Positions 1 to 64,000 of a stretch of 64,000 nt of DNA are shown here, piece after piece. The DNA lies in assembly GCA_026986375.1 (NCBI GenBank), contig JALSOQ010000013.1, forward strand, positions 1-64,000, read 5' to 3'. A model generated the notes under the pieces. That model ran no database searches. It was not told the origin of the DNA and saw only the letters and a program-made list of their open reading frames with translations. How positions within the stretch are numbered: position 1 is the stretch's first letter; the number at the start of each line of letters is the position of its first letter. The translations under genes and the position numbers were made by a program. This DNA comes from Archaeoglobaceae archaeon (GTDB lineage Archaea > Halobacteriota > Archaeoglobi > Archaeoglobales > Archaeoglobaceae).

Positions 1-262
1 AAACATCATTCAGCTTTAGAAGTTCGACGATCCGATCTCTAAAGATTATACCGAGTTCTGTCGTTTCGTAGTATGTGTTTCCACCCATCCTAACCTTTCT
101 AATAAGTCCTAAATCGATTAAAGGTGTTATCTGGAAGCTTAAGGTTGATTTAGTCTTATTTAAATTTCTCGATAGCTCTGATAGTGTTCTCGGATTGTCT
201 GTGAGTAATTCTAAAATTTTAAGCTTGAGAGGTGACGTTTTTAAAATTTCAGAGAACATCAT
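1..262 (-). CDS. Winged-helix (ArsR/MarR-like) transcriptional regulator, 3' part missing
   Basis: The gene runs off the left edge of the window, so only about 87 N-terminal residues are present. Translation from ATG at 262 (or the adjacent ATG at 259) gives an opening helix, then LELLTDNPRTLSEL, a recognition-helix stretch (NLNKTKSTLSFQI) and a wing (LIRKVRMGGNTYYETTELG). This is the order of a winged helix-turn-helix DNA-binding domain. The family is inferred from this pattern; any effector domain lies outside the window. The gene diverges from the interrupted gene at 366 and shares an AT-rich promoter region with it. Confidence 0.7.
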   Translation of the reverse strand, partial: MMFSEILKTSPLKLKILELLTDNPRTLSELSRNLNKTKSTLSFQITPLIDLGLIRKVRMGGNTYYETTELGIIFRDRIVELLKLNDV

Positions 263-365
263 AATTAATCTTCAGGACAGCCATAATTTAAATTTTTCCG
301 TAATAAGAGTATGTTTAACATTTTTCAATCTCGATACATCAGCAAATATAAATCGACGTCAGGTC
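263..365. promoter_or_regulatory. Divergent promoter region
   Basis: This is the 103-base gap between the winged-helix gene (minus) and the RecA-fold-like gene (plus). A palindromic AT block, ATTTAAATTTTT near 287-297, could act as a TATA element in either direction. It lies about 28 bases from the minus-strand ATG. The plus-strand start (GTG at 366) lies further away and would imply a leader of roughly 45 bases. Confidence 0.35.
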
Positions 366-901
366 GTGTCCAAGATCGATCCAAACACATACGAAGCTCT
401 GCTAAAACTCGTAGGAGATAGAGAAGTTCTGTGGTTGTCCTCAAATCCGTTTTTGGCTCATAAAGTCCTAAGAAATCGTAAGGCAAAAATATTTTCATTT
501 AACAGCCGGAGGTTCGGTTCGATAAGCGTTAATCCGACGAACTTGCAGGATATTTTGCTTCAAATTTGAGGAACGCGACTCCGGGATGTGACGCGATAAT
601 AACTTGTCTCTCCGAGCTTTTGGCTATCCACGGGTTGAGCAAGCTATACGGTTTTCTGATAAACCTGATGCCCTTGATCGAGGAAAAAGGTGGTATTACC
701 GTCGGAATGCTCGTTGAGGAGGGTCAGCCAAGGAGCGAGGAAATAATAATCTCTTCAATCTTCGACGCGACGTTTAAGGTTCGAGTGAAGGAAGGAGAAG
801 TCGTGTTCGACCCTATGACCAACCTAAACGTGAAGCCCACCAGATTAAGGTTTCTTGAACCCCTTTCCAACGAAGTAAATCTCGGCACTACTCTTCCTTG
901 A
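366..901 (+). pseudogene. Small RecA-fold-like protein interrupted by a frameshift
   Basis: Two reading frames together give one plausible protein. The first (GTG at 366 to TGA at 567-569) encodes an N-terminal strand-helix region with VLWLSSNPFLAHKVL. The second opens with TTG at 566-568 and continues with a hydrophobic strand (AIITCLSELLAI), a helix (LYGFLINLMPLIEEKGG), another strand and IFDATFKV. This is the secondary-structure order of the small RecA/KaiC-like proteins common in Archaeoglobales; no Walker A is visible. The break falls in an AAATTT tract, and one extra T would join the frames as DILLQ-I-LRNATPG. It could be a disabled gene, an assembly error, or two coupled genes overlapping by TTGA. 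The 3' end overlaps convergent rlmE by 57 bases. Confidence 0.5.
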
Positions 902-1423
902 AGCCTTCGGCGAATGGAACTTTTTAAACCTGAAGAACGGTTTAAATTCGTTGAAGAGATTTTGTATCTCCTCCCCTTGAAATATCTTTACCACAAAGCT
1001 ACCCCCCTCCTTAAGCACTTGTCTGGCCACGTTGAAAGCCGCTCTCGCCAGATCGATCGAGAGGAGGTGATCTATGGTCCACTTGCCCGTTATCTTTGGT
1101 GATGCATCGCTCAAAACGACGTCGAACTTCTCTCTGATCTTACGGATCTCGTTTAGGGTTTCCTCTTTGGTTATGTCCCCTCTTACGAACGTAACCCCCT
1201 CTATAGGCTTCATCGGGTTTATGTCCACCGCCACCACCTTAGCCCCCAGCTCTACGGCAACCTGACTCCATCCTCCCGGAGATGCTCCCAAGTCGAGAAC
1301 CCAGTCCCCGTCCCTTATGAGCTTGAACGTTCTGTTCATCTGAAGGAGCTTGAAAGCGGCCCTGCTTCTATATCCCAACTTCTTAGCCTGCCAGTAGTAG
1401 TAATCTCTGTGATCTCTCGCCAT
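845..1423 (-). CDS. rlmE: 23S rRNA 2'-O-ribose U methyltransferase RlmE/FtsJ
   Basis: This 192-residue Rossmann-fold methyltransferase should transfer a methyl group from SAM to a ribose 2'-OH of a uridine in 23S rRNA. The SAM-binding motif is VLDLGASPGGWSQ (residues 42-54). The K-D-K-E catalytic tetrad of the FtsJ family can be read as K25, D106, K146 and E181. Length matches the bacterial and archaeal family. The C-terminal EIYFVGKGF is the usual family ending, so the 57-base overlap with the convergent gene reflects extension of that gene, not of rlmE. ATG at 1423 is in a good family context (MARDHRDYYYWQAKKLGYRSRAAFKL). Confidence 0.93.
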   Translation of the reverse strand: MARDHRDYYYWQAKKLGYRSRAAFKLLQMNRTFKLIRDGDWVLDLGASPGGWSQVAVELGAKVVAVDINPMKPIEGVTFVRGDITKEETLNEIRKIREKFDVVLSDASPKITGKWTIDHLLSIDLARAAFNVARQVLKEGGSFVVKIFQGEEIQNLFNEFKPFFRFKKFHSPKASRKSSAEIYFVGKGFKKP

Positions 1424-1456
1424 AAACTCGAGTTCTATACGGGAAAAATATAAGAT

Positions 1457-2128
1457 TTAGGGTTCGATCAGAGTTCCTATTTCGAATTCACCTCTTGCGG
1501 CCCTCCTTATGTTATCCGGTTCCCCTAAGAACACTAACGCCTTAATTTTGCTCCTTTGAATTATCTTTATAGCCAGAATGTCGAGGGGATAGTTTCCTCC
1601 CGCCTCTGACGAAAGTCTTAGGATAATCTTAAGCAGATCATCGGCTTTTATTCTGTCGAATCGCTTTGCTTTAGGATTTTTTTTCGGATCGTCCGAATAT
1701 ATTCCGTCCACGGATGTGGCATTAAGCAGTATATCCGCGTTTACGAACTCCGTAAGGAGTGCTGAAGTAGCGTCCGTCGTATGCCCGGGAAATGTTCCTC
1801 CCATAACGACGATGTCGTGATTTAAGGAAAGTTCATAGGCTTCTCTGAAATCTCTCGGAATTATTTTTGGGGCGCTTTTCAAAGCCGAGCAGAGAAGCAT
1901 GGCGTTCAGCCTCGTAACCTCTACTCCCATATAATCGCAGAAAGTGTTGTCCGCTCCTAACAGTTTTGCCGTCCTTATGTAATCCCTCGCAACTTTACCT
2001 CCTCCAACGACTACGAAGACCTTATTCTCCTTCGCTATATCCTCGATAGCTTCAGCAAATCTTTTGATCCTTTCGGCATTAAAGTCTTTCATCAAAACCG
2101 ACCCGCCCAACGATAGGACGATCTTCAT
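1457..2128 (-). CDS. pyrH: Uridylate kinase (UMP kinase)
   Basis: This 223-residue amino-acid-kinase-fold enzyme phosphorylates UMP to UDP in pyrimidine synthesis. It begins MKIVLSLGGSVL, the phosphate-binding strand-loop of the archaeal PyrH group. It continues with VVVGGGKVARDYI, GADNTFCDYMGVEVTRLNA, VVMGGTFPGHTTDATSA and LLNATSVDGIYSDDPKKNP. The open frame extends 27 codons upstream. The start at 2128 is preferred because family homology begins there and a TATA-like ATTTAATA box lies about 25 bases upstream (near 2150-2157), inside the extension. That arrangement predicts a leaderless message. It lies immediately upstream of rlmE on the same strand, with a 33-base gap. Confidence 0.92.
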   Translation of the reverse strand: MKIVLSLGGSVLMKDFNAERIKRFAEAIEDIAKENKVFVVVGGGKVARDYIRTAKLLGADNTFCDYMGVEVTRLNAMLLCSALKSAPKIIPRDFREAYELSLNHDIVVMGGTFPGHTTDATSALLTEFVNADILLNATSVDGIYSDDPKKNPKAKRFDRIKADDLLKIILRLSSEAGGNYPLDILAIKIIQRSKIKALVFLGEPDNIRRAARGEFEIGTLIEP

Positions 2129-2276
2129 CCTCCGAAATTTGTGCGGCGGTATTAAATCTATTTCGACGATCGTCCTTCGCAAAGTTTTGCTGAGTCCTTT
2201 TAGCAACAAAATCCATTACAATCTTGCTAAGATAAGGAATAGCAAAGCTTTATCGAACGATTCAACTACTATCAAC

Positions 2277-2313
2277 GAAAATCGTAAGCTTAAGTCGATG
2301 TTTATCGATTTTC
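2277..2313. promoter_or_regulatory. Inverted repeat upstream of fwdD
   Basis: GAAAATCG (2277-2284) and CGATTTTC (2306-2313) form perfect 8-base arms around a 21-base spacer. The element lies in the 242-base gap between divergent pyrH and fwdD, about 60 bases before the fwdD ATG and just upstream of candidate TATA elements (GTTAAATAAT near 2339-2348 and ATATTAATT near 2349-2357). It could be an operator for the fwd genes; this is inference from position only. I see no gene in the rest of the gap. Confidence 0.3.
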
Positions 2314-2370
2314 ACATCCGTGCCAACTTCGCCAACAACGTTAAATAATCAATATTAATTCTGATAAACC

Positions 2371-2748
2371 ATGGAGTTCATTCTGATCACCGGCAGAACA
2401 ATGCATCAGGGTGAAACGATTCATCAGAAGTGTAGCGAGGAGTATATGAAAGCCTGCGCCATTTGCGAGATGAATCCGGAAGATATGAAGGAGATGGGCG
2501 TTAAGGAGGGTGATGTGGTGAGGGTCTCTTCGGAGGCCGGAGAGGTCGACGTTTACGTTAAGCCTTGCGAGGGATTGGATAGGGGTGTGGTTTTCATACC
2601 CATGGGGCCTTGGGCAAATGCGGTCATTCCAGCCGGAACCGACTCAACCGGAATGCCGAGCTTCAAGGGGATAAGGGTTAGAATTGAGAAGTCTGATGGG
2701 ATGGTTTTGAGGGCCGACGAGTTGGTGATGAGGTATGCCTACGATTGA
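2371..2748 (+). CDS. fwdD: Formylmethanofuran dehydrogenase subunit D
   Basis: This 125-residue protein corresponds to the molybdopterin-dinucleotide-binding beta-barrel subunit (molydop_binding domain) of formylmethanofuran dehydrogenase. The complex interconverts CO2 and formylmethanofuran at the start or end of the C1 pathway. Family features are the opening ILITGRTMHQGE, the barrel segment VKEGDVVRVSSEAGEVDVYV, and GVVFIPMGPWANAV followed by the GTDSTGMPSFKG loop. It overlaps fwdB by 14 bases, so the two are translationally coupled. Subunits A, C and others are not in this window. Whether the metal is Mo or W cannot be read from this subunit. Confidence 0.9.
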   Translation: MEFILITGRTMHQGETIHQKCSEEYMKACAICEMNPEDMKEMGVKEGDVVRVSSEAGEVDVYVKPCEGLDRGVVFIPMGPWANAVIPAGTDSTGMPSFKGIRVRIEKSDGMVLRADELVMRYAYD

Positions 2749-4057
2749 GGATGTTGTCTGCCCGTTCTGCGGATGCCTCTGCGACGACATAGTGGTTAGG
2801 GTAGAAAACGGTGAAATCAGGGAAGTCGAGAATGCCTGCAAATTCGGAGCTCATAGGTTCTTGACCGTAAAGAAGCATAGAATTAAGAGGCCGATGATAA
2901 GGGAAGGACAAGAATTCAAAGAAGTTAGCTACGAGGAAGCGATAGAGAGGGCCGTGGAGATACTGACTAATGCAAAAAAACCCCTCCTATACGGATTTTC
3001 ATCGACGAGCTGTGAGGTTCACGAGGTTGCGATTGAGCTTGCCGAGGTTTTGGGGGCGGTAATAGACAACACGGCTTCGGTCTGCCACGGGCCGAGCGTC
3101 TTAGCAATTCAGGAAGTTGGATATCCTTCGGTCACGCTCGGAGAGGTGAAGAATAGGGCTGATTTGGTTGTCTACTGGGCTTGCAATCCGATACACGCTC
3201 ATCCGAGGCACATGTCCCGCTACACCTTATTTCCGAGGGGAATGTGGACGGACAAAGGAAAGCTCGACAGGTTCTTGGTCGTCGTGGACGTGAGGAGGAC
3301 TGAAACTGCGGAAATGGCGGATCTTTTCATTAAAGTAAAGCCGGGCTACGACTTCGAGGTTCTGAACGCTTTGAGAACGATCCTGAGGAAGGGCGATATT
3401 CCGACGAATGAGGTTGGGGGAGTTCCGAAGGAAACCCTGAAAGAGCTTGTGGAGAGGATGAAGAACTGCAAGTTCGGAATAATATTCTTCGGAGTTGGCT
3501 TGACGATGAGCAGAGGAAAGCACAGGAACATAGCCGAAGCGATAAAGCTCGTGAGGGATCTGAACGATTACACTAAGTTCAGCATAATGGCGATGAGGGG
3601 ACATTACAACGTAACCGGCTTCAACGAGGTTCTCACTTGGGAATCCGGATTTCCGTTTGCGGTAGATTTCACGAGGGGATATCCTTGGTTCAACCCCGGT
3701 GAGACCGACGCAAACTCGTTGCTTCAGAACAGAGACGTCGATGCGGCTTTGGTCATAGCTTCGGATCCCGCAGCGCACTTTCCGAGGGAATCGGTCAGAT
3801 ATCTCGCTAAGATACCGCTTGTAGTCATAGATCCGTTCGAAAGTCTGACGAGCAAGATCGCAGACGTAGTTATTCCTTCGAAGGTCGTCGGGATAGAAGA
3901 GGAAGGTTCAGCCTACAGGATGGATGCGGTTCCGCTGAGGCTTAAAAAGATAATAGAAGCTGAAGGGCTGCTTTCCGACTTGGAGATAATGGAGAGGATC
4001 CTCGAAGGTGTTAGGAGGAGGCTGAGCAAGACGAGAGAGGCAGTAGCAGAGCGATGA
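2735..4057 (+). CDS. fwdB: Formylmethanofuran dehydrogenase subunit B (catalytic)
   Basis: This 440-residue catalytic subunit of the molybdopterin oxidoreductase superfamily carries the bis-pterin Mo/W site. The N-terminal [4Fe-4S] motif is CPFCGCLCDD (Cys9, 12, 14, 16), with Cys35 as a likely further ligand. The active-site metal ligand is Cys117 in ASVCHGPS, so this is the cysteine rather than the selenocysteine form. Later blocks CNPIHAHPRHMSRY and VIASDPAAHFP match the pterin-binding scaffold. The ATG at 2735 overlaps fwdD by 14 bases. In a sulfate- or metal-reducing Archaeoglobales member the enzyme would work oxidatively at the end of the C1 pathway or reductively during autotrophy. The direction cannot be decided here. 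Confidence 0.94.
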   Translation: MPTIEDVVCPFCGCLCDDIVVRVENGEIREVENACKFGAHRFLTVKKHRIKRPMIREGQEFKEVSYEEAIERAVEILTNAKKPLLYGFSSTSCEVHEVAIELAEVLGAVIDNTASVCHGPSVLAIQEVGYPSVTLGEVKNRADLVVYWACNPIHAHPRHMSRYTLFPRGMWTDKGKLDRFLVVVDVRRTETAEMADLFIKVKPGYDFEVLNALRTILRKGDIPTNEVGGVPKETLKELVERMKNCKFGIIFFGVGLTMSRGKHRNIAEAIKLVRDLNDYTKFSIMAMRGHYNVTGFNEVLTWESGFPFAVDFTRGYPWFNPGETDANSLLQNRDVDAALVIASDPAAHFPRESVRYLAKIPLVVIDPFESLTSKIADVVIPSKVVGIEEEGSAYRMDAVPLRLKKIIEAEGLLSDLEIMERILEGVRRRLSKTREAVAER

Positions 4058-4103
4058 TGGTCTGAGAAAAATCTTTAAAAAGCGGAGGCTTAAGCATGTA
4101 AGA

Positions 4104-4177
<74 letters not shown>

Positions 4178-4187
4178 AAAAGGGGCT

Positions 4188-4892
4188 CTATCCCATCGAT
4201 ACGAGCAATCCGTCCCTCATTTTAAACCTCCCGTAAACTGTTCCTTCACCGCATTGGTACTCTACCGTGAAGTTAAACGCATCGTCGAGGGAGTTTTCAT
4301 CCCTCCAAACCTCTACAACGATGTCGTAAAGTTCGCTCAGTAATAGAACCTCCAAGGACTTTAAGCCGAGCCTATGTCTGAATCCAAAGAGCGTAATCCT
4401 TTCGGGAAGAACGCTGAATAGATCTACGAGCCTTTTAAAAGCTTTGTCCTTTATACCTGTTAGAAAGTATTCCACGCTTCCATAAAGGATTAGGACGGAA
4501 TTTTCGTCGATCTTTCTTAAGTATTCTAAGAGAGATTCGAACTCCCTATCCAATTCGCCCTGCTCTATGAAGCACGCGAGATTTCCGTAAGCTACATCGT
4601 CTTTGATCCCTATCTTAATGATGTTCAAATCGTTTAAGGCATCTTCTAAATCCGGTTTGACTTTTAACAGATGGAAAACTCTCTTTAAATACTTGTGGTA
4701 GAGGGCTTCGGAGTATAGCACGAGATAAGTTTTTAGTTTTGAAACGAAGTGGGGGATTACGTGCTGAAGAACGAGGAGATCCTTAACGAGGGAGCTGTCA
4801 TATACTATTCTAACTCTATGCCCCTCAAAATTGGGCAAAAGACTCTCGAATTTCGTGTATTCGTAAACCGCTCTAAAATCCCTGGTCATCAT
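4188..4892 (-). CDS. Uncharacterised alpha/beta protein, possibly degenerate RecA-fold
   Basis: I do not recognise a named family. The 234-residue protein alternates strands and helices: RVRIVYDSSLVKDLLVLQHV, TYLVLYSEALYHKYLKRV, VLILYGSVEYFL, RLVDLFSVL, ITLFGFRH and ELYDIVVEV. This resembles the small RecA/KaiC-like proteins of archaea but lacks a Walker A loop. It has no signal peptide, membrane segment or metal-binding cysteines. Start at 4892 (or the next ATG at 4889) is supported by an ATATATAG box about 23 bases upstream, giving a leaderless transcript separate from elp3. The related-looking broken gene at 366-901 suggests a family with several members in this genome. Confidence 0.7.
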   Translation of the reverse strand: MMTRDFRAVYEYTKFESLLPNFEGHRVRIVYDSSLVKDLLVLQHVIPHFVSKLKTYLVLYSEALYHKYLKRVFHLLKVKPDLEDALNDLNIIKIGIKDDVAYGNLACFIEQGELDREFESLLEYLRKIDENSVLILYGSVEYFLTGIKDKAFKRLVDLFSVLPERITLFGFRHRLGLKSLEVLLLSELYDIVVEVWRDENSLDDAFNFTVEYQCGEGTVYGRFKMRDGLLVSMG

Positions 4893-4928
4893 AGTGATGA
4901 TGATACATTATCTATATATTTCTTTTGG

Positions 4929-6536
4929 TCAGATCCTTTTGACCATGTATTCGAACCTCTTGCGGTATCCGAACCTCCTGTAGTATTCCCTTACCCCCAC
5001 ACCGCTTATTATCGCTATTCTGTCGAACTCTTGCTTTGCAATCTCTTCAGCGGTTTTCAGCAACCTCTCTCCGAATCCTCTATGCTGGAATGCCCCTGCC
5101 TCTCTCCCTCCCAGAGGAACCGCCTTTCCGTAAACGTGCAACTCTCTAACGAGTGCGCAATCCTCTATTGCCTCTATGAACGGTTCGTGCGGAAACCTCA
5201 GCCTTATGAATCCTATCAAAGCGTCGTAATCTGGCAACTCGTATGAAATGAAGAATTCCACGCCCTTGGAAGCTCTGTATTTCCTTATCACGAGCTCCGC
5301 ACTCTTTAAGATTTCGTCGGTAATTCTGACGTTTCTCAGCTTGTGTCCAACCTCTCTGCATCTTATACACCTGCACTCGTATCCCAACTCCTTAAGCCTT
5401 AGGTGGATGAGCTGTCTGACGTTTCCCTTGTCCAGTCCTATCGCCTTTCCTACCGGTATGTCCCTCTGAATCCTCTGCACCCTAACCCATTCCGGAAAGA
5501 ACTTCTTCGCCCTCGCTATGAGCTCGACAACCTCATCCGTCGAATATGGCCGGTATTCTCCCCTTCTGAACATCTCGTAAAGCTCGGTTCCCTCCACCAC
5601 GAGCGTCGGATATATTTTGAGGTAATCCGGCCTGAACCTCTCGTCCTCGAAGATAGTTTCGAACATCTTCAGATCCCTTTCAAAGTTCGAACCGGGAAGG
5701 CCGGGCATGATGTGGTATCCGACTTTGAAACCGGAATCCTTCAGCAATCTCGTAGCCTCGATGACATCCTCAACTGTATGCCCCCTCTTAATCCTCTCGA
5801 CGAGAACGTCGTCGTAAACGCTCTGAACGCCCAACTCTACTTTAGTTCCTCCGTAGCGTAGCATCTCAACTATGTGCTCCTCCTTGGCGTAGTCGGGACG
5901 GGTCTCGAAAGTTATTCCGACGCACCTCGCCTTGGCTCTCTCGTTCTTCCTCTTAGCCTTCTCCAAATCCTTTTCTATCTTTGCCCTTCTTCCGAAAACG
6001 TTCAGAGCGTTGAATATTCCGAGCATGAACCACTCCTTGTATTCCTTCGCCCTCGCCGGAAAAGTTCCGCCCATCACTATTACCTCCACTTTATCGACGT
6101 CGTGCCCTATCTCCTGCAACTCCTTCAGCCTCGCCAGAACCTGTCTGAAAGGATTGTATCCGTGCTGGGCTCCCCTCTGCGCCGCCGGCTCAAGCCCTAT
6201 GTAGCTCTGAGGAGTTCCCCTCTCGACTCCTCCGGGACACATTATGCACTTCCCGTGTGGGCAAGGTGCCGGGGACGTCATTACGCTTACCACAGCAACG
6301 CCGGAAATCGTCCTAACCGGCTTGAGCCTCAAAATCGATCTGAGCCTCTCGTATCCCTCTCTACCCTTCCAAGCTCTAAGAACGTCAGCATCGCTCGGCA
6401 ACTTCGGGAGACGATACTTTCGGCTAACCATCTTTTTGATCTTCGCTATCTCCTCCTTGCTCTCGGCATTTTCCCTCAATATCCTCTCCGCTATTTCCTC
6501 GCACGCCCTTCTGAACATGGTTCTCTGAACGATCAT
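4929..6536 (-). CDS. elp3: Elp3: tRNA wobble-uridine modifying radical SAM/GNAT enzyme
   Basis: This 535-residue protein should install the 5-carboxymethyl-type modification at wobble U34 of tRNAs, using SAM radical chemistry and acetyl-CoA. The radical SAM cluster motif is CPHGKCIMC (Cys92, 97, 100), preceded by AVVSVMTSPAP. A long radical SAM barrel follows (FPARAKEYKEWF, GITFETRPDY, VELGVQSVYDDVL, GYHIMPGLPG). The C-terminal GNAT domain contains LGGREAGAFQHRGFGERLL and VREYYRRFGY, the acetyl-CoA-binding end. Archaea carry Elp3 alone, without the rest of Elongator. Start is ATG at 6536, or Met7 at 6518; a TTATATAT box about 20 bases above 6536 fits either with little or no leader. Confidence 0.95.
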   Translation of the reverse strand: MIVQRTMFRRACEEIAERILRENAESKEEIAKIKKMVSRKYRLPKLPSDADVLRAWKGREGYERLRSILRLKPVRTISGVAVVSVMTSPAPCPHGKCIMCPGGVERGTPQSYIGLEPAAQRGAQHGYNPFRQVLARLKELQEIGHDVDKVEVIVMGGTFPARAKEYKEWFMLGIFNALNVFGRRAKIEKDLEKAKRKNERAKARCVGITFETRPDYAKEEHIVEMLRYGGTKVELGVQSVYDDVLVERIKRGHTVEDVIEATRLLKDSGFKVGYHIMPGLPGSNFERDLKMFETIFEDERFRPDYLKIYPTLVVEGTELYEMFRRGEYRPYSTDEVVELIARAKKFFPEWVRVQRIQRDIPVGKAIGLDKGNVRQLIHLRLKELGYECRCIRCREVGHKLRNVRITDEILKSAELVIRKYRASKGVEFFISYELPDYDALIGFIRLRFPHEPFIEAIEDCALVRELHVYGKAVPLGGREAGAFQHRGFGERLLKTAEEIAKQEFDRIAIISGVGVREYYRRFGYRKRFEYMVKRI

Positions 6537-6639
6537 TCGTATCCGGAGATATATAATGGTCTTGTAGTAGTCGTCGAAAAATGCTTCAAAATCGAATTAA
6601 TTCGAAAACGTTATCTATTTGCTAAAACGTCTTAGCACC

Positions 6640-7599
6640 ATGGCGGAGAAGGTGTATGTTGTTGGACACAAGAACCCCGACACGGATTCTGTCTGTTCTG
6701 CGATCGTTACCGCGTATCTGTTGAACCAGTGGAAGGAGAAGGGCGGACTGATAAAAATAGAGGGAGAGGCGGTTCCCGTAATTCAGGGAGAGCCGAATCC
6801 GGAGACGAAATTCGTTTTGGAGAAGTTCGGAGTTTCGACGCCGGAAGTGATGACGGATGCGGAGGGCAAGAAGATCGTTTTGGTGGATCACAGCGAAAAG
6901 ACTCAGGCTCCCGACAACATAGACAAGGCGGAGATAGTCGCGATAATCGACCACCACAAGATAGGAGATGTAACGACACCAAACCCGATTCTGTTCGTCA
7001 ACTTCCCTGTCGGTTGCACCGCAACCGTGCTTAAGAAGCTCTTCGACTGGACTGGCATCGAGATTCCGAAGGAGATGGCAGGACTGATGCTCGCATCGAT
7101 TCTGAGCGACACCGTGATATTCAAGTCCGCTACTACGACCGAGATGGACAAAGCAGTTGCCGAGGAGCTCGCGAAGATAGCTGGAATAGAAGACATAACC
7201 CAGTTCGGAATAGAAGTGAAGTCGAAGCTTTCGGACGTGAGCGGGTTGAGTGCCAGAGAGATCATAACGAGGGACTTCAAGGACTTCGACATGGCAGGAA
7301 AGAAGGTCGGAATCGGCCAGATCGAGTTGATAGACCTCAATTTGATAAAGGACAGAATAGACGAGATCTACGAGGAAATGAAGAAGATGAAGGAGGAGGG
7401 AGGATACGCAGGAATATTCCTGATGCTTACGGACATAATGAAGGAAGGAACGGAGCTTTTGGTCATCACGGACTACCCGCAGGTCGTGGAAATAGCGTTC
7501 GGCAAGAAGCTTGAGGGCAAGAGCGTCTGGCTCGACGGAGTGATGAGCAGAAAGAAGCAGGTCGTTCCTCCTCTCCAGAAGGCCTTCGAGCAAATTTAA
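6640..7599 (+). CDS. ppaC: Manganese-dependent inorganic pyrophosphatase (family II)
   Basis: This 319-residue cytosolic DHH-superfamily enzyme hydrolyses pyrophosphate to two phosphates. The N-terminal metal site is VVGHKNPDTDSVCSA, the DHH motif appears as IIDHHKIGD, and the C-terminal DHHA2 region carries the SRKKQVVPPL substrate-binding motif. No CBS or DRTGG regulatory insert is present, so it should be the simple unregulated type. The open frame begins seven codons earlier. ATG at 6640 is chosen because the family starts at MxEKVYVVGHKNPD and a TATA-like GTTATCTATT lies about 25 bases upstream. It diverges from elp3 and converges on ileS. Confidence 0.95.
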   Translation: MAEKVYVVGHKNPDTDSVCSAIVTAYLLNQWKEKGGLIKIEGEAVPVIQGEPNPETKFVLEKFGVSTPEVMTDAEGKKIVLVDHSEKTQAPDNIDKAEIVAIIDHHKIGDVTTPNPILFVNFPVGCTATVLKKLFDWTGIEIPKEMAGLMLASILSDTVIFKSATTTEMDKAVAEELAKIAGIEDITQFGIEVKSKLSDVSGLSAREIITRDFKDFDMAGKKVGIGQIELIDLNLIKDRIDEIYEEMKKMKEEGGYAGIFLMLTDIMKEGTELLVITDYPQVVEIAFGKKLEGKSVWLDGVMSRKKQVVPPLQKAFEQI

Positions 7600-7611
7600 A
7601 TTTTTAAAAAA
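7600..7611. terminator. Bidirectional T-rich terminator between ppaC and ileS
   Basis: The 12 bases between the convergent stop codons of ppaC and ileS are nearly pure A/T: T5 followed by A6. Each strand therefore presents an oligo-T tract just after its stop codon, the usual signal for intrinsic archaeal termination. Confidence 0.5.
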
Positions 7612-10600
7612 TCAGCGCTCCAGCCTCTTTATCCCTATTTTGACCTTCATTCCCTCTATCTCCCACTCCTTCACGTATCCATCCTTCGGCTCGCCGAATT
7701 CGAGCTTCACGGAACGGGTTTCGTGCTTCACGTATTCCTTCCATCCCTCTATGAGCTTCGGATCTATCTCCACGGTCGATTCGATGAACTCCTCCACATC
7801 CAGATCCATCTCCTTCCTCATCTCCTGAATCCTCCTGACGATCTCCCTCGCGAAAGCTTCCCTCTTGAGCTCCTCGTCGAGGACCGTGTAAACGTAAACG
7901 ATCCCCTTCGAGAATTCCGAGAACTCGTAGCCTTCCGGAACGACGTATTCGATTAATAATGCTTCATCGACGTTTAGCTCTACTTCTTCGAACTCAACCT
8001 TTCCTCTCTTAAGAATTTCTTTGACCTCCTCCTTGCTCAGACTTTCCACGAATTCGGCAAACTTCTTAACCTTGTCCTTCAGCTTTGGCCCCACCGCTTT
8101 GTAGTTCGGCTTTACTTTAACCTCCTTCTCGAACTCCTCGACTACTTCCACCTCCTTCACGTTGCACTGAGCCTTTATTATGCCTTCGAGCATCTCCACA
8201 GCCCTCCTTACATCTTCATCCTTCGACTCGATAACGAGCTTTCTCAGAGGCCACCTCAGCTTTCTCTTCGCCTTCTGTCTCGCGCTGCTCGCCGCCTCGA
8301 AGATTTCCCTCGTTACGCTCATCGCCCTCTCAAGCTCTTCATCTATAAGGCTCTCTTCCGGCTCCGGATAGCTCTCCAAGAATATCGACTCCTCTCCTTC
8401 CTTGAACTCCTTAACGAAGTGCTGGTATATCCATTCCGCCAAGAAGGGAGCGAACGGGGCTATTATCTTTGCAGTCTTTTCCACCACTCTTAGTATCGTC
8501 GTATAAGTCGCTATCTTCGCCGGAGAATCCTTCTCCTCCCACACCTTCGGTCTAACGAGCTGTATATACCATCTGCTGAAATCCTCAACCACGAAGTCGA
8601 AGAAAGCCCTAACAACCTTATGCAAGTGGTATTTCTCCATAGCCTCCAGCGCGAGCTTGTTGAAGCTTTCGAGCCTCGAAAGTATCCACCTATCCTCCAC
8701 GCTCAGCTGGACGTCTTTCAGAGGTATCTCCTTGTATCTGTCGAGGCTCATGTATGTGTATGCGAATCTGACGGCATTCCAGTATATGTTTAGCATTCTG
8801 AGAACGTTCTTCGCGTCTTCCCAGTTAAACCTCAGATCCTCCCAGAGAGCGGAAGAAAGAACGTAAAGCCTGAAACCGTCCACCCCTATCCTGCTAACGA
8901 CTTCCTCAGGCTCCACTACGTTTCCCAAGCTCTTGCTCATCTTCCTTCCTTTCTCATCGAGCGTGAACCCGTGCATCAGCACGGTCTTGTAAGGAGCTCT
9001 CCCGAATGCTATGACACTGGCACCTAGCTGGGAGTAGAACCATCCCCTCGTCTGGTCGTGCCCTTCCGTTATGAAGTCCGCTGGCCAAATCCTCTCGAAT
9101 TCCACCCTGCTCATTTCGAACGGAAACTTTAGAGTCCCCCAGCTCGCAACTCCGCTGTCGAACCACACGTCGAAAACGTCCTTTACCCTCCTCATCTTCC
9201 CCCCGCACTCGCAATCGAACGTAACCTCGTCTATCTTCGGTCTGTGGAGATCTAAGTCTTCCTTCCACGGAACCTCCTTTACGCTACCTACGACCTTCCA
9301 CTTTCCGCACTTCTCGCATATCCAGACTGGAATCGGAATACCCCAGAACCTCTGCCTGCTTATGCACCAGTCCTTGGCGTTGCTCACCCAGTCCTTGAAC
9401 CTCGCCATTCCCGCCCACTCCGGAACCCACATGACTTTGTCTATCTCCTCCAGCATCCTGTCCTTAAGCTTAGATACTGCCAAGAACCACTGCTCCGTAG
9501 CACGATAGATTATAGGAGTCTTGCACCTCCAGCAGTGCCCGTATCTGTGGACTATCTTCTCCTCAGCTAAGAGCAAACCCTTCCTCCTCAAATCTTCGAT
9601 TATAATCCTGTTGGCTTCGAAAACTTGAAGTCCCGCATACTTTCCGGCCTTTTCCGTGTAAATACCCCTATCATCGACGGGATTGAATACCTCCAGCCCC
9701 ACCTTTTCCCCCAACTCGAAGTCCTCTAGACCGTGCCCCGGAGCCACGTGAACGCAACCGGTGTTCTCCGCGGTAACGAAGTCCGCCGTATATACTCTGT
9801 GAGTCCAGTTCTTCTGAATCGGAACCTCTTCGATTAGGGGATGTTCGTATTCCAATCCCACCAAATCCTTGCCAGAATAAGTCTCCACTACCTCCCAGCT
9901 TTCGTATCCTCCTTTTCTGAGCACCTCACTTCCCAAATCTTTGGCCATTATCAGGAACTCCGTTTTGCCGTCTTTCTCTGCTCTGAACTTCGCGTATTCC
10001 AATGATGGGTGAACAGCCACCGCCATATTGGCCGGCAAAGTCCATGGAGTTGTAGTCCATATGACTATGAACGTGTTCTCAGAACCCTTAATCGGAAACT
10101 TGACGTATATCGAAGGATCCTCCTTGTCCTTGTATTCCACCTCCGCATCCGCCAGAGCGGTCTCACAGCGAGGACACCAGTTGACCACCCTCAGCTTTCT
10201 CTCAAGAAGCCCTTGCTCGTGAGCTTTCTTCACGCACCACCAAGCGGAATCGATGTATTCGGCCTTTATCGTCATATACGGATTGTCCCAGTCCATCCAT
10301 ACTCCCAAGGCTTTGAACTGCTCCGTCATCATGTCCTTGTTCCTCAAAGCGTATTCCATGCACTTGGCTACGAACTTGTCTATTCCGAAGCTCTCTATGT
10401 CTCTCTTCGTCTTGAATCCCAACTCCTGCTCAACTTTAACTTCGATCGGAAGTCCGTGCATGTCCCAGCCGGGAGTGTCCATCACCCTGAAACCCCTCAT
10501 CCTCTTGAATCTGAGAATAGTGTCCTTTATCACCTTGTTCCAAGCCGTTCCCAAGTGTATTCTGCCCGTCGTGTATGGGGGGCCGTCGACGAAGAAGAAA

Positions 10601-10704
10601 AGCCTATCACCTTTCTTTTTCACCTTCTCGTAAATGCGATGAGAGTCCCAGAACTTTCTTATCTCATCCTCAACATCCTTGGGCGAATACACGCTCGGAA
10701 ACAT
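7612..10704 (-). CDS. ileS: Isoleucyl-tRNA synthetase
   Basis: This 1030-residue class Ia synthetase charges tRNA-Ile. The HIGH-type signature is PPYTTGRIHLGT (His50 to Thr53), and KMSKSLGN lies near residue 588. Between them lie the CP1 editing domain (VIWTTTPWTLPANMAV, GCVHVAPGHGLEDF) and the GHDQTRGWFYSQL block. A CxxC-CxC pair (CEKCGKW then DCECGGK) around residues 468-498 looks like a zinc-binding insertion in the catalytic half. The anticodon-binding C-terminal third ends in a charged segment, consistent with the long archaeal/eukaryotic type. The membrane-protein gene upstream is separated by 32 bases. Confidence 0.97.
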   Translation of the reverse strand: MFPSVYSPKDVEDEIRKFWDSHRIYEKVKKKGDRLFFFVDGPPYTTGRIHLGTAWNKVIKDTILRFKRMRGFRVMDTPGWDMHGLPIEVKVEQELGFKTKRDIESFGIDKFVAKCMEYALRNKDMMTEQFKALGVWMDWDNPYMTIKAEYIDSAWWCVKKAHEQGLLERKLRVVNWCPRCETALADAEVEYKDKEDPSIYVKFPIKGSENTFIVIWTTTPWTLPANMAVAVHPSLEYAKFRAEKDGKTEFLIMAKDLGSEVLRKGGYESWEVVETYSGKDLVGLEYEHPLIEEVPIQKNWTHRVYTADFVTAENTGCVHVAPGHGLEDFELGEKVGLEVFNPVDDRGIYTEKAGKYAGLQVFEANRIIIEDLRRKGLLLAEEKIVHRYGHCWRCKTPIIYRATEQWFLAVSKLKDRMLEEIDKVMWVPEWAGMARFKDWVSNAKDWCISRQRFWGIPIPVWICEKCGKWKVVGSVKEVPWKEDLDLHRPKIDEVTFDCECGGKMRRVKDVFDVWFDSGVASWGTLKFPFEMSRVEFERIWPADFITEGHDQTRGWFYSQLGASVIAFGRAPYKTVLMHGFTLDEKGRKMSKSLGNVVEPEEVVSRIGVDGFRLYVLSSALWEDLRFNWEDAKNVLRMLNIYWNAVRFAYTYMSLDRYKEIPLKDVQLSVEDRWILSRLESFNKLALEAMEKYHLHKVVRAFFDFVVEDFSRWYIQLVRPKVWEEKDSPAKIATYTTILRVVEKTAKIIAPFAPFLAEWIYQHFVKEFKEGEESIFLESYPEPEESLIDEELERAMSVTREIFEAASSARQKAKRKLRWPLRKLVIESKDEDVRRAVEMLEGIIKAQCNVKEVEVVEEFEKEVKVKPNYKAVGPKLKDKVKKFAEFVESLSKEEVKEILKRGKVEFEEVELNVDEALLIEYVVPEGYEFSEFSKGIVYVYTVLDEELKREAFAREIVRRIQEMRKEMDLDVEEFIESTVEIDPKLIEGWKEYVKHETRSVKLEFGEPKDGYVKEWEIEGMKVKIGIKRLER

Positions 10705-10736
10705 GCTTTCTTAGCTCTGGCAGACTGTTAAAATAG

Positions 10737-11219
10737 TTAACGTCTTAGCAACGCTATGCCGATCAGAACGAGCCCCCACTCGATCACGTATCCTACTTCT
10801 CCGATCGTGAAGTTTGATAGGTATCCGATCAGAAATCCCAGTGCTATAGGAACGAAGGCCAATTTGGACGTTTTGTAATACGCGTATATCCATACGTTTA
10901 TTGTAAAGGCTATGACTACGAATCCGACGAGCGGTGTGAATCCGAAAACTGGAAGAAAGACGAGCAGAAGGGTTATAAGTTTTAATCTCTCCACATCGTG
11001 TCCTATCTCTTCCAAGTAGTCCAAAACCCCCCAAGCCATCGCCAGAATTATCAGCGAGCTCATGGATAGAGCGATCTCTCCTCCGATTCTGGAGACTCCG
11101 AGCAGGACTCCGGTAAGAGTTGATATTCCCACGATTCTCAAACCTCTGCTTTCGAAAAACATCCATAGAACTCCGCAAACGGTTGCAAGGATGTAATGAA
11201 TTGCGAAGAGAACATCCAT
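10737..11219 (-). CDS. Uncharacterised small polytopic membrane protein
   Basis: This 160-residue protein has about five hydrophobic segments: residues 2-20 (LFAIHYILATVCGVLWMFF), 27-42, 52-65, 81-110 and 120-157. No family is recognised. Short charged loops (ESRG, EEIGHDVERLK, KTSK) separate the helices. A CCTTAAATAATC box about 26 bases above the ATG at 11219 suggests a leaderless promoter, and ileS could be read from the same transcript. No catalytic motif is visible. Confidence 0.7.
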   Translation of the reverse strand: MDVLFAIHYILATVCGVLWMFFESRGLRIVGISTLTGVLLGVSRIGGEIALSMSSLIILAMAWGVLDYLEEIGHDVERLKLITLLLVFLPVFGFTPLVGFVVIAFTINVWIYAYYKTSKLAFVPIALGFLIGYLSNFTIGEVGYVIEWGLVLIGIALLRR

Positions 11220-11404
11220 GAAACGCGTTCCCGCTTCGATTATTTAAGGTCAGCGGTTCTCCCTTCTTCATCGCTTGGCTCTGAGTAGAGCGACCTTCAT
11301 CATCCGAGAAAGGTAAGACGTCAACGTTTATAAAATTGGACCTCAGAAGCTACCCCATTCATCACGTTTCAGCCGAATAGCGTTCATCATCGGTCGTTGT
11401 CTGT

Positions 11405-12193
11405 CTATAATCCCATCTTATAAAGTTTTTTGAAGACCAAAACGGAAGTCTTAGAGAACCTCATAACGACATCCGCAACGGTTCCTATGCAGTTTCTCGC
11501 TCCGATCCCGTTGCATCCCAAAGCTATGGACGTGGGATTTATGGCTTCCGATACCTTTAGAATCTCCTTGTGGGGATCTCCTCTTCTCACTATAACCTCA
11601 CAGCGGATGCCTCTGCTTTCTATTTCGGCCTTTTTAGACATCAGGACGGATTTCGAAAAAGTCCTTTCGGTTACATGTAGGATCGTCACCTTCTTCGGCT
11701 TGAATCTCAGCACGTAGTTCAGCATGAATTCGGAGCACTTCGAGAAATCGTAAGCTACGAGAACGTGATCGAAGACGTTTTTCCCGTTATTTCTGTATAT
11801 TAGGACGGGAGTGCAACCGTTAAGCAACACCTCCTCAACCACACCGCCTATCGGCGAGCTCTTCAGAACGTTCTTACCCCTCGCACCCATCGCTATCAAG
11901 TCCACCGAATTCCTCCTCGCGAACTCTACTATTTCTAAGGGAGGGTATCCCATGGTTACGGAGAAACGGCACTTGAAACCCCTCCTTTCCAACATCTCGG
12001 AAATTTTCGAAAGCTTGCACAACCTCTTCGAAATCTCCCTTTTCACCCACGGGTAAACGTCGAAGTCCAACCCGAAGAACCTCAAAACATCGACGACGTT
12101 CAGTAGATAAACTTCTTCGGCGATTTCGGGATTAAGACTGGAGATTATCAAATTAAAGTTCTTCGAGAAATCCGTAGGAATGAGAACTCTCAT
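11405..12193 (-). CDS. Tandem universal stress protein (UspA x2)
   Basis: This 262-residue protein carries two consecutive Usp domains (about 1-130 and 135-262). Each starts with a strand followed by DFS: VLIPTDFS and VLVAYDFS. The first has a nucleotide-loop-like GARGKNVLKSSPIGGVVEEVL; the second ends GCNGIGARNCIGTVADVVM, a G-x2-G-x(n)-G(S/T) variant. The frame extends five codons further upstream (12208), but ATG at 12193 follows a GAGGGTGGT ribosome site at proper spacing. It is the last gene of a three-gene operon with another tandem Usp and a Cys-rich ORF. Usp proteins bind ATP or AMP and respond to stress; the specific ligand is unknown. Confidence 0.85.
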   Translation of the reverse strand: MRVLIPTDFSKNFNLIISSLNPEIAEEVYLLNVVDVLRFFGLDFDVYPWVKREISKRLCKLSKISEMLERRGFKCRFSVTMGYPPLEIVEFARRNSVDLIAMGARGKNVLKSSPIGGVVEEVLLNGCTPVLIYRNNGKNVFDHVLVAYDFSKCSEFMLNYVLRFKPKKVTILHVTERTFSKSVLMSKKAEIESRGIRCEVIVRRGDPHKEILKVSEAINPTSIALGCNGIGARNCIGTVADVVMRFSKTSVLVFKKLYKMGL

Positions 12194-12359
12194 TTCTACC
12201 ACCCTCAACAGCCTTGGCCCTCAAATCGAAGAGCTCTTCGAACAAACGTCTGACTTCGCTGTCGAAACTTTGGTAGCAGAGGGTGAGGAATAGTTCGAAG
12301 TTCGGGCAGACGCCACAAACGCACTTGTGACAGAGTCTTCCGACGCACATATCGATCAC
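12153..12359 (-). CDS. Small cysteine-rich ORF between two usp genes
   Basis: This 68-residue ORF starts at ATG 12359 in an ATGA overlap with the stop of the upstream usp gene, the classic sign of translational coupling. It ends 41 bases inside the downstream usp gene. The N-terminus holds six cysteines: Cys5, Cys10, a CxxCxCxxC-like run 10/13/15/18, and Cys28. It continues with an amphipathic helix (EVRRLFEELFDLRAKA). The cysteine pattern suggests a metal or Fe-S site. I recognise no family. The tail reads through the ribosome site of the next gene and is low complexity (RNESSHSYGF), so only about the first 50 residues look protein-like. Confidence 0.5.
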   Translation of the reverse strand: MIDMCVGRLCHKCVCGVCPNFELFLTLCYQSFDSEVRRLFEELFDLRAKAVEGGRNESSHSYGFLEEL

Positions 12360-13150
12360 CTTTTGATTACGAGAACCGACGCCTTCGAGTGCCTCAGAAT
12401 TGCGTCCGTAGTTCCCGTAATTTTTTCCGGTGCTCTTAGAACGACCAAACTGTAGTTCTTGGATTCTTCGAGGATTGTCCTCGCCGGATATCCGAAGTTA
12501 ACGCTCGTTTTTACCTTTACGTCGAGATTCCTCGCAACCTCGTTTAGAACATCTTCGGCGACCGCATATTTTCTCATCAGCTGTTTTTGTGTCGATTCTG
12601 GGGGTAGCATCGGTTCTATGACATGGATTATCTTCATCTCGTAACTCAGACATCCGAGCGTGTTTAGGAAGCTCAAAAGGCTTTCGTCGAAGTTGAGAGG
12701 GTAGTGGACGTATAGAATGTTATCGAAAACTCTTCTGTTCTTTACCACGAGGACGGGGATTTTGGAGAGCCTCACAACACCTTCTGCAACGCTTCCGAGT
12801 AGAATCTTCTTTATCCTACTTCTTCCCCTCGTTCCGACCGCTATCATGTTCGCATTCTCTTTCTCCGCAATCTTGACTATCTCCTCCGCCGGATTTCCCA
12901 CTGGAATTTCGAACCTCGCCCTAACCCCGTCCAACTCGTTTATCAAAGAGTTGAGCTTTTCCTCCGATCTCTTTCTCTCCTCCTCAACGAACTTCTCCAC
13001 GCCGTTGAAAAATATCCCGTGAAATCTCGCGAGATTCACGACTCTAACGAGCAGAGCTTCTTCGATGAAGTTCGAGTAATCCTTTATGAAATCCAGAACC
13101 AAGTTCGAGTGTTCCGAAAAATCTATACCGCACACGACCCTTCCCAACAT
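12356..13150 (-). CDS. Tandem universal stress protein (UspA x2)
   Basis: This 264-residue protein has two Usp domains. The first (1-138) begins VVCGIDFSEHSNLV and carries a canonical ATP-type loop, GTRGRSRIKKILLGSVAEGVV. The second (142-264) begins ILYVHYPLNFDESLL. It lacks the clean G-x2-G loop (LRAPEKITGTTDAIL), so probably only one site per chain binds nucleotide. It is the first gene of the usp operon; its stop overlaps the start of the Cys-rich ORF by 4 bases. The 179-base upstream gap to the divergent GNAT gene contains AT-rich promoter candidates for both directions. Confidence 0.87.
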   Translation of the reverse strand: MLGRVVCGIDFSEHSNLVLDFIKDYSNFIEEALLVRVVNLARFHGIFFNGVEKFVEEERKRSEEKLNSLINELDGVRARFEIPVGNPAEEIVKIAEKENANMIAVGTRGRSRIKKILLGSVAEGVVRLSKIPVLVVKNRRVFDNILYVHYPLNFDESLLSFLNTLGCLSYEMKIIHVIEPMLPPESTQKQLMRKYAVAEDVLNEVARNLDVKVKTSVNFGYPARTILEESKNYSLVVLRAPEKITGTTDAILRHSKASVLVIKR

Positions 13151-13329
13151 CCCTATTCACCACCAACACCGGTATCGAATCCGAAATTTATACCGTTTAC
13201 AATAACGTTTTTGACGACATCATATTTAAAATTTTCTCTTTAGTTTAACACGATCGTTTTAGATATATAATGTTCAATCGTTCTGAATTATGGAGTCTTT
13301 AATTAATAGGTAGACGTCTTAGAATCTTC

Positions 13330-13782
13330 ATGGAGTTCGTGGATAAGAGGGGAAGGCTAATCAGAATAAGGGAGTTCGAGCTCGGAGATCTGGGTGGTGT
13401 TGTGGATTTGCTGAAGAAGTTCGACGAAGGCTGTCTCGGATTTCCTCCAGAATATTCGAAGGATTTCGTGGAATTCGTTTACAGGAGGGGGAAGATGATC
13501 GTTGCCGAGCATAACTGAGTGGTGGGCGTTCTTTTCTTAATACCCGTCGACGAGTTAACTGCAGAGGTTTGTATGTTCGTTTCCGAAGGTTACAGAGGTG
13601 CTGGAGTGGGTTCCGCGATGCTATTCTTCGCCTTGAGCCGTTGCGGATTCGAGAAGCTTTACGCAATAACGAAGAAGACGAACGAAACAGCTATAAGACT
13701 ATTCGAAAAGTTCGGATTCGTAATCGTTAAGGAGAACTTCGAAGTCGTGATGATGAGACTGCCAGAATCCGACGGAGGATGA
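13330..13782 (+). pseudogene. GNAT acetyltransferase gene with in-frame TGA
   Basis: One frame from ATG 13330 to 13782 encodes a 150-residue GNAT-like protein but is broken by a TGA at 13516-13518. Before the stop comes the N-terminal helix region and MIVAEHN. After it comes VVGVLFLIPV, then the acetyl-CoA motif EGYRGAGVGSAML (Q/RxxGxG/A type) and [14 protein letters not shown]. The two parts are contiguous across the GNAT fold, so this is a single gene with a nonsense codon; TGG to TGA would be one transition. A shorter product from GTG at 13519 would lack the first strands. The 3' end overlaps the convergent Cys-rich gene by 84 bases. Confidence 0.7.
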
Positions 13783-14247
13783 GGAGCGTGGAACCCTCTG
13801 ATCCAAAAACCTCCCGATTCTAACCTTCAAATAGGATAGATAGCCCAGCTCCTTAGAAGCTATTCTGTTGAACTCAACTCTGTCGATTTCGATCTTCTCG
13901 CAGAGGTAAGTAACGCATATTCCTTCTCTTGCCCTAATCCTGCAACCGTCCTTTCCGCAGAAGAAGCACAACCTTTCGTCGTATCTTTCCTTAGGAAGTT
14001 CCACTCCTAAGAGGAGATTTATGAGCAGAGTAGGAACGTCGTATATGTCTTCGACCCACCTCCAGCAACAGCTTCCCGTTTCTAAAGCACATATACTGCA
14101 TATCTCCGTAATCCCGACGGATCGCATGTGCTTCCAAGTTTCGTCTATCGCCTTGTCGAGCTTTTCGATTATGTTCGAATATCTCCTCTCAAGATATTTT
14201 CCGAAGTATTCGAAAACGATTTCAGCCATTTCGATCTTTTCTTTCAT
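13699..14247 (-). CDS. Uncharacterised cysteine-rich protein coupled to top6A
   Basis: This 182-residue protein has an N-terminal helical half and a central cysteine cluster: [28 protein letters not shown]. Between the cysteine pairs lies a hydrophobic [12 protein letters not shown] segment. The pattern suggests a metal or Fe-S site, but I cannot assign a named family. The ATG at 14247 overlaps the top6A stop by 4 bases (ATGA), so it is coupled to the topoisomerase gene. The last 30 residues (serine- and histidine-rich) overlap the convergent GNAT gene and may not be conserved. Confidence 0.72.
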
Positions 14248-15311
14248 AAAACACCCAACTCCGTCAGCCTTTCGGGCAGATAAACTTCGGTAACGTAATC
14301 CAAGCCGTATTTAGCCAGAGCCTGCTGTTCCGACTTCCTTCCCAGCTCAAGCTGTAACCTTATCTCCTTCTGCCAGAAATCATCCCCGAACCTCGGATCC
14401 GAAAGCAGAGAATTCAGAGCCCTCACATCTTCATCCGTAAGCTTGTCCGACGGAAGATCGAACTTTACTATGTCAGAAGGCCTTATTCCTACGAACTTCG
14501 CTGACGGTGTGGCGAGGTATTCGGAAAGGTGCGCCGACTTTATCGAACCGTATGCTACGGACGCGAATATCCTGTAGCTCCAAGGATCTCCGTCCGTGAA
14601 TACTACGACCGGCAGATTTAGTTCCGAATTCAACCTTTTCAAAAGCCTTCGGGTGCTCCTCGCCGGCTGACCCTTGAGGTGGACTATTATAGCGTTGAAC
14701 TTCTCGTCGAATCCGTTTTCAACCAACCTGTCCCTCATACCGCCAGTCTCTATCGCTATGACGAAGTCCGCACCGCAATCCAAGAATTCGAGGTTGTCAA
14801 CGTTCGTGGGGATCTGGTATCCCCCTTCCCCCACATCGTCCTGACAGTGGATTGTCCTTTCCCCTCTCCTCGTCTTCTCCCTAATCTTAATCGGGCCGAA
14901 AACCGTCGCTCCATCCTCTTCAGGCCTTACGTTGAATCTCTCCCTCTGAAATCCCGTTAGGATTTCCAAGTCTTCTATGAGCCTATCGCTCTCGAGCTGT
15001 TCGTTGAACTTGGCTATGCCCCAGTTCTCGGATATGTAGTATATCTCCCTCAGCGTCGAAGATTTGCCCTTTTTTAGCTGTTCCTTCAGAAATCCTATCA
15101 GATAGACCATCTTCAACAGCTGACTCGCCCCCTTAACGCTCTTCGCCGACCTTATCGACTTCCTATCTCCGTAAACCCAGACTTCGGAATCCTCCTTGAA
15201 CTCTATATTCTTCTTCGTTCTCGTCGTTATCTCTATCTCCGGAATCCTTCCATCTTTCATCTGCTCGTAGATCTCCTCGACTATGCCGAGTAGGGACTCT
15301 AAGGGAGTCAT
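14244..15311 (-). CDS. top6A: DNA topoisomerase VI subunit A
   Basis: This 355-residue subunit of the type IIB topoisomerase (Spo11 relative) cuts both DNA strands through an active tyrosine. The winged-helix/CAP region carries [13 protein letters not shown], with the catalytic Tyr at residue 91 or 92. The Toprim domain shows IAIETGGM and [14 protein letters not shown] for Mg2+. The frame is open for 56 codons further upstream, but that extension overlaps the divergent leuB promoter and has no homology. ATG at 15311 ([15 protein letters not shown]) matches the family start. Subunit B (top6B) is not in the window. The following Cys-rich gene is translationally coupled. Confidence 0.93.
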
Positions 15312-15381
15312 CGGAGGAAGTAGTTTCCTTACGACAAAACCGTTTCGAAAGCGAGAAATACCCGAATTCAAACGAACGATC

Positions 15382-16362
15382 ATGAAGATAGTCGTCATAC
15401 CCGGCGATGGGATAGGTAAAGAGGTTATGGAAGCAGCCATGCTCGTCCTGAACGAGCTCGATCTCCCTTTCGAATACATCTACATGGAAGCCGGGGACGA
15501 GTGTGCGAGGAAATACGGAACACCCCTTCCTGAAGAGACCCTCCAAGCCTGCAAAGAAAGCGATGCGGTCCTTTTCGGGGCCGTAGGAGAGACAGCTGCG
15601 GACGTGATAGTAAAACTGAGGTTCGAGCTTGAAACGTTCGCTAACATAAGACCGGCCAAGTCTTTTAAAGGAGTGAAGGCCCTATACGACAACGTCGACA
15701 TAGTGATCGTTAGGGAGAACACGGAATGCCTATACAAGGGGTTCGAATTCGAGTTCGACGGAGTCGCTGAGGCTGTGAGGGTTATAACGAAGAAGGGATC
15801 CGAGAGGATAGCGAAGTTCGCGTTCGAATTCGCCAAGAAGGAGGGAAGGAAGAAGGTAACGATCTTCCACAAGGCGAACGTGCTGAAGAAGACTTGCGGA
15901 CTTTTCAGAGACGTCTGCAGGGATGTGGCCAAAAGTTATCCGGAGATAGAGTTCGAGGAATACTACATCGACGCGGGATGCATGTTTTTGGTCATGGATC
16001 CCTACAGATTCGACGTGATTCTTACCACAAACCTCTTCGGAGATATAGTCAGCGATTTAGCGGCGGGACTCGTCGGTGGCTTAGGTTTGGCTCCTTCCGC
16101 CAACATAGGAGAAAAGCACGCCTTGTTTGAGCCCGTCCACGGATCCGCCCCTGACATAGCCGGGAAGGGGATAGCGAATCCCACCGCAATGATACTCTCG
16201 GCCTGCATGATGCTGAGGCACTTGGGCTTTGCGGAGGAAGCTTCTAAGGTGGAGAGGGCTTTGGAGGAGGTCATAGCGGAAGGAAAGACCACACCCGACC
16301 TGGGCGGAAACCTAAAGACTATGGAGATGGCGATGGAGGTGGTCAGGAAGCTTAAAGGTTAA
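15382..16362 (+). CDS. leuB: 3-isopropylmalate dehydrogenase
   Basis: This 326-residue beta-decarboxylating dehydrogenase should oxidise 3-isopropylmalate with NAD+ in leucine synthesis. Motifs include [10 protein letters not shown], the substrate segment [11 protein letters not shown], the catalytic-lysine region [13 protein letters not shown], the metal-binding [15 protein letters not shown] and the nucleotide loop [18 protein letters not shown]. The length and sequence resemble the archaeal LeuB group. Related 3-methylmalate or homoisocitrate dehydrogenases are hard to separate by eye. ATG at 15382 is preferred over the longer frame because a GAAATACC box lies about 26 bases upstream and the family starts [10 protein letters not shown]. 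The condensing enzyme leuA-like gene is at 47944, not adjacent. Confidence 0.85.
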
Positions 16363-16386
16363 ATCTCTTAGAGAAGCGTTGAAGGC

Positions 16387-17187
16387 ATGGACGTCTGGCA
16401 GTTCATAAAGAAGTATTACATCGATTCCATAGTTTACAAGACGGGATACAATCCGGTAAACACCGCGACATGGGCCTTAATTCTAATAGTTGCGGTGTAT
16501 CTCCTTTACAGGTGGCTGTCGAAGAGAATAATAATAGACGAGAGGTTCGTTTACGGCAACGTTCCCTTCATAATCTTCGCTTCGAGCGTTAGAGTCGTTG
16601 AGGATGCCGGATTTCTTAAACCCCCGTTAAGCTACCTGTTCATGACTCCGCTGATAGAGTTCGTTATATTCGCCATAGCTTTTCCAGCCCTCATCCTCAG
16701 CATAAAGCTCAGGAGGGAGAGGTATTGGATCCACTACGGCGCTTTGGGATGCGTTTTAGCGGTATCGACCCTAATTCTGCTTTCGACCAATCTGAAAGTG
16801 GAGAATCCGTTCGTCATTCCCGTTGCTCTGTCCATGGCCTTCGCCTTTACGCTGGCGTATCACTTCGCCACATCGAAGTTCGCGAGGCACATGCACAACA
16901 AACTGAGCGAAATCGTCTTCTTCTCCCACATGCTCGACGCATCCGCGACTTTCTTGGGAATTCAGTTCTTGGGTTACTGGGAGTTGCACGTGGTTCCGAG
17001 GTTTCTGATATCTCACTTCGGCCCTTGGATTATGATTCCAGCCAAAGCCCTTCTGTTTCTGGCGATACTCTACGTGCTTGACAAGGAGGAGGACGAACAG
17101 CTTAAGAACTTCATAAAGTTCGTTCTGATAGCTCTGGGCTTGGGGCCGGGGTTAAGGGATGCTCTCAGAATGACGTTCGGAGTTTAA
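16387..17187 (+). CDS. DUF63 family integral membrane protein
   Basis: This 266-residue protein has about seven hydrophobic segments. Features match the archaeal DUF63 family: N-terminal YNPVNTATWALILIVAVYLLY, then FVYGNVPFIIFASSVRVVEDAGFL, and the conserved DASATFLGIQFLGYWELHV. The function of the family is unknown. It starts 24 bases after leuB and may be cotranscribed. It converges on dphB, and their stop codons share 4 bases. Confidence 0.85.
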   Translation: MDVWQFIKKYYIDSIVYKTGYNPVNTATWALILIVAVYLLYRWLSKRIIIDERFVYGNVPFIIFASSVRVVEDAGFLKPPLSYLFMTPLIEFVIFAIAFPALILSIKLRRERYWIHYGALGCVLAVSTLILLSTNLKVENPFVIPVALSMAFAFTLAYHFATSKFARHMHNKLSEIVFFSHMLDASATFLGIQFLGYWELHVVPRFLISHFGPWIMIPAKALLFLAILYVLDKEEDEQLKNFIKFVLIALGLGPGLRDALRMTFGV

Positions 17188-17954
17188 GCGACGAGTTCTT
17201 CGAGCTCCTTAGGAGCGGACGCGAACTCCCTCAAACACTCGTATTCCATGAAGTGGAGGGTCTTAGCCAAAACTACGAGGACGTGCAAAGGCTCTCCGAA
17301 ATCGACGTTCTTCAACACCTTCAGCCTGTCGCACCTAACGAAGGGATCCTCGCTCCCCGCCCTCGCTATTCCTACTCCGAACAGTTCCGAAACAGATTCG
17401 TCGGCCTTCTCCAAAATTCCTATGGCCTCCCCTATGCTCATCGGCTTGGGGTGGAGGTCTAAGAAGAGGAGGGTGTGGGCGTCGATGCTCCTGTTCATCC
17501 TTATTACTTCCACCGGCGTCTTCGATAGTGTCCCTCCGTAAGGATAGCTGACGGTTGCGGACTTTCCGAACCTGTAGTTGTGCAGTCCTGTCAATCCGCA
17601 CACCGCGTTTATTATGCTCGCGGAATGGACTATTCTCACTTCTACCCCTTTCCTTTTGGCTTCGAGCACCAGAGAGGAGTGCGTTGTGGCTATCATCGGA
17701 TCTCCCGGAACTAATATCGCAACGTCCCTTTCCTTAGCTATTTCTATTATCTTGGAGCAGTTCTCCTCCAGATCGCTCCTCTCAATCTCCACTACCTCTC
17801 TTCCCAAAAATTCCGAAATCCTTTCCAAGTTCGATCCCATGAGCTTCGAGGTGTAGAATTCGACGAAAACCACATCGGATTTCCTCGCGAGCTCCAGTCC
17901 TTTGCACGATATATCCCTCTCATCCCATAAACCCATCCCGATGAGCAGAAGCAT
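17184..17954 (-). CDS. dphB: Diphthine synthase
   Basis: This 256-residue SAM-dependent methyltransferase trimethylates the 3-amino-3-carboxypropyl-histidine of elongation factor 2 on the way to diphthamide. The tetrapyrrole-methylase fold shows LLLIGMGLWDERDIS at the N-terminus, the P-loop-like VPGDPMIATTH, HSASIINAVCGLTGLHNYRFGK and SYPYGGTLSKTPVEVI, all characteristic of archaeal/eukaryotic Dph5. Length is typical. The stop overlaps that of convergent DUF63 by 4 bases. It diverges from the DRG GTPase with a 50-base gap. Confidence 0.94.
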   Translation of the reverse strand: MLLLIGMGLWDERDISCKGLELARKSDVVFVEFYTSKLMGSNLERISEFLGREVVEIERSDLEENCSKIIEIAKERDVAILVPGDPMIATTHSSLVLEAKRKGVEVRIVHSASIINAVCGLTGLHNYRFGKSATVSYPYGGTLSKTPVEVIRMNRSIDAHTLLFLDLHPKPMSIGEAIGILEKADESVSELFGVGIARAGSEDPFVRCDRLKVLKNVDFGEPLHVLVVLAKTLHFMEYECLREFASAPKELEELVA

Positions 17955-18004
17955 GACCTTTCTTTCCGTTAACGATTTTAACCTTTCCGGGAATTTATGG
18001 GACG

Positions 18005-19072
18005 ATGGACTTGGAACAGCAGATCAGGAGGCTTGAGGAGGAGATAAAGAGGACTCCATACAACAAGGCTACCGAGCACCACATAGGACTGCTCAAGGCC
18101 AAGCTGGCGAGGCTGAGAGAGGAGTTGGAAAGGAGGAGGGCGAAGAAGGGGAAGGGACAGCAATACGCGATAAAGAAGGAGGGAGACGCTACCGTGGTTT
18201 TGGTGGGCTTTCCTTCCGTAGGAAAATCGACTTTGCTGAACGCCCTAACCGGAGCAAAGAGCGACGTTGGAGACTACGACTTCACGACGCTGAAGCCGGT
18301 TCCGGGAATGCTCGAATACAAGGGAGCAAAGATCCAGATAGTGGACATTCCCGGCATAATCGAAGGGGCATCGAAGGGGAGGGGTAGGGGGAGGGAAGTT
18401 CTGGCAATGGTTAGGAATGCTGACATGATACTCATAGTCGTTGACGTTTTCAACCTCCACCAGATCGATATAATAAAGAAGGAGTTGTATGAAGCGGGTA
18501 TAAGGCTGAACCAGAAACCTCCGGAGGTTATAATCAAAAAGAAGGACAGAGGAGGAATAAAGATAACGTCCACCGTTCCCCTATCCCTCGACGAGAGGAC
18601 GATAGTAGAGGTTTTGAAGGAGAACAGAATCCACAATGCCGATGTTCTGATAAGGGAGGATGTAACAATAGACAGACTCATAGATGCGATTTTGGGCAAC
18701 AGGGTTTACGTTCCCTCTCTAACTGTCGTCAACAAGATAGATCTCTACGAACCGGAAAACATTCCCGAAGATGCCATCCCGATTTCCGCGGAGAAGAGGA
18801 TAAACTTGGATCTGCTCGTCGAGAAGATATACGAGAAGCTGGAGTTCATAAGGATATACCTCAGACCTCCGGGAGGTAAGCCGGACTTCGACGAGCCTCT
18901 GATAATGAGGAGAGGTGCGACGGTTGCGGACGTTTGCAGAAAGCTTCACAGGGGGATGTTAGAAAACTTCAGATACGCCAAGGTTTGGGGGAAATCCGTC
19001 AAGTTCGACGGGCAGAGGGTTGGATTGGATCACGTTCTCGAAGATGAAGACATCCTTACGATCTACGCTTGA
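18005..19072 (+). CDS. DRG/Rbg-family GTP-binding protein (Obg superfamily)
   Basis: This 355-residue GTPase matches the developmentally regulated GTP-binding protein family, thought to act with translating ribosomes. Motifs in order: an N-terminal basic coiled coil, G1 GFPSVGKSTLLNALTGAKS, DVGDYDFTTLKPVPG with the switch I region, G3 VDIPGIIEGAS, G4 VNKIDL, and a C-terminal TGS domain (IYLRPPGGKPDFDEPLIMRRGATVADVCRKLH). Start at ATG 18005 is straightforward. It overlaps the convergent small membrane protein by 10 bases. Confidence 0.95.
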   Translation: MDLEQQIRRLEEEIKRTPYNKATEHHIGLLKAKLARLREELERRRAKKGKGQQYAIKKEGDATVVLVGFPSVGKSTLLNALTGAKSDVGDYDFTTLKPVPGMLEYKGAKIQIVDIPGIIEGASKGRGRGREVLAMVRNADMILIVVDVFNLHQIDIIKKELYEAGIRLNQKPPEVIIKKKDRGGIKITSTVPLSLDERTIVEVLKENRIHNADVLIREDVTIDRLIDAILGNRVYVPSLTVVNKIDLYEPENIPEDAIPISAEKRINLDLLVEKIYEKLEFIRIYLRPPGGKPDFDEPLIMRRGATVADVCRKLHRGMLENFRYAKVWGKSVKFDGQRVGLDHVLEDEDILTIYA

Positions 19073-19473
19073 ATCTTCCTCCTCAAAAACCTCGCAACCT
19101 CCTCCAGATCCTCGTCGCTTTCGAAGTATAGCGTTTTCACCGCAAAAAGCGATGGTTTTTTCAGCTTCAGCCTTATAAGCCTGTTGTCGTAATCGACTTC
19201 GAAATCCTCCACGTTAGAGAGAGGAGTTTTGAAGGGTTTGTAAACTATTTCGTCGTTTAAGAAGTAGTATCTCGGCTTTCCGAGCGTTATTATCGTGTAG
19301 AGGAATACCATGAGCGCGAAGAAGGACAGCGTTAACATCGTGAACTTGAAGTTGCCCGTGACGCTGTATCTGTATATGGAATATCCCACCCCAAAAATAA
19401 GGAGGATCGCACAGAACCCAAGCCACTTCCTTCTTGTAACGGGGTTGTTCACTGCCCTATATTTCCAGAGCAC
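19063..19473 (-). CDS. Uncharacterised protein with two membrane helices and a C-terminal domain
   Basis: This 136-residue protein has hydrophobic helices at about residues 18-35 (LGFCAILLIFGVGYSIY) and 44-64, then a soluble C-terminal domain of alternating strands (RYYFLNDEIVYKPF, VEDFEVDYDNRLIRLKL, VKTLYFES) and a final helix. This order resembles small PH-like membrane proteins, but I cannot name a family. The start is GTG at 19473; a TTTTATAGC box lies about 26 bases upstream, supporting it. Confidence 0.65.
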   Translation of the reverse strand: MLWKYRAVNNPVTRRKWLGFCAILLIFGVGYSIYRYSVTGNFKFTMLTLSFFALMVFLYTIITLGKPRYYFLNDEIVYKPFKTPLSNVEDFEVDYDNRLIRLKLKKPSLFAVKTLYFESDEDLEEVARFLRRKIQA

Positions 19474-19514
19474 ATCCGTCGATTATGAAGAAGCTATAAA
19501 ATGTTTGTGATTAG

Positions 19515-19587
19515 CGCCGCCGGCAGGATTCGAACCTGCGACCATCGGCTTAACAGGCCGACGCTCTACCAGCTAAGCTACGGCGGC
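19515..19587 (-). tRNA. tRNA-Asn (anticodon GTT)
   Basis: On the minus strand the acceptor GCCGCCG pairs with CGGCGGC, with discriminator G. The D arm AGCTTAGCTGGTAGAGC, the anticodon loop CTGTTAA (GTT, asparagine) and the T arm GCAGG-TTCGAAT-CCTGC are all intact. No CCA is encoded. A GGTTTAAATT box about 28 bases upstream supplies a likely promoter. Confidence 0.96.
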
Positions 19588-19615
19588 TCGATTTGGTTTT
19601 AAATCGAATGGGAAT

Positions 19616-20020
19616 TTAAACCTTACGCCCGACAATTCTCTTTGCATTCAGCTTTCCGAGCTTGGAAGTCCCGTTTACCTCTATTACCTCCTCCGCCTCG
19701 ACTACGCCGATGACCGAACCGCTCGAAATTCTTACATTTTTGGCCTTTACGAAACGACCGACACAGAAATCCTGTATCAAGACGTCTTCGCTCGCGATTA
19801 TCGATTTGAACTTAGTGTATGCCCCTACCACGGCCCTTCTGCAAATTATATCCCCTTCGACGACGCAACCCTTTGCAAGATAAACCTCATCCGCTTCCAC
19901 GTTCCCCCAGAAGTTCGTGAACATTCCCGCGATTACTCTACCTTCAAACCTCAGATGCCTCGTAACCACCCCGTCCCTCCTTATGAGGAGAACTTTTTTA
20001 GCTCTATCAACTTTGAACAT
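19616..20020 (-). CDS. Bactofilin-like / polymer-forming beta-helix protein
   Basis: This 134-residue protein is a run of short strand repeats typical of a right-handed beta-helix: VIAGMFTNFWGNVEADEVYLAKG, VVEGDIICRRAVVGAYT, IIASEDVLIQDFCVGRFVKAKN, VRISSGSVIGVVEAEEVIEVNG. This resembles the polymer-forming cytoskeletal (bactofilin) family. The frame is open 36 codons upstream, but ATG at 20020 follows an AAAGGGGGT ribosome site and avoids a long overlap with the PUA gene. It is last in an operon with the PUA protein and the cis-prenyltransferase-like gene. A second, longer member is at 29131. Confidence 0.7.
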   Translation of the reverse strand: MFKVDRAKKVLLIRRDGVVTRHLRFEGRVIAGMFTNFWGNVEADEVYLAKGCVVEGDIICRRAVVGAYTKFKSIIASEDVLIQDFCVGRFVKAKNVRISSGSVIGVVEAEEVIEVNGTSKLGKLNAKRIVGRKV

Positions 20021-20486
20021 GTTTTCCGACCCCCTTTCTAACGGAGACCGCCACGCCTCTGTTGAATTCGAGCATTTCCTTGCCCGAGAGAACGGCCCTT
20101 CCAGTTGCGAGCAGATTATCCTCTTCATCCACGACCAGGACTTCGTCGTTCGCTCTTATTTTCGGATCGACGTCCACGACATGCTTGGCAAATACGTTTC
20201 CTCCTTTGACAATGAATTTCGCCACATCGTTTAGCACTACTACTCTAAGCTTCGGATACTCGAAAGTTCTGTGCAACCTTCTCGCACCTTCGATGCTCAA
20301 CGTAAACCATCCTGAATCCGCTTTAAGAGTTGCAATCCTGACTCCCCTATCCTTTATCTGCCTTATCCTGCCCGTCGTGGGTGAGAGGACAAATTTGCAC
20401 GTGTCGGGAAATAGTGCTCTTCCCGCTCCACTGCCGAACTGGTAGTCCGCTATGACCCTAACCAACCTGAGCATCCTATCTTCCAT
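20007..20486 (-). CDS. Stand-alone PUA-domain protein
   Basis: This 159-residue protein begins MLRLVRVIADYQFGSGAGRALFP, the signature of small archaeal PUA proteins related to the C-terminal part of archaeosine tRNA-guanine transglycosylase. The PUA fold follows: VVVLNDVAKFIVKGGNVFAKHVVDVDPKIRANDEVLVVD then LLATGRAVLSGKEML. It should bind structured RNA; a catalytic domain is absent. The start is ATG 20486 or Met5 at 20474; the latter matches the family. It overlaps the upstream gene by 11 bases and the downstream gene by 14. Confidence 0.82.
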   Translation of the reverse strand: MEDRMLRLVRVIADYQFGSGAGRALFPDTCKFVLSPTTGRIRQIKDRGVRIATLKADSGWFTLSIEGARRLHRTFEYPKLRVVVLNDVAKFIVKGGNVFAKHVVDVDPKIRANDEVLVVDEEDNLLATGRAVLSGKEMLEFNRGVAVSVRKGVGKHVQS

Positions 20487-21009
20487 ACCTCCTCTCCCTC
20501 CGCTGGAAATCCCTCAAACACCTCAAGAAGTCAACGTATCTGAAGTTCCTCCAGTCGATGTCTATGAAGAACAGTTCGCTGTATATACTCTGCCATATCA
20601 GAAATTCGGGTATTTCGCTTCCCGCTTTGACTATTAAATCTGGAGGATTTTTTACCTTGAGATACTTTTCCACCTCGCTTTCGCTAACATCTTCCGGCTC
20701 CATTTTACCCCTAACAACAAGCCTCGCAATCTCCCTAACCGCATCCGCAATCTCCTCTCTTCCCTCATATCCCTCTATCATGTTCAACTTCAGCCTTCCG
20801 AAATCTTTGGATTCCACCCTTCTCTTTCTCCCCTTAAAGCACACCGTAACTTCTTCCAATCCAACTCTCTCGCACCATTTCAAAAATTTGTTCAAGCCGT
20901 TCCTGATGAAATCTTCGTCCGCAACTACCATTATATGCTTAGGAATCTTTCTGGATAAAATATCCTTTTCGAGTTTTCTTTCGTAGAGTTTTCTTATAAA
21001 ATGCATCAT
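20476..21009 (-). CDS. Divergent, short cis-prenyltransferase-like protein (UppS/NgBR-like)
   Basis: At 177 residues it is well below the usual ~230-280. The opening IPKHIMVVADEDFIRNG aligns with the family's IPKHVAxIMDGNRRWA. An Asp is kept, but the Gly-Asn-Arg is lost. The C-terminal part follows the canonical order PDLIVKAGSEIPEFLIWQSIYSELFF then DFQRRERRYGR, with Arg to Lys and RLSN to IPE changes, and ends in an RxG motif. It may be an accessory subunit like NgBR/Nus1 or an enzyme with altered specificity in dolichol-type lipid synthesis. It is divergent from the DUF92 gene and leads the PUA/bactofilin operon. Confidence 0.78.
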   Translation of the reverse strand: MMHFIRKLYERKLEKDILSRKIPKHIMVVADEDFIRNGLNKFLKWCERVGLEEVTVCFKGRKRRVESKDFGRLKLNMIEGYEGREEIADAVREIARLVVRGKMEPEDVSESEVEKYLKVKNPPDLIVKAGSEIPEFLIWQSIYSELFFIDIDWRNFRYVDFLRCLRDFQRRERRYGR

Positions 21010-21046
21010 CGATACGAATGTTTAAAAAACGACCTAATTAAACGTT
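21010..21046. promoter_or_regulatory. Overlapping divergent promoters
   Basis: Only 37 bases separate the cis-prenyltransferase-like gene (minus) from the DUF92 gene (plus). TTTAATTA on the minus strand (about 21033-21040) is about 27 bases from the ATG at 21009. TTTAAAAAAC on the plus strand (about 21019-21028) is about 25-30 bases from the DUF92 start. The two TATA elements interleave, so transcription in the two directions could compete. Confidence 0.45.
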
Positions 21047-22195
21047 GTGCCAATGTTCGAGATTCCGGCAATAGCTCTGCTTTCGATATTCATAAAACCG
21101 ATCTATTTAGTTCCCGTTACACTCGCCTTGAGCCTTCTCGCAAGAGATAGGGTGCTGAAAGAGGTATCCCTTCTGTCCTCTCTACTCTTGGCCTTCACTT
21201 ATCTTGGTTTATCTGAACCTATCGTTTCGGCGTCTATGTTTGTTCTGCTTGGCCATCGTTTTAGGAAAAATACGATTTGGAACGTTTTCGTTTACACTAT
21301 TTTAGGATTCGCGTTCTTCATTCTGTACGATCGCTTTCATCACTTAAACTGCAACCTCGAATACCTCCTATTTCTCTCTCTCATGGGTGGATTGACCGCA
21401 TCGCTCGTAGAGTGCGTTAACGGAAGAGAGCTCGTAATACTGCTCGCCATCGCTACGGTCTATACGGTGTTTCACATCTACGCGATAAACGTCTCTCTAA
21501 TACAGCTCGCGACCGCTTTTGCAATATCGTTTATCTTAAGCATGATCGCGACCAAAGCCGGTGTCGCGGACGATAGCGGACTACTCAGCGCTACGCTCAT
21601 TGGAACTCTGACGATAGTTTTCTCCGACATAAGATTCTTCATCATCCTGTTGCTTTTCTACGCTATAGGCTCTGGAGTGACGAAGTTCAAGTATGCCGTA
21701 AAGCTCGAAAGGGGAATCGCGGAGCAGGCCGGGGGGGCGAGGGGATATGAAAATGTCTTCAGCAACAGCCTCCCCGCTCTGTTCTTCGTCATGAACTACG
21801 GTGCGTTTAAATATGAATTACTCAAGGTAGCGTTCGTCGCAAGCGTTGCGTGTGCGTTAGGAGATACGATGGCGAGCGAGGTGGGGAAGACTGCGGAAAA
21901 GGTATACCTTATAACGAACCTAAAAAGGGTAAGGCCGGGGGAGAGCGGAGGAATATCGCTGATAGGTGAAGTTTCCGCACTGGCCGGATGTTTCATAGTT
22001 TCGTTCTCCGCACTCTTAATGGGTATTCTGGACTTCTATCAATCCGTAATAGCTCTAATATCTGGATTTTTGGGTGTTCACGTGGACAGCCTCTTGGGTG
22101 CGACGTTGGAAAAAAAAGGTGTTCTGAACAACGCCGGAGTCAACTTCCTCGCGACGTTCAGTGCTGGAATTTTCAGCTATCTCCTCCTTAGGTAG
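21047..22195 (+). CDS. DUF92 family membrane protein (VTE6-like isoprenoid phosphate kinase candidate)
   Basis: This 382-residue protein has about ten membrane segments. The DUF92/TIGR00297 signature is clear in the C-terminal half: ATKAGVADDSGLLSATLIGT, LFYAIGSGVTKFKY, EQAGGARGYENVFSNSLPAL, ALGDTMASEVGK and RPGESGGISLIGE. Plant VTE6, a phytyl-phosphate kinase, belongs to this family, so a kinase acting on an isoprenyl phosphate is a reasonable inference. The divergent cis-prenyltransferase-like neighbour supports that. The start is GTG at 21047 or ATG at 21053. The 3' end overlaps the convergent Lon-like protease by 19 bases. Confidence 0.85.
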   Translation: MPMFEIPAIALLSIFIKPIYLVPVTLALSLLARDRVLKEVSLLSSLLLAFTYLGLSEPIVSASMFVLLGHRFRKNTIWNVFVYTILGFAFFILYDRFHHLNCNLEYLLFLSLMGGLTASLVECVNGRELVILLAIATVYTVFHIYAINVSLIQLATAFAISFILSMIATKAGVADDSGLLSATLIGTLTIVFSDIRFFIILLLFYAIGSGVTKFKYAVKLERGIAEQAGGARGYENVFSNSLPALFFVMNYGAFKYELLKVAFVASVACALGDTMASEVGKTAEKVYLITNLKRVRPGESGGISLIGEVSALAGCFIVSFSALLMGILDFYQSVIALISGFLGVHVDSLLGATLEKKGVLNNAGVNFLATFSAGIFSYLLLR

Positions 22196-23988
22196 AAAGC
22201 TACAGCCAAAGCTGTTATCGCCAGAACCGTGCAGAATCCGGGAATTTCGATGTTGGATATTCTGTGCAGGTGATGATACGATACTTCCTCACTTTCGGGA
22301 GTTATGGGTGGAGATTCGAGTTTGACAAGTTCCTTTTCTGGATAGGCCTTTGCAACTACCACTATAAGCTTCGCGAGCCTTTCGGCGAGTTTGTAGTATG
22401 ATATGGCTATCGCCACGTCTTTCTGCGTTTCGGCGAATTCGTAATATGCTATGGGTAGAATGGGAGTCACTATCTTTTCCGCCTCCGCAATCGATGTCAT
22501 GGCGGACTTTTTGGCGGATTCGAGCTTGTCCTTCAGCATATCTTCGGTGACGCCTATGAACTCTATCGAAAGGCTCGCCTTTGTTATGGCGTCTATGCAC
22601 GTTATAGCCGAGCCAGCGTAGAATCCCATGTCGAACTGCCTTCTTGCAAGGTCGACCGTCTCTTCAGCCTTACTTATGAGGTTTGGGTATCCCCCTATAG
22701 ATCTCGCATAGACTATCAAAGACTCCGCCTCCCTGAAGTAGAATTCAGCTCTCTTCTTAAGCTCTTTTTCGTTTATCGGTATGTCCTCCTTTATAGTCTT
22801 TAGCAGAGAAAGCCACACCTGAGCGCTTTCTATCCTTTCCTTCGCGAGAGCCAGATAGTTCAAGGCGGTGTCGAAGTCCCCGCACGTCTTAGCATTGTAG
22901 AGATAGTTCTCAGCCCATGCGATTCTCTCCTCCGCCGCACCTACTATCTGAAATGATTCGATACCAAGCTTTCTCAAACTCTTTAAGTAATCGGTCATTT
23001 CGTCTATCTCCTTGCTGACGTTGTCGAACTCCTTGCTCAGATCGTTGTAGTCGTTTATCTTATTTCTGTAGTAGAGATACCTCAGCTCTATCGCCGCTTG
23101 GAAGTATTTGCACGTGGCAGTGTAGTAGTATCCTTTATCAAAGTATTCGTCCCCTTCCTTTATCAGCTGAATAGCTCTGTGTGGTTCGGTGAATTGCTCG
23201 ACTTCCTTGAGCAGATTCATAGTTCTCTTCTTCATATTTATTGCGAGGGTTTTTAGGAGGTCGGAGTATTTCGACAGGTTTATCTTGGGTTTTGGAGTCT
23301 TTATGGTGTAACCCGTATAATACCACAGCGCCTGATCTATCGTGCTGACCTCTATGACCTTAACTCCTAGCTTCTTACCCATTTCTACAACATCCACCGG
23401 AACGACCTTCGTCGTTATGATCAGGAACGGACCTTCCTTCTTCTCCACTCTCTCTTGGACGTATACCACTCTCTGTCCTTTCGGAATTAGGAATATCTTA
23501 GCTCCGGCTTTTGCAGCAGCTTCAAGCTTGTAGGGTATTCCTCCGACGGGCCCGATGAATCCGTCGGGATATATCATTCCCGTCATGAACACGTCCTTTC
23601 TGAGGGTCAAATTCTTCAGAGCGGCGATAGTCGCGATCGTCATGACTGCTCCTGCCGATGGTCCTCCGACTATGGGTGCATCCGCCCTTATCTCGTAGAA
23701 GAAGTCGTGCTTCGTGAAATCTACTCCCAACAAGTCGCAGGCAGTTAAAGCGGCGAGCTGAGCACTACCCTGCATGTCTATTTCGGTGTAAGGTATAGTG
23801 GATACGAAGACCTTTCCAGTTCCCGGAGTTACGATTACCGTTATGTTTATAACCGCTCCTTCGGGTTTTTCTCCCGTTTTAACAGCCACAGCCTTTATAT
23901 TCACTATCTTAGCGTTCACGAATTCTCCGTTTGCGGGATAGAGGGAGAGCAGTAGAATTGCTATCAGAAGTAAGCCGATCGACCGCAT
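22177..23988 (-). CDS. Secreted, membrane-anchored Lon-like (S16) serine protease
   Basis: This 603-residue protein has an N-terminal signal peptide (about 1-21, LLLIAILLLSLYPANG). A Lon proteolytic domain follows with catalytic Ser111 in VGGPSAGAVMTIA and Lys154 in GGIPYKLEAAAKAGA. No AAA+ domain is present. Residues about 245-565 are long helices, probably coiled-coil or TPR-like. The C-terminus IEIPGFCTVLAITALAVAFYLRRR is a PGF-like motif, a transmembrane helix and an Arg tail. That resembles PGF-CTERM archaeosortase signals but could be a plain anchor. The protease would act outside the membrane on surface or exported proteins. It converges on DUF92. Confidence 0.88.
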   Translation of the reverse strand: MRSIGLLLIAILLLSLYPANGEFVNAKIVNIKAVAVKTGEKPEGAVINITVIVTPGTGKVFVSTIPYTEIDMQGSAQLAALTACDLLGVDFTKHDFFYEIRADAPIVGGPSAGAVMTIATIAALKNLTLRKDVFMTGMIYPDGFIGPVGGIPYKLEAAAKAGAKIFLIPKGQRVVYVQERVEKKEGPFLIITTKVVPVDVVEMGKKLGVKVIEVSTIDQALWYYTGYTIKTPKPKINLSKYSDLLKTLAINMKKRTMNLLKEVEQFTEPHRAIQLIKEGDEYFDKGYYYTATCKYFQAAIELRYLYYRNKINDYNDLSKEFDNVSKEIDEMTDYLKSLRKLGIESFQIVGAAEERIAWAENYLYNAKTCGDFDTALNYLALAKERIESAQVWLSLLKTIKEDIPINEKELKKRAEFYFREAESLIVYARSIGGYPNLISKAEETVDLARRQFDMGFYAGSAITCIDAITKASLSIEFIGVTEDMLKDKLESAKKSAMTSIAEAEKIVTPILPIAYYEFAETQKDVAIAISYYKLAERLAKLIVVVAKAYPEKELVKLESPPITPESEEVSYHHLHRISNIEIPGFCTVLAITALAVAFYLRRR

Positions 23989-24025
23989 AAAGGATGATGG
24001 ACCGATGCCAAAAAAAGCTTTTGGG

Positions 24026-24814
24026 CTAAATAAGAGTCTGAATTATTTCGTTCATTTCTTTCGCCTTATCCCTAAGAATTTCCAGAGCCTTTCTCATTAC
24101 GGTCTTGACAGGAAGAGCTCCGGTCCCCTCGACCGTAAACAGGTAGTCGTTCGTCTCCAAAACTTCTATCGCGTTCTCCTCGCAGTTCTTCACGCACTCC
24201 ATGCACATCGAGCAGGCTAAAACGTTCCCCACCTCTATTTTGTCGTTCTCCTTTTTGAGGACATTTCTAACGCAGACCTCCACACATTTACCGCACTTGT
24301 CGCAGTTATCCTTTACGACGATCTCCGGAATTATCTTGTAGAAGCAGACCGTTACCGGCTGGAATTTGGCGTGCTCCTTTCCCGTCCCGAGCCTCGCTAC
24401 TGCCTCTATCATCAACTGCTGACCCTCGTAGAGCTCTATTATCGGAATGTTGTCGTAAACCGGCCTTATTTCGGGATCGTCGGATATGAGGTCTCCGGAA
24501 TAAACTACTTTAGGACCTTCGACGTTCAACCTGAACGAAACCTGACAGTTAGGACAGCCCTCTCCTCCGCAACTGCACTTCTCCGGTAGGTTGAACCTCT
24601 CCAAATCGGTCTTGATAGGAATAAGACCTATTCTGTGGGCTATTATCTCATCATACAAAAACGAAGTATTCATGTAAAAATCTACGTAGTCCACGGCCAT
24701 CGTAGGAACCAAGCTCTTCATCGCCCTCCTGAAGGAATTCGCGAGGGCAATGGGAGCTTCTCTGAGTATGAACTTAACCTTAAGGTCGCTTTCTTCGAGT
24801 ATCTCGATTTTCAT
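24026..24814 (-). CDS. rpo3: DNA-directed RNA polymerase subunit Rpo3 (RpoD) with ferredoxin domain
   Basis: This 262-residue protein is the archaeal counterpart of bacterial alpha / eukaryotic Rpb3 and nucleates polymerase assembly with Rpo11. The N-terminal assembly motif is APIALANSFRRAMKSLVPTMAVD. A cysteine loop CSCGGEGCPNC follows. Two complete [4Fe-4S]-type motifs, CDKCGKCVEVC and CSMCMECVKNC, form the inserted ferredoxin-like domain. ATG at 24814 fits the family; GTG at 24826 is in frame but less likely. It closes the rps13-rps4-rps11-rpo3 operon. Confidence 0.95.
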   Translation of the reverse strand: MKIEILEESDLKVKFILREAPIALANSFRRAMKSLVPTMAVDYVDFYMNTSFLYDEIIAHRIGLIPIKTDLERFNLPEKCSCGGEGCPNCQVSFRLNVEGPKVVYSGDLISDDPEIRPVYDNIPIIELYEGQQLMIEAVARLGTGKEHAKFQPVTVCFYKIIPEIVVKDNCDKCGKCVEVCVRNVLKKENDKIEVGNVLACSMCMECVKNCEENAIEVLETNDYLFTVEGTGALPVKTVMRKALEILRDKAKEMNEIIQTLI

Positions 24815-24856
24815 AGGTAAGACCACTTCAACGCCCTATTTAAAATTTTATAGGAG

Positions 24857-25258
24857 TTACACCCTCCTACCTCTCTTGCCACCCGGTGGGCGCGTTCCGT
24901 CGTGCGGAATCGGCGTGACGTCCTCTATTCTCCCTATCTTCAATCCAGCCCTTGCCAAAGCTCTGATCGCAGCCTGCGCTCCCGGTCCGGGAGTTATGTG
25001 CTTGTTCCCTCCCGGAGCTCTAACTTTAATGTGAACACCCTCTATCCCCTTCTCCTTCGCTATCTCAGCCGCCCTCAAAGCGGCCTGCATTGCTGTGTAT
25101 GGATTTCCTTCATCCCTGTCAGCCTTGACTATCATACCACCGCTTACCCTCGCTATCGTCTCGCTACCCGTTATGTCCGTGATCGTTATGATCGTGTTGT
25201 TGTAGCTACTAAATATGTGGGCTATACCCCACCTACCCTTCTTTTTCTTCTCCGCCAT
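24857..25258 (-). CDS. rps11: 30S ribosomal protein uS11
   Basis: This 133-residue small-subunit platform protein shows [80 protein letters not shown] and the basic end [13 protein letters not shown]. Gene order (after rps4, before rpo3) is the standard archaeal one, with an 11-base gap to rps4. Confidence 0.97.
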
Positions 25259-25269
25259 ACCTCACCACC

Positions 25270-25797
25270 TCAAGCCGTCTCGACTTCGGCCTTCTTGGCG
25301 AAGGGCGAGTTAGGATAGTAACCTATCTTGCTCTCCTCATCCTTCTCGACGATGTAACTTGGGGCGGTAACTCTCCTTCCGTCTATCGCTATGTGCCCGT
25401 GGGTTATGAGTTGCCTCGCCTGCTTTATCGTCCTCGCCAGCCCCAATCTGTAAACGAGCGTCTGCAGTCTCCTCTCCAAGAAGTCTTCAACGGTTAGGTT
25501 CAGAATATCGTCGAGCGTCGCGTTCTCATCCAAAACACCCATCTTGGCGAGCCTCTTTATTACCGCCTGAGCCTTCGCCCTCGCGTATTCTCCTTCCTTA
25601 CCCGGAAGATTTATCTTGCCCAGCAAGTCCCTCGCAACCCTCCTGTATTTCCTCAGGATGTTCTGGAACCTCCAGAGTTCCCTCTTGTTCCTCAAACCGT
25701 ATTTTATCACCAGCTGAGCTTCCCTTTCGAGCCTTACCTTGTCCCAAGGATGGGGAGGAGTCACGTATTTCTTCCTGTGCCTCTTCGGATCGCCCAT
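25270..25797 (-). CDS. rps4: 30S ribosomal protein uS4
   Basis: This 175-residue protein begins [20 protein letters not shown] and has the S4 RNA-binding domain [37 protein letters not shown]. It is a primary 16S rRNA-binding protein in 30S assembly. Nine bases separate it from rps13 upstream. Confidence 0.97.
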
Positions 25798-25806
25798 ACG
25801 ATCACC

Positions 25807-26253
25807 TCACTTCTTCCTTCTAACTACACCGACGGTCATACCCTTTCTTCCGGTGGACCTCGTCCTCTGACCTCTCACCTTCTTACCCTTAGCGTGCCTA
25901 ACTCCTCTGTAACACTTGATCCTGATCATCCTTTCGATGTCGAGCATCTTGGCGAAGTCCACATCTTTGGCGAGCAGATGGAGGTCTTTACCGGAATACG
26001 GATCCTTCCTCCTGTTGAACATCCAAGCCGGGAGTTTCTGCTCCAACTCCTCTTCGACGAGCTTTCTGAGTCTTTCTATGGTTTCGTCGTCGAGCTCTCC
26101 GAGCTTCTTGTTCGCGTCCACATCCAGAACGTTGCATATCGCCCTCGCCATTCTGAGCCCTATCCCCTTTATCCCCGTCAGGGCCATCATGACGCTCTTG
26201 TTACCGTCCAGATCCGTATCCGCAATCCTGACTATATGCTTGAACTCCGTCAT
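25807..26253 (-). CDS. rps13: 30S ribosomal protein uS13
   Basis: This 148-residue head protein of the small subunit contacts the P-site tRNA. Features are the helix-two-turn-helix ALTGIKGIGLRMARAICNVL and the C-terminal YRGVRHAKGKKVRGQRTRSTGRKGMTVGVVRRKK. It is the first gene of the ribosomal/rpo3 operon. Upstream, an AT-rich block ATATTTAAA (about 26288-26296) can serve promoters in either direction. Confidence 0.97.
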   Translation of the reverse strand: MTEFKHIVRIADTDLDGNKSVMMALTGIKGIGLRMARAICNVLDVDANKKLGELDDETIERLRKLVEEELEQKLPAWMFNRRKDPYSGKDLHLLAKDVDFAKMLDIERMIRIKCYRGVRHAKGKKVRGQRTRSTGRKGMTVGVVRRKK

Positions 26254-26326
26254 GTCATCACCGCTAACGGAGACGAATATTAAAACGATATTTAAAGGTT
26301 GTTGCTCTCGAAGGGCTTAGCGAAAG

Positions 26327-26995
26327 TTGGAGGAGGAACTCGGGAAGTGCAGTGACAAAAATCAGAAGTGGAAGAAGATTTATTATCAAGCGTTCATAGC
26401 TAAAGCGATTTACTGGACTTTGGCTGAGTCTATGAGGATTAAAACTGACGAGATGCTGGATCACTACTTTATTTACATTTCGAACGAGAGCTTGGTGGGA
26501 CCTTTTGATGAAAAGGATTTGAATTGCTACTGGTTCGCTATGAAGTATAGAGGCAACGATTCCGTTTCGATTTTGGACGTCTTTCCGAACATTTACTCTT
26601 ATGAGTATTCGGACGAGAAAGTTTTTTGCAACTGGTTTTTGAGTCAGTGTCCTAAAGTCGAGAAGGTTAATCCTACTGGGAGTTCCGTCGTGTGTAAGGT
26701 AGTGAACAAAGTTTACGGAAACAAAATTGAAGAAAAGGAGAAGGAGTGGACGAAGAGTTGCGGTAATCCGGGTGTTCTCCAAGACCTCTTGAAGAACTGC
26801 GGAGTTTACGAAACCGTTTTGATGCGAGAGTGGGACTGGCTCGGCGATTCGTATAACCCAGTTTCTTTAAGAATTATTTACAACACGGAGGGAAGAGTGA
26901 TAGTGATGAGATGTGAAATTACAAAAACTAAAACTGGAACATGGAATATGCAGTGCGGACCTGAGAAAAAACCAGCAACAAAGCCTATAACTTAA
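26327..26995 (+). CDS. Orphan protein, 222 residues, unrecognised
   Basis: I recognise no family. The frame opens with TTG at 26327, about 35 bases after an ATATTTAAAGG box; the next in-frame ATG is well inside. The protein has no signal peptide or clear membrane helix, is rich in Trp, Tyr and Cys (eight or nine cysteines spread along the chain), and carries a Lys/Glu-rich segment (NKIEEKEKEWTKSCG). It sits at the left edge of an AT-rich accessory island, and its stop converges on a frameshifted Tat lipoprotein gene, overlapping it by 4 bases. AT-rich codon use differs from the flanking ribosomal operon, hinting at foreign origin. Confidence 0.55.
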   Translation: MEEELGKCSDKNQKWKKIYYQAFIAKAIYWTLAESMRIKTDEMLDHYFIYISNESLVGPFDEKDLNCYWFAMKYRGNDSVSILDVFPNIYSYEYSDEKVFCNWFLSQCPKVEKVNPTGSSVVCKVVNKVYGNKIEEKEKEWTKSCGNPGVLQDLLKNCGVYETVLMREWDWLGDSYNPVSLRIIYNTEGRVIVMRCEITKTKTGTWNMQCGPEKKPATKPIT

Positions 26996-27868
26996 CTCAT
27001 AGATCTCCTAATCATTTCTAATTTTTTAAGACCTCTTTCATAGTATGCATCGGGCATAGTGTACCATCCTTCGGGATGATCAGCTGGTTCGTAACCCACT
27101 GGATGAGAGAGAATTTCAATCATCATGTTGTTTAACATATTCCAGTCCGTGAAACCGTAAAATCTTGCAGTGTTCCAAGGATCTTTCAAGTTGTAAGTTC
27201 CAACGCACGAAGCTACCTTACCGCAACCCTTTTCGACAAAAGTGAGATTAGCTACAACATCGTTTCCAACGACTCCATATATTGCAATAAGACCATATAC
27301 TTCTCCAAACTGTTTATTTACGAACCTTACAAATTTGGCTAAATCGCGTCCAAATGGTTTATATAAAATATGCTCTGTTTCTTTTATATACTTTTGCTGA
27401 GCATCTACATCTCCAATAGTAACATAAAACAAGGCTACTTTTTTTTCCAATTTCTTCAAGTTCTGATCTTGAAAGAGTATTTAGATCTTCAGTGGAAGGT
27501 CCTGGACCCTCTCCTATTATTATATCACCTTCTCTTATTTCCCAAGGGTAAACTACTATTCTTTTCCCATTTCTTTCAACAAAAAACGCTAAAACCTTTT
27601 CAACAGGAGCATAAACATCGATATACTGCTTTCCAATCTCTTCGATCTTTGGGATAATATCTCTTGGCACGGGTTTGACCCAAGGAGGATGCTCTAATTC
27701 AGGATGACCGCCTAAGGAAGGAGCGGGAGCGAAACTCTCGGAAGAACTGCTACTTCCAGACTTACCTGAACATCCTAACAAAGCCGTAGCTACTGCGATT
27801 CCACAGAGCTTCAAGAAATTTCTTCTACTCATTTTTCCATCTAGGATCCCATCGAGTGTTTCCACCAT
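26992..27868 (-). pseudogene. Tat-exported lipoprotein, frame broken at an A8 tract
   Basis: Two overlapping frames form one protein of about 290 residues. The first has a twin-arginine signal MSRRNFLKLCGIAVATALLGCSG with a lipobox Cys, a serine-rich linker and a domain ending RSELEEIGKK. The second continues VALFYVTIGDVDAQQ through HPEGWYTMPDAYYERG. The shift falls in a run of eight A on the minus strand (27439-27446); seven A would restore the frame. The exported domain is unrecognised. Start is ATG 27868 or Met13 at 27832. It could be a real mutation, a homopolymer sequencing error, or a site of transcriptional slippage. Confidence 0.65.
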
Positions 27869-27970
27869 GCAGTAATATTCTACTCAAAAAATAAAAACCT
27901 TTCTCACTTGGCAAAGGTAGTAAAAGCCTTTAAAAGCTTAGGGATTAAAACCCAAATAGAGGAAAAGTTT

Positions 27971-28443
27971 TTAAATATTGTATCTACCTTTTAGACCTTC
28001 CTTAACTTCTTCTAAGTTCTTTCCTTTGATTAAATCCTCTACAGCTTGAGTATCCAAAGCCAAGTATTCGTTAGTTTTTAATCCATAAACGATCAAATCT
28101 CTATCATTAGTCCAGATTGGAATATTTAACTTCAAAGCTAAGGCTATGAAAGGGGTATCTTCTGGATCGAATTCCTTAGCTATTTCATAGGCTTCTTGGA
28201 GTTTATCTTCGTAGAATTCTTTTGGGATAACATGAATTCTCGTAAAGAGCAATATTAAAGCGTTTTCGAACTCTAAAGATAAATCCTTAAGCTTTTTAGC
28301 GTGTTCGTGCAGTTCTGCTAACCCTTCTTCTGGTAGGATTAAATTCAGCTTCTCTTCCAATAATATAATTCTATACGAAAAGTTTTACCTTCTCTTCCCT
28401 TAATTAAGGCTGAAAAGATTACATTAGAATCTACTACGATCAC
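27971..28443 (-). pseudogene. vapC: VapC-type PIN toxin, frameshifted
   Basis: The gene starts with GTG at 28443, overlapping the antitoxin stop by 4 bases (GTGA), and reads VIVVDSNVIFSALIKGREGKTF before running out of frame at TGA near 28345. The second frame, readable from about 28378, gives SYRIILLEEKLNLILPEEGLAEL, EFDPEDTPFIALALKLNIPIWTND and a C-terminal helix, ending at 27971. Joined, they are a complete PIN-domain RNase of about 157 residues with acidic residues in VVDSN, LAEL, FDPED and WTND. One missing T in a T4 run (28378-28382 region) explains the shift. The intact antitoxin next to a broken toxin is consistent with tolerated decay. Confidence 0.72.
28032..28095. repeat. Toxin 3'-end repeat, copy 1
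   Basis: This 64-base segment of the frameshifted vapC matches 28753-28816 at 62 of 64 positions; the last 48 bases (28048-28095) are identical. The shared stretch encodes IVYGLKTNEYLALDT and following residues of the PIN C-terminus. Confidence 0.85.
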
Positions 28444-28673
28444 TTCAAAACACCTTTTTCTCTGTAAATTTTCTCGTATTTAGCCCAGACCTCTTTACAA
28501 GTTTTTTCAAACTCCTTCAGGTCCTTTTCGGTCAAACTAAGCTCGTCTGTTATTTTGTTCAATAAGGAAAGCACAATATATTTTTTAGCTTTTTCTTTTA
28601 ATTCCTTCTCCAATTTTATGTAATCCTCTAATTCGAGATCTTCCGGAACTTCGATCTGAATAATCTTAGCCAT
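28440..28673 (-). CDS. vapB: VapB-like antitoxin
   Basis: This 77-residue protein begins with a beta strand (KIIQIEVPEDL) and continues as charged helices (IKLEKELKEKAKKYIVLSLLNKITDEL, LKEFEKTCKEVWAKYEKIYREKG). It overlaps the PIN toxin start by GTGA. The small charged antitoxin followed by a coupled PIN protein is the standard VapBC arrangement in hyperthermophilic archaea. It also follows the second, more decayed toxin copy by 21 bases, so it sits between two broken toxins. Confidence 0.75.
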   Translation of the reverse strand: MAKIIQIEVPEDLELEDYIKLEKELKEKAKKYIVLSLLNKITDELSLTEKDLKEFEKTCKEVWAKYEKIYREKGVLK

Positions 28674-28694
28674 AGGGTTAGATAGTATTCGAGC

Positions 28695-29074
28695 TTATAA
28701 ATACCTTCTCTTTAAGTCTTCTCTAACTTCTTCTAAACTTTTGCCTTTAAGTAAATCCTCTACAGCCCGAGTATCCAAAGCCAAGTATTCGTTAGTTTTT
28801 AATCCATAAACGATCATAGCCTTATCGTTAGTTCAAATAGGAATGTTAAGCTTTAAGGCTAAAGCTATGAAAGGCCAACCATCGATGTCAAATTTTTCAG
28901 CTAACTTTTTAGCTGATTCGACGATTTCAGCATTCTCTTCAGTATTCTATGCCTATGCTTATCGACTTCTTCCAGCGTGAAGTAAGGAGCATACAACTCC
29001 AAAAATTCGGAGAAAAACATCCATCGCACTCTTCCATCCTTGAGTATTTTGTTAGTATCAACGACCAATTTCAT
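28695..29074 (-). pseudogene. Second PIN toxin, frameshift plus in-frame TGA
   Basis: ATG at 29074 starts MKLVVDTNKILKDGRVRW and FFSEFLELYAPYFTLEEVDKH, then the frame shifts near HRILK. The next frame reads EENAEIVESAKKLAEKFDIDGWPFIALALKLNIPI-stop-TNDKAMIVYGLKTNEYLALDT and ends at 28695. The stop (TGA at 28835-28833) replaces the Trp of PIWTND seen in copy 1. The N-terminal half differs from copy 1 while the 3' end is nearly identical at DNA level. A strong CTATATATAAAAAG box lies at about 29104-29117. The gene is not functional as read. Confidence 0.72.
28753..28816. repeat. Toxin 3'-end repeat, copy 2
   Basis: Partner of 28032-28095 in direct orientation, 62 of 64 bases identical. Similarity drops sharply beyond both ends, and the N-terminal halves of the two toxins are unrelated at DNA level. 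Confidence 0.85.
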
Positions 29075-29130
29075 TCTCAATCCTCTGGCGAATGGATTTC
29101 TTTTTATATATAGCTACTCGAAGAATAATC

Positions 29131-29946
29131 CTAAGGAAATCTTAAATCTTCCGGTAATTCCACCTTGGGTTTTATCCAAACCCCGCTCCTTCCTATTATC
29201 GATCCTTCGACGACGCACCTTTCTTCCATGAAAACCTTATCCGCCCTTATCTGCCCGAGCACCGTGCTACCTCTAACCAGATAGACCTCCTTACCCTCCA
29301 CGGCCCCGTGAACCCTGCTCGAATCTATTATTACGATTTCACCTTTGACGCTACCGTAAAGCTCAGCTCTTTCCACTAAAACGCCCTTCGCCTTCACGTT
29401 CCCCAAAACCCTGCTCTCCGAAATGTAAACGTCTCTGTCGGTTTTTATCGTGTCTATGTTCATCACGGTGTTCTCGGGCACTTCGAGCGGAGAAACGAAC
29501 TCCTCCACTTCGAAGAGCTTCTCAGCTTCCTCAAGCTTCCCCAACCTGAGCAGTTCGAGGAGGTAGAGGAATATGAACATCACAATCGGCATCGGATCCT
29601 GAATCGTTATCAATCCCTTGGCTTCGAACCCGTTCTTAATCCTGACGTTCCTCCCTATCTCCAAATCCCCGAAGACCGTCAGCCTACCTTCTATAGCGGT
29701 GAATTCCCCTATGTAAGCGTCGCCTTTGCTTATGACGTTTCCCTTCACGTTGCACCAAGCTCCCAGCCTTACCTCTTCCCTTCCGAAGACATCCCCCTCT
29801 ATTTTGGTCTTTTCACCCACTACGACTTTCCTCGCCATTATACCGTAACCTATTTCGCTGTTCGCACCGATTAGGGCGTCTCCTTCGACGATTAAATTCC
29901 TCTCCTCGAACTTCGTGTTCGCCGGTATCACCAACCTCTCCAGCAT
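29131..29946 (-). CDS. Bactofilin-like beta-helix protein with a central hydrophobic insert
   Basis: This 271-residue protein has two runs of short beta-strand repeats (about 15-115 and 155-265) of the polymer-forming/acyltransferase-like beta-helix type. Examples are LIVEGDALIGANSEIGYGIMARKVVVG, VEGKEVYLVRGSTVLGQIRADKV and VVEGSIIGRSGVWI. Between them is PIVMFIFLYLLELLRLG, long and hydrophobic enough to contact a membrane, then a helical EEAEKLFEVEEF. It starts one base after the apgM stop, so it is the downstream gene of that operon. Annotation as an acyltransferase by hexapeptide similarity would be misleading; no catalytic His is obvious. Confidence 0.7.
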   Translation of the reverse strand: MLERLVIPANTKFEERNLIVEGDALIGANSEIGYGIMARKVVVGEKTKIEGDVFGREEVRLGAWCNVKGNVISKGDAYIGEFTAIEGRLTVFGDLEIGRNVRIKNGFEAKGLITIQDPMPIVMFIFLYLLELLRLGKLEEAEKLFEVEEFVSPLEVPENTVMNIDTIKTDRDVYISESRVLGNVKAKGVLVERAELYGSVKGEIVIIDSSRVHGAVEGKEVYLVRGSTVLGQIRADKVFMEERCVVEGSIIGRSGVWIKPKVELPEDLRFP

Positions 29947-29947
29947 A

Positions 29948-31183
29948 CTACGCCCCGAACTTCTCCGCTCTATCTATTAAATCCGTTACTATGTTCATCA
30001 GATCCAGACCCCTTATCCTGCACAACCCACCCTTACACGCCGAAAACTCGTCGAAGCTCTTCACGTCGTCAACCCTCACACCTTCGTGGACGATTACGAT
30101 CGGAACCGGATCTCCGGTATGCTCCTTGGCCGTGACTGGGGTGGAATGGTCGGCCGTTACTATCAAACAGACCTTGGAGAAGTCCAACTTCAGGAGGGGT
30201 TCGAAGTGTGTGTCTAGCTTTTCTATGAACTCCCTCTTTCCCTCAAAATCTCCGTCGTGTCCGAGTTCGTCCGTCGCTTTGAAGTGTAGCAGAACGAAGT
30301 CGTGGGTTTCCAATGCCTTCAGCGCCGCTTCGATCTTTCCTTTAACGTTCGTGTTCTTGCTACCCGTAGCACCTTCGACCTCTATCACATCTCCTCCCAA
30401 AATCCTTCCTATCCCCTTTATGAGCGTCGTTCCCGCGATAACGGCAAGTTTCATACCGTATCTGCTTTCAAAAGGAGGAATGTGCGGAACCCTCCCAACA
30501 CCCCTCAGCAAGAGAACGTTCGCCTTCGGCAAACCCTTTTTTGCCCTCTCCTCGTTCAGCGGATGTCTGTCGAGGATTTCGTGAGCTTTCTCCATGAAGT
30601 AGTTCACTATCTTGGCAGTCCTCCTCGCGCTCTCGTCGTCGCTCAGCGGTCTGCACCTCTGAACCTTCTCTCCCACCTTGTGCGGGTCGGTGTCCGTAAT
30701 CTTGTCCGACAGATTCTTTCCCCTAAAAACCAAAGCCCCTCTGTGCCCGCTCCCCCTTCTGAATACGAACTCCACACCGAATTCGCTCAAGTCTATTCCT
30801 TCATTTACCGCCTTCACAAGCTCGTCGGTATCGCTTATCCTTCCCGCCCTCCTGTCCACTACTACCTTGTCGAAAACGCTTCCTTCTCCTTCCACGGTTC
30901 CGAAGTTGACTCTGAAGGCGATGTCTCCGGGTTTTACATCGATGCCCGCTCCAGCAGCTTCTATCGGCCCTCTGCCGGTATAGTATTCGTAAGGGTCGTA
31001 ACCCAAGAGGGCGAGGTGACCGGTATCGCTTCCCGGTCTTACTCCCGGGGCAATAGTGTCCATTATTCCGTTTATACCCATCTCCGCAAGCCTGTCCATG
31101 TTCGGCTTTTTTGCAGAACTGAGGGGTGTTTTTGATCCTCTATCGGAAAGACCGTCGATGACTACTAAAAGGACTTTTTTCAT
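29948..31183 (-). CDS. apgM: 2,3-bisphosphoglycerate-independent phosphoglycerate mutase, archaeal type
   Basis: This 411-residue alkaline-phosphatase-superfamily enzyme interconverts 3- and 2-phosphoglycerate. Motifs: VVIDGLSDRGSKTPLSSAKKPNMDRLAEMG at the N-terminus, PGSDTGHLALLGYDPYEYYTGRGPIEAAGAG with the active Ser in the SDT, LLHFKATDELGHDGD and VTADHSTPVTAKEHTGDPVP for metal ions. An ATTTTAAATC box about 25 bases upstream of the ATG predicts a leaderless start. Confidence 0.95.
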   Translation of the reverse strand: MKKVLLVVIDGLSDRGSKTPLSSAKKPNMDRLAEMGINGIMDTIAPGVRPGSDTGHLALLGYDPYEYYTGRGPIEAAGAGIDVKPGDIAFRVNFGTVEGEGSVFDKVVVDRRAGRISDTDELVKAVNEGIDLSEFGVEFVFRRGSGHRGALVFRGKNLSDKITDTDPHKVGEKVQRCRPLSDDESARRTAKIVNYFMEKAHEILDRHPLNEERAKKGLPKANVLLLRGVGRVPHIPPFESRYGMKLAVIAGTTLIKGIGRILGGDVIEVEGATGSKNTNVKGKIEAALKALETHDFVLLHFKATDELGHDGDFEGKREFIEKLDTHFEPLLKLDFSKVCLIVTADHSTPVTAKEHTGDPVPIVIVHEGVRVDDVKSFDEFSACKGGLCRIRGLDLMNIVTDLIDRAEKFGA

Positions 31184-31233
31184 GCGTCTAAATCGATCGA
31201 ATGATTTAAAATCGTTTTGAAAAATTCAAAAAA

Positions 31234-31488
31234 TCAATACTCGTCCTCTTCGAAGTAGAAATCCTCCTCTTCCTCCTCGAATTCCTCCAATTCTTCCTCT
31301 TCTTCCTCCATTTCCTCTTCGAGTTCTTCGAGTTCGTATTCTTCGTTCGTATCCAAGTGGAGGAATTTGCCGTTCTGGTAGATCATAACCGCCCCGCAGA
31401 GCTTACACTGAACTTCCATTCCTTCATATAAATCGCTGAGCTCTATTTCTTCCCCGCAATACGGACACCTTATGAGCTTCACCACCAT
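31234..31488 (-). CDS. Zinc-ribbon protein with an extreme acidic tail
   Basis: This 84-residue protein has a CxxC-x16-CxxC zinc ribbon (Cys8, 11, 28, 31: RCPYCGEEIEL and VQCKLCGAVM) and then a tail of roughly 35 residues that is mostly Glu with Tyr and Phe. The ribbon resembles the LysW/AAA carrier fold, but the C-terminal EDWGE of LysW is absent (it ends FEEDEY), so lysine biosynthesis is not indicated. The acidic tail suggests a protein- or polycation-binding partner. It lies between tyrA-pheA and apgM on the same strand, with its own T-rich trailer (oligo-T on the minus strand at about 31213-31231). Confidence 0.75.
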   Translation of the reverse strand: MVVKLIRCPYCGEEIELSDLYEGMEVQCKLCGAVMIYQNGKFLHLDTNEEYELEELEEEMEEEEEELEEFEEEEEDFYFEEDEY

Positions 31489-31552
31489 ATCTCACCCACC
31501 TCGACGAACCAAATTTAAATTTTTTCGTCGATCCGACGGCCCTTAACACCAC

Positions 31553-33418
31553 CTACCACACATCGAGCCTGTCGATCTCGTCGAAAACGCCCACTATCTT
31601 GTAGAACGTCGTGACCTCCTTCAGCTCTACGAGATCCTCTTCGCTCAGATCTTTCTCTACTTCGACGAAGAATATGTAGTCCCCCAAACCCGTCCTCGCC
31701 GGACGTGATTCGAGCTTTCTCATATTTATGCCCTTCTTGTAGAACACCTCCAAAACATCCTTCAGAGCTCCGGGTCTGTCTTCCACTCCGAAGAAAAGCG
31801 AAGTTATCGCTCCCCTCCTTTCTCCCCTTCCCCTCTTCCTTATCAGATAGAACCTCGTAACGTTTCTACCAACGTCCTGAATACCCTTCCTGAGAATGAA
31901 GAGCTTGTGGAGCCTTGCGGCATTTTCTGAAACTATCGCGGCGGAGTATTCGTCCAAGAGCTCTATGGCATCCGACGTGCTCGAAGTGTATCTGACTTCG
32001 GCGTGGGGGAGGTAGTTGTTTATGAATCCCATGCACTGAGCTATCGCCTGAGGGTGGGAGTAAACCCTCCTTATCTCTCTAAGCGGTATCTTTCTCTTAG
32101 CCACCAAGCAGTGAATCACTTCGAGCTTCGTCTCTCCGAAAACCTCAACGTCGTGGTTCAGCAGAGCATCCAAGACGGGAAGGACGGTTCCGTTTACCGA
32201 ATTCTCTATCGGAACCAAACCGTAGTCAACCTTCTCCTCATCCACCATCTTGATTATCTCGTCCGTTGTGGAACAGTAAACCAGAGGCAGCCTCGATCCG
32301 ACGAGCCTCAAAGCGACCTCTTCGCTGAAGCTTCCCATAGGGCCCAAAACGGCCAACCTCTTTCGAATACCCAAAATCTTGTATTCTTCCTCCTTCGTAA
32401 GGTTCATTATGGCCTCGAACGCGTTCTGGACGTATAGCGGATTGAGGTTAGTTCTGACGAGCAGATCCCTTATCTTGAACTCCTCTATGTCCGTAAGTTC
32501 TATCGGCTCGTTCCTCGCCCTCTTGTGGATCGCTATCTTCTTGCCGGCGTTCACCCTCCTCTCTATCAGCCTCAGAATTAGGGAATCTATCGCCCTTATG
32601 TATCCCCTGAGCAGATCTAAATCCTCGACATCCAAAGTCGCCTTGTAAGCGTCGAGAATGAGCGTGCTGTCCTCGTAATCTCTGTATTTCGTCTTGAGAG
32701 ACTTGAACAACCTGTGGAACTCCTTCTCATCCTTCAGCTTTTCGTTCAAATCGATCACGCTTTTGACGAACTCATCCCTAAGCTTTTCGGCGTTCTTCTG
32801 AATGTGGTAATACATCCTCCAGTCCTGATTTAGGATTCTGGAGGCGAGCTTGTAAAGGACGCAGAATATGGGAGAAGCGTATTGTAAATCGCCTCCGCCG
32901 ATCCTATCCGCCAGAAAGTTGGCCATAGCAAGAAGGACGAAGTGGCTTATCCCCTGAATTTCCGCCATCTTCTCATCATGCCTCTCCCTCGGTAGGTAGC
33001 TTATTATCGCTCCGGCCCTCCTGAATTCGTCCAAAATGACCTTCTCCTCCTCCCTCCCGGATTCTACGACCACTATTATGTTCGAAAGTCCGATCTCGCT
33101 CCTTGGCCCGAACATCGGATGGATGCTTAGGTAGTCGAAACCCGATTCGTCGAAAAGCTTGAGAATACGGGACTTTATCGAAGATATGTCGACGAGCAAG
33201 GCGTTCGGATTTGCATAGCGCTTTATGTTTTCTAAGGCGTCACCTACGGCATCCATCGGGACGCAAACGAATATTACGTCGTAATCCTTAATTCGATCCA
33301 ACTCAACGTCTCTCCTACTCTCGATTACGTCGTATCCGGCGACGTCGTATCCCCTTGAGAAGAAGAAATCTTTGAAGAAGCTACCCATTCCCCCTACTCC
33401 GTATATGAGAATTTTCAT
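31553..33418 (-). CDS. Fused prephenate dehydrogenase / chorismate mutase / prephenate dehydratase
   Basis: This 621-residue protein covers the steps from chorismate to both hydroxyphenylpyruvate and phenylpyruvate. Domains in order: TyrA Rossmann domain (1-255; IYGVGGMGSFFKDFF, HPMFGPRSEIG), AroQ chorismate mutase helices (about 263-345; LRGYIRAIDSLILRLIERR), prephenate dehydratase (about 355-535; LGPMGSFSEEVAL, VPIENSVNGTV, the NVTRFYLI motif), and ACT regulatory domain (about 545-615; LFFGVEDRPGALKDVL, KLESRPARTG). The ESRP motif usually mediates Phe feedback. The same fusion is known from Archaeoglobus fulgidus. It diverges from the phosphoribulokinase gene; a palindromic ACTATATAAC box sits between them. 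Confidence 0.93.
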   Translation of the reverse strand: MKILIYGVGGMGSFFKDFFFSRGYDVAGYDVIESRRDVELDRIKDYDVIFVCVPMDAVGDALENIKRYANPNALLVDISSIKSRILKLFDESGFDYLSIHPMFGPRSEIGLSNIIVVVESGREEEKVILDEFRRAGAIISYLPRERHDEKMAEIQGISHFVLLAMANFLADRIGGGDLQYASPIFCVLYKLASRILNQDWRMYYHIQKNAEKLRDEFVKSVIDLNEKLKDEKEFHRLFKSLKTKYRDYEDSTLILDAYKATLDVEDLDLLRGYIRAIDSLILRLIERRVNAGKKIAIHKRARNEPIELTDIEEFKIRDLLVRTNLNPLYVQNAFEAIMNLTKEEEYKILGIRKRLAVLGPMGSFSEEVALRLVGSRLPLVYCSTTDEIIKMVDEEKVDYGLVPIENSVNGTVLPVLDALLNHDVEVFGETKLEVIHCLVAKRKIPLREIRRVYSHPQAIAQCMGFINNYLPHAEVRYTSSTSDAIELLDEYSAAIVSENAARLHKLFILRKGIQDVGRNVTRFYLIRKRGRGERRGAITSLFFGVEDRPGALKDVLEVFYKKGINMRKLESRPARTGLGDYIFFVEVEKDLSEEDLVELKEVTTFYKIVGVFDEIDRLDVW

Positions 33419-33462
33419 CCCTACCGCAAACGCTAAAAGGAACTATATAACTTTTTTCTCGG

Positions 33463-34440
33463 ATGAGCTTAAGGGAAACGCTCAAAGAATCTGGTAAAAT
33501 TTTCGTAGTCGGGATTGCAGGGGATAGCGGTTCCGGAAAGACGACTTTTGCGAACGCGATAAGGAGGCTTTTGGGTGAAGACGTCGTTAGCACGATAACC
33601 CTCGACGATTACCACGTTTACGACAGGGTTACGAGGTGGAAGCTCGGAATAACTCCCCTCCATCCCGACGCGAACAACCTCAAGCTCGTGGAAACCCACC
33701 TATTCATGCTGAAGAGGGGGGAAAGAATCAGAAAGCCGACTTACGATCACAAAACAGGAACTTTCGGCCCTTGGGAGGATTTCGAGCCTACGCCCGTTGT
33801 GATAGTCGAGGGTCTGCACACCCTCTACGACGGAATAAGAAACTACATCGACTTCAAGATATTCGTCGATCCGGCCAGATACGTTAAGAGGAGGTGGAAG
33901 ATTAGGAGGGATGTCGAGGAGAGAGGATACGATAGGAAAAAGGTGATAGAGGAGATAATTCAGAGGGAGCCGGATTACAAGCGATACATAGACTTCCAGA
34001 AGATCCACGCGGATGTGGTTATAAAGATATACCCGACTTCGATGAGCAGTTTGGAGAGAATAACTTACCTTCTGGGCGAGAACTTCGGGGACGTTTACAA
34101 GGTCAGGCTGATAATAACGAAGGACGATAGAATTCCTGCCGAGCCTATAGGATTGAACATAGATCTCTCCGCTCTGGTTAGGGCGAGCGAGAGGGACTTC
34201 TCCATCGGCTTCTTCTCCGATTACTACTATTCGAAGCCGGCGAGCTTCATAGACATAGACGGTCTCTTAAACGTCGAAATATTCTCAACGCTCCTCGAAA
34301 CGCTTAAAAAAGAGGTGGGGTCGGACTTCGTTCACGATTCCAGCGGTTACGTCAACGCTATTGAGGTGGCCAAGCTCTTGGTCTGCTGGAGGTTGCTCGA
34401 AGTTCTGAAGTTTCACCTGTCCGCTTCGGGTGAGAGATAG
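33463..34440 (+). CDS. prk: Archaeal phosphoribulokinase
   Basis: This 325-residue P-loop kinase phosphorylates ribulose 5-phosphate to the Rubisco substrate. The Walker A is GIAGDSGSGKTTFA (residues 18-30). Next come TLDDYHVYDR, the archaeal-type LHPDANNL, PTYDHKTGTFGPWEDFEP and VIVEGLHTLYD. Uridine kinases share the fold, but the length and these blocks fit the archaeal PRK of the reductive hexulose-phosphate pathway, which pairs with form III Rubisco. Rubisco is not in the window. The final nine codons lie in the direct repeat shared with the fqoD tail, so the C-terminus (FHLSASGER) probably differs slightly from the ancestral one. Confidence 0.88.
   Translation: MSLRETLKESGKIFVVGIAGDSGSGKTTFANAIRRLLGEDVVSTITLDDYHVYDRVTRWKLGITPLHPDANNLKLVETHLFMLKRGERIRKPTYDHKTGTFGPWEDFEPTPVVIVEGLHTLYDGIRNYIDFKIFVDPARYVKRRWKIRRDVEERGYDRKKVIEEIIQREPDYKRYIDFQKIHADVVIKIYPTSMSSLERITYLLGENFGDVYKVRLIITKDDRIPAEPIGLNIDLSALVRASERDFSIGFFSDYYYSKPASFIDIDGLLNVEIFSTLLETLKKEVGSDFVHDSSGYVNAIEVAKLLVCWRLLEVLKFHLSASGER
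34411..34440. repeat. Direct repeat, left copy (cassette boundary)
   Basis: These 30 bases match 36495-36524 at 26 positions. The first 20 (TTTCACCTGTCCGCTTCGGG) are exact, and the four differences in the last 10 are all transitions. On the plus strand the copy encodes the end of prk (FHLSASGER-stop). On the minus strand it encodes the end of the cassette gene (YLSPEADR-stop). Confidence 0.93.
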
Positions 34441-35159
34441 CTATTATACGTTCGAATTATTTTAAGTAAATCCTTTGCTTCTTTTATCAAAACTTCGTTT
34501 TTTAACTCTTCAGCGATCTTCAAGGCCTTCTCTGCAAAATCTTCGGCGACCTTCAAATCATTTTCGTCTGCAGTCATTGCGAATTTGTGGACGTAAGCAT
34601 CTGCGAGTTCAATTAAAAGTCTAACCCTTTCATTATCGTTTTTTACGATACTCAGAAGGTAATTGCACATGTCTATGAATCTGCCAACTTCTTCTAAGCT
34701 ACTGAATTTCATCGGTAAAATTACGGCTGTCAAATCGTAAACGCTACCTCTATATCTCCAGAAATCGGGAGCATAGTTTATTATTTTATTTAACGTATCT
34801 AAATTGCATATCACGACGCTCGGAAATCCACAACGGTAGAAGAGTTCTCTGTAATTATTTAAAGCGTTTAAAATGTCTTCAGTCAACTCATCTGGCAATA
34901 TAAGAATCAGAACTTCGAAGTTTTCGCCTTTCTTGAGCATGTCGATTATTTCTTGACCTCTTTTTACTTCAACTACATTTGCGTTGAATCTTTCAACAAT
35001 CTTGTTAATCAGTTTCTCCTTAACATCTCTTGAATTGACTATGACCAATACCACACTACCTTCTCCCTTCAAAAGCTCAAGCTCATCAATCAATGCTTCG
35101 ATTTCTTCGACTATTCTTCCCTCACTACTGGAATTAGCAACGGGTTGACCTCGTACCAT
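34413..35159 (-). CDS. Cassette protein: alpha/beta domain with APDFWRYR motif plus TPR-like helices
   Basis: This 248-residue protein begins with helices (about 14-30). An alpha/beta domain follows (VVLVIVNSRDVKEKL, NFEVLILILPDELT, NNYRELFYRCGFPSVVICNLDTL), ending in APDFWRYRGSVYDL near residue 143. A comparable LNxxRe...P...APDFWxxR block occurs, from my recollection of the families, next to bacterial STAND/TPR ATPases. The last ~70 residues are helical hairpins (ELADAYVHKFAM, AEDFAEKALKIAEELKN), too few for a full TPR array. The final PEADR is identical to the FqoD tail because it lies in the duplicated repeat, so the original C-terminus has been replaced. It overlaps the ATPase gene by 49 bases. 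Function unknown; signalling or defence is inference. Confidence 0.72.
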   Translation of the reverse strand: MVRGQPVANSSSEGRIVEEIEALIDELELLKGEGSVVLVIVNSRDVKEKLINKIVERFNANVVEVKRGQEIIDMLKKGENFEVLILILPDELTEDILNALNNYRELFYRCGFPSVVICNLDTLNKIINYAPDFWRYRGSVYDLTAVILPMKFSSLEEVGRFIDMCNYLLSIVKNDNERVRLLIELADAYVHKFAMTADENDLKVAEDFAEKALKIAEELKNEVLIKEAKDLLKIIRTYNSYLSPEADR

Positions 35160-36358
35160 AACTCCTCATCCACCTTATACTCAACCAACATCAACGAGAA
35201 CAGCAAATCTCTAACAATTCTGTCTTCAACGCCTCTATCCCTCGCATCTTTTGTTTCGTGAACACTTCTCAAAACTTCCATATGCTCTTCGGTTAAAGTC
35301 CTCGAATAAAATGTTCTGAGTTTATCCAACGCTTTCCTAACGTCTTCAACTCTTATCTTACTATCTCTTCTACGATGAGCGTAAATGCACGATTCTCTTA
35401 CGATTGAGATGAACTCCGAAAGCTTGCCCGTCGACATTATCGCCTTCTTTAATGCATCCTCTCCTATGAGATTTAAGTCCATTCTCCTTGCGACGACGTT
35501 TTCGTAGAACTTAAAACCTTCATTCCAGATGTTACCATCCTTTTTAAACGGTGGAACTTGTGGTATCGTGAAGTAGTCATCAAAAGCGTTTGCTACGTGC
35601 GGAAACCTAACGTCGAATCCCAAAGAAATCGGAAAGGTATAGATGGCATGTGCCGAAATTTGCGTTAAAAGGCGGTGATTTTTGTAGAAGAAATCCTCAG
35701 CTTGAACGAATCTCGTCAACTTGTCTAAATCATCCGCTATGATCACGATCATCTTTTTTGATTCGTATTCTATCTCGATTATCAAGTTGTTTATCCTGCT
35801 TATCAGTTCCGTTATCTTTAGGGTTAATTCTTTTCTAATCGTTTCCCTCGTAGTCGCTTCTAATCCGAGTTTAGCTTTAATTAAGCCGAATAAATCTACT
35901 CCTCCCCCGATGGATGAAGCCGTCTTTATCTCTTCCTCCCTGACGTGAGAAACGTTCGTTAGAAAATCGCGGAAGTCTTCCTCCACCGACGCGTCGATTC
36001 TTATACCTTTTTCCTTGGCAGTCTGAATTAACTTAATGCCCAGTAAGACCAAAAAATCTCTTATATCGATGTCGTTTACGTCGAGCTCGTAAATGCTCAC
36101 CATAACGGGTAGAAACTCCTTCAAGTTCTCAAGCTCGATCTTAAGCCTGTAAAGTTCGGTGGACTTTCCGCAACCCCTAAAACCTAAAAACAGATACTTT
36201 TCTGGATTATCAGATAACTTCAACCTTTCGAGAATTTCTTCTATCGGCGACGGGGTTTGCTCCGGTCTCTCAACGTAAAATTCCTTAAATTCCTCCTCAC
36301 TCTTCAACGGTTCGACTTTGAAGTTTTTAAACGCCTGCACCAAATCATGAGCTCTCAA
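35111..36358 (-). CDS. Cassette P-loop ATPase (AAA/STAND-like)
   Basis: This 415-residue protein has Walker A GFRGCGKSTELYRLK near residues 59-73 and Walker B IVIIADDLDKLTRF near residues 205-218. The GxRGxGKSTEL and DDLDKL pair marks a widespread uncharacterised AAA/STAND-like ATPase family. A winged-helix-like region follows (LRTFYSRTLTEEHMEVLRSVHETKDARDRG), then a C-terminal domain ending VNPLLIPV. The start is TTG at 36358, preceded by AAGGAGGGA; a CTTATAC box lies at about 36394-36400. Coupling to the 34413 gene suggests a two-component system. A defence or conflict role fits the accessory setting but is not shown by any catalytic effector. Confidence 0.8.
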   Translation of the reverse strand: MRAHDLVQAFKNFKVEPLKSEEEFKEFYVERPEQTPSPIEEILERLKLSDNPEKYLFLGFRGCGKSTELYRLKIELENLKEFLPVMVSIYELDVNDIDIRDFLVLLGIKLIQTAKEKGIRIDASVEEDFRDFLTNVSHVREEEIKTASSIGGGVDLFGLIKAKLGLEATTRETIRKELTLKITELISRINNLIIEIEYESKKMIVIIADDLDKLTRFVQAEDFFYKNHRLLTQISAHAIYTFPISLGFDVRFPHVANAFDDYFTIPQVPPFKKDGNIWNEGFKFYENVVARRMDLNLIGEDALKKAIMSTGKLSEFISIVRESCIYAHRRRDSKIRVEDVRKALDKLRTFYSRTLTEEHMEVLRSVHETKDARDRGVEDRIVRDLLFSLMLVEYKVDEELWYEVNPLLIPVVREE

Positions 36359-36494
36359 ATCGTTCCCTCCTTAGCCTAGTCGTGATTTCAAAGTATAAGA
36401 GGGTATGGGTAAATTTCATTGAATCGTGCTGAATTCATATTGAACATAATAAAATCTTTATAGAAAATATAAAATTATGAAGTAATAATCTAAC

Positions 36495-36524
36495 TTTCAC
36501 CTGTCCGCTTCGGGCGGGAAATAA
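36495..36524. repeat. Direct repeat, right copy (cassette boundary)
   Basis: Partner of 34411-34440. On the minus strand it encodes the FqoD ending PPEADR-stop, the conserved end of this subunit. On the plus strand it would end a prk frame as FHLSASGGK-stop, a trace of the presumed ancestral overlap. Confidence 0.93.
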
Positions 36525-37756
36525 CCGAAGCTACCGTAGATAGCCTGAAGATCCGCCAGCCTTTCTCCCTTGCAGGCCTCCATGAAACCCCTCAAGTATG
36601 CCCATCCCGGCGTAACGACTCTCAGTCTGTATGGGACGGTCGATTTCCCGTCGCTCACGAGAGTGTAGAGCAGGGTTCCCCTCGCGGCCTCCGTTAGAGT
36701 AGTGTATTCTCCGGCCGGAACCGTCATTCTGCCGAACAGTCTGAAGAAGTATCCCCTAACGTCCTTCCCAACCTTCTCCTTGTCCTTGAGCTTTCCGATA
36801 ATACCTTCGCTCACCACCGGTCCTTCCGGTATGTTCTTTATCGCTCTCCTTATTATGTTCAGACTCTCCATCACCTCGTTAACTCTTACGAGGAACCTCG
36901 AATACGAGTCACCGTCGTCTCCGACCGGTATCTCGAAGTCTATCTCGTCGTAAGCCTCGTATGGCTCAACCTTCCTTACGTCGTATTCCACTCCGGAAGC
37001 CCTCAAAAACGGCCCCACGACGCCGAACCTTATAGCATCCTTCCTGTCCAGAACACCCACGTCCTTCAGCCTCATTATTACGGCGGGATTCTTGACGAAT
37101 ATCCTTTCGAACTTCTTGAGCTTCTCTTCGAGCGTTCTCGTAACGGCGTAAACGAACCTCAGCGTCTTCTCGTCCACATCCCTCCTGATTCCTCCGGGTA
37201 TTATGAACGAAGCGGTAACCCTCGCACCGGTGATTCTGCAGAGGGCCTCGCATATATACTCTCTCAATCCGAAGGGCCACATGAATCCCGTCGTATGGCC
37301 GATGAAAACCGCCAATATTCCCGCATCGTATAGGTGGGTTCCTATCCTGCAGAGCTCCGCCAAAATCGTCCTTATGAACCTCGCCCTCGGCGGAACTTCC
37401 AAATCCATCGCCTTCTCTATCGCCCTTACGTATCCGAGGCTCATGTTCGCGCAATCCATTATCGCCGGTCTTTCGACGAGAGGAATGTTCTGGATGAACA
37501 GCTTCGTCTCCGCCAGCTTCTCTATAGCCCTGTGAACGTAACCCGGATCGGGAATAACTTCGGTCATAACGTCTCCCTTAACCCTGACTATCAAACGCAT
37601 GTGTCCGCTTCCGGGATGCTGTGGCCCGACCAGTATAACGAACTCGTCCTTTCTATAAGCTTCCTCGACGAATTCCGGCGGAATCGGAAGGAATAAAGAT
37701 CTGAACTCCTGAGGGGGCTGAACGGGAACTTCGAGAGCGAACTCCTTTTCCTCCAT
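36497..37756 (-). CDS. fqoD: F420H2/quinone oxidoreductase subunit D (NuoD-like)
   Basis: This 419-residue subunit of the complex I-like enzyme corresponds to the 49-kDa subunit that forms the quinone pocket. Features: LVGPQHPGSGHMRLIVRVKGD, PGYVHRAIEKLAE, the CANMSLGYVRAIEKAMDLEVPPRA block, and the end GSFGYFPPEADR. A TTG at 37762 is in frame, but ATG at 37756 follows a GGAGGG site and is preferred. It overlaps nothing upstream, starting just after the fqoBC stop. In A. fulgidus D is followed by H, I and F. Here the cluster stops at D, and the cassette lies immediately beyond. Confidence 0.94.
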   Translation of the reverse strand: MEEKEFALEVPVQPPQEFRSLFLPIPPEFVEEAYRKDEFVILVGPQHPGSGHMRLIVRVKGDVMTEVIPDPGYVHRAIEKLAETKLFIQNIPLVERPAIMDCANMSLGYVRAIEKAMDLEVPPRARFIRTILAELCRIGTHLYDAGILAVFIGHTTGFMWPFGLREYICEALCRITGARVTASFIIPGGIRRDVDEKTLRFVYAVTRTLEEKLKKFERIFVKNPAVIMRLKDVGVLDRKDAIRFGVVGPFLRASGVEYDVRKVEPYEAYDEIDFEIPVGDDGDSYSRFLVRVNEVMESLNIIRRAIKNIPEGPVVSEGIIGKLKDKEKVGKDVRGYFFRLFGRMTVPAGEYTTLTEAARGTLLYTLVSDGKSTVPYRLRVVTPGWAYLRGFMEACKGERLADLQAIYGSFGYFPPEADR

Positions 37757-37758
37757 AA

Positions 37759-38832
37759 TCAACCCTCCACGACGAACCTATCCTCCTCAAGCTTGAAATC
37801 CTTCCTCAAGGGATACTTCGGAGTATCGGGATCGAGCAGGAAGTTCCTTCCCATCCAAGGGTTCCCCTCGAACCACACTCCGAAGAGTTCGTGCATCTCC
37901 CTCTCCATGTAGTCGGCCGAAGGGAATATTCCAGCGATGCTCGGAACCTTGGGATCGTCCCTCGGAACTTCGGTCGCGACGTTGACCAATACCGGCATCA
38001 ACTCCTTGTTCGAGTAGCATCCGAGCCAGAACTCGACTATGAACTTGTTTTCGTGCGGAACGTCTATCACGTTTACGGATTTAACGTGGTCGAACTTCTT
38101 AGCGAGTTTGCTGACGACGGAGATCAGATTCTTCCTCTTAACCCTTACGCATATCCGATTCACGTCCGTGATCGTTATCGATTCCGCTGTGAGTATCTTT
38201 TCGAACTCCTCAACGAGCTTCTTACCCAACTTCCATTCCACATCCCTCGCCTTGTCTATGACTATTTCCGGTTTCGCTTCGACCTTTTTAGGCGACTTCG
38301 GCGGTTTCTTCGGCTTCACTTCCTCAGCGACGCCCAAAAGCTTTCCTAAGTCCACTTCCTTGAATTCTACGGAATTCTTAGCCTCTCCGGTTACGATCTT
38401 TTCCTGAAGCTGGACTATCGCCCTTATGAGGGCTTCGGGAGTCGGGGGACATCCGGGAACGAAGAAGTCCACCGGAACCACGTCGGAAGGCTTGACCATG
38501 TGATAGCTGTTCCAGAAGAGACCCCCCTTCAAACCGCAGGCACCCATGACGATCACGAACTTCGGATTCGGCATCTGCTCCCACGTGATTCTCAGAACCT
38601 TCGCCATCTTCCTCGTTATCGCTCCTTCCACTATTATCAGGTTGGTCTGCCTGCATATACCGTAGTTAAGACTTCCTATTCTTTCAGCGTCATATCCGCA
38701 AGCGTAAGCGTGAGCTAACTCGACTCCACAGCATGCGGTAACCAAGTGGACCGGCCAGAGGCTCCACTTCGTCCCCCACTTCTTTATAGGAGATAGTATC
38801 CCGGAATGGAGAAACCTAACGTCCTCGCTCAT
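37759..38832 (-). CDS. fqoBC: Fused F420H2/quinone oxidoreductase subunits B and C
   Basis: This 357-residue protein fuses NuoB (about 1-165) to NuoC (about 200-357) through a Lys/Pro linker (KPKKPPKSPKKVEAKPE). The NuoB part carries the ligands of the terminal N2 [4Fe-4S] cluster in VTACCGVELAHAYACGYDAE, VMGACGLKGG and VPGCPPTPEALI. The NuoC part has GIFPSADYMEREMHELFGV and a family-typical ending. Fusion fixes equal stoichiometry. ATG at 38832 follows GAGGTGGT two bases beyond the fqoA stop; an earlier GTG at 38841 is less likely. Confidence 0.93.
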   Translation of the reverse strand: MSEDVRFLHSGILSPIKKWGTKWSLWPVHLVTACCGVELAHAYACGYDAERIGSLNYGICRQTNLIIVEGAITRKMAKVLRITWEQMPNPKFVIVMGACGLKGGLFWNSYHMVKPSDVVPVDFFVPGCPPTPEALIRAIVQLQEKIVTGEAKNSVEFKEVDLGKLLGVAEEVKPKKPPKSPKKVEAKPEIVIDKARDVEWKLGKKLVEEFEKILTAESITITDVNRICVRVKRKNLISVVSKLAKKFDHVKSVNVIDVPHENKFIVEFWLGCYSNKELMPVLVNVATEVPRDDPKVPSIAGIFPSADYMEREMHELFGVWFEGNPWMGRNFLLDPDTPKYPLRKDFKLEEDRFVVEG

Positions 38833-38834
38833 TC

Positions 38835-39197
38835 TCACCACCTCACCCTATATGCCAAATCCAGCGTGTATCTGTAGGATATCCATATCGCCGGAGCGAG
38901 CAGTATGAAGGCCAGAGCGGTAAGCATTACCGTAAAGACGTTGGGATTGGAGGCGAAGATCAGCAGTAAAACGAGTATGGGTTCGCACGCCATGAACATG
39001 AAAACGTAGCCGAAGTATTGCATAGGAAGGGTGTATTTAGGAGGGATCGTCGGTATATGGCCAGATTCGTATCTCTCCCGCTTTACCGGACTCGGTTTCT
39101 TCATCGGGACGAACTTTATCAGCAGAACCATTATGCCGTCTATCGCCAGACAGACGATTATCAACAGAGCTACGGCCAAAACGTTTTCCACGAACAC
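38835..39197 (-). CDS. fqoA: F420H2/quinone oxidoreductase subunit A (NuoA-like)
   Basis: This 120-residue membrane subunit has three helices. The Cys-free loop KPSPVKRERYESGHIP follows the first helix, and FGYVFMFMACEPILVLLLIFA holds the conserved Glu of helix 2. NuoA sits at the membrane-arm/peripheral-arm junction. The frame opens at GTG 39206, but GTG at 39197 is better placed after GGAGGTG. It overlaps no neighbour there and lies directly after fqoN. Confidence 0.87.
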   Translation of the reverse strand: MFVENVLAVALLIIVCLAIDGIMVLLIKFVPMKKPSPVKRERYESGHIPTIPPKYTLPMQYFGYVFMFMACEPILVLLLIFASNPNVFTVMLTALAFILLAPAIWISYRYTLDLAYRVRW

Positions 39198-39198
39198 T

Positions 39199-40419
39199 TC
39201 AGACACCTCCTATTATGGCTTTCGCGAGATCCACAAACCAGTTCGGCGGGATGAGAGTTATGAACGTCAGCGCTACGGCTATCAACGCTATAGCGTTTAC
39301 GAAGCTCGGAATCGTAGGTTTGGCCAGTATCCTCGCGAGTCTTACGTAATAGGGAACGGACATCGCCGAGTTTATCACCAGAATCAAGGCGAGCCAAACG
39401 TAACCGACCTTGACGATGGAGAGCAGTATGAAAAGCTTACCCCAGAACCCTATGAGCGGAGGCATTCCTATGAAGGAGAACGCCAGAGCGTACATGAGGT
39501 AAGTTGAAGCTCCCCCCTCCTTCATAGAAACGAGGAAACCGATCTTTCCGAAGGCGTTGGCCATTAGCTGAAGAAGTGCACCGGCGAACGCTAGGTATAT
39601 CCAGTCGAGGTTTATGAGAGCTACGAGGGTTGCGAGGATGTATCCCATATTCGCTACAGTCGAATACGCCAAGATTCTCGCGGGCTTTGTCGATGTAAGG
39701 GCACCTATGTTTCCTACGAACATCGAAACCGCAGCTACGAAGGCGACGAAGGGGACGATTTTGGCCGTTGTAGGATTCAGAGTCATGATGAGTATTTTGT
39801 ATGCGACGACGAACGGAACTATCTTCGCTATTGAAGCTATTATCGATATTGGAATGGGATCGGCTGAATCGAAGACATCCGGAACCCACTCGTGCATCGG
39901 AGCGCATCCAACTTCCATTCCCAAGCCGATTATCAGCATTACGAATCCCAGTAAGTATATAAGCTCGGAACCGACGTTCTTGGAGTAAACCAAAAGCACG
40001 GCTCCGGTCAGGAAGAGGACTGTGGCGAAGACCATGAACGTTATGTATTTGACGGCCACATCCACCTTGGCTCCGTTTTCGCTCGTCATGACGAGGATGT
40101 AGGTGGGGATGGAGGATATCACGAACATCAGCAGAATCATAGTTAAATCGTTGGTGAAAACGACGTAAACCGTCGCCATCGCGATTAAGGCCGTTAAAGC
40201 ATAATCGAGACCCTTGATCTGATTATTCATAATCATCATGGAGAGCAGATTTAAGACTCCAATGGCTATCACCAGTGCTACGTAACTCCTGAACTCCGGA
40301 AGGAGCAGAAGGATGAGCACTGCGAGCAGGCTTATGACGAACACGATTTTCGGTCTTTTAAGGAATATCAGCGTTCCCAACGTGACGAAAATTAAGGATG
40401 CTATCATTATTCCAACCAT
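39199..40419 (-). CDS. fqoN: F420H2/quinone oxidoreductase subunit N (NuoN-like)
   Basis: This 406-residue antiporter-like subunit is shorter than the usual 450-490. Conserved pieces are MEVGCAPMHEWVPDVFDSADPIP (the proton channel region with Lys later in SIIASIAKIVPF), ARILAYSTVANMGYILA and MANAFGKIGFLVSM. About twelve membrane helices remain; the N-terminal helices seem to be the shortened part. ATG at 40419 follows GGGGTGGTGATCG. Confidence 0.9.
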   Translation of the reverse strand: MVGIMIASLIFVTLGTLIFLKRPKIVFVISLLAVLILLLLPEFRSYVALVIAIGVLNLLSMMIMNNQIKGLDYALTALIAMATVYVVFTNDLTMILLMFVISSIPTYILVMTSENGAKVDVAVKYITFMVFATVLFLTGAVLLVYSKNVGSELIYLLGFVMLIIGLGMEVGCAPMHEWVPDVFDSADPIPISIIASIAKIVPFVVAYKILIMTLNPTTAKIVPFVAFVAAVSMFVGNIGALTSTKPARILAYSTVANMGYILATLVALINLDWIYLAFAGALLQLMANAFGKIGFLVSMKEGGASTYLMYALAFSFIGMPPLIGFWGKLFILLSIVKVGYVWLALILVINSAMSVPYYVRLARILAKPTIPSFVNAIALIAVALTFITLIPPNWFVDLAKAIIGGV

Positions 40420-40422
40420 CGA

Positions 40423-42351
40423 TCACCACCCCACTAACGATGCGAAAATCAGAGCCACCATAACGAATCCCAACGCTATCTTAACGTATCTCCTCAAACT
40501 CCCGGACTGAATCGCCCTGACTCCCAACGAATACGTTGAAATTAGCTCGGGAATCGCCTGATGGCAGAACACGTCTATTACCTTGTTGCACCAGTCCACA
40601 GCCTTGGCTATCGCCCATCCGATCTTCGGAACTATGTAGTCGTTTAAGGCCGGCATATACATCCTGTCGCCCAAGAATCTACCTATTGGAGATTCGAGCT
40701 TAGGAATCGCTAACGTTATCGCGTAGGATATGAGCACCGCAAGACCCACCGCAAGGGAAGTCTTTTCGAACCCCTTCTCGACGAACATCTCCAATCCGTT
40801 TCTCACGAGCTCTTCGACCTCCCTTCCGGTGAGAATCGCGTAGAGCAGTAGGGCGAGCATCGAAACCATAACAGCGTAAGCCAAGGGCATCAGTATTTCT
40901 CCGTGTAGGTGGAGGTGCTTCGGCTTATCACCCTTTATGAAGTTTAGGCTGAGGAACTTCGCCAGAAACGCCGAATATATTACGGATACCGCTATCAGCA
41001 GATACAGCGGAGCACCTCCGACTTCGTGCATCAGGTGGTGCATCACATAGTCCATGGCCGATTTAACCCAATAGGCGGTAAATGGCGGGATTCCGGAAAG
41101 GCAGAGGGTGGCGAAGATCGTCGCCAAGAAAGCTACCTTCATCTTCTTGGCGAGCTCCAAGTTTCCGCAGCAGAACCTGTCGTGGGTCGCGTGGATTAAA
41201 TGGCCTGCCACCAAGAACAGCGTCGCCTTTGCGAAGGCGTGCGTTATGAGATACCAGAACGCAACGTAGATCGCGATCTTACCGAGCCAGAAAGATGCCG
41301 CGGCACAGGCGAACATCAGGCCGAGGCTCGACATGGTAGATGCTGCCAGCAAAACCTTCCTCTCTCTGCATCCCAAAGCCACCGAAGCTCCGTAGAGTGC
41401 GGAGATTAGTCCCAAGAAGAGGACGAAGAAGTAGAGTTGCTCGACTCCGGGAGTGTGGTGCAATTTCCATGGTTCTATGTATAGGCTGAGTCGCATGAAA
41501 AGATAAGTTCCGGCCGCGACCATCGTCGCGGAGTGAAGCAAAGCGCTAACGGTTGTAGGGCCGGTCATAGCCGTCATAAGCCACTCGCTGAACGGAAGCT
41601 GTGCGGATTTCGTGAAGGGGCCCATTAGGAAGGCGATCATCAGTATTAGCGTTCCAACCAATCCTATGTGGTGGAAGAGGTGTCCCCAATCTATTTCGGA
41701 TATGTTCAGCGTTCCCGTTAAAGCGTATATCGCCGCTATCGCGAAGAACATCGGCATGTCTCCGAATCTAATCGTCGATATTGCCCTCCACCCTCCGAAG
41801 CTCGGAGACCAGAACATCTTCAGCGGCCCCACTTTCCTTCCTATTACTCCGACGTAAGCGAGTTCGTCATCATCTCTGAACCAGTGCCCTATCAGGCCCC
41901 AGGAGGCCAATCCCAATCCTTCCCATCCGATCAACAGCATCAGTAGGTTGTCGCTGTAAACCACGAGTAGCATCGAAGCGGTAAACATGTTGAAGAAGAA
42001 CCAATACCATCCAAGCCTGTAATCGTGCTTCATGTATTCGAGTCCGTAAACTCCGATGAGGAAGGCTATGAAGGCCGTCAAAGCACCCATGTATTTGCTT
42101 AAGTAGTCGAAAACGAAGACGAAGTTTATGTTGTAGTCGGGGAGCCAAGGATACTCGAATACTCCGTCGGGGAAGTATAGGAGTATGTATATGGCTATGC
42201 AGAGAGAGACGAACAGTCCGAACACCGACAGTATTGGCAGTTTACGTGCCCAATCTGCACCGGGTCTGTAAACCCAAGCGAAGGCTATGGGTAAGCTGCA
42301 CGCCACGGGAGTGGCGAAGAGGAGGAAGAGTAAGGTCGCGACGTCGATCAT
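40423..42351 (-). CDS. fqoL: F420H2/quinone oxidoreductase subunit L (NuoL-like)
   Basis: This 642-residue proton-pumping antiporter-like subunit shows LMLLIGWEGLGLASWGLIGHWF, TKSAQLPFSEWLMTAMTGPTTVSALLHSATMV and LAASTMSSLGLMF. A long C-terminal lateral-helix region follows, as expected of NuoL. The open frame begins eight codons earlier, but ATG at 42351 forms an ATGA overlap with the fqoM stop and is chosen. Translation is thus coupled to fqoM. Confidence 0.94.
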   Translation of the reverse strand: MIDVATLLFLLFATPVACSLPIAFAWVYRPGADWARKLPILSVFGLFVSLCIAIYILLYFPDGVFEYPWLPDYNINFVFVFDYLSKYMGALTAFIAFLIGVYGLEYMKHDYRLGWYWFFFNMFTASMLLVVYSDNLLMLLIGWEGLGLASWGLIGHWFRDDDELAYVGVIGRKVGPLKMFWSPSFGGWRAISTIRFGDMPMFFAIAAIYALTGTLNISEIDWGHLFHHIGLVGTLILMIAFLMGPFTKSAQLPFSEWLMTAMTGPTTVSALLHSATMVAAGTYLFMRLSLYIEPWKLHHTPGVEQLYFFVLFLGLISALYGASVALGCRERKVLLAASTMSSLGLMFACAAASFWLGKIAIYVAFWYLITHAFAKATLFLVAGHLIHATHDRFCCGNLELAKKMKVAFLATIFATLCLSGIPPFTAYWVKSAMDYVMHHLMHEVGGAPLYLLIAVSVIYSAFLAKFLSLNFIKGDKPKHLHLHGEILMPLAYAVMVSMLALLLYAILTGREVEELVRNGLEMFVEKGFEKTSLAVGLAVLISYAITLAIPKLESPIGRFLGDRMYMPALNDYIVPKIGWAIAKAVDWCNKVIDVFCHQAIPELISTYSLGVRAIQSGSLRRYVKIALGFVMVALIFASLVGW

Positions 42352-43793
42352 GGCATCACACCTCCCAAAACGCACAGCTTAAGGCTCTTGAGGAAGAGCG
42401 TCGCGAGTGGCGGGAATATGAAAACTATCGATATTATTCCTATTACGTAGAGTGGCGTGTCCAAGAATCTGCTGACCTTCGGCCTTTCCATGTCCTTCGG
42501 AGTTCCGTAGAATATCTTTCTGAGAGTGTAGAAGCTATACCAGCCCGATATTATGAAGACGGCCACAACCGCCACTATGAGCTTAAGGTTCAGCCCGTAA
42601 ACGTCCACGATTCCTTTGAGAATGAAGAACTCTCCGAACATTCCTATGGCGAGTATTCCGCTCAGGTTCATGAAACCTATGAGTGCCGCGTTCGATATCG
42701 TCGGAATGTATTCGTGCAGCCCTCCCATCTTGTTCACATCCCTCAATCCGTGGTAGAGAGCTATTATCCCGCCGGCGGTCATGAACAGTATCGATTTGCC
42801 GAACGCGTGGGATACGTATTGGATTATAACTCCGAGCAGGCCGTAACTTCCCAAGCACAGGGCTATTAGCATGTAACCCATCTGAGAGACCGTAGAATAT
42901 GCGAGCAACCTCTTGTAGTCCGTCTGTCTGAAAACGGAAAATCCCGCATATAGGCTCGTGATTATTCCGTATGCTATTATTATGTCCCTGAACTCGTTTA
43001 TAAACCACGGACTTACCATGTAAACTCTCAGAAGAACGTATCCCGCCAGACCGACAGTTAAAGGACTCAGCAAGGCGCTAACCGGAGTTGGAGCCTCAGC
43101 ATGAGCCCACGGGAGCCATATGTGTGGCCCCAAGCCGGGCAACTTCACGATCATTCCCAAGAATATCAGGAGCCAGGCCAGAAAGCTCACGGTGGTTATT
43201 CCCTTAAGAGCGAGAGTCGAATTTTCGAACGCAACCATTAGAAATCCGATCAGCGTTAGAACGCCGGCTATGTGTGTCCAAACGAAGTATAGCAGTGCGA
43301 CCCACTGCCTGTTTCCGTAGCCGTATTTGTAGATCAAAAGGAACGATGCGAGCAGGGAGATCTCAAGGAATATGTAAAGGAGAATCAGGTTTCCAGAGTA
43401 AACGAGCCAGAGCATCGAAACCGCGTAGAGGTTGTAGAGGAAGAAGTATTTCCGAAATTCCCTCGTTACGTCATCTATTTCGTCCCTCATCTCCTCGAAC
43501 CTGTGCTTCATGTATGGCAAAGAGTATAGGGCAACCATAGCTGAAATTAGGCAAATCGTAGCTCCGAAAGCGTTCGAAATCGGATCAGCGAACAGGTAGA
43601 ACTCTCCTATGGGTTTGCCCAAGTTCATCAGCGGAAGTTCGAATTCGTAGCCGGTGAGAAGCGCCCAGAGCGTTACGAAGAACGGAACGATGAAAGCCAA
43701 GAAAGAGACTATGGTCGCCCTCTTGGGGCTGAAGAACGGCGCTATGAATGTGATTATAAGCGGAATCAGTAGGGCAAACACTACCGCGTTCAA
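42348..43793 (-). CDS. fqoM: F420H2/quinone oxidoreductase subunit M (NuoM-like), TTG start
   Basis: This 481-residue antiporter-like membrane subunit contains YIFLEISLLASFLLIYKYG, LPGLGPHIWLPWAHAEAPTPVSALLSPLTVG and RLLAYSTVSQMGYML. The start is TTG at 43793, well supported by a full GGAGGTGAT ribosome site eight bases upstream and by the 4-base overlap with fqoK. No ATG alternative exists nearby. A rare start with a perfect site may tune the level of M relative to K. Confidence 0.93.
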   Translation of the reverse strand: MNAVVFALLIPLIITFIAPFFSPKRATIVSFLAFIVPFFVTLWALLTGYEFELPLMNLGKPIGEFYLFADPISNAFGATICLISAMVALYSLPYMKHRFEEMRDEIDDVTREFRKYFFLYNLYAVSMLWLVYSGNLILLYIFLEISLLASFLLIYKYGYGNRQWVALLYFVWTHIAGVLTLIGFLMVAFENSTLALKGITTVSFLAWLLIFLGMIVKLPGLGPHIWLPWAHAEAPTPVSALLSPLTVGLAGYVLLRVYMVSPWFINEFRDIIIAYGIITSLYAGFSVFRQTDYKRLLAYSTVSQMGYMLIALCLGSYGLLGVIIQYVSHAFGKSILFMTAGGIIALYHGLRDVNKMGGLHEYIPTISNAALIGFMNLSGILAIGMFGEFFILKGIVDVYGLNLKLIVAVVAVFIISGWYSFYTLRKIFYGTPKDMERPKVSRFLDTPLYVIGIISIVFIFPPLATLFLKSLKLCVLGGVMP

Positions 43794-44101
43794 AGCGTAT
43801 CACCTCCCGAAGACACCACATCGGTCGAAACGTCCCTCTTAATTCTGTTCAGGAGAACTATCGAAGCTATTAGGATAAGAAGCTCGCTACTGCTCGTGAA
43901 TATCGCTATTACGAGAACGCCGAAAGCTGTATTTGCCATTTCGGGAATCGAAAATACCGGAATCAAAGCCAAAAATACCGCGCCGAACATCATCTCCAGA
44001 GATATCAGTAGCCTTATCAGATCCCTGCTCGATATCGCCGTCAGATACGCTATTAACAAAACGACCATCGCGGTGATCAGAACGATCGCTACCTCGAACA
44101 C
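43790..44101 (-). CDS. fqoK: F420H2/quinone oxidoreductase subunit K (NuoK-like)
   Basis: This 103-residue subunit has three membrane helices. Key glutamates of the proton path appear in SLEMMFGAVFLAL and in FTSSSELLILIASIVLLNRIKRD. It overlaps fqoJ by 13 bases and fqoM by 4, forming a chain of coupled genes. Confidence 0.93.
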   Translation of the reverse strand: MFEVAIVLITAMVVLLIAYLTAISSRDLIRLLISLEMMFGAVFLALIPVFSIPEMANTAFGVLVIAIFTSSSELLILIASIVLLNRIKRDVSTDVVSSGGDTL

Positions 44102-44562
44102 ATCTCCTCCCTCCTAACTATATTCAATATCGAAACCATCAGCAAGACCATCAAACAGAAGAGGAAAACGATCGCGAAGATATATTGGGACTGGAAGGCG
44201 GAGACGTCCACCGATGTTGCCGAAAGGTTGAACGTCGCGTATTTGTAGAGGGTGTAGGAGAGGACGGCTAACGTCAAAGCGGTCGGAATCACCCAAAGCC
44301 AGTCCACTGGAACCTTTTTCGGAACGAATCTGAAAACTGCTGCGAGTGCGACCGTTATTATGCCTATCGCACCGATGAATATGAACGCTATCAGTATGAA
44401 GGCCGATTGAACGTCGAATACCGCAAACGTCGTAGCTATGAGTATCATCGTTAGGGACATGTACAACGCCGAATAGAAGTTATCCCTCGAAAGCAGAACG
44501 CCTAAGGAGGATAAGACGGTTACAACTCCTATAATTAACAAAATTAGGCCTGCGATTTCCAT
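44089..44562 (-). CDS. fqoJ: F420H2/quinone oxidoreductase subunit J (NuoJ-like)
   Basis: This 157-residue membrane subunit has five helices, with the NuoJ hallmark ALYMSLTMILIATTFAVFDVQSAFILIAFIFIGAIGIITVAL (discontinuous helix region). It is the first gene of the fqo cluster. A GTTATTAATTG box about 26 bases above the ATG at 44562 suggests a leaderless promoter for the whole operon, which runs J-K-M-L-N-A-BC-D. Confidence 0.93.
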   Translation of the reverse strand: MEIAGLILLIIGVVTVLSSLGVLLSRDNFYSALYMSLTMILIATTFAVFDVQSAFILIAFIFIGAIGIITVALAAVFRFVPKKVPVDWLWVIPTALTLAVLSYTLYKYATFNLSATSVDVSAFQSQYIFAIVFLFCLMVLLMVSILNIVRREEMCSR

Positions 44563-44690
44563 ATTCGCCCTTTGAAAAATTTCAATTAATAACTCTTACT
44601 ATTTTTATTGTTCGTGAAGGTTATTACATAGTCATCGTCATTTTCCGAAACACCACCCTAAAAATTTTTAATAAAATCTATAAAACTTCT
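44563..44690. promoter_or_regulatory. Divergent promoter region of the fqo operon and a LysR gene
   Basis: This 128-base AT-rich gap contains GTTATTAATTG (minus strand, about 44583-44593) for fqoJ and CTATAAAAC / TTTTTAATAAAA (about 44667-44684) for the LysR gene. LysR-type proteins often bind between themselves and a divergent target, so fqo control from here is plausible inference. Confidence 0.45.
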
Positions 44691-45632
44691 GTGTCCATGA
44701 GGATCGATTTCCTCAAAACTCTGCTGAAAGTGGCGGAATGCGGAAGTCTTAAGACCGCGGCGAAAGCTCTCGGAATGTCGATCAGCACGGTCAGTTTCCA
44801 AATAAAGGCTTTGGAGGATTTCTACGGGGTTAAAATTTTCAGAAGAAACGCTGGAGGTGTCGAGCTCACGGAAGAGGGGAAGATAGTTCTTAAAAATGCG
44901 ATCCTCATACTCAACAGCATCAAAGAAACGAAGAGAGTGCTTATCGACCTAAAGAGCAACAGGATATCGATAGCTTCGGGAATGGTGGGGATCGATGTCG
45001 TTTTCTCGATAAAGACGATTCTCAAGACGAGGTATCCAAACTTGGACGTTAGAGTCGAGCTCAAGGGTGCTCATGAGTGCGTGCGAGATGTGATAGACGG
45101 AAGGGTGGACTTCGCCATCGTAGGAGATATGAACGATGACATCGAGGAAAACCTATGTTTAGAAAAGATTGGTGAGGATTCGCTCGTTCTCATCGTTCCT
45201 CCGAACCATCACCTCGCGACCAAAGAGAGGGTGACGCTGGAGGACGTGCTAAAGGAGAGCATAATCATGCTTGACGAGAGCTACGGAATCACTACGAGCA
45301 CGCTGAAGGCTTTGAAGAAGGCCGGGGTGGAGAAGTCCGAACTTAAAATTGCCTACGTCGTAAACGACTTCTTTTCGAAGATAAACGCAGTGAGTATCGG
45401 GTTAGGTGTCGCCATAACATCCCTAATAGCCTCCTGCAAGGCGTGCGAGGTCGGCTTGATAGTGGCGAGGAAGATAGAGGGTTTGGATTCGAGGAGGAAC
45501 ATATACTTCGTCGCCACCGATCTGGCGATGGAGAGCGATAAACTCAGGGAATACGCGGAGTGCATAATAGAGAACGGAAGATGGCTTTTCGAGGAGCTCA
45601 AAAATAGGTGTTGCGGATGTGTTAAGGCTTGA
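44691..45632 (+). CDS. LysR-family transcriptional regulator
   Basis: The protein has 313 residues from GTG 44691 or 311 from ATG 44697. The N-terminal LysR HTH is FLKTLLKVAECGSLKTAAKALGMSISTVSFQIKALEDFYGVKIFRR. A periplasmic-binding-like effector domain follows (ISIASGMVGIDVV, DVIDGRVDFAIVGDMND, SLVLIVPPNHHLA, AVSIGLGVAITSLIA). The ligand is unknown. Two or three cysteines at the very end (RCCGCVKA) are unusual and could be redox-sensitive; they lie in an 11-base overlap with the convergent split-Soret gene. Confidence 0.88.
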   Translation: MSMRIDFLKTLLKVAECGSLKTAAKALGMSISTVSFQIKALEDFYGVKIFRRNAGGVELTEEGKIVLKNAILILNSIKETKRVLIDLKSNRISIASGMVGIDVVFSIKTILKTRYPNLDVRVELKGAHECVRDVIDGRVDFAIVGDMNDDIEENLCLEKIGEDSLVLIVPPNHHLATKERVTLEDVLKESIIMLDESYGITTSTLKALKKAGVEKSELKIAYVVNDFFSKINAVSIGLGVAITSLIASCKACEVGLIVARKIEGLDSRRNIYFVATDLAMESDKLREYAECIIENGRWLFEELKNRCCGCVKA

Positions 45633-46327
45633 AGGGGTATCCTCCTAAGCTCTCTATGTGCTTGGCTCCCGAATCAGTGTGACAAAGATGGCACGCCATT
45701 TTGCCCCTCGTGTCTTCGAGTGTGCTTCCCTTACAGTGACATCCTCTGCACTTCATCGTAACCTTGTCCAGAGAGTATTGAGGCGTGTAGTTTCCTTCCT
45801 TCACGGCGTTTAAGATCTCCACGAGCTTTTTTGCAACGTCCGCCGTTAGTCTTCCGCACCTCTCGGCTCTTTCGGCAGAGAAGGCTTTGTCTTGGGAACG
45901 TAGTTCGGAAGCGGAGTGTATTGATACCAACCGTATAGGTCATTTATAACGATGTCAGCCTGTTTTTCGGGTAAGACCATGTAACAAACCATCGCGGCAC
46001 CGTTCAAAGCTCCACAAAGGGTCGCCCAGCCCACTACACACCCTTTCCGTAAACCGCGATCTTCGTCGGGAACACATCGTAGGGGTAACCCACTCTCTCC
46101 GCGAGAGCTCGAACGACGGAACTGACCACTCCGAACATGCAGTGGTGGTGCATGTAGCTTTCGTATGCCAGATTCGCAACATAATCGGGATCGAGCTTCT
46201 CATACCTCCAAGGAACGTCTGGCAGAGTTTGGGGAGTAGAAATCGTTTCGCTCTTTGGAGCGCTGCAACCCAAAGCCGTCGCGGCGACCAGACCTATCAA
46301 TCCCAAAAATCCCCTCCTCGTTATCAT
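45622..46327 (-). pseudogene. Split-Soret-type diheme cytochrome, two frameshifts
   Basis: Three successive frames add up to one protein. The first has a Tat lipoprotein signal MITRRGFLGLIGLVAATALGCSA and a domain to AVYGKGV. The second, from 46034, continues VGWATLCGALNGAAMVCYMVL, the C_GCAxxG-family core. The third (joined near 45885-45895) has ERCGRLTADVAKKLVEIL and two heme motifs, CRGCH and CHLCH. The first shift lies at a GTGTGT tract (46034-46041); the second needs one added base near AAGACAAAG. Complete relatives are exported diheme proteins of unusual heme stacking. As read, the heme-binding part cannot be translated in frame with the signal. Confidence 0.75.
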
Positions 46328-46491
46328 GTTCTGCGGTTAGTTTTCTAAATATTAAAATTTTTCTATTTTTATTTTTAAAAAATTTGAAAATCGGATAAGT
46401 CGTAAATCGAATCGATAAGATTTCGAAATTTTCGTTCGGTTATGGATAAATATTTAAATATCCCGCAACCTTCCGATTTTGGGGACCTGCC

Positions 46492-46785
46492 ATGGGCTGG
46501 AAATCTCACGGTTTCAGGTTCAAGTCCGGCAGAAAGCTAAGGAAGAAGATAAGGGAGAAGGGCATTAAGATAAGGAGGGCTCTGCAGACGTTCGAAGTGG
46601 GACAGACGGTCCACATAGACATAGATCCTTCCGTTCACAAAGGAATGCCCCATCCGAGGTTTCAGGGTAGGACGGGAGTGGTAATAGGGCAGAGGGGAAG
46701 GGCCTACTTGGTCAGGATAAGGGACGGTGGGAAGTTCAAGATCCTGATAGTTAGGCCGGAACATCTCAAACCGCAGGGAGGCTGA
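46492..46785 (+). CDS. rpl21e: 50S ribosomal protein eL21
   Basis: This 97-residue basic protein is typical of archaeal eL21: KSHGFRFKSGRKLRKKIREKGIKIRR, HIDIDPSVHKGMPHPRFQGRTGVVIGQRGRAYLV. It leads an rpl21e-rpo4-DUF655 operon, a common archaeal order. An ATATTTAAATATC box at about 46449-46461 is the likely promoter. Confidence 0.97.
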   Translation: MGWKSHGFRFKSGRKLRKKIREKGIKIRRALQTFEVGQTVHIDIDPSVHKGMPHPRFQGRTGVVIGQRGRAYLVRIRDGGKFKILIVRPEHLKPQGG

Positions 46786-46787
46786 AG

Positions 46788-47138
46788 ATGTTCAAGGAGG
46801 TTAAGGAGTTCGACTACATAACGATCTCAGAGGCGAAGGAAGTAATGGAGAGGATAGCCAAGGAGAGACTGGAGAGAGCGGAGCTACTGTTCGAAACGAG
46901 AAGAGCACTAAAGCACCTCAGGACTTTCGCTAAGCTTCCGGCCGATAAGGCGAGAGAGCTCGTGGAAGAGCTAATGAACCTCCCTCAGGTTCCAAAGAAG
47001 GAGATAGCCGTTAAGCTGGCCGACATAATGCCGAGGGTTCCGGATGAGGTCAGAATAATCTACGCGAAGGAGAGGTTTACGCTGACTCCGGAGCAGATTC
47101 AAGAGATTTTGGACGTCATCGACAAATACAGAATTTGA
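46788..47138 (+). CDS. rpo4: DNA-directed RNA polymerase subunit Rpo4 (RpoF)
   Basis: This 116-residue Rpb4 homologue forms the polymerase stalk with Rpo7. Recognisable parts are FDYITISEAKEVMERIAKERLERAELLFETRRALKHLRTFAKLPADKARELVEELM and the HRDC-like end RFTLTPEQIQEILDVIDKY. It starts two bases after rpl21e, in the usual archaeal gene neighbourhood. Confidence 0.94.
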   Translation: MFKEVKEFDYITISEAKEVMERIAKERLERAELLFETRRALKHLRTFAKLPADKARELVEELMNLPQVPKKEIAVKLADIMPRVPDEVRIIYAKERFTLTPEQIQEILDVIDKYRI

Positions 47139-47183
47139 AGAAAGAATTAAATAGTTTTTACTCTATTTTTGTTCGGTGGTGAA

Positions 47184-47765
47184 ATGGTTAGGCGTAAGAA
47201 GGAGATAGATAAGGAAAAGCTTGAGGATTACGCATACGTTCTGGATTTTCTCCCTTACGGTTATCCGGACGATAAAAGGCCAATTCATAAGCGAGAACCC
47301 TTGGCTCAGGTCGTGGGAGAGAAGTTCTTCACCCTTTTGGAGGTAAGCATTAAGAAGGGGTATCAGCCCCTGGTTATGGATCGTCTTTACATAGGGAAGG
47401 GGGAGAGGGACGTCGTGAACAAGATAAAGAGAAGGCTGAGATACGACGACTTGACTCCCGCTGCCAAATCCGAGCTTCCATACGTTCTGGAGCACATAGT
47501 TAAACGGCAGGAAAGTAAGTTCGTTGAGTTCTTCAACAAGGCGGAATCGATAACCACCCGTTTACACCAGCTTGAGCTCCTTCCGGGGGTAGGAAAGAAG
47601 ACGATGTGGGCGATAATAGAGGAGAGGAAGAAGGAGCCGTTTAAGAGCTTCGAGGACATAGCCAAGAGGGTTAAGGGGTTGCAACATCCGGAGAAGTTCA
47701 TTGTCAGCAGAATAATCTACGAGCTTCAGAATCCCGATACGAAATACAAGCTCTTTACATTATAA
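47184..47765 (+). CDS. DUF655 family protein with helix-hairpin-helix motif
   Basis: This 193-residue protein matches the archaeal DUF655 family: YAYVLDFLPYGYPDDKRPIHKREPLAQVVGEKFFTLLEVS, then an OB-like basic middle and an HhH motif LELLPGVGKKTMWAIIEERKKEPFKSFEDIAKRV. It probably binds nucleic acid. In many archaea it lies between rpo4 and ksgA (rsmA). Here rsmA is absent and tRNA-Ile follows in the opposite direction. ATG 47184 follows GGTGGTGAA and is preferred to the start five codons earlier. Confidence 0.9.
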   Translation: MVRRKKEIDKEKLEDYAYVLDFLPYGYPDDKRPIHKREPLAQVVGEKFFTLLEVSIKKGYQPLVMDRLYIGKGERDVVNKIKRRLRYDDLTPAAKSELPYVLEHIVKRQESKFVEFFNKAESITTRLHQLELLPGVGKKTMWAIIEERKKEPFKSFEDIAKRVKGLQHPEKFIVSRIIYELQNPDTKYKLFTL

Positions 47766-47784
47766 TGTTTATTTCCCATAAAAG

Positions 47785-47859
47785 TGGGCCCGCGGGGATT
47801 TGAACCCCGGACCTTGCGCTTATCAGGCGCACGCTCTAACCAGGCTGAGCCACGGGCCC
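47785..47859 (-). tRNA. tRNA-Ile (anticodon GAT)
   Basis: The acceptor GGGCCCG pairs with CGGGCCC, with discriminator A. The anticodon arm TGCGC-CTGATAA-GCGCA gives GAT (isoleucine). The T arm CGGGG-TTCAAAT-CCCCG and the D arm GCTCAGCCTGGTTAGAGC are intact. CCA is not encoded. A GGTTTAAGTA box sits about 30 bases upstream on the minus strand. Confidence 0.96.
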
Positions 47860-47943
47860 TCTTAGGAAGTTTTAGGCGGGATACTTAAACCTTTTGTTAT
47901 CCGCCATGACAAAAGTTTTTTAACTATTAATCTTAGGCGATCC

Positions 47944-49413
47944 GTGGAGCTTAAGATATTAGATACTACTCTGAGGGATGGAGAGCAGACTCCGGGCGTC
48001 TCTCTTACCGTGGAACAAAAGTTGCTCATAGCGAGGGCTTTGGATGCGCTGGGCGTGGACGTTATAGAGGCGGGAACGGCCATAGCTTCGGAGGGGGATT
48101 TCAAGGCGATTAAGGAGATAGCGAACGCCGGATTGAACGCGGAAATCTGCTCCTTCGCGAGGATAAAGGAGATCGATATAGATGCTGCAGCGGATGCGGA
48201 TGCGGATTCGGTTTTCATGGTCGCCCCCTCTTCGGACATACACATCCAGAGCAAGTTCAGGGGAAAGACGAGGGAAGACGTGATAGAGATGTCCGTGAGG
48301 GCGATAGAATACGCCAAGGAGAGGGGTTTGATAGTGGAGTTCGGTGCTGAGGACGCTTCGAGGGCGGATTTGAATTTTGTAAAGGAACTTTTCAGGCATG
48401 CGGTTGAAGCCGGAGCGGATAGGTTAACGTTCGCTGACACCGTGGGAGTTCTGACTCCGGAGAGGTGTGAGGAGATAATGAGAGATCTTACTTCGGAGTT
48501 CAACGTCCCCATAGCCTTCCACGGGCACGACGACTTCGGTTTGGCTACGGCAAATACGATTTACGCGGTTAAGGGAGGGGCGAGGGAGATCCACGTCACG
48601 GTTAACGGACTTGGAGAGAGGGCTGGAAACGCAGCTTTAGAGGAAGTGGTGGTGGCTTTGGAGGTCTTATACGGAATAAAGACCAAGATAAACATGAAGA
48701 GGATTTACGACACTTCTAAGCTCGTCGAAAAGCTTACGAGGGTAGTGATACCTCCAAACAAGCCGATAGTCGGAGAGAACGCGTTCACCCACGAGAGCGG
48801 GATACATACCTCCGCAATCCTGAGAAATTCCGCCACATACGAGCCGATTTCTCCGGAGATGGTCGGTAGGAAGAGGTGCATAGTCTTGGGCAAGCACGCG
48901 GGGAGGGCGAGCGTCGAGGCTATAATGAAGGAGATGGGATACAAGGCCACTTCGGAGCAGATGAAAGAGATTCTGGCGAGGATCAAGGAGTTGGGAGATA
49001 GGGGGAAGAGGGTTACCGACGCAGACGTTAGAACTATTGTGGAGACCGTCCTTCAGATAAAGAGGGAGAGGAAGGTGAAGCTCAAGGGTTTGAACGTCGT
49101 TTGCGGTAAGGACATAGTTCCCACCGCAAGCGTGATACTCGAGATAAACGGAAAGGAGTTCGTAGGTGCCGGGATAGGGACTGGGCCGGTAGATGCGGCG
49201 ATAAACGCCATAAAGAGCGTTGTATCGGAGTTTACGGACATAGAGCTCGTCAGCTACCACGTCGATGCGATAACCGGCGGAACCGATGCCCTCGTTGACG
49301 TTATAATTCAGCTGAAGAGGGGAGATAAGATAGTGACCGCGAGAGGTGCGAGAACCGACATAATCATGGCGTCCGTCGAAGCTTTCATCGAAGGTCTGAA
49401 CATGTTAATCTGA
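47944..49413 (+). CDS. 2-isopropylmalate synthase (or (R)-citramalate synthase)
   Basis: This 489-residue DRE-TIM metallolyase condenses acetyl-CoA with a 2-oxoacid. Motifs: LDTTLRDGEQTPGVSLT, GTAIASEGDFKAIKEIA, RLTFADTVGVLTPE, the metal site FHGHDDFGLATANT and GLGERAGNAALEEV. The C-terminal LeuA allosteric domain (TASVILEINGKEFVGAGIGTGPVDAAINAI) is complete, so feedback control by leucine or isoleucine is expected. LeuA and CimA are not separable by eye. The start is GTG at 47944, about 23 bases from a TTTTTTAACTATT box. A T8 tract follows the stop codon. Confidence 0.85.
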   Translation: MELKILDTTLRDGEQTPGVSLTVEQKLLIARALDALGVDVIEAGTAIASEGDFKAIKEIANAGLNAEICSFARIKEIDIDAAADADADSVFMVAPSSDIHIQSKFRGKTREDVIEMSVRAIEYAKERGLIVEFGAEDASRADLNFVKELFRHAVEAGADRLTFADTVGVLTPERCEEIMRDLTSEFNVPIAFHGHDDFGLATANTIYAVKGGAREIHVTVNGLGERAGNAALEEVVVALEVLYGIKTKINMKRIYDTSKLVEKLTRVVIPPNKPIVGENAFTHESGIHTSAILRNSATYEPISPEMVGRKRCIVLGKHAGRASVEAIMKEMGYKATSEQMKEILARIKELGDRGKRVTDADVRTIVETVLQIKRERKVKLKGLNVVCGKDIVPTASVILEINGKEFVGAGIGTGPVDAAINAIKSVVSEFTDIELVSYHVDAITGGTDALVDVIIQLKRGDKIVTARGARTDIIMASVEAFIEGLNMLI

Positions 49414-49421
49414 TTTTTTTT
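49414..49421 (+). terminator. T8 terminator after the leuA-like gene
   Basis: Eight consecutive T directly follow the TGA stop at 49411-49413. Such oligo-T tracts terminate archaeal RNA polymerase without a hairpin. Confidence 0.55.
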
Positions 49422-49461
49422 CTAAGAAACATTTAAGTATTATTCTCACCAATTATTCACG

Positions 49462-50163
49462 ATGGATTACGGAAAAACTATCCTTCTTACGATCATCGTA
49501 TTTGCCGTAGGTGTTTTGATCTTACCCAATACTGTCTCCCTTTTCGCCGGGCAACACTACTGGTATAACCTCAGTGGCAGTGGAAACGACGTTCCATGCG
49601 TTAAGTGTCATGCGGACGTTTACGAAGAATTGAAGTTGGGTGTTCACAGGAATTTGAGATGTGAGGACTGTCACAGGGCGAACAAGAGCATAACTTACGC
49701 GAGCGTGAGCGGAAGCTATACCAACTACACTCCCGGCAAGGAAGCTCATGCTGCCACATGCGTTGCGTGCATGCTCTGTCATCAGATAAACGCGAGCTAT
49801 GCATCTAAAAAACCGGGGCCGTATGCGGGGGGATTTAATATAACGTTGTTCGGCATTTCCTCACCATACAACTACTCGAACGCCACGTTTAATGGTTTAT
49901 ACGAGGCTCACAACTCTTTAGTGGCCCACGCGATAGCCAAGGCGAAGAACAGTTCTTTGCTGCTGGATTCCACTGAAGCTTGCTTAGCCTGTCACGCTAA
50001 CATAGAAGTTAGAATGAACTTCAACGTTAGCACGGGGATGAACATCGTAGCGAAGGATGTGGTTTTAGGCTACAACCCCGCAACGGGCTTTAACGAATCT
50101 CAGGTGAACGTCACGGGAATAACGATTACCGGATTCAGGAGCGTTACGGAGGTGAAATCGTGA
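49462..50163 (+). CDS. Membrane-anchored tetraheme c-type cytochrome
   Basis: This 233-residue protein has an N-terminal signal/anchor (about 6-28, ILLTIIVFAVGVLILPNTVSLF) and four CxxCH motifs at about 46-50 (CVKCH), 67-71 (CEDCH), 103-107 (CMLCH) and 174-178 (CLACH). Extra histidines (HRNL, EAHNSLVAHA) could be distal ligands. Asn-x-Ser/Thr sequons are frequent, fitting a glycosylated outer-face protein. Its stop overlaps the next cytochrome gene by GTGA, so the two are coupled. It should carry electrons outside the membrane; no catalytic substrate site is visible. Confidence 0.9.
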   Translation: MDYGKTILLTIIVFAVGVLILPNTVSLFAGQHYWYNLSGSGNDVPCVKCHADVYEELKLGVHRNLRCEDCHRANKSITYASVSGSYTNYTPGKEAHAATCVACMLCHQINASYASKKPGPYAGGFNITLFGISSPYNYSNATFNGLYEAHNSLVAHAIAKAKNSSLLLDSTEACLACHANIEVRMNFNVSTGMNIVAKDVVLGYNPATGFNESQVNVTGITITGFRSVTEVKS

Positions 50164-51386
50164 GATATTCCGGTTTAGCTTTAGTCCTAATCGCCTTGGC
50201 AGTTGGGCTGGTTATGGTGGGAACCAAGAGCGTGAGCATCATAAAGGGTAGCCACGACGTTTCGTCACACGTGAACTGCTCTTCATGCCATAGGCACGTT
50301 GCTGAGGAGATGGCGATAACGAGGGCGTTGCACGGCCCGCACTGGGATCTAAGCTGTGTTACCTGCCACAGGTTTAACGGGACGGGAATTAAATTCGCTA
50401 ACGCTACAGCGTCATCTCCGGGAATGCAGGCTCACGCCGCTTACGTTCCGAGTTGTTTGGATTGCCATGGAGGAAAAGGAGTTTGGGTGGTTAACGTTAG
50501 CGGAGTTTTGGTTCACGCTCCTCCCGCAAGAGCCTTTAACGTCACAACTAAGGTCAACGGTAGAAACGTTACGGTGGTGGATTCGATTCCGTATTTTACC
50601 GCTCATAAACAGCTAATAGCTTACTGCATCAAGCAGGGTGATGAGAATCTGGCCTGCTTGGCCTGCCACACGAACTACTCCGTAAATATCAGCTACTCCT
50701 ATCCGGACTACATCAATCTTATCATTTCAAGCTGGAATATAACATCGCTGACGATAGGTCCCGATAGGGTTTACAATGTCTCTTTCGTTAAGAAAACCCT
50801 ATTCAGCGGAAAGCACGTTTTCCTTCCTTTGAAAGATATAAACTGCTCGAAGTGTCATCTCAACATATACCTTGGACTCATAAACGGAAAGCACGCCCCA
50901 ATCTACTACGCTTGGAGATGGGGTAATGTGAACCTCTGGGGTTTCTACAGGTATCACGGCCTTGCATTGTATGGATCGACTCTAAACACTTCTTGGATAA
51001 ACAACACCTACTGCAACGAATGTCATAGAGCTTTGAAGGTTACTCTCGTGAACTACAAGACGGGAGTATCGTATACATTCGACATATCCAAGGTCACGAA
51101 CGCATCTTCGGTTCACTGTGCGGAGAAGGTTTCGTGCCTAACATGCCATCATCGCAACTCCACATACTGGTGGCTCGATCCATACTATGCATTTTTAAAC
51201 GCCACTAAGTCCAACCCATTATACGCACCATATCACGAGGATCTCATAAATCAGACCGCAAAATATCCGAGGTTCATACACGGGGACATATGTCTGGACT
51301 GTCATATGGCAGCTTATCACTGGGGATCGTGCGATACATGCCACACGGGTTACAACAAGATTACGACTCAATACACCGAACCTTGA
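50160..51386 (+). CDS. Exported nonaheme c-type cytochrome
   Basis: This 408-residue protein has an N-terminal hydrophobic segment (about 5-21, GLALVLIALAVGLVMVG) and nine CxxCH motifs: CSSCH, CVTCH, CLDCH, CLACH, CSKCH, CNECH, CLTCH, CLDCH and CDTCH. More than a dozen Asn-x-Ser/Thr sequons suggest heavy surface glycosylation. The start is GTG at 50160, overlapping the tetraheme gene by 4 bases. With four plus nine hemes the pair could form a long extracellular wire. I recognise no enzyme motif (no CxxCK). It converges on the vWA gene, overlapping by 19 bases. Confidence 0.9.
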   Translation: MRYSGLALVLIALAVGLVMVGTKSVSIIKGSHDVSSHVNCSSCHRHVAEEMAITRALHGPHWDLSCVTCHRFNGTGIKFANATASSPGMQAHAAYVPSCLDCHGGKGVWVVNVSGVLVHAPPARAFNVTTKVNGRNVTVVDSIPYFTAHKQLIAYCIKQGDENLACLACHTNYSVNISYSYPDYINLIISSWNITSLTIGPDRVYNVSFVKKTLFSGKHVFLPLKDINCSKCHLNIYLGLINGKHAPIYYAWRWGNVNLWGFYRYHGLALYGSTLNTSWINNTYCNECHRALKVTLVNYKTGVSYTFDISKVTNASSVHCAEKVSCLTCHHRNSTYWWLDPYYAFLNATKSNPLYAPYHEDLINQTAKYPRFIHGDICLDCHMAAYHWGSCDTCHTGYNKITTQYTEP

Positions 51387-53506
51387 ATTCTCTTTATCGA
51401 AACGACTACGGGAGGAAGTTTGGTTGGAGTTTCGACGCTTCCGTTGATGGCCCATGCGGTAATTCTGAACGTTCCGGCTGTGTTGGGAATGAAAGTTATT
51501 TCCTCAACCTCATTTGGATTCCCGATCTTTGATTTCCATATGTTCACACCGTTGATCGAAATTCTTCCGTATGTCGCGTTTATGAAGATCGCCTCGATGT
51601 ATATTGGTTCTCCAACGTAGATTTCACCTCTATTTAGCAATTCCATCTTTACCCAAGGCCAGACCGTAACGTTCACATTCTTTACCCCTATCGACACGTT
51701 CGTTTTTGCCGTTAATCCGTCCGAGTTCCTCGCCTCGAAAGTTACCGTAACGATTTTGTAATCGTTCGTGAAGTTGTATAGGGGTGTAAAACCGAAGACG
51801 ACTCCTCTTTCGAACGGTTCAAGAATTGCAATGAAGGTTCCGTTTTTTGCGTTTACCTTGTAATTTACGGTGTAATCCGAACTGCTGTCAACGAATAACC
51901 TTATCTGAGTGCTGTTTCCTTCCGAAACGTTTACGATGCTCTTTTCAGGCCGGATTCTCAACCACTTCTTCGAATCGTGAACTACTACCACCACATCCTT
52001 TTCCGACCTAGCTCCGTATTCGTCCCAAGCGGTGAAGCGTATCGTAAAACTTCTCGTCCCGCTTTCGACGAAGCCCTCACTTGGCATCCACTTCAAAATC
52101 CACGTATTGCCGTTCAACCTCTTGAATATACCCGATATGGGGGCGGTGTAGTTAAGGTAAACCTCATGCCCGTCCACATCGTTTACGGTTACCTTGAGCT
52201 TCAACCACTCCTTCTCCCATATCTCGGTATTTCCGCTAACGTTTATCTCCGGCGGATGGTTTATGAATTTCATGCACACGTCGAACTTCTCGCTAACGAA
52301 GCTACCGTTTGGTGCGGTGTAGTTTAACCAGCAGTCCGCAACTTTAAACCTTCCTACCTTCTCCGATTCTACGGTAACCGAGAAGTTTATGAATCTGGGA
52401 AGATCGCCTATCCTCCACAACAAAACGTTTTCCGACCTTTCACATTTTGGATCCGATCCGATGAAAGACACGTTTCTCAGAACGATCTTCAGAGTCGCAT
52501 TCTTACCTATAGCTCTTATTTTTTCGGCGATTTCCGAATATATCATTTTCAAGTCGCTTTCGTTTGCGGCAAAACTGCACATACCACCGGTTATGTTTGC
52601 TATGTCTTCGAGCGTTTTCCTGTCCACTCCACCGTATCCTATTGTGTATATCCTGAATCCCATCCTCTTCGCGTATTTTGCGATCTCTATTGGATTCGGA
52701 CCCATGTTCCACCATCCGTCCGTTAGAAGGACGATGACCTTGTTGGAATCTTTCCTTCCGTTCTCCCTAAGTTCGTCTACGGCGAGTTCGAGCCCGTAAC
52801 CCATGGGAGTTCCTCCGAGCGCCTGAAGTTCGTCTATCGCCGATTTTACGGCCTTCTTATCTTCCGTAAGATGCTGAACGATCTCCGTGTAGTCTACCCA
52901 ATCATTTCCGTAGGATGTGAACTTCACCAATCCCACCCTGTCTTCATTTCCCAGAAGATCTACGAAAGTCTTCGCAGCATTTTTCGCAAGCTCAAGCCGT
53001 TCGGGAGGAAGTTCGACGCAGAATATTCTTACGGGATAGCTTCTCCCGTGCACCTTTGCGTAAACGGCGTATTTCCCCGGAGGAACGTTCATCCACCTAA
53101 CTATCGAATAACCCTTCTTTGTCGGGAAGATCTTTCCGGTTTCCTCGTTGACTATGTAAGCTTCGAAGGAATCACGGGGTGTGTAGATGTCGAGAGGGGT
53201 TTGAAGCATTACCTCCACATCCGACTTATTTTTCAGCACGAATTCTCCGACCTTTTCGTAGCGATGGCTCAACTCAACTTCCTTAACTTCGGTTATTATG
53301 TTGCCCCACCTGTCCATCGATCCCGAACAGTCCATGACGAGGACGACATCCACGGGAACGGTTTCATCAACCGACTTTCCACTTACGCATATCTTGAAAT
53401 TGGCGGGTTTCCCCACTACGCCCGTATTGGCCGTAACCGTTACGTTTACGGCCATAACTGGACATATCAACGCGATCAGAGCCATCACTGCGATTGTGTA
53501 TCTCAT
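51368..53506 (-). CDS. Secreted von Willebrand factor A domain protein
   Basis: This 712-residue protein has a signal peptide (1-19), then a vWA domain with a MIDAS of VLVMDCSGSMD (Asp59-Ser63), GGTPMGYGLELAVDEL and VIVLLTDGWWNMG. An unusual insert of about 95 residues (approximately 68-165) separates the first MIDAS strand from the rest. The C-terminal 380 residues look like successive Ig/cadherin-like domains (INHPPEINVSGN, NDVDGHEVYLNYTAP, VSEGNSTQIRLFV). Sequons are abundant and no C-terminal anchor is visible. It probably acts in surface adhesion or in assembling the neighbouring cytochromes; this is inference from position. Confidence 0.87.
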   Translation of the reverse strand: MRYTIAVMALIALICPVMAVNVTVTANTGVVGKPANFKICVSGKSVDETVPVDVVLVMDCSGSMDRWGNIITEVKEVELSHRYEKVGEFVLKNKSDVEVMLQTPLDIYTPRDSFEAYIVNEETGKIFPTKKGYSIVRWMNVPPGKYAVYAKVHGRSYPVRIFCVELPPERLELAKNAAKTFVDLLGNEDRVGLVKFTSYGNDWVDYTEIVQHLTEDKKAVKSAIDELQALGGTPMGYGLELAVDELRENGRKDSNKVIVLLTDGWWNMGPNPIEIAKYAKRMGFRIYTIGYGGVDRKTLEDIANITGGMCSFAANESDLKMIYSEIAEKIRAIGKNATLKIVLRNVSFIGSDPKCERSENVLLWRIGDLPRFINFSVTVESEKVGRFKVADCWLNYTAPNGSFVSEKFDVCMKFINHPPEINVSGNTEIWEKEWLKLKVTVNDVDGHEVYLNYTAPISGIFKRLNGNTWILKWMPSEGFVESGTRSFTIRFTAWDEYGARSEKDVVVVVHDSKKWLRIRPEKSIVNVSEGNSTQIRLFVDSSSDYTVNYKVNAKNGTFIAILEPFERGVVFGFTPLYNFTNDYKIVTVTFEARNSDGLTAKTNVSIGVKNVNVTVWPWVKMELLNRGEIYVGEPIYIEAIFINATYGRISINGVNIWKSKIGNPNEVEEITFIPNTAGTFRITAWAINGSVETPTKLPPVVVSIKRIQGSVY

Positions 53507-53597
53507 ATTGAATGGTCGTCGTCACATTATTTAATGCTTATTGTTATAATGATGAGGAGAAATAACATTCAAATACGGCTTTGGGGTAGCAGTGGTT

Positions 53598-53951
53598 ATG
53601 AATCAGAAGATTCTGCTCGGTCTGGCTTTAGGTATAGCGGTAGTGCTGATACTCCTAGCGTTCGGAATGAGCATATCTCCTTACATAACGGTGTCCGAGC
53701 TCCTCAAAAAGCATGAGGCTTACGGTGTGCAGGTAGTCGGTAAAATAGTTCCGAACTCGACAGTCGTAACAGAAAACGGTGTTTATTTCGAGCTAACTGA
53801 CGGTAAAAAGACTGTAAAGGTCTTCTGCAAGCACATGCCGGCGAATTACAGGGAAGGAGCACAGGTTGTGGTTGTGGGGGATTACTACGGAGGAGTTCTC
53901 CATGCGACCAAAGTTCTGTTCAAATGCGCAAGCAAGTATACCGTATCTTGA
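53598..53951 (+). CDS. ccmE: Heme chaperone CcmE, cysteine (CxxxY) type
   Basis: This 117-residue protein has an N-terminal membrane anchor (ILLGLALGIAVVLILLAFG) and an OB-fold (VGKIVPNSTVVTENGVYFELTDGKKTVKVFC, GAQVVVVGDYYGGVLHATKVLFKCASKY). Bacterial CcmE binds heme through HxxxY. Here the motif is Cys110-x-x-x-Tyr114 (CASKY), the variant reported in archaea and some sulfate reducers. It delivers heme to apocytochromes outside the membrane. It sits directly before a nonaheme cytochrome gene. ATG at 53598 is preferred to the frame start two codons earlier. Confidence 0.9.
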   Translation: MNQKILLGLALGIAVVLILLAFGMSISPYITVSELLKKHEAYGVQVVGKIVPNSTVVTENGVYFELTDGKKTVKVFCKHMPANYREGAQVVVVGDYYGGVLHATKVLFKCASKYTVS

Positions 53952-53991
53952 ATTCAAAAAATCTATATATTCGAGAGGCTTAGCGAATTGC

Positions 53992-55020
53992 ATGGACAAG
54001 CTTAAAATTCTGATCCCGCTGATCTTTCTGATCGCATCTGTTATTCCAGCAAGTGCGACCAGCGATATTCACTGGTGCGCCATGTGCCATGCAAACATTG
54101 CAAAAAACTTTACGAAGTCTCTCCACTACACGGTCAACGGAATCATAAACGGATGGAAGCAGGGGGCGGGTAAGGACTTCAACATGCCCCCTCCTAAGCT
54201 CTGCTACAAGTGCCACATCGGCAACTGTTCCAGATGCCACATCTACCACAAGTTCATACCTAACATGACCACGTGCGTCGACTGTCACGAGCACAACATA
54301 GGTGTCAACTACATCGGGTATCTCGTCAAAAAGATGAAGAAGGGGCCGAGTCCTGACATTCACTACCTCCACAACCTGACCTGCATGGACTGTCACGGTA
54401 AGTGGGAGATACATGGGGATGGGCACAACTACACCTTCGCTTGGTATGCGGTTAAGGTGAGATGTCTGACGTGCCACGGAAACGAAAGCGTCGTTGTGAA
54501 GGGAATGAAACCCAAACAATACGATCCGAACCTCCTCCCGCACAGGCTTCACAAGAACCTCTCGTGTTTCGTCTGCCATGCCGTATGGTATCAGACATGT
54601 CGCGACTGCCATCTAAACGACGGCAAGATAGCCAACATAACCACGAGCGAATTCCACGTTCTAATGGGTCCGAACGGCAAGCTTTACCCAGCCTGCATAA
54701 TGTCCGTAGTCTACGATGGTAAGAGATCGACGGCAGTAGGGATAGTCATGCCTCACACGATATCCGCAAAGGCGAGGCCGTGTTCCGACTGCCATTCTCC
54801 CGAAAACACGAGTAAGGTATTCCTTGTAGGGTTCAAGGGTCATATCATCGGGCCACCGGGGACTAGGCTTGCAAACCCGCCAGACAGGCTGATATTCAAA
54901 GTTCCGATTCTGAACATATGGATAGACTCGGAGAAGCTCGGAACGCTCATAATCGGAGCGACCCTTCTCGGAATTCTCGTCCACTACTTGAAGAGGAGGA
55001 TAACCATGGGAGGTGAGTAG
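53992..55020 (+). CDS. Membrane-anchored nonaheme c-type cytochrome
   Basis: This 342-residue protein has a cleavable signal (ILIPLIFLIASVIPASATS) and nine CxxCH motifs: CAMCH, CYKCH, CSRCH, CVDCH, CMDCH, CLTCH, CFVCH, CRDCH and CSDCH. A C-terminal transmembrane helix (LGTLIIGATLLGILVHYL) is followed by KRR, placing the hemes outside. ATG at 53992 has a TCTATATAT box about 26 bases upstream; the longer frame from 53866 overlaps ccmE and is rejected. The next gene, a b-type cytochrome, starts two bases after the stop, so the two likely form one quinol-oxidising complex. Confidence 0.92.
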   Translation: MDKLKILIPLIFLIASVIPASATSDIHWCAMCHANIAKNFTKSLHYTVNGIINGWKQGAGKDFNMPPPKLCYKCHIGNCSRCHIYHKFIPNMTTCVDCHEHNIGVNYIGYLVKKMKKGPSPDIHYLHNLTCMDCHGKWEIHGDGHNYTFAWYAVKVRCLTCHGNESVVVKGMKPKQYDPNLLPHRLHKNLSCFVCHAVWYQTCRDCHLNDGKIANITTSEFHVLMGPNGKLYPACIMSVVYDGKRSTAVGIVMPHTISAKARPCSDCHSPENTSKVFLVGFKGHIIGPPGTRLANPPDRLIFKVPILNIWIDSEKLGTLIIGATLLGILVHYLKRRITMGGE

Positions 55021-55022
55021 TT

Positions 55023-55691
55023 ATGCGTGTTGAGGGTGAGTATGTGGAGGTTCACAGACAACACCTCCTTTACAGAATAACTCACTGGGGTATAGTAATA
55101 ACGGGGCTTATAGTAGGATTCACGGGGCTTAGGTTGGGTGACATCTGGGGCATCAACATTCCGAGCGACTACGAGTTAGCTCTAAAGATACACGTTTACA
55201 CGGCACTCGTCTTCGCGTTCTTCTGGGTTCTCATGTTCCTACAGCTGGTAACGCACGAGTGGAAGTGGTTCGGATTCCACAGGTTCCCGTATTCCATTAA
55301 GTTCCTAATTGCGGAAACAAAGGCTTGGCTCGGAATAGGACCTCATATCGAAGATCCAAGATGCTACGATCCGAGAATCGGAGATTACAGGGAAAAGATA
55401 ATTCCAACGGAGGTTATGGTTCCTTGGGCGTACATAGCGCTGACACTCATAATGGGTATCACAGGGTTGCCCCTGTATTGGCCTGAATACTTCCATCCGA
55501 TAATAGCAATAGCGGACAAATACGCCTCGATCTTCGGACTCGCAAGCGGTGTAGACTTGCTCAGAGTCGTTCACAGACTCGTCATGTTCATCTACTTGAT
55601 GATAATGCTGATACACGCATACGCCTGCTACGTCTTTGGAGTAATAAAGTCGATGATAACGGGGAAGAGGAAGGAAAGAATCTGCAAGTGA
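55023..55691 (+). CDS. Membrane cytochrome b (FdnI/HydC-like quinol-reactive subunit)
   Basis: This 222-residue protein has four membrane helices: about 17-35, 54-75, 135-152 and 183-207. It resembles di-heme cytochrome b subunits of formate dehydrogenase and hydrogenase. Candidate heme ligands are His11/His21 in HRQHLLYRITHWG, His57 in KIHVYTALVF, His78 in VTHEW, and His185/His199 in RVVHRLVMFIYLMIMLIHAYACYV. Paired with the upstream nonaheme cytochrome, it would oxidise menaquinol and pass electrons outward. Confidence 0.82.
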   Translation: MRVEGEYVEVHRQHLLYRITHWGIVITGLIVGFTGLRLGDIWGINIPSDYELALKIHVYTALVFAFFWVLMFLQLVTHEWKWFGFHRFPYSIKFLIAETKAWLGIGPHIEDPRCYDPRIGDYREKIIPTEVMVPWAYIALTLIMGITGLPLYWPEYFHPIIAIADKYASIFGLASGVDLLRVVHRLVMFIYLMIMLIHAYACYVFGVIKSMITGKRKERICK

Positions 55692-55743
55692 TTTCGAACA
55701 TCGAATGGTTAACTAAATAAACACACAACCTTACCCCTTTTTT

Positions 55744-57483
55744 ATGGAGATCGGTAATGTCTTGCTGGCTCTCTCTGCTATATTTTCCGTCGTAAGTGTT
55801 TACGGGTTCTTAAAAAGAAAAAAACTTGGATTTTACGCTCTGATCGGATATACCGCAACGATAACGCTCGCATTACTCCTTCTGGCGTATTACTTCATTG
55901 TCCACGACTTCAACGTAAAATACGTCTGGGAGTATTCGGACAGGACTCTTCCCTTCGTTTACTTGTTGAGTGCAATTTGGGCGGGAAAAGAGGGGTCACT
56001 GCTACTATGGGTCTTCTTCCTCGCCGTAATGAACTTGGTATTTTACTGGAGGAGTAGAGACGATCTGGCACTTTCTATATCTACTTCCGTCTTTCTTTTT
56101 CTAACCTGCGTTCTCCTGGCGATCTCGAATCCCTTCGTTAGACTACCTTTCACACCTCCGAACGGTTACGGTTTGAACCCACTGCTTAGAACTATAGAGA
56201 TGGTTCTGCACCCACCCGTGGTTTTTCTCGCCTACTCGAGCATGACTATCCCCTATTCCATCGCGATTTCGAGAGTTTACAGGGGTGAGAGTTGGATAGG
56301 AACAGCGAGGAAGTGGCTCCTGCTAACTTGGATATTCCTGACTTTGGGAATATTCTTGGGGATGTGGTGGTCTTACAGAGTTTTGGGATGGGGTGGATTT
56401 TGGGGATGGGATCCGGTAGAGAACGCATCACTCTTGCCTTGGCTCACGGTAACGGCACTTCTGCACGGAATAATGGTGGAAAAGAGAATTAAAGCTCTTA
56501 AAAGCTTGAACTACTGGTTGTGCGTTTTATCCTTCGACTTGGTGATACTCGCGACGTTCATAACGAGGAGCGGAATAATAGAGAGCGTTCACGCGTTCGC
56601 GGAAAGTCCCGTCGGTTGGGCTTATCTGATGCTGATAATCCTTTCTACGGCGTTAGGTTCGATCGTCTGGATTAAGAGAAGGGATCTGCTTAAATCGAAC
56701 GCGATTCCGACGTTCAGTTTGGACTACATAATGTTTTTAAATATAATTCTGTTGCTAATAGCTACTTTCGCTGTTCTTCTGGGAACTCTCTCTCAGGCGG
56801 CCTATTCCGTTGGGAGGAGCTATTACGAAACCATAATGCTCCCGCTGACGGCCTGTATAATCTTGCTTTCGGGAGTGTGCACGGCGATAGATTCCCGCAA
56901 GATCTTGGAGGTTTCGGTCGCGTTCGGAATTCTGTCTGGAATAGCTGTTTTCATTCTGAGCAAGGCGCTGATTCTAAGCTTGGTCGTATCGCTGTGTGTT
57001 TTCGCTCTGACATGTCACTTGGAGAAGTTGAACGTCAAAAGGCTCGGAGGTTATCTCGCCCACATCGGCGTGATGTTTCTGCTGATCGGAGCGATCGGCG
57101 CGTGGGTCTATGGTAAGAGCTACGATGTGTCGCTTAAGCCGGGTGAAAGCGTTAAGGTGGATTCGATCGTCGTGAAGTTGCTCGATGTGGGTATGAGGAA
57201 CGATCCGGATAAATACGTCATTGTAGCGAAGCTCCTGCTTAAGCTCGGAGGTAAAGAATTCATTCTCTATCCGATGGATTACGTTTACAAGATAATGAGG
57301 CCCGACAGAATGGTATCCGTTGTGGACATAGTCTCAACTCCTCTCAAAGACATTTACGTGGCCATGCCGGGCTTCATGCACGAGTTTTACTTCCAAATAC
57401 ACGTAATACCTCTTATATCTTTCGTGTGGCTGAGCATGGTCCTGCTGACCCTTGGTGGTGTATACGCAATTTTCAGGAGGTGA
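55744..57483 (+). CDS. ccmF: Cytochrome c assembly protein CcmF (heme lyase)
   Basis: This 579-residue polytopic protein is the heme-handling component of the Ccm synthetase that joins heme to CxxCH. The tryptophan-rich WWD domain is WGGFWGWDPVENASLLPWL. Other CcmF features: PPNGYGLNPLLRTIEMVLHPPVVFLAY (His of the first P-His pair), TFITRSGIIESVHAFAESPVGWAYL and the late membrane segments before the extracytoplasmic domain with SVVDIVSTPLKDIYV. It is shorter than proteobacterial CcmF (about 650). It converges on ccmC with an 11-base overlap. Confidence 0.93.
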   Translation: MEIGNVLLALSAIFSVVSVYGFLKRKKLGFYALIGYTATITLALLLLAYYFIVHDFNVKYVWEYSDRTLPFVYLLSAIWAGKEGSLLLWVFFLAVMNLVFYWRSRDDLALSISTSVFLFLTCVLLAISNPFVRLPFTPPNGYGLNPLLRTIEMVLHPPVVFLAYSSMTIPYSIAISRVYRGESWIGTARKWLLLTWIFLTLGIFLGMWWSYRVLGWGGFWGWDPVENASLLPWLTVTALLHGIMVEKRIKALKSLNYWLCVLSFDLVILATFITRSGIIESVHAFAESPVGWAYLMLIILSTALGSIVWIKRRDLLKSNAIPTFSLDYIMFLNIILLLIATFAVLLGTLSQAAYSVGRSYYETIMLPLTACIILLSGVCTAIDSRKILEVSVAFGILSGIAVFILSKALILSLVVSLCVFALTCHLEKLNVKRLGGYLAHIGVMFLLIGAIGAWVYGKSYDVSLKPGESVKVDSIVVKLLDVGMRNDPDKYVIVAKLLLKLGGKEFILYPMDYVYKIMRPDRMVSVVDIVSTPLKDIYVAMPGFMHEFYFQIHVIPLISFVWLSMVLLTLGGVYAIFRR

Positions 57484-58105
57484 TTTCGAGCTTCGCTATT
57501 TCGGTGTCGAGGATCAGGAAAGCGACGAACATCAGGAGGAACGAAGTTATGACCATTCCGAGGGGCTCTTCTATCTTCAAACCTATTTTGGCAGTAGTCG
57601 GGTGGAGGGAGAAGAACAGCCTCGTCGATAGGTAGCTTAGCGGTATAGTGACGTATGCAAATATAGCGAATACGCTCGAAACCTTCGCCTTTTCCTCTGG
57701 ATCTTCTATGGAAGCCCTTAATGCGAAATACGCCGCGTAAGCGAACCAAGTTATCAAGACGGTCGTTTCCCTCGGATCCCAGTTCCAGTATGAGCCCCAA
57801 GCAACTTTAGCCCATATAGACCCGCTTACGAGTGCGGCCGTTATCATGAAGAAACCCATTTTAGCGGATGACGATGCCAGTATGTCCCACTTGATGTCCC
57901 TGCTCTTTAGAAACAGCATGGATGCTATCAGAGTTACCGTGAAGGCTGTGAATGCAGTTATGGCTGAGGGTAGGTGGAAGAAGATGATCTTGTAGTTGTT
58001 TCTGAGAGTCGGTTCTGGGGATGGTGGCAGGCTCATTCCTATGTATATCCCGACTGCGAACAGAACGAGTGCTACGATCATTAAAATTCCCGCGACCTTT
58101 TTCAT
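57473..58105 (-). CDS. ccmC: Heme exporter/handling protein CcmC
   Basis: This 210-residue six-helix protein has the WWD motif WGSYWNWDPRETTVLITW and flanking histidines in FFHLPSAITAF and RLFFSLHPTTA. CcmC loads heme onto CcmE. ATG at 58105 (MKKVAGILMIV) is chosen because a GATTAAAAC box lies about 25 bases upstream; the frame is open 25 codons further but overlaps the divergent regulator. ccmA, ccmB and ccmH are not in this window. Confidence 0.92.
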   Translation of the reverse strand: MKKVAGILMIVALVLFAVGIYIGMSLPPSPEPTLRNNYKIIFFHLPSAITAFTAFTVTLIASMLFLKSRDIKWDILASSSAKMGFFMITAALVSGSIWAKVAWGSYWNWDPRETTVLITWFAYAAYFALRASIEDPEEKAKVSSVFAIFAYVTIPLSYLSTRLFFSLHPTTAKIGLKIEEPLGMVITSFLLMFVAFLILDTEIAKLEITS

Positions 58106-58157
58106 GAAACGATTACGGATAGAAGCGGTTTTAATCTTATCGATATATTGGGGGTGG

Positions 58158-58982
58158 ATGAATCTGGGGGAAATAATCAAGGAACTTGGAAGGCCATGCA
58201 GAATAGAGGTTCTCGAAGTTCTTTGCTGTCAGCCCGCAAATCTGACGAAGATACATGAAAGTTTGAGGAAGAGAGGATGCAATATATCTATCTCGGGCCT
58301 CGTCAGGTGTTTGAACAAGTTGGTGAAGCTCAGGATCGTAGAGAAGATCGACGACGGGTGTTACTGCATCACGGGTCTTGGAGCTTTGATATACGACGTT
58401 CTTTTCCGAATGGACGATTTGATGAATTGGAAGGAGATTATCGAAGATGCATTGGAGCTCATGGCTATTCTTCCGACTGAATTAAAGCTCGGACTTTCAA
58501 ATCTTGGAAAGGCCGAAACGGTTTGGGATCAGTATGCCATAGTTAAGATGGCGTTCGAAGCTGCGATAAACGCGAGAAGGTGGGGGAAGTATATAGACAG
58601 GCTCGTGGATTACGAAGTATTCAGGTTGATGATAAGGAACAATTTGAAGGGTGTAGATGAGAAAGTCATATCTTCAACTGATACGCTTCAAAGCAGAATA
58701 GAGACGTTCATAAAGGCTTTGAAGGATGAGGGGCTGGATAGGGATGAGATAGAATATGTGAAGAGGAAGGTCGAGGTAAGGGTATTGGATCTTCCGTTTC
58801 AGTTGGGCGTTATAGATGGAGAGATAGCATTGTTTCAGATACTTAAAGGGGACAAGATTCCTCCTGCGTTCGTTTCGAAGGATAGGGATTTCGTGAAATG
58901 GGCAGAAATGATCTTCGACCACTTCTGGAAAATTGCGAAACCCGTTAGGATTCCATTTGAGAGAGTTCTGGAGAGTTTTTAA
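58158..58982 (+). CDS. Archaeal winged-helix regulator with FilR1-like (DUF1724) domain
   Basis: This 274-residue protein has an N-terminal wHTH: LGRPCRIEVLEVLCCQPANLTKIHESL, then ISGLVRCLNKLVKLRIVEKIDDGCYCITGLG. The C-terminal part (MDDLMNWKEIIEDALELMAILPTE through LPFQLGVIDGEIALFQILKGDKIPPAFVSKD) resembles the FilR1/DUF1724 sensor domain found in archaeal regulators. ATG at 58158 is chosen with a GTTTTAATCT box about 25 bases upstream. It diverges from ccmC with 52 bases between starts, so it may control cytochrome c maturation; the ligand is unknown. Confidence 0.78.
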   Translation: MNLGEIIKELGRPCRIEVLEVLCCQPANLTKIHESLRKRGCNISISGLVRCLNKLVKLRIVEKIDDGCYCITGLGALIYDVLFRMDDLMNWKEIIEDALELMAILPTELKLGLSNLGKAETVWDQYAIVKMAFEAAINARRWGKYIDRLVDYEVFRLMIRNNLKGVDEKVISSTDTLQSRIETFIKALKDEGLDRDEIEYVKRKVEVRVLDLPFQLGVIDGEIALFQILKGDKIPPAFVSKDRDFVKWAEMIFDHFWKIAKPVRIPFERVLESF

Positions 58983-59185
58983 TTCGGATGGGGGTCATCC
59001 TTTTCTTCTATGGCACTTCGGTTGGATATACAGACTATTTCTGCTCGAACGTTCACCTAAAGAAAATATTCGAAGGAACGATCAAAAAAGATCTCGGATC
59101 ACGCCACCGTCATCACCGATCAGACCATCGATTTTTTCCTCATCGATCGTATCGGATTCTGCTTATGCGAAATATATCTCTTTCC

Positions 59186-61054
59186 CTAAGAAAGCTCCGC
59201 AATCTTCATCTTTATTGCCTTCATCAGCTTCTCCGCAACCACCTTTCCGTCCACCTTTCCCCTGAATTCCTTCATAACGAGACCCATCAGAGGTTTGAAA
59301 GCATGCTCACCTCTCTCCCTTATCAGATCCACCTTCTCCTCCACTATTTTCGCTATGAATTCGTCCAGATCTCCGGCCTTGCTGAGCGTCTTCAGAACTT
59401 CATCGACGCTCGCATTCGGATTCTGGCAGAATACCTTCAGCACCTCTTCAGCCCCTTCCTTCGCCATCTTGCCATCCGCGATGAGTTTTAGGGCGGTTCT
59501 AAAGTGTCTCTCCTCTAAAACGCTTACGTCGTATCCTTCCTTCCTCAGCTCAGCCGGAATTATGTGAAGAACCCTCGCAACTATCGTTGGAGCTATCTTT
59601 TCAGCGAATTCCTCGAAGAGCTCGTAGTATTCCGAATCGGCAATTTCATACGCTAAATCGTAGCTTAAGCCGTATTTCTCAACGTATCTCTTAGCTCTGT
59701 CTTCTATCAGTTCCGGAATCTCAACGTCGAGCAATTCCTTCGTAATCCTAACCGGAGGAACGTCTGTTTCCGGATACATCCTCGCCGCTCCGGGTAAAGG
59801 CCTTAAGTAGGAGGTAGTTCCGTCCTCGTTCGCCTTCCTCGTCTCCTCTGGAACTCCGATCAGGCAGTATTCCGCCCTCTCAATTATCCTCCTCAAAGCC
59901 CTCTCTACCCTTATATCATCTCCGGCGGCTATAACTACGGCGTCTTCATCGCCCGCCCCGACCTTCTCCTTCAGCTTTGCAACCTCCTCCTCGCTTATCC
60001 CGTATTTCGGCAGTTCGTCGGTGTGGAAGATTCCTCCCAAACCGAAAGTCTTGGCTATATCAGCGAATTCCGTTCCGAGCCTCCTTCCCGGCTGGATTTC
60101 TCTGCCGACGATACCAGCGAATCTCCTAAGCAGAATCGCTTTCACCCTTCCTCCGCTCTTTATGGCCTTAGCTATAACCTTCGATTTCGTGTTCGCGAAC
60201 ACGTCCGTAACGTCGAAGATTTCGTTAACGACCTCCGCCTTTCTCTCCCTCAGCTCATCCCTTATCTTTAGCAGATTCAGCTGTCTGATCACCTCGTATT
60301 CGACGATCTTATCGAGGATGTCCAGATCCTGAACGCCCTTTATCTCTATCCTCGCTCCGTCCCTTATCGATATATTCACGTCCTGCCTTATCGTCCCTAA
60401 TCCTCTCTTAACCTTGCCAGTGGATCTAAGTATCATTCCAAGCTTCTTAGCAACCTTCTTCGCCATCTCGGGCGTTGTTATGTCCGGATACGTGCCTATC
60501 TCGACGAGAGGGATTCCTAATCTGTCGAGGGAGTAGACAACAACATCCCCCCTGTCCTCGATCTTTCTGCAGGCTTCTTCCTCCAAGCAGAGTGTCGCTA
60601 TGCCGATCCTCTGCCCGTCCACATCTATGTAGCCGTCGAAAGCTATGAGGGCTGTTCTCTGGAATCCCGTGGTGTTGCTTCCGTCTATGACAATCTTACG
60701 CATTACGTGAACCTCATCGACGAACTCCATGTTGAGCATCTTCGCTATCTGAACTGCAATCTTCAAAGCCTCCATGTTGAGCTCTCTCGGCGGTTCCTCA
60801 TCCGCCTCAACCAGACAGGTCGTATCGTAGGCCTTATAGATGAACCTCCTGCTCCTCATCACCTCCTCCTTTGCCGCTCTGTCTTCCTCACCTATCTCGC
60901 TCCTCTTCAGCCTAAGGTAGCGGAAGAACTTGAAATTCGATTCCTCCACATCTCTCTGAACGGTTGGACAGTTGCAGAACAGCTTGTGCTTGGTGTCGAG
61001 TTGCTGATGTATCTCGATTCCAACTTTTAAACCCACGGCATCGTAATCGATCAT
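59186..61054 (-). CDS. gatE: Glutamyl-tRNA(Gln) amidotransferase subunit E
   Basis: This 622-residue archaeal-specific subunit works with GatD to convert Glu-tRNA(Gln) to Gln-tRNA(Gln). The GatB-like kinase domain has VGLKVGIEIHQQLDTKHKLFCNCP and the phosphorylation block IDGSNTTGFQRTALIA. The AspRS-like GAD insertion (about 275-395) and the YqeY-like tail (AKEGAEEVLKVFCQNPNASVDEVL, FKPLMGLVMKEFRGKVDGKVV) follow. The start at ATG 61054 (MIDYDAVGLKVGIEIH) has a GTATTAACATTT box about 26 bases upstream; an earlier in-frame start overlaps divergent rfcL. The 203 bases after it (58983-59185) hold nothing I recognise. Confidence 0.95.
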   Translation of the reverse strand: MIDYDAVGLKVGIEIHQQLDTKHKLFCNCPTVQRDVEESNFKFFRYLRLKRSEIGEEDRAAKEEVMRSRRFIYKAYDTTCLVEADEEPPRELNMEALKIAVQIAKMLNMEFVDEVHVMRKIVIDGSNTTGFQRTALIAFDGYIDVDGQRIGIATLCLEEEACRKIEDRGDVVVYSLDRLGIPLVEIGTYPDITTPEMAKKVAKKLGMILRSTGKVKRGLGTIRQDVNISIRDGARIEIKGVQDLDILDKIVEYEVIRQLNLLKIRDELRERKAEVVNEIFDVTDVFANTKSKVIAKAIKSGGRVKAILLRRFAGIVGREIQPGRRLGTEFADIAKTFGLGGIFHTDELPKYGISEEEVAKLKEKVGAGDEDAVVIAAGDDIRVERALRRIIERAEYCLIGVPEETRKANEDGTTSYLRPLPGAARMYPETDVPPVRITKELLDVEIPELIEDRAKRYVEKYGLSYDLAYEIADSEYYELFEEFAEKIAPTIVARVLHIIPAELRKEGYDVSVLEERHFRTALKLIADGKMAKEGAEEVLKVFCQNPNASVDEVLKTLSKAGDLDEFIAKIVEEKVDLIRERGEHAFKPLMGLVMKEFRGKVDGKVVAEKLMKAIKMKIAELS

Positions 61055-61106
61055 CGGAAAGAGTTTCACGGAAATGTTAATACCCGTTACGATCGAAATC
61101 CGTGTG

Positions 61107-62561
61107 ATGCTTTGGGTGGAGAAGTATAGACCCAAAACGCTCAAGGAAGTCGTGGCCCCTCGCGATATAATAGAGAAGGTCGTAATGTGGGCGAAGAAGT
61201 GGGAGGAGGGTATTCCTCAAAAGCCTCTGCTTTTTGCCGGTCCTCCGGGTGTCGGTAAGACCTCCCTCGCCTTAGCTCTCGCGAACACGTTTGGCTGGGA
61301 AGTTGTAGAGCTAAACGCGAGCGATCAGAGGAACTGGCAGGTTATAAGGAGAATCGTGGGTGAGGCTGTCTTTACGGAAACTCTGAGCGATGAGGGTGAG
61401 TTTTTGTCCTCTAAAGAGGGGAGGCTAAAGCTCATAATTCTGGATGAAGTGGACAACATCCACAAGAAGGAGGATTTCGGTGGAGAAGGAGCTTTGATAA
61501 GGTTGCTCAAGAGAAAGCCGAAACAACCCCTTATACTAACGGCGAACGATCCCTACGCCCTATCTCTCGAACTGAGAAGTCTTTGCGAGATGATAACGTT
61601 CAGAAGGCTTACCACCCAGCAGATAGTCAAGGTTTTGGAGAGGATCTGTTCGGCCGAGGGAATAAAGGCCGACAGAAGGGCTCTGGAGGCGATAGCCAAA
61701 AATGCCGGTGGGGATTTGAGGGCGGCGATAAACGATCTTCAGGCGATAGCGGAGGGGAAGAAGGAGATAAGGCTTGAGGATGTTGTGGTTTCGAAGAGGA
61801 CTCAGGAGACGGACGTTTTCAAGGTCATGCAGAAGATTTTTAAGAGTTTCAGTCCGACGGTTTACGGAGAGGCGATGCTTTTGGACGAATCTCCGGAAGA
61901 TCTGATAGTTTGGATAGACGAGAACCTTCCGCTCGAATACGAAGGGGAGGACTTGCTCAAAGCCTACCTCGTCCTTTCGAGGGCGGACATGTTCTTGGGA
62001 AGGGTAAGGAGGAGGCAGTTCTACAGGCTCTGGCGTTACGCGAGCTATCTGATGACCGTGGGAGTTCAGCAGGCGAAGAGCAAGCCTAAGGGTGGGTGGA
62101 CGAAGTATCAGAGGCCGAACGTGTGGCAACTTCTCGTCCAATTCAAGGATAGGAGGGAGAAGTTCAGAAAGATAGTGGAGAAGATCGCCAAAAATACCCA
62201 CATGTCTAAGAGGAAGGCACTGACGGAGATGTTCGGTTACGTCCTTACCCTTTTGAGAAAGGCCGATTTGAGAATCGCTTCGAGCGTTGCGGCGTTTTAC
62301 GATTTTACCGAGGAAGAACTCGCGATTTTAGTTGGGGAGAAGAGGGCGAGGGAGATAAAGGAGTTCATAAGAAAACACGGGTTGCGTAGGGTTGAGGAAA
62401 AGGAGGAAGCTCTGGAAGAGGAGATAGAGAAGGAGATAGAGGAGAGACTCGAAAAGGTTGAGGAAAAACCCAAGGAAAAGGCTGAAAAGAAGAAAAAGAG
62501 AAAGAAAAGGAAAAAGAAGGAAGCTACAGGAGTAAAAACTCTCGAAGAGTTTTTCGGATGA
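61107..62561 (+). CDS. rfcL: Replication factor C large subunit
   Basis: This 484-residue AAA+ clamp-loader subunit opens PCNA at primer ends. It begins MLWVEKYRPKTLKEVVAP, with Walker A GPPGVGKTSLALA (45-57), Walker B LIILDEVDNI and an SRC-like LSLELRSLCEMITFRR. The C-terminal collar is followed by a long Lys/Glu tail ending VKTLEEFFG, a PIP-box-like PCNA contact. ATG 61107 is used; the 11-codon extension is not conserved. It diverges from gatE, and the ribosomal rpl18e operon follows. Confidence 0.95.
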   Translation: MLWVEKYRPKTLKEVVAPRDIIEKVVMWAKKWEEGIPQKPLLFAGPPGVGKTSLALALANTFGWEVVELNASDQRNWQVIRRIVGEAVFTETLSDEGEFLSSKEGRLKLIILDEVDNIHKKEDFGGEGALIRLLKRKPKQPLILTANDPYALSLELRSLCEMITFRRLTTQQIVKVLERICSAEGIKADRRALEAIAKNAGGDLRAAINDLQAIAEGKKEIRLEDVVVSKRTQETDVFKVMQKIFKSFSPTVYGEAMLLDESPEDLIVWIDENLPLEYEGEDLLKAYLVLSRADMFLGRVRRRQFYRLWRYASYLMTVGVQQAKSKPKGGWTKYQRPNVWQLLVQFKDRREKFRKIVEKIAKNTHMSKRKALTEMFGYVLTLLRKADLRIASSVAAFYDFTEEELAILVGEKRAREIKEFIRKHGLRRVEEKEEALEEEIEKEIEERLEKVEEKPKEKAEKKKKRKKRKKKEATGVKTLEEFFG

Positions 62562-62605
62562 TGTGGAGGAACATTTAAATATCCATCCTACGGCGATTCA
62601 CTGCT

Positions 62606-62983
62606 ATGAGCAAGATAAAGAAGAGGCTCAAAAGGAAGTCGAATCCGAACCTCGTTAGGCTCATCGAGGATCTGCTGAAAGCTTCAGCGATGAACGAAGC
62701 TCCGATATGGAAGGACATAGCAGAAAGGCTCGCGGGTCCAAAAAGGCTTTATGCAGAGGTCAACGTTTCTAAAATACAGAGATACGCTGGCGATGGAGAA
62801 ACGATAGTCGTTCCGGGCAAGGTTTTGGGTGGGGGGAGGATAACGAAGGCAGTAACGGTAGCCGCTCTGAGCTTCTCGGAAACCGCGAAGAAGAAGATCT
62901 TAGAGGCGGGGGGGAGGTGTCTGACGATTAGGGAATTGGTGGAGCAGAACCCTTCCGGTTCGGGAGTTAGGATAATGGCGTAA
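62606..62983 (+). CDS. rpl18e: 50S ribosomal protein eL18
   Basis: This 125-residue protein shows KRKSNPNLVRLIEDLLKASAMNEAPIWKDIAERLAGPKR, then VVPGKVLGGGRITKAVTVAALSFSETAKKKILEAGGRCLTIRELVEQNPSGSGVRIM, standard for archaeal eL18. It opens the conserved cluster rpl18e-rpl13-rps9-rpo10. An ATTTAAATATCC box lies about 30 bases upstream. Confidence 0.97.
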   Translation: MSKIKKRLKRKSNPNLVRLIEDLLKASAMNEAPIWKDIAERLAGPKRLYAEVNVSKIQRYAGDGETIVVPGKVLGGGRITKAVTVAALSFSETAKKKILEAGGRCLTIRELVEQNPSGSGVRIMA

Positions 62984-62993
62984 GGTGGTTGCG

Positions 62994-63464
62994 ATGACGG
63001 TCAACGTGAAGAGGGTTCTTAAGCAGTTGGGTGACGATTACAGGGTCATAAACGCGGAAGGGCATATACTTGGAAGGCTCTGCAGCGTGATAGCCAAGAG
63101 GTTGCTCAACGGGGAGAAGATAGTTGTAGTAAACGCCGAGAAGGCAATAATAACCGGTGATAGAGATATGGTCTTTCAGAGGTATAAGGAGAAATACGAC
63201 AGGGGTAGCAAGGAGAAGGGGCCCTACTTCCCGAGGCATCCAGAGAGGGTTTTCAAGAGAACCGTGAGGGGAATGCTTCCGTGGAAGAGCAGGAGGGGTA
63301 GGGAGGCGTTCAGAAGGCTGAGGGTTTTCATGGGCGTTCCGGAGGAGTTGAAGGGTAGGGAGTTCGAAATCGTAGAGTGCGCTCTGTATGAGAAGGTTTG
63401 CAAGACAGATAAGTTCGTAACCCTCGCGGATGTTTGCAGATATTTGGGGTTTAGGGGTGTCTGA
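62994..63464 (+). CDS. rpl13: 50S ribosomal protein uL13
   Basis: This 156-residue protein has the uL13 features [98 protein letters not shown] in condensed order. GTG at 62985 is in frame, but ATG 62994 follows GGTGGTTGCG and fits better. It starts 10 bases after rpl18e. Confidence 0.97.
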
Positions 63465-63466
63465 GT

Positions 63467-63865
63467 ATGAAGATCGTGATCACGAGCGGTAAGAGGAAGA
63501 CCGCCATAGCGAAGGCGGTGGTGAGGCCGGGGATAGGAAGGGTGAGGATAAACAAGATCCCCCTCGAAATCTACCAGCCCGAACTTGCGAGGATGACGAT
63601 AATGGAACCCCTCATAATAGCGAAGGATCTCGCCAAGAAAGTGGACATAGACGTAACGGTTAGAGGGGGAGGAGTGATGGGGCAGGCGGAAGCAGCGAGG
63701 ACGGCGATAGCGAGGGGGCTCGTGGAGTGGAGTGGTGATGAGGAACTCAGAAAAGCTTATCTTCAGTATGACAGGTATTTGCTTGTAAACGACGTGAGGA
63801 GAAAGGAGCCAAAGAAGCAGGGAGGAAGGGGTGCGAGAAAGAGGAGACAGACTTCATACAGGTGA
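63467..63865 (+). CDS. rps9: 30S ribosomal protein uS9
   Basis: This 132-residue protein begins with the conserved [29 protein letters not shown] and has [30 protein letters not shown]. It ends with the basic [14 protein letters not shown] tail that reaches the P-site tRNA. It starts two bases after rpl13. Confidence 0.97.
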
Positions 63866-63871
63866 TTTCAA

Positions 63872-64000
63872 ATGTTTCCAGTCAGATGCTTTAGCTGTGG
63901 TGCGGTGATAGGGCACCTCTACGAGGAATACAAGAAAAAGCTTGAGGAGGGAAAAACTCCGAAGGAGGCCTTGGACGAGCTCGGCATAGAGAGGTATTGT
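63872..64000 (+). CDS. rpo10: DNA-directed RNA polymerase subunit Rpo10 (RpoN), 3' end cut by the window
   Basis: The 43 codons in the window read MFPVRCFSCGAVIGHLYEEY, then a Lys/Glu helix and ALDELGIERYC. This covers most of the Rpb10 zinc-bundle protein: CxxC at residues 6-9 and the first Cys of the C-terminal CC pair at the very edge. Its position after rps9 is the standard archaeal arrangement. Confidence 0.95.
   Translation, partial: MFPVRCFSCGAVIGHLYEEYKKKLEEGKTPKEALDELGIERYC

Follow-up and report, generated by a model that had tools for sequence, protein, structure and literature searches.

We propose that a short cis-prenyltransferase (cPT)-like protein from an Archaeoglobaceae genome is a non-catalytic subunit of a heteromeric cPT, resembling NgBR/Nus1 in role, and that its partner is a full-length cPT encoded elsewhere in the same genome. 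We put the probability of this reading at roughly 0.86. It builds on a split of motifs between the two chains, their co-occurrence across genomes, the predicted fold of the short chain, the linkage of its gene and the co-absence of the pair with AglB, all observed here; from these we infer complex formation, as well as the reaction and the product of the pair.

The window, that is the whole stretch of 64,000 nucleotides that was analysed, comes from contig 13 of a genome of 1.46 Mb that is 99.94% complete. The short gene, whose nearest named relatives are found in Archaeoglobaceae and Archaeoglobales, lies back to back with a gene of the DUF92 family. The features needed for the argument are the following:

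20476..21009, minus strand: short cPT-fold protein of 177 amino acids (PF01255 match, structural model, motif losses and terminal RxG)
21010..21052, no strand: putative divergent promoter region common to both genes (read from the sequence)
21021-21029: TATA-like block TTTAAAAAA, which would serve the DUF92 direction (read from the sequence)
21035-21042: TATA-like block TAATTAAA, reading TTTAATTA on the minus strand, which would serve the short gene (read from the sequence)
21053..22195, plus strand: DUF92/TIGR00297 integral membrane protein (PF01940, TIGR00297, structural model; start codon chosen by genus alignment)
Contig 10 of the same genome, about 29004-29765: full-length cPT (PF01255 and motifs)

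A sequence-only reading of the window had assigned the two genes a shared promoter region of 37 bases. The divergent pairing is real, but a gap of 37 bases results only if the DUF92 protein begins at a GTG at 21047 (382 amino acids). Because four other members of the genus share an in-frame ATG six bases downstream (21053 here) as the conserved DUF92 start, a protein of 380 amino acids and a gap of 43 bases are more likely. Each TATA-like block is positioned about 25-33 bases from the start codon of its own gene, and similar AT blocks appear in four other genus members. Judging from sequence, these AT-rich intergenic blocks probably function as promoter elements.

Further genes flank the pair on the minus strand. 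At 20007-20486, overlapping the short gene by 11 bases, lies a gene for a stand-alone TGT_C2 plus PUA protein of 159 amino acids whose resemblance to the C terminus of archaeosine synthase ArcS falls below the cut-off; its homologues occur in 34 of 80 named loci, mostly in Archaeoglobi and also in L155, L166 and L170. A bactofilin-like protein (19616-20128; PF04519, 1.4e-7; homologues in 27 of 80 named loci) has a listed start that strongly overlaps the upstream gene and was probably placed too far upstream. On the other side, a gene at 22177-23988 meets the DUF92 gene tail to tail with an overlap of 19 bases and encodes a Lon (S16) protease domain with a weak PGF-CTERM-like end (homologues in 22 of 80 named loci).

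Motifs and fold of the short and long chains

Only the second half of the cPT family profile is matched by the short protein: residues 67-176 align with positions 109-219 of PF01255 (E 2.1e-23), and the C terminus reads RRYGR. The sequence-only reading had described just such a retained C-terminal half with a terminal RxG, together with a change of MDGNR to ADEDF and of RLSN to IPE, and the alignment with the full-length cPT of the same genome bears it out. HVAIIMDGNRR of the full-length protein aligns with HIMVVADEDF, and GGEQRLSNFL aligns with G-SEIPEFL, which is two residues shorter. The short protein has no FSTEN block. Between the starts of YAFSTEN and AYGGR, 23 of 78 residues are left, and the tunnel region is ~55 residues shorter. 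An active homodimeric UppS combines the aspartate of MDGNR and the asparagine of RLSN with RxG in one chain; in the short protein we found ADEDF and IPEF instead. Going by these losses, the short protein does not function as an enzyme by itself.

The part that is left is well conserved. Across 60 aligned short proteins, 18 of the 20 invariant positions come after residue 65, and the chain ends in RxRRxG. The AlphaFold2 model of the short protein (pLDDT 86) has the cPT fold and is closest to human DHDDS, human NgBR and bacterial UppS, which are tied at Z about 13.

The full-length cPT that we looked for in the light of the earlier reading is present: apart from the short gene, contig 10 holds the only PF01255 match of the genome (E 9.0e-77). 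This protein carries MDGNR, FSTEN and RLSN and ends in RSQKYK, without RxG. We observed the same reciprocal pattern across the proteins that were compared, which were classed as short or long by the higher-scoring of two phmmer queries and not by motif, with the RxG region contributing to the score. At the aligned columns, D, G and N of MDGNR and N of RLSN are found in all 58 distinct long proteins and RxG in none of them, whereas DGNR occurs in none of the 117 distinct short proteins, which do not keep the FSTEN and RLSN columns and end in RxG (115) or KxG (2); rows were dropped only if identical, so near-copies of one organism remain in both counts. A tblastn match without a short open reading frame (L110) was excluded. 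One long protein (L061) contains RxG by regular expression, inside a C-terminal extension, and in two of five genus members (G003 and G004) the long protein has RRFG or RRYG close to the C terminus, shifted by two residues from the aligned columns. In bacterial single-chain UppS controls, the aspartate and RxG sit in the same chain in nine of nine. The reciprocal split of catalytic motifs and RxG marks a heteromeric cPT of the NgBR/DHDDS type, of which the short protein is predicted to be the non-catalytic, RxG-donating subunit.

In such an enzyme, the long chain would supply MDGNR, FSTEN, RLSN and the product tunnel, and the short chain would dimerise through its conserved C-terminal half. 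The RxG tail of the short chain would be placed in the partner's active site and help to bind IPP and Mg. Starting from an allylic diphosphate, the two chains would together build the polyprenyl diphosphate on which glycans are carried for AglB.

Occurrence and phylogeny of the two chains

Across 119 genomes of the phylum that are at least 90% complete, PF01255 matches number at least two in 117 and none in two, and no genome has exactly one. All 29 single-contig genomes among the matches listed likewise have at least two, the second match of each genome being inspected only among the matches listed. Lone genes come from drafts: a short match for which no long match was found in G030 (95% complete, 80 contigs), a short match only in G108 (73% complete), and a long match only in G060 and G085 (drafts, 95% and 98% complete) and in G032 (72% complete). 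The single-gene genomes from other searches are all fragmented drafts, and the single-gene drafts likely owe to assembly gaps. Within the sequence set, 12 of 55 genomes with a short sequence lack a long sequence in the set. Long and short genes lie within 1 kb of each other in 15 of 79 named loci, always convergent, and in 12 of these 15 a DUF92 gene is also there.

Individual genomes depart from this pattern in their own ways. A genome that is 97% complete has its long cPT gene only as fragments with stop codons (G064:C103:1350-2005) and keeps the short gene along with a paralogue of the size of Methanosarcina mazei MM_0014. A second full-length catalytic cPT is encoded on a replicon of 163,915 bases (G059:C2:17193-17864; L081). 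In another genome of the same family, the short gene has one in-frame TAG (G100:C1:2055467-2056006), reflecting either pyrrolysine read-through or a broken gene.

In an unrooted maximum-likelihood tree of archaeal sequences and nine bacterial UppS, with no eukaryotic sequence (121 of 184 rows, the others removed by length or by thinning), a 100/100 branch sets off all 56 short rows, and a 100/97 branch does the same for all 56 long rows. The nine UppS, an outgroup from plasmid-collection records whose own grouping is weak (56/28), belong to neither group. The short protein thus does not fall among the active homodimeric UppS, the placement that would speak against an accessory subunit. Because the short and the long group both span the phylum, the split between them looks older than the classes of the phylum, as far as these sequences tell. 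The tree also bears on the idea that the short gene is a decaying uppS duplicate. Its lost catalytic motifs would fit such decay, but the gene is kept across the phylum with invariant residues and on its own side of the 100/100 branch, and we consider decay extremely improbable.

In sequence, the short profile matches bacterial UppS at 6e-37 and human NUS1 at 5e-12, and is thus nearer to UppS. Because of this, and because NgBR, DHDDS and UppS are tied in structure, the likeness of the short protein to NgBR is one of role, not of demonstrated descent.

Genomes devoid of cPT link the pair to a cellular process. Four genomes of one family (two 91% and two 84-86% complete) have no PF01255 match. 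The N-glycosylation transferase AglB (PF02516) is absent from all four and present in the other 14 of the 18 genomes tested. This joint absence suggests that the short and long chains are tied to N-glycosylation.

The DUF92 neighbour

The short gene and a DUF92 gene lie at most 1.1 kb apart in 47 of the 57 genomes that have both, the window's own included; of the other ten genomes, five have them on the same contig but distant from each other, and five have them on separate contigs, which in some cases at least may reflect broken assemblies. A lack of conserved linkage, which would count against the earlier reading, is not what we obtained. Of 79 named loci of the short gene, 61 also contain DUF92, always divergent from it and with a median gap of 37 bases as computed from mechanical start codons. 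These contigs range from Archaeoglobi to Methanoperedens, Methanocellales, Methanothrix, Argoarchaeum and Haloarcula; in Methanolobus loci, the flanks contain no DUF92. In one Archaeoglobales draft, DUF92 appears as two adjacent open reading frames of 201 and 195 amino acids (L100:1901-3090), by frameshift or as a split gene.

A link of DUF92 to uppS is not new. In 2015, uppS was described as the single conserved context of the arCOG02245/COG1836/DUF92 family (PMC5898192). That account of the family names the neighbour simply uppS (HVO_2318), whereas here the neighbour is a non-catalytic-type gene, and this is what is new. In the open-access literature, most subscription journals being outside its scope, we did not find it stated that the DUF92-linked gene is an accessory subunit.

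Given this linkage, one might suppose that the short protein works by itself, as a reduced cPT or as a prenyl-phosphate binder in a DUF92 salvage route independent of the long cPT. Its gene is indeed close to DUF92 in those 47 of 57 genomes and has the long gene within its flanks in only 15 of 79 named loci, and in draft G030 the long gene was not found. Against this, the catalytic motifs are all gone and the tunnel region is shortened, one of the best conserved parts is RxG, which has a use only at an active site, none of the 119 genomes has a single PF01255 match, and DUF92 occurs without the short protein. We regard this arrangement as very unlikely. The prenyl-phosphate salvage pair that had been suggested from sequence is plausible for DUF92 alone and not for the pair, since the short protein has no catalytic motifs and DUF92 occurs without any cPT. 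The accessory subunit that had been suggested alongside it is well supported: a complementary full-length cPT exists, the two groups separate and the DUF92 linkage is conserved.

The DUF92 gene itself was placed correctly by the sequence-only reading. Its product matches PF01940 (192 bits against a cut-off of 27.5; E 1.5e-56) and TIGR00297 (236.9 bits against a cut-off of 205.85), and Pfam finds nothing else in it; among 48 DUF92 proteins, Pfam finds five other families, each in one or two members and with weak scores. D273, E278 and D347 are invariant in the 48 proteins. A GDG motif in the N-terminal half occurs in 12 of them (among L123-L157; 11 Methanoperedens contigs and one uncultured archaeon) and is absent from the protein in the window. 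The best fold match of the DUF92 model (pLDDT 93) is the archaeal CDP-archaeol synthase 5guf (Z 7.1, rmsd 3.2, 117 residues aligned), at a Z in the ambiguous, chance-match range; 4q2g follows at Z 5.1. Foldseek against the PDB gave no match for the model at E 0.001, and when profiles of its two halves, built from shallow alignments, were compared with CarS and between the halves, the probabilities stayed below 3%.

PF01148 matches, found in 18 of 18 genomes, were considered as a dolichol kinase that would form a VTE5/VTE6-like pair with DUF92. This candidate was dropped, as the sequences inspected, those around 16 of the 18 matches, look by their motifs like CDP-archaeol synthase (CarS).

From family relations, we lean towards DUF92 being a CTP-dependent prenyl- or polyprenyl-phosphate kinase. 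The family has been reported to resemble cytidylyltransferases in HHpred (97.57%), with conserved metal-binding aspartates, and its conserved uppS neighbour led to the suggestion of an isoprenoid step that needs kinase activity (PMC5898192). Plant VTE6, connected to the family through COG1836 (PMC3223725, PMC9782597), converts phytyl phosphate to phytyl diphosphate (PMC8054155). A DUF92 kinase would return monophosphates to the diphosphate pool and would not be required for cPT.

DUF92 is kept in all four genomes without cPT and AglB (L090, L180, L181 and L183; genomes G045, G117, G118 and G054); the control Sulfolobus acidocaldarius has both cPT and AglB but lacks DUF92. DUF92 is therefore no obligate cPT partner, and it more likely serves a wider prenyl-phosphate pool than cPT alone. 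In G045, the DUF92 gene comes after a TATA-binding-protein-like open reading frame, as judged by eye.

Its retention in these four genomes would also agree with an enzyme whose substrate is geranylgeranyl phosphate or some other C20 prenyl phosphate, so that GGPP goes to membrane lipids and cPT, and not the polyprenyl phosphates of glycosylation. The formation of phytyl diphosphate from phytyl phosphate by plant VTE6 (PMC8054155) points the same way, but the published context of the family is uppS (PMC5898192), and the neighbour here is a cPT subunit gene, not an ether-lipid gene. We take such a C20 substrate to be a real possibility that falls somewhat short of even odds. A different idea is that DUF92 transports or flips the polyprenyl carrier, or anchors the cPT complex in the membrane as its third subunit, as an integral membrane protein beside the gene of a subunit without an apparent membrane segment might do. 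The N-terminal half gives weak fold matches to MATE-type transporters, but at Z about 5 to 5.7 these are within the background range; the HHpred link of the family to cytidylyltransferases with metal-binding aspartates (PMC5898192) and the presence of DUF92 without cPT likewise make either function unlikely.

A curious parallel to the archaeal cPT gene beside DUF92, possibly involving the same fold class, is seen in five of nine bacterial control loci (L189, L191, L193, L195 and L196). In these, the gene after uppS is annotated as phosphatidate cytidylyltransferase (cdsA), a CTP:lipid enzyme.

Relation to known heteromeric prenyltransferases

A broader and more doubtful proposal is that the division of cPT into a catalytic and an RxG-donating chain might go back to the ancestor of the whole phylum, have become fixed before the classes separated and be close to obligatory. 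DUF92, which may have a CdsA-like fold, and the RxG-subunit gene might then form a carrier-lipid module with one promoter region, so that polyprenyl diphosphate is made and recharged under joint control. If so, the archaeal heteromer would be an independent prokaryotic counterpart of NgBR/DHDDS.

The subunit reading has practical consequences as well. Short genes match the same Pfam family as uppS and are easily mistaken for a second copy of the enzyme; recognizing an RxG subunit would correct annotation across the phylum and tell experimenters to co-express two genes. As models of the human NgBR/DHDDS complex, the archaeal pairs would be small and probably heat-stable. That DUF92 dissociates from cPT and AglB alike narrows the roles that it may have.

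The closest precedent comes from the same phylum, where two cPT paralogues of M. mazei, MM_0618 and MM_1083, act together as a heteromeric cPT with C45-50 products (PMC8131916, citing Emi et al. 2019). A third paralogue, MM_0014, ends in TLGG and has no RxG (PMC8131916). A related genome of 4.2 Mb (G068) contains one MM_0014 homologue ending in TLGG, one long gene and one short gene; by elimination, MM_0618 and MM_1083 should thus be the long/short pair. The two systems differ in detail. The short protein has 177 amino acids in the window and 234 (from a TTG start) in G068, and the short gene in the window is paired with DUF92, whereas 9 kb around the short gene of G068 hold no convincing DUF92 match (best E 0.017 over 41 residues). 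We did not find an archaeal pair beyond that of M. mazei described in the open-access literature; subscription journals were mostly outside this scope, among them Emi et al. 2019, which could contain more on the subject.

In eukaryotes, DHDDS and NgBR/Nus1 combine a catalytic chain with a non-catalytic RxG chain, in plants as in humans (PMC13247534, PMC7839719). RxG is an end motif of cPTs that takes part in acceptor binding (PMC8131916, PMC7839719), and in plant heteromers it is present in the accessory chain and absent from the catalytic chain (PMC13247534). The motif split in archaea matches this logic. Human NgBR aligns with the model of the short protein over 163 residues (Z 13.3, rmsd 3.9), while the sequence relation of NgBR/Nus1 to the short protein of the window is weak (E 2.2e-4), with no sign of a specific sister relation. 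B. subtilis UppS shares the fold and is about 29-30% identical over the aligned part; unlike the short protein, bacterial homodimeric UppS keep catalytic motifs and RxG in one chain, as in all nine controls. With its kin, the short protein clearly extends the heteromeric kind of cPT from one species to a phylum.
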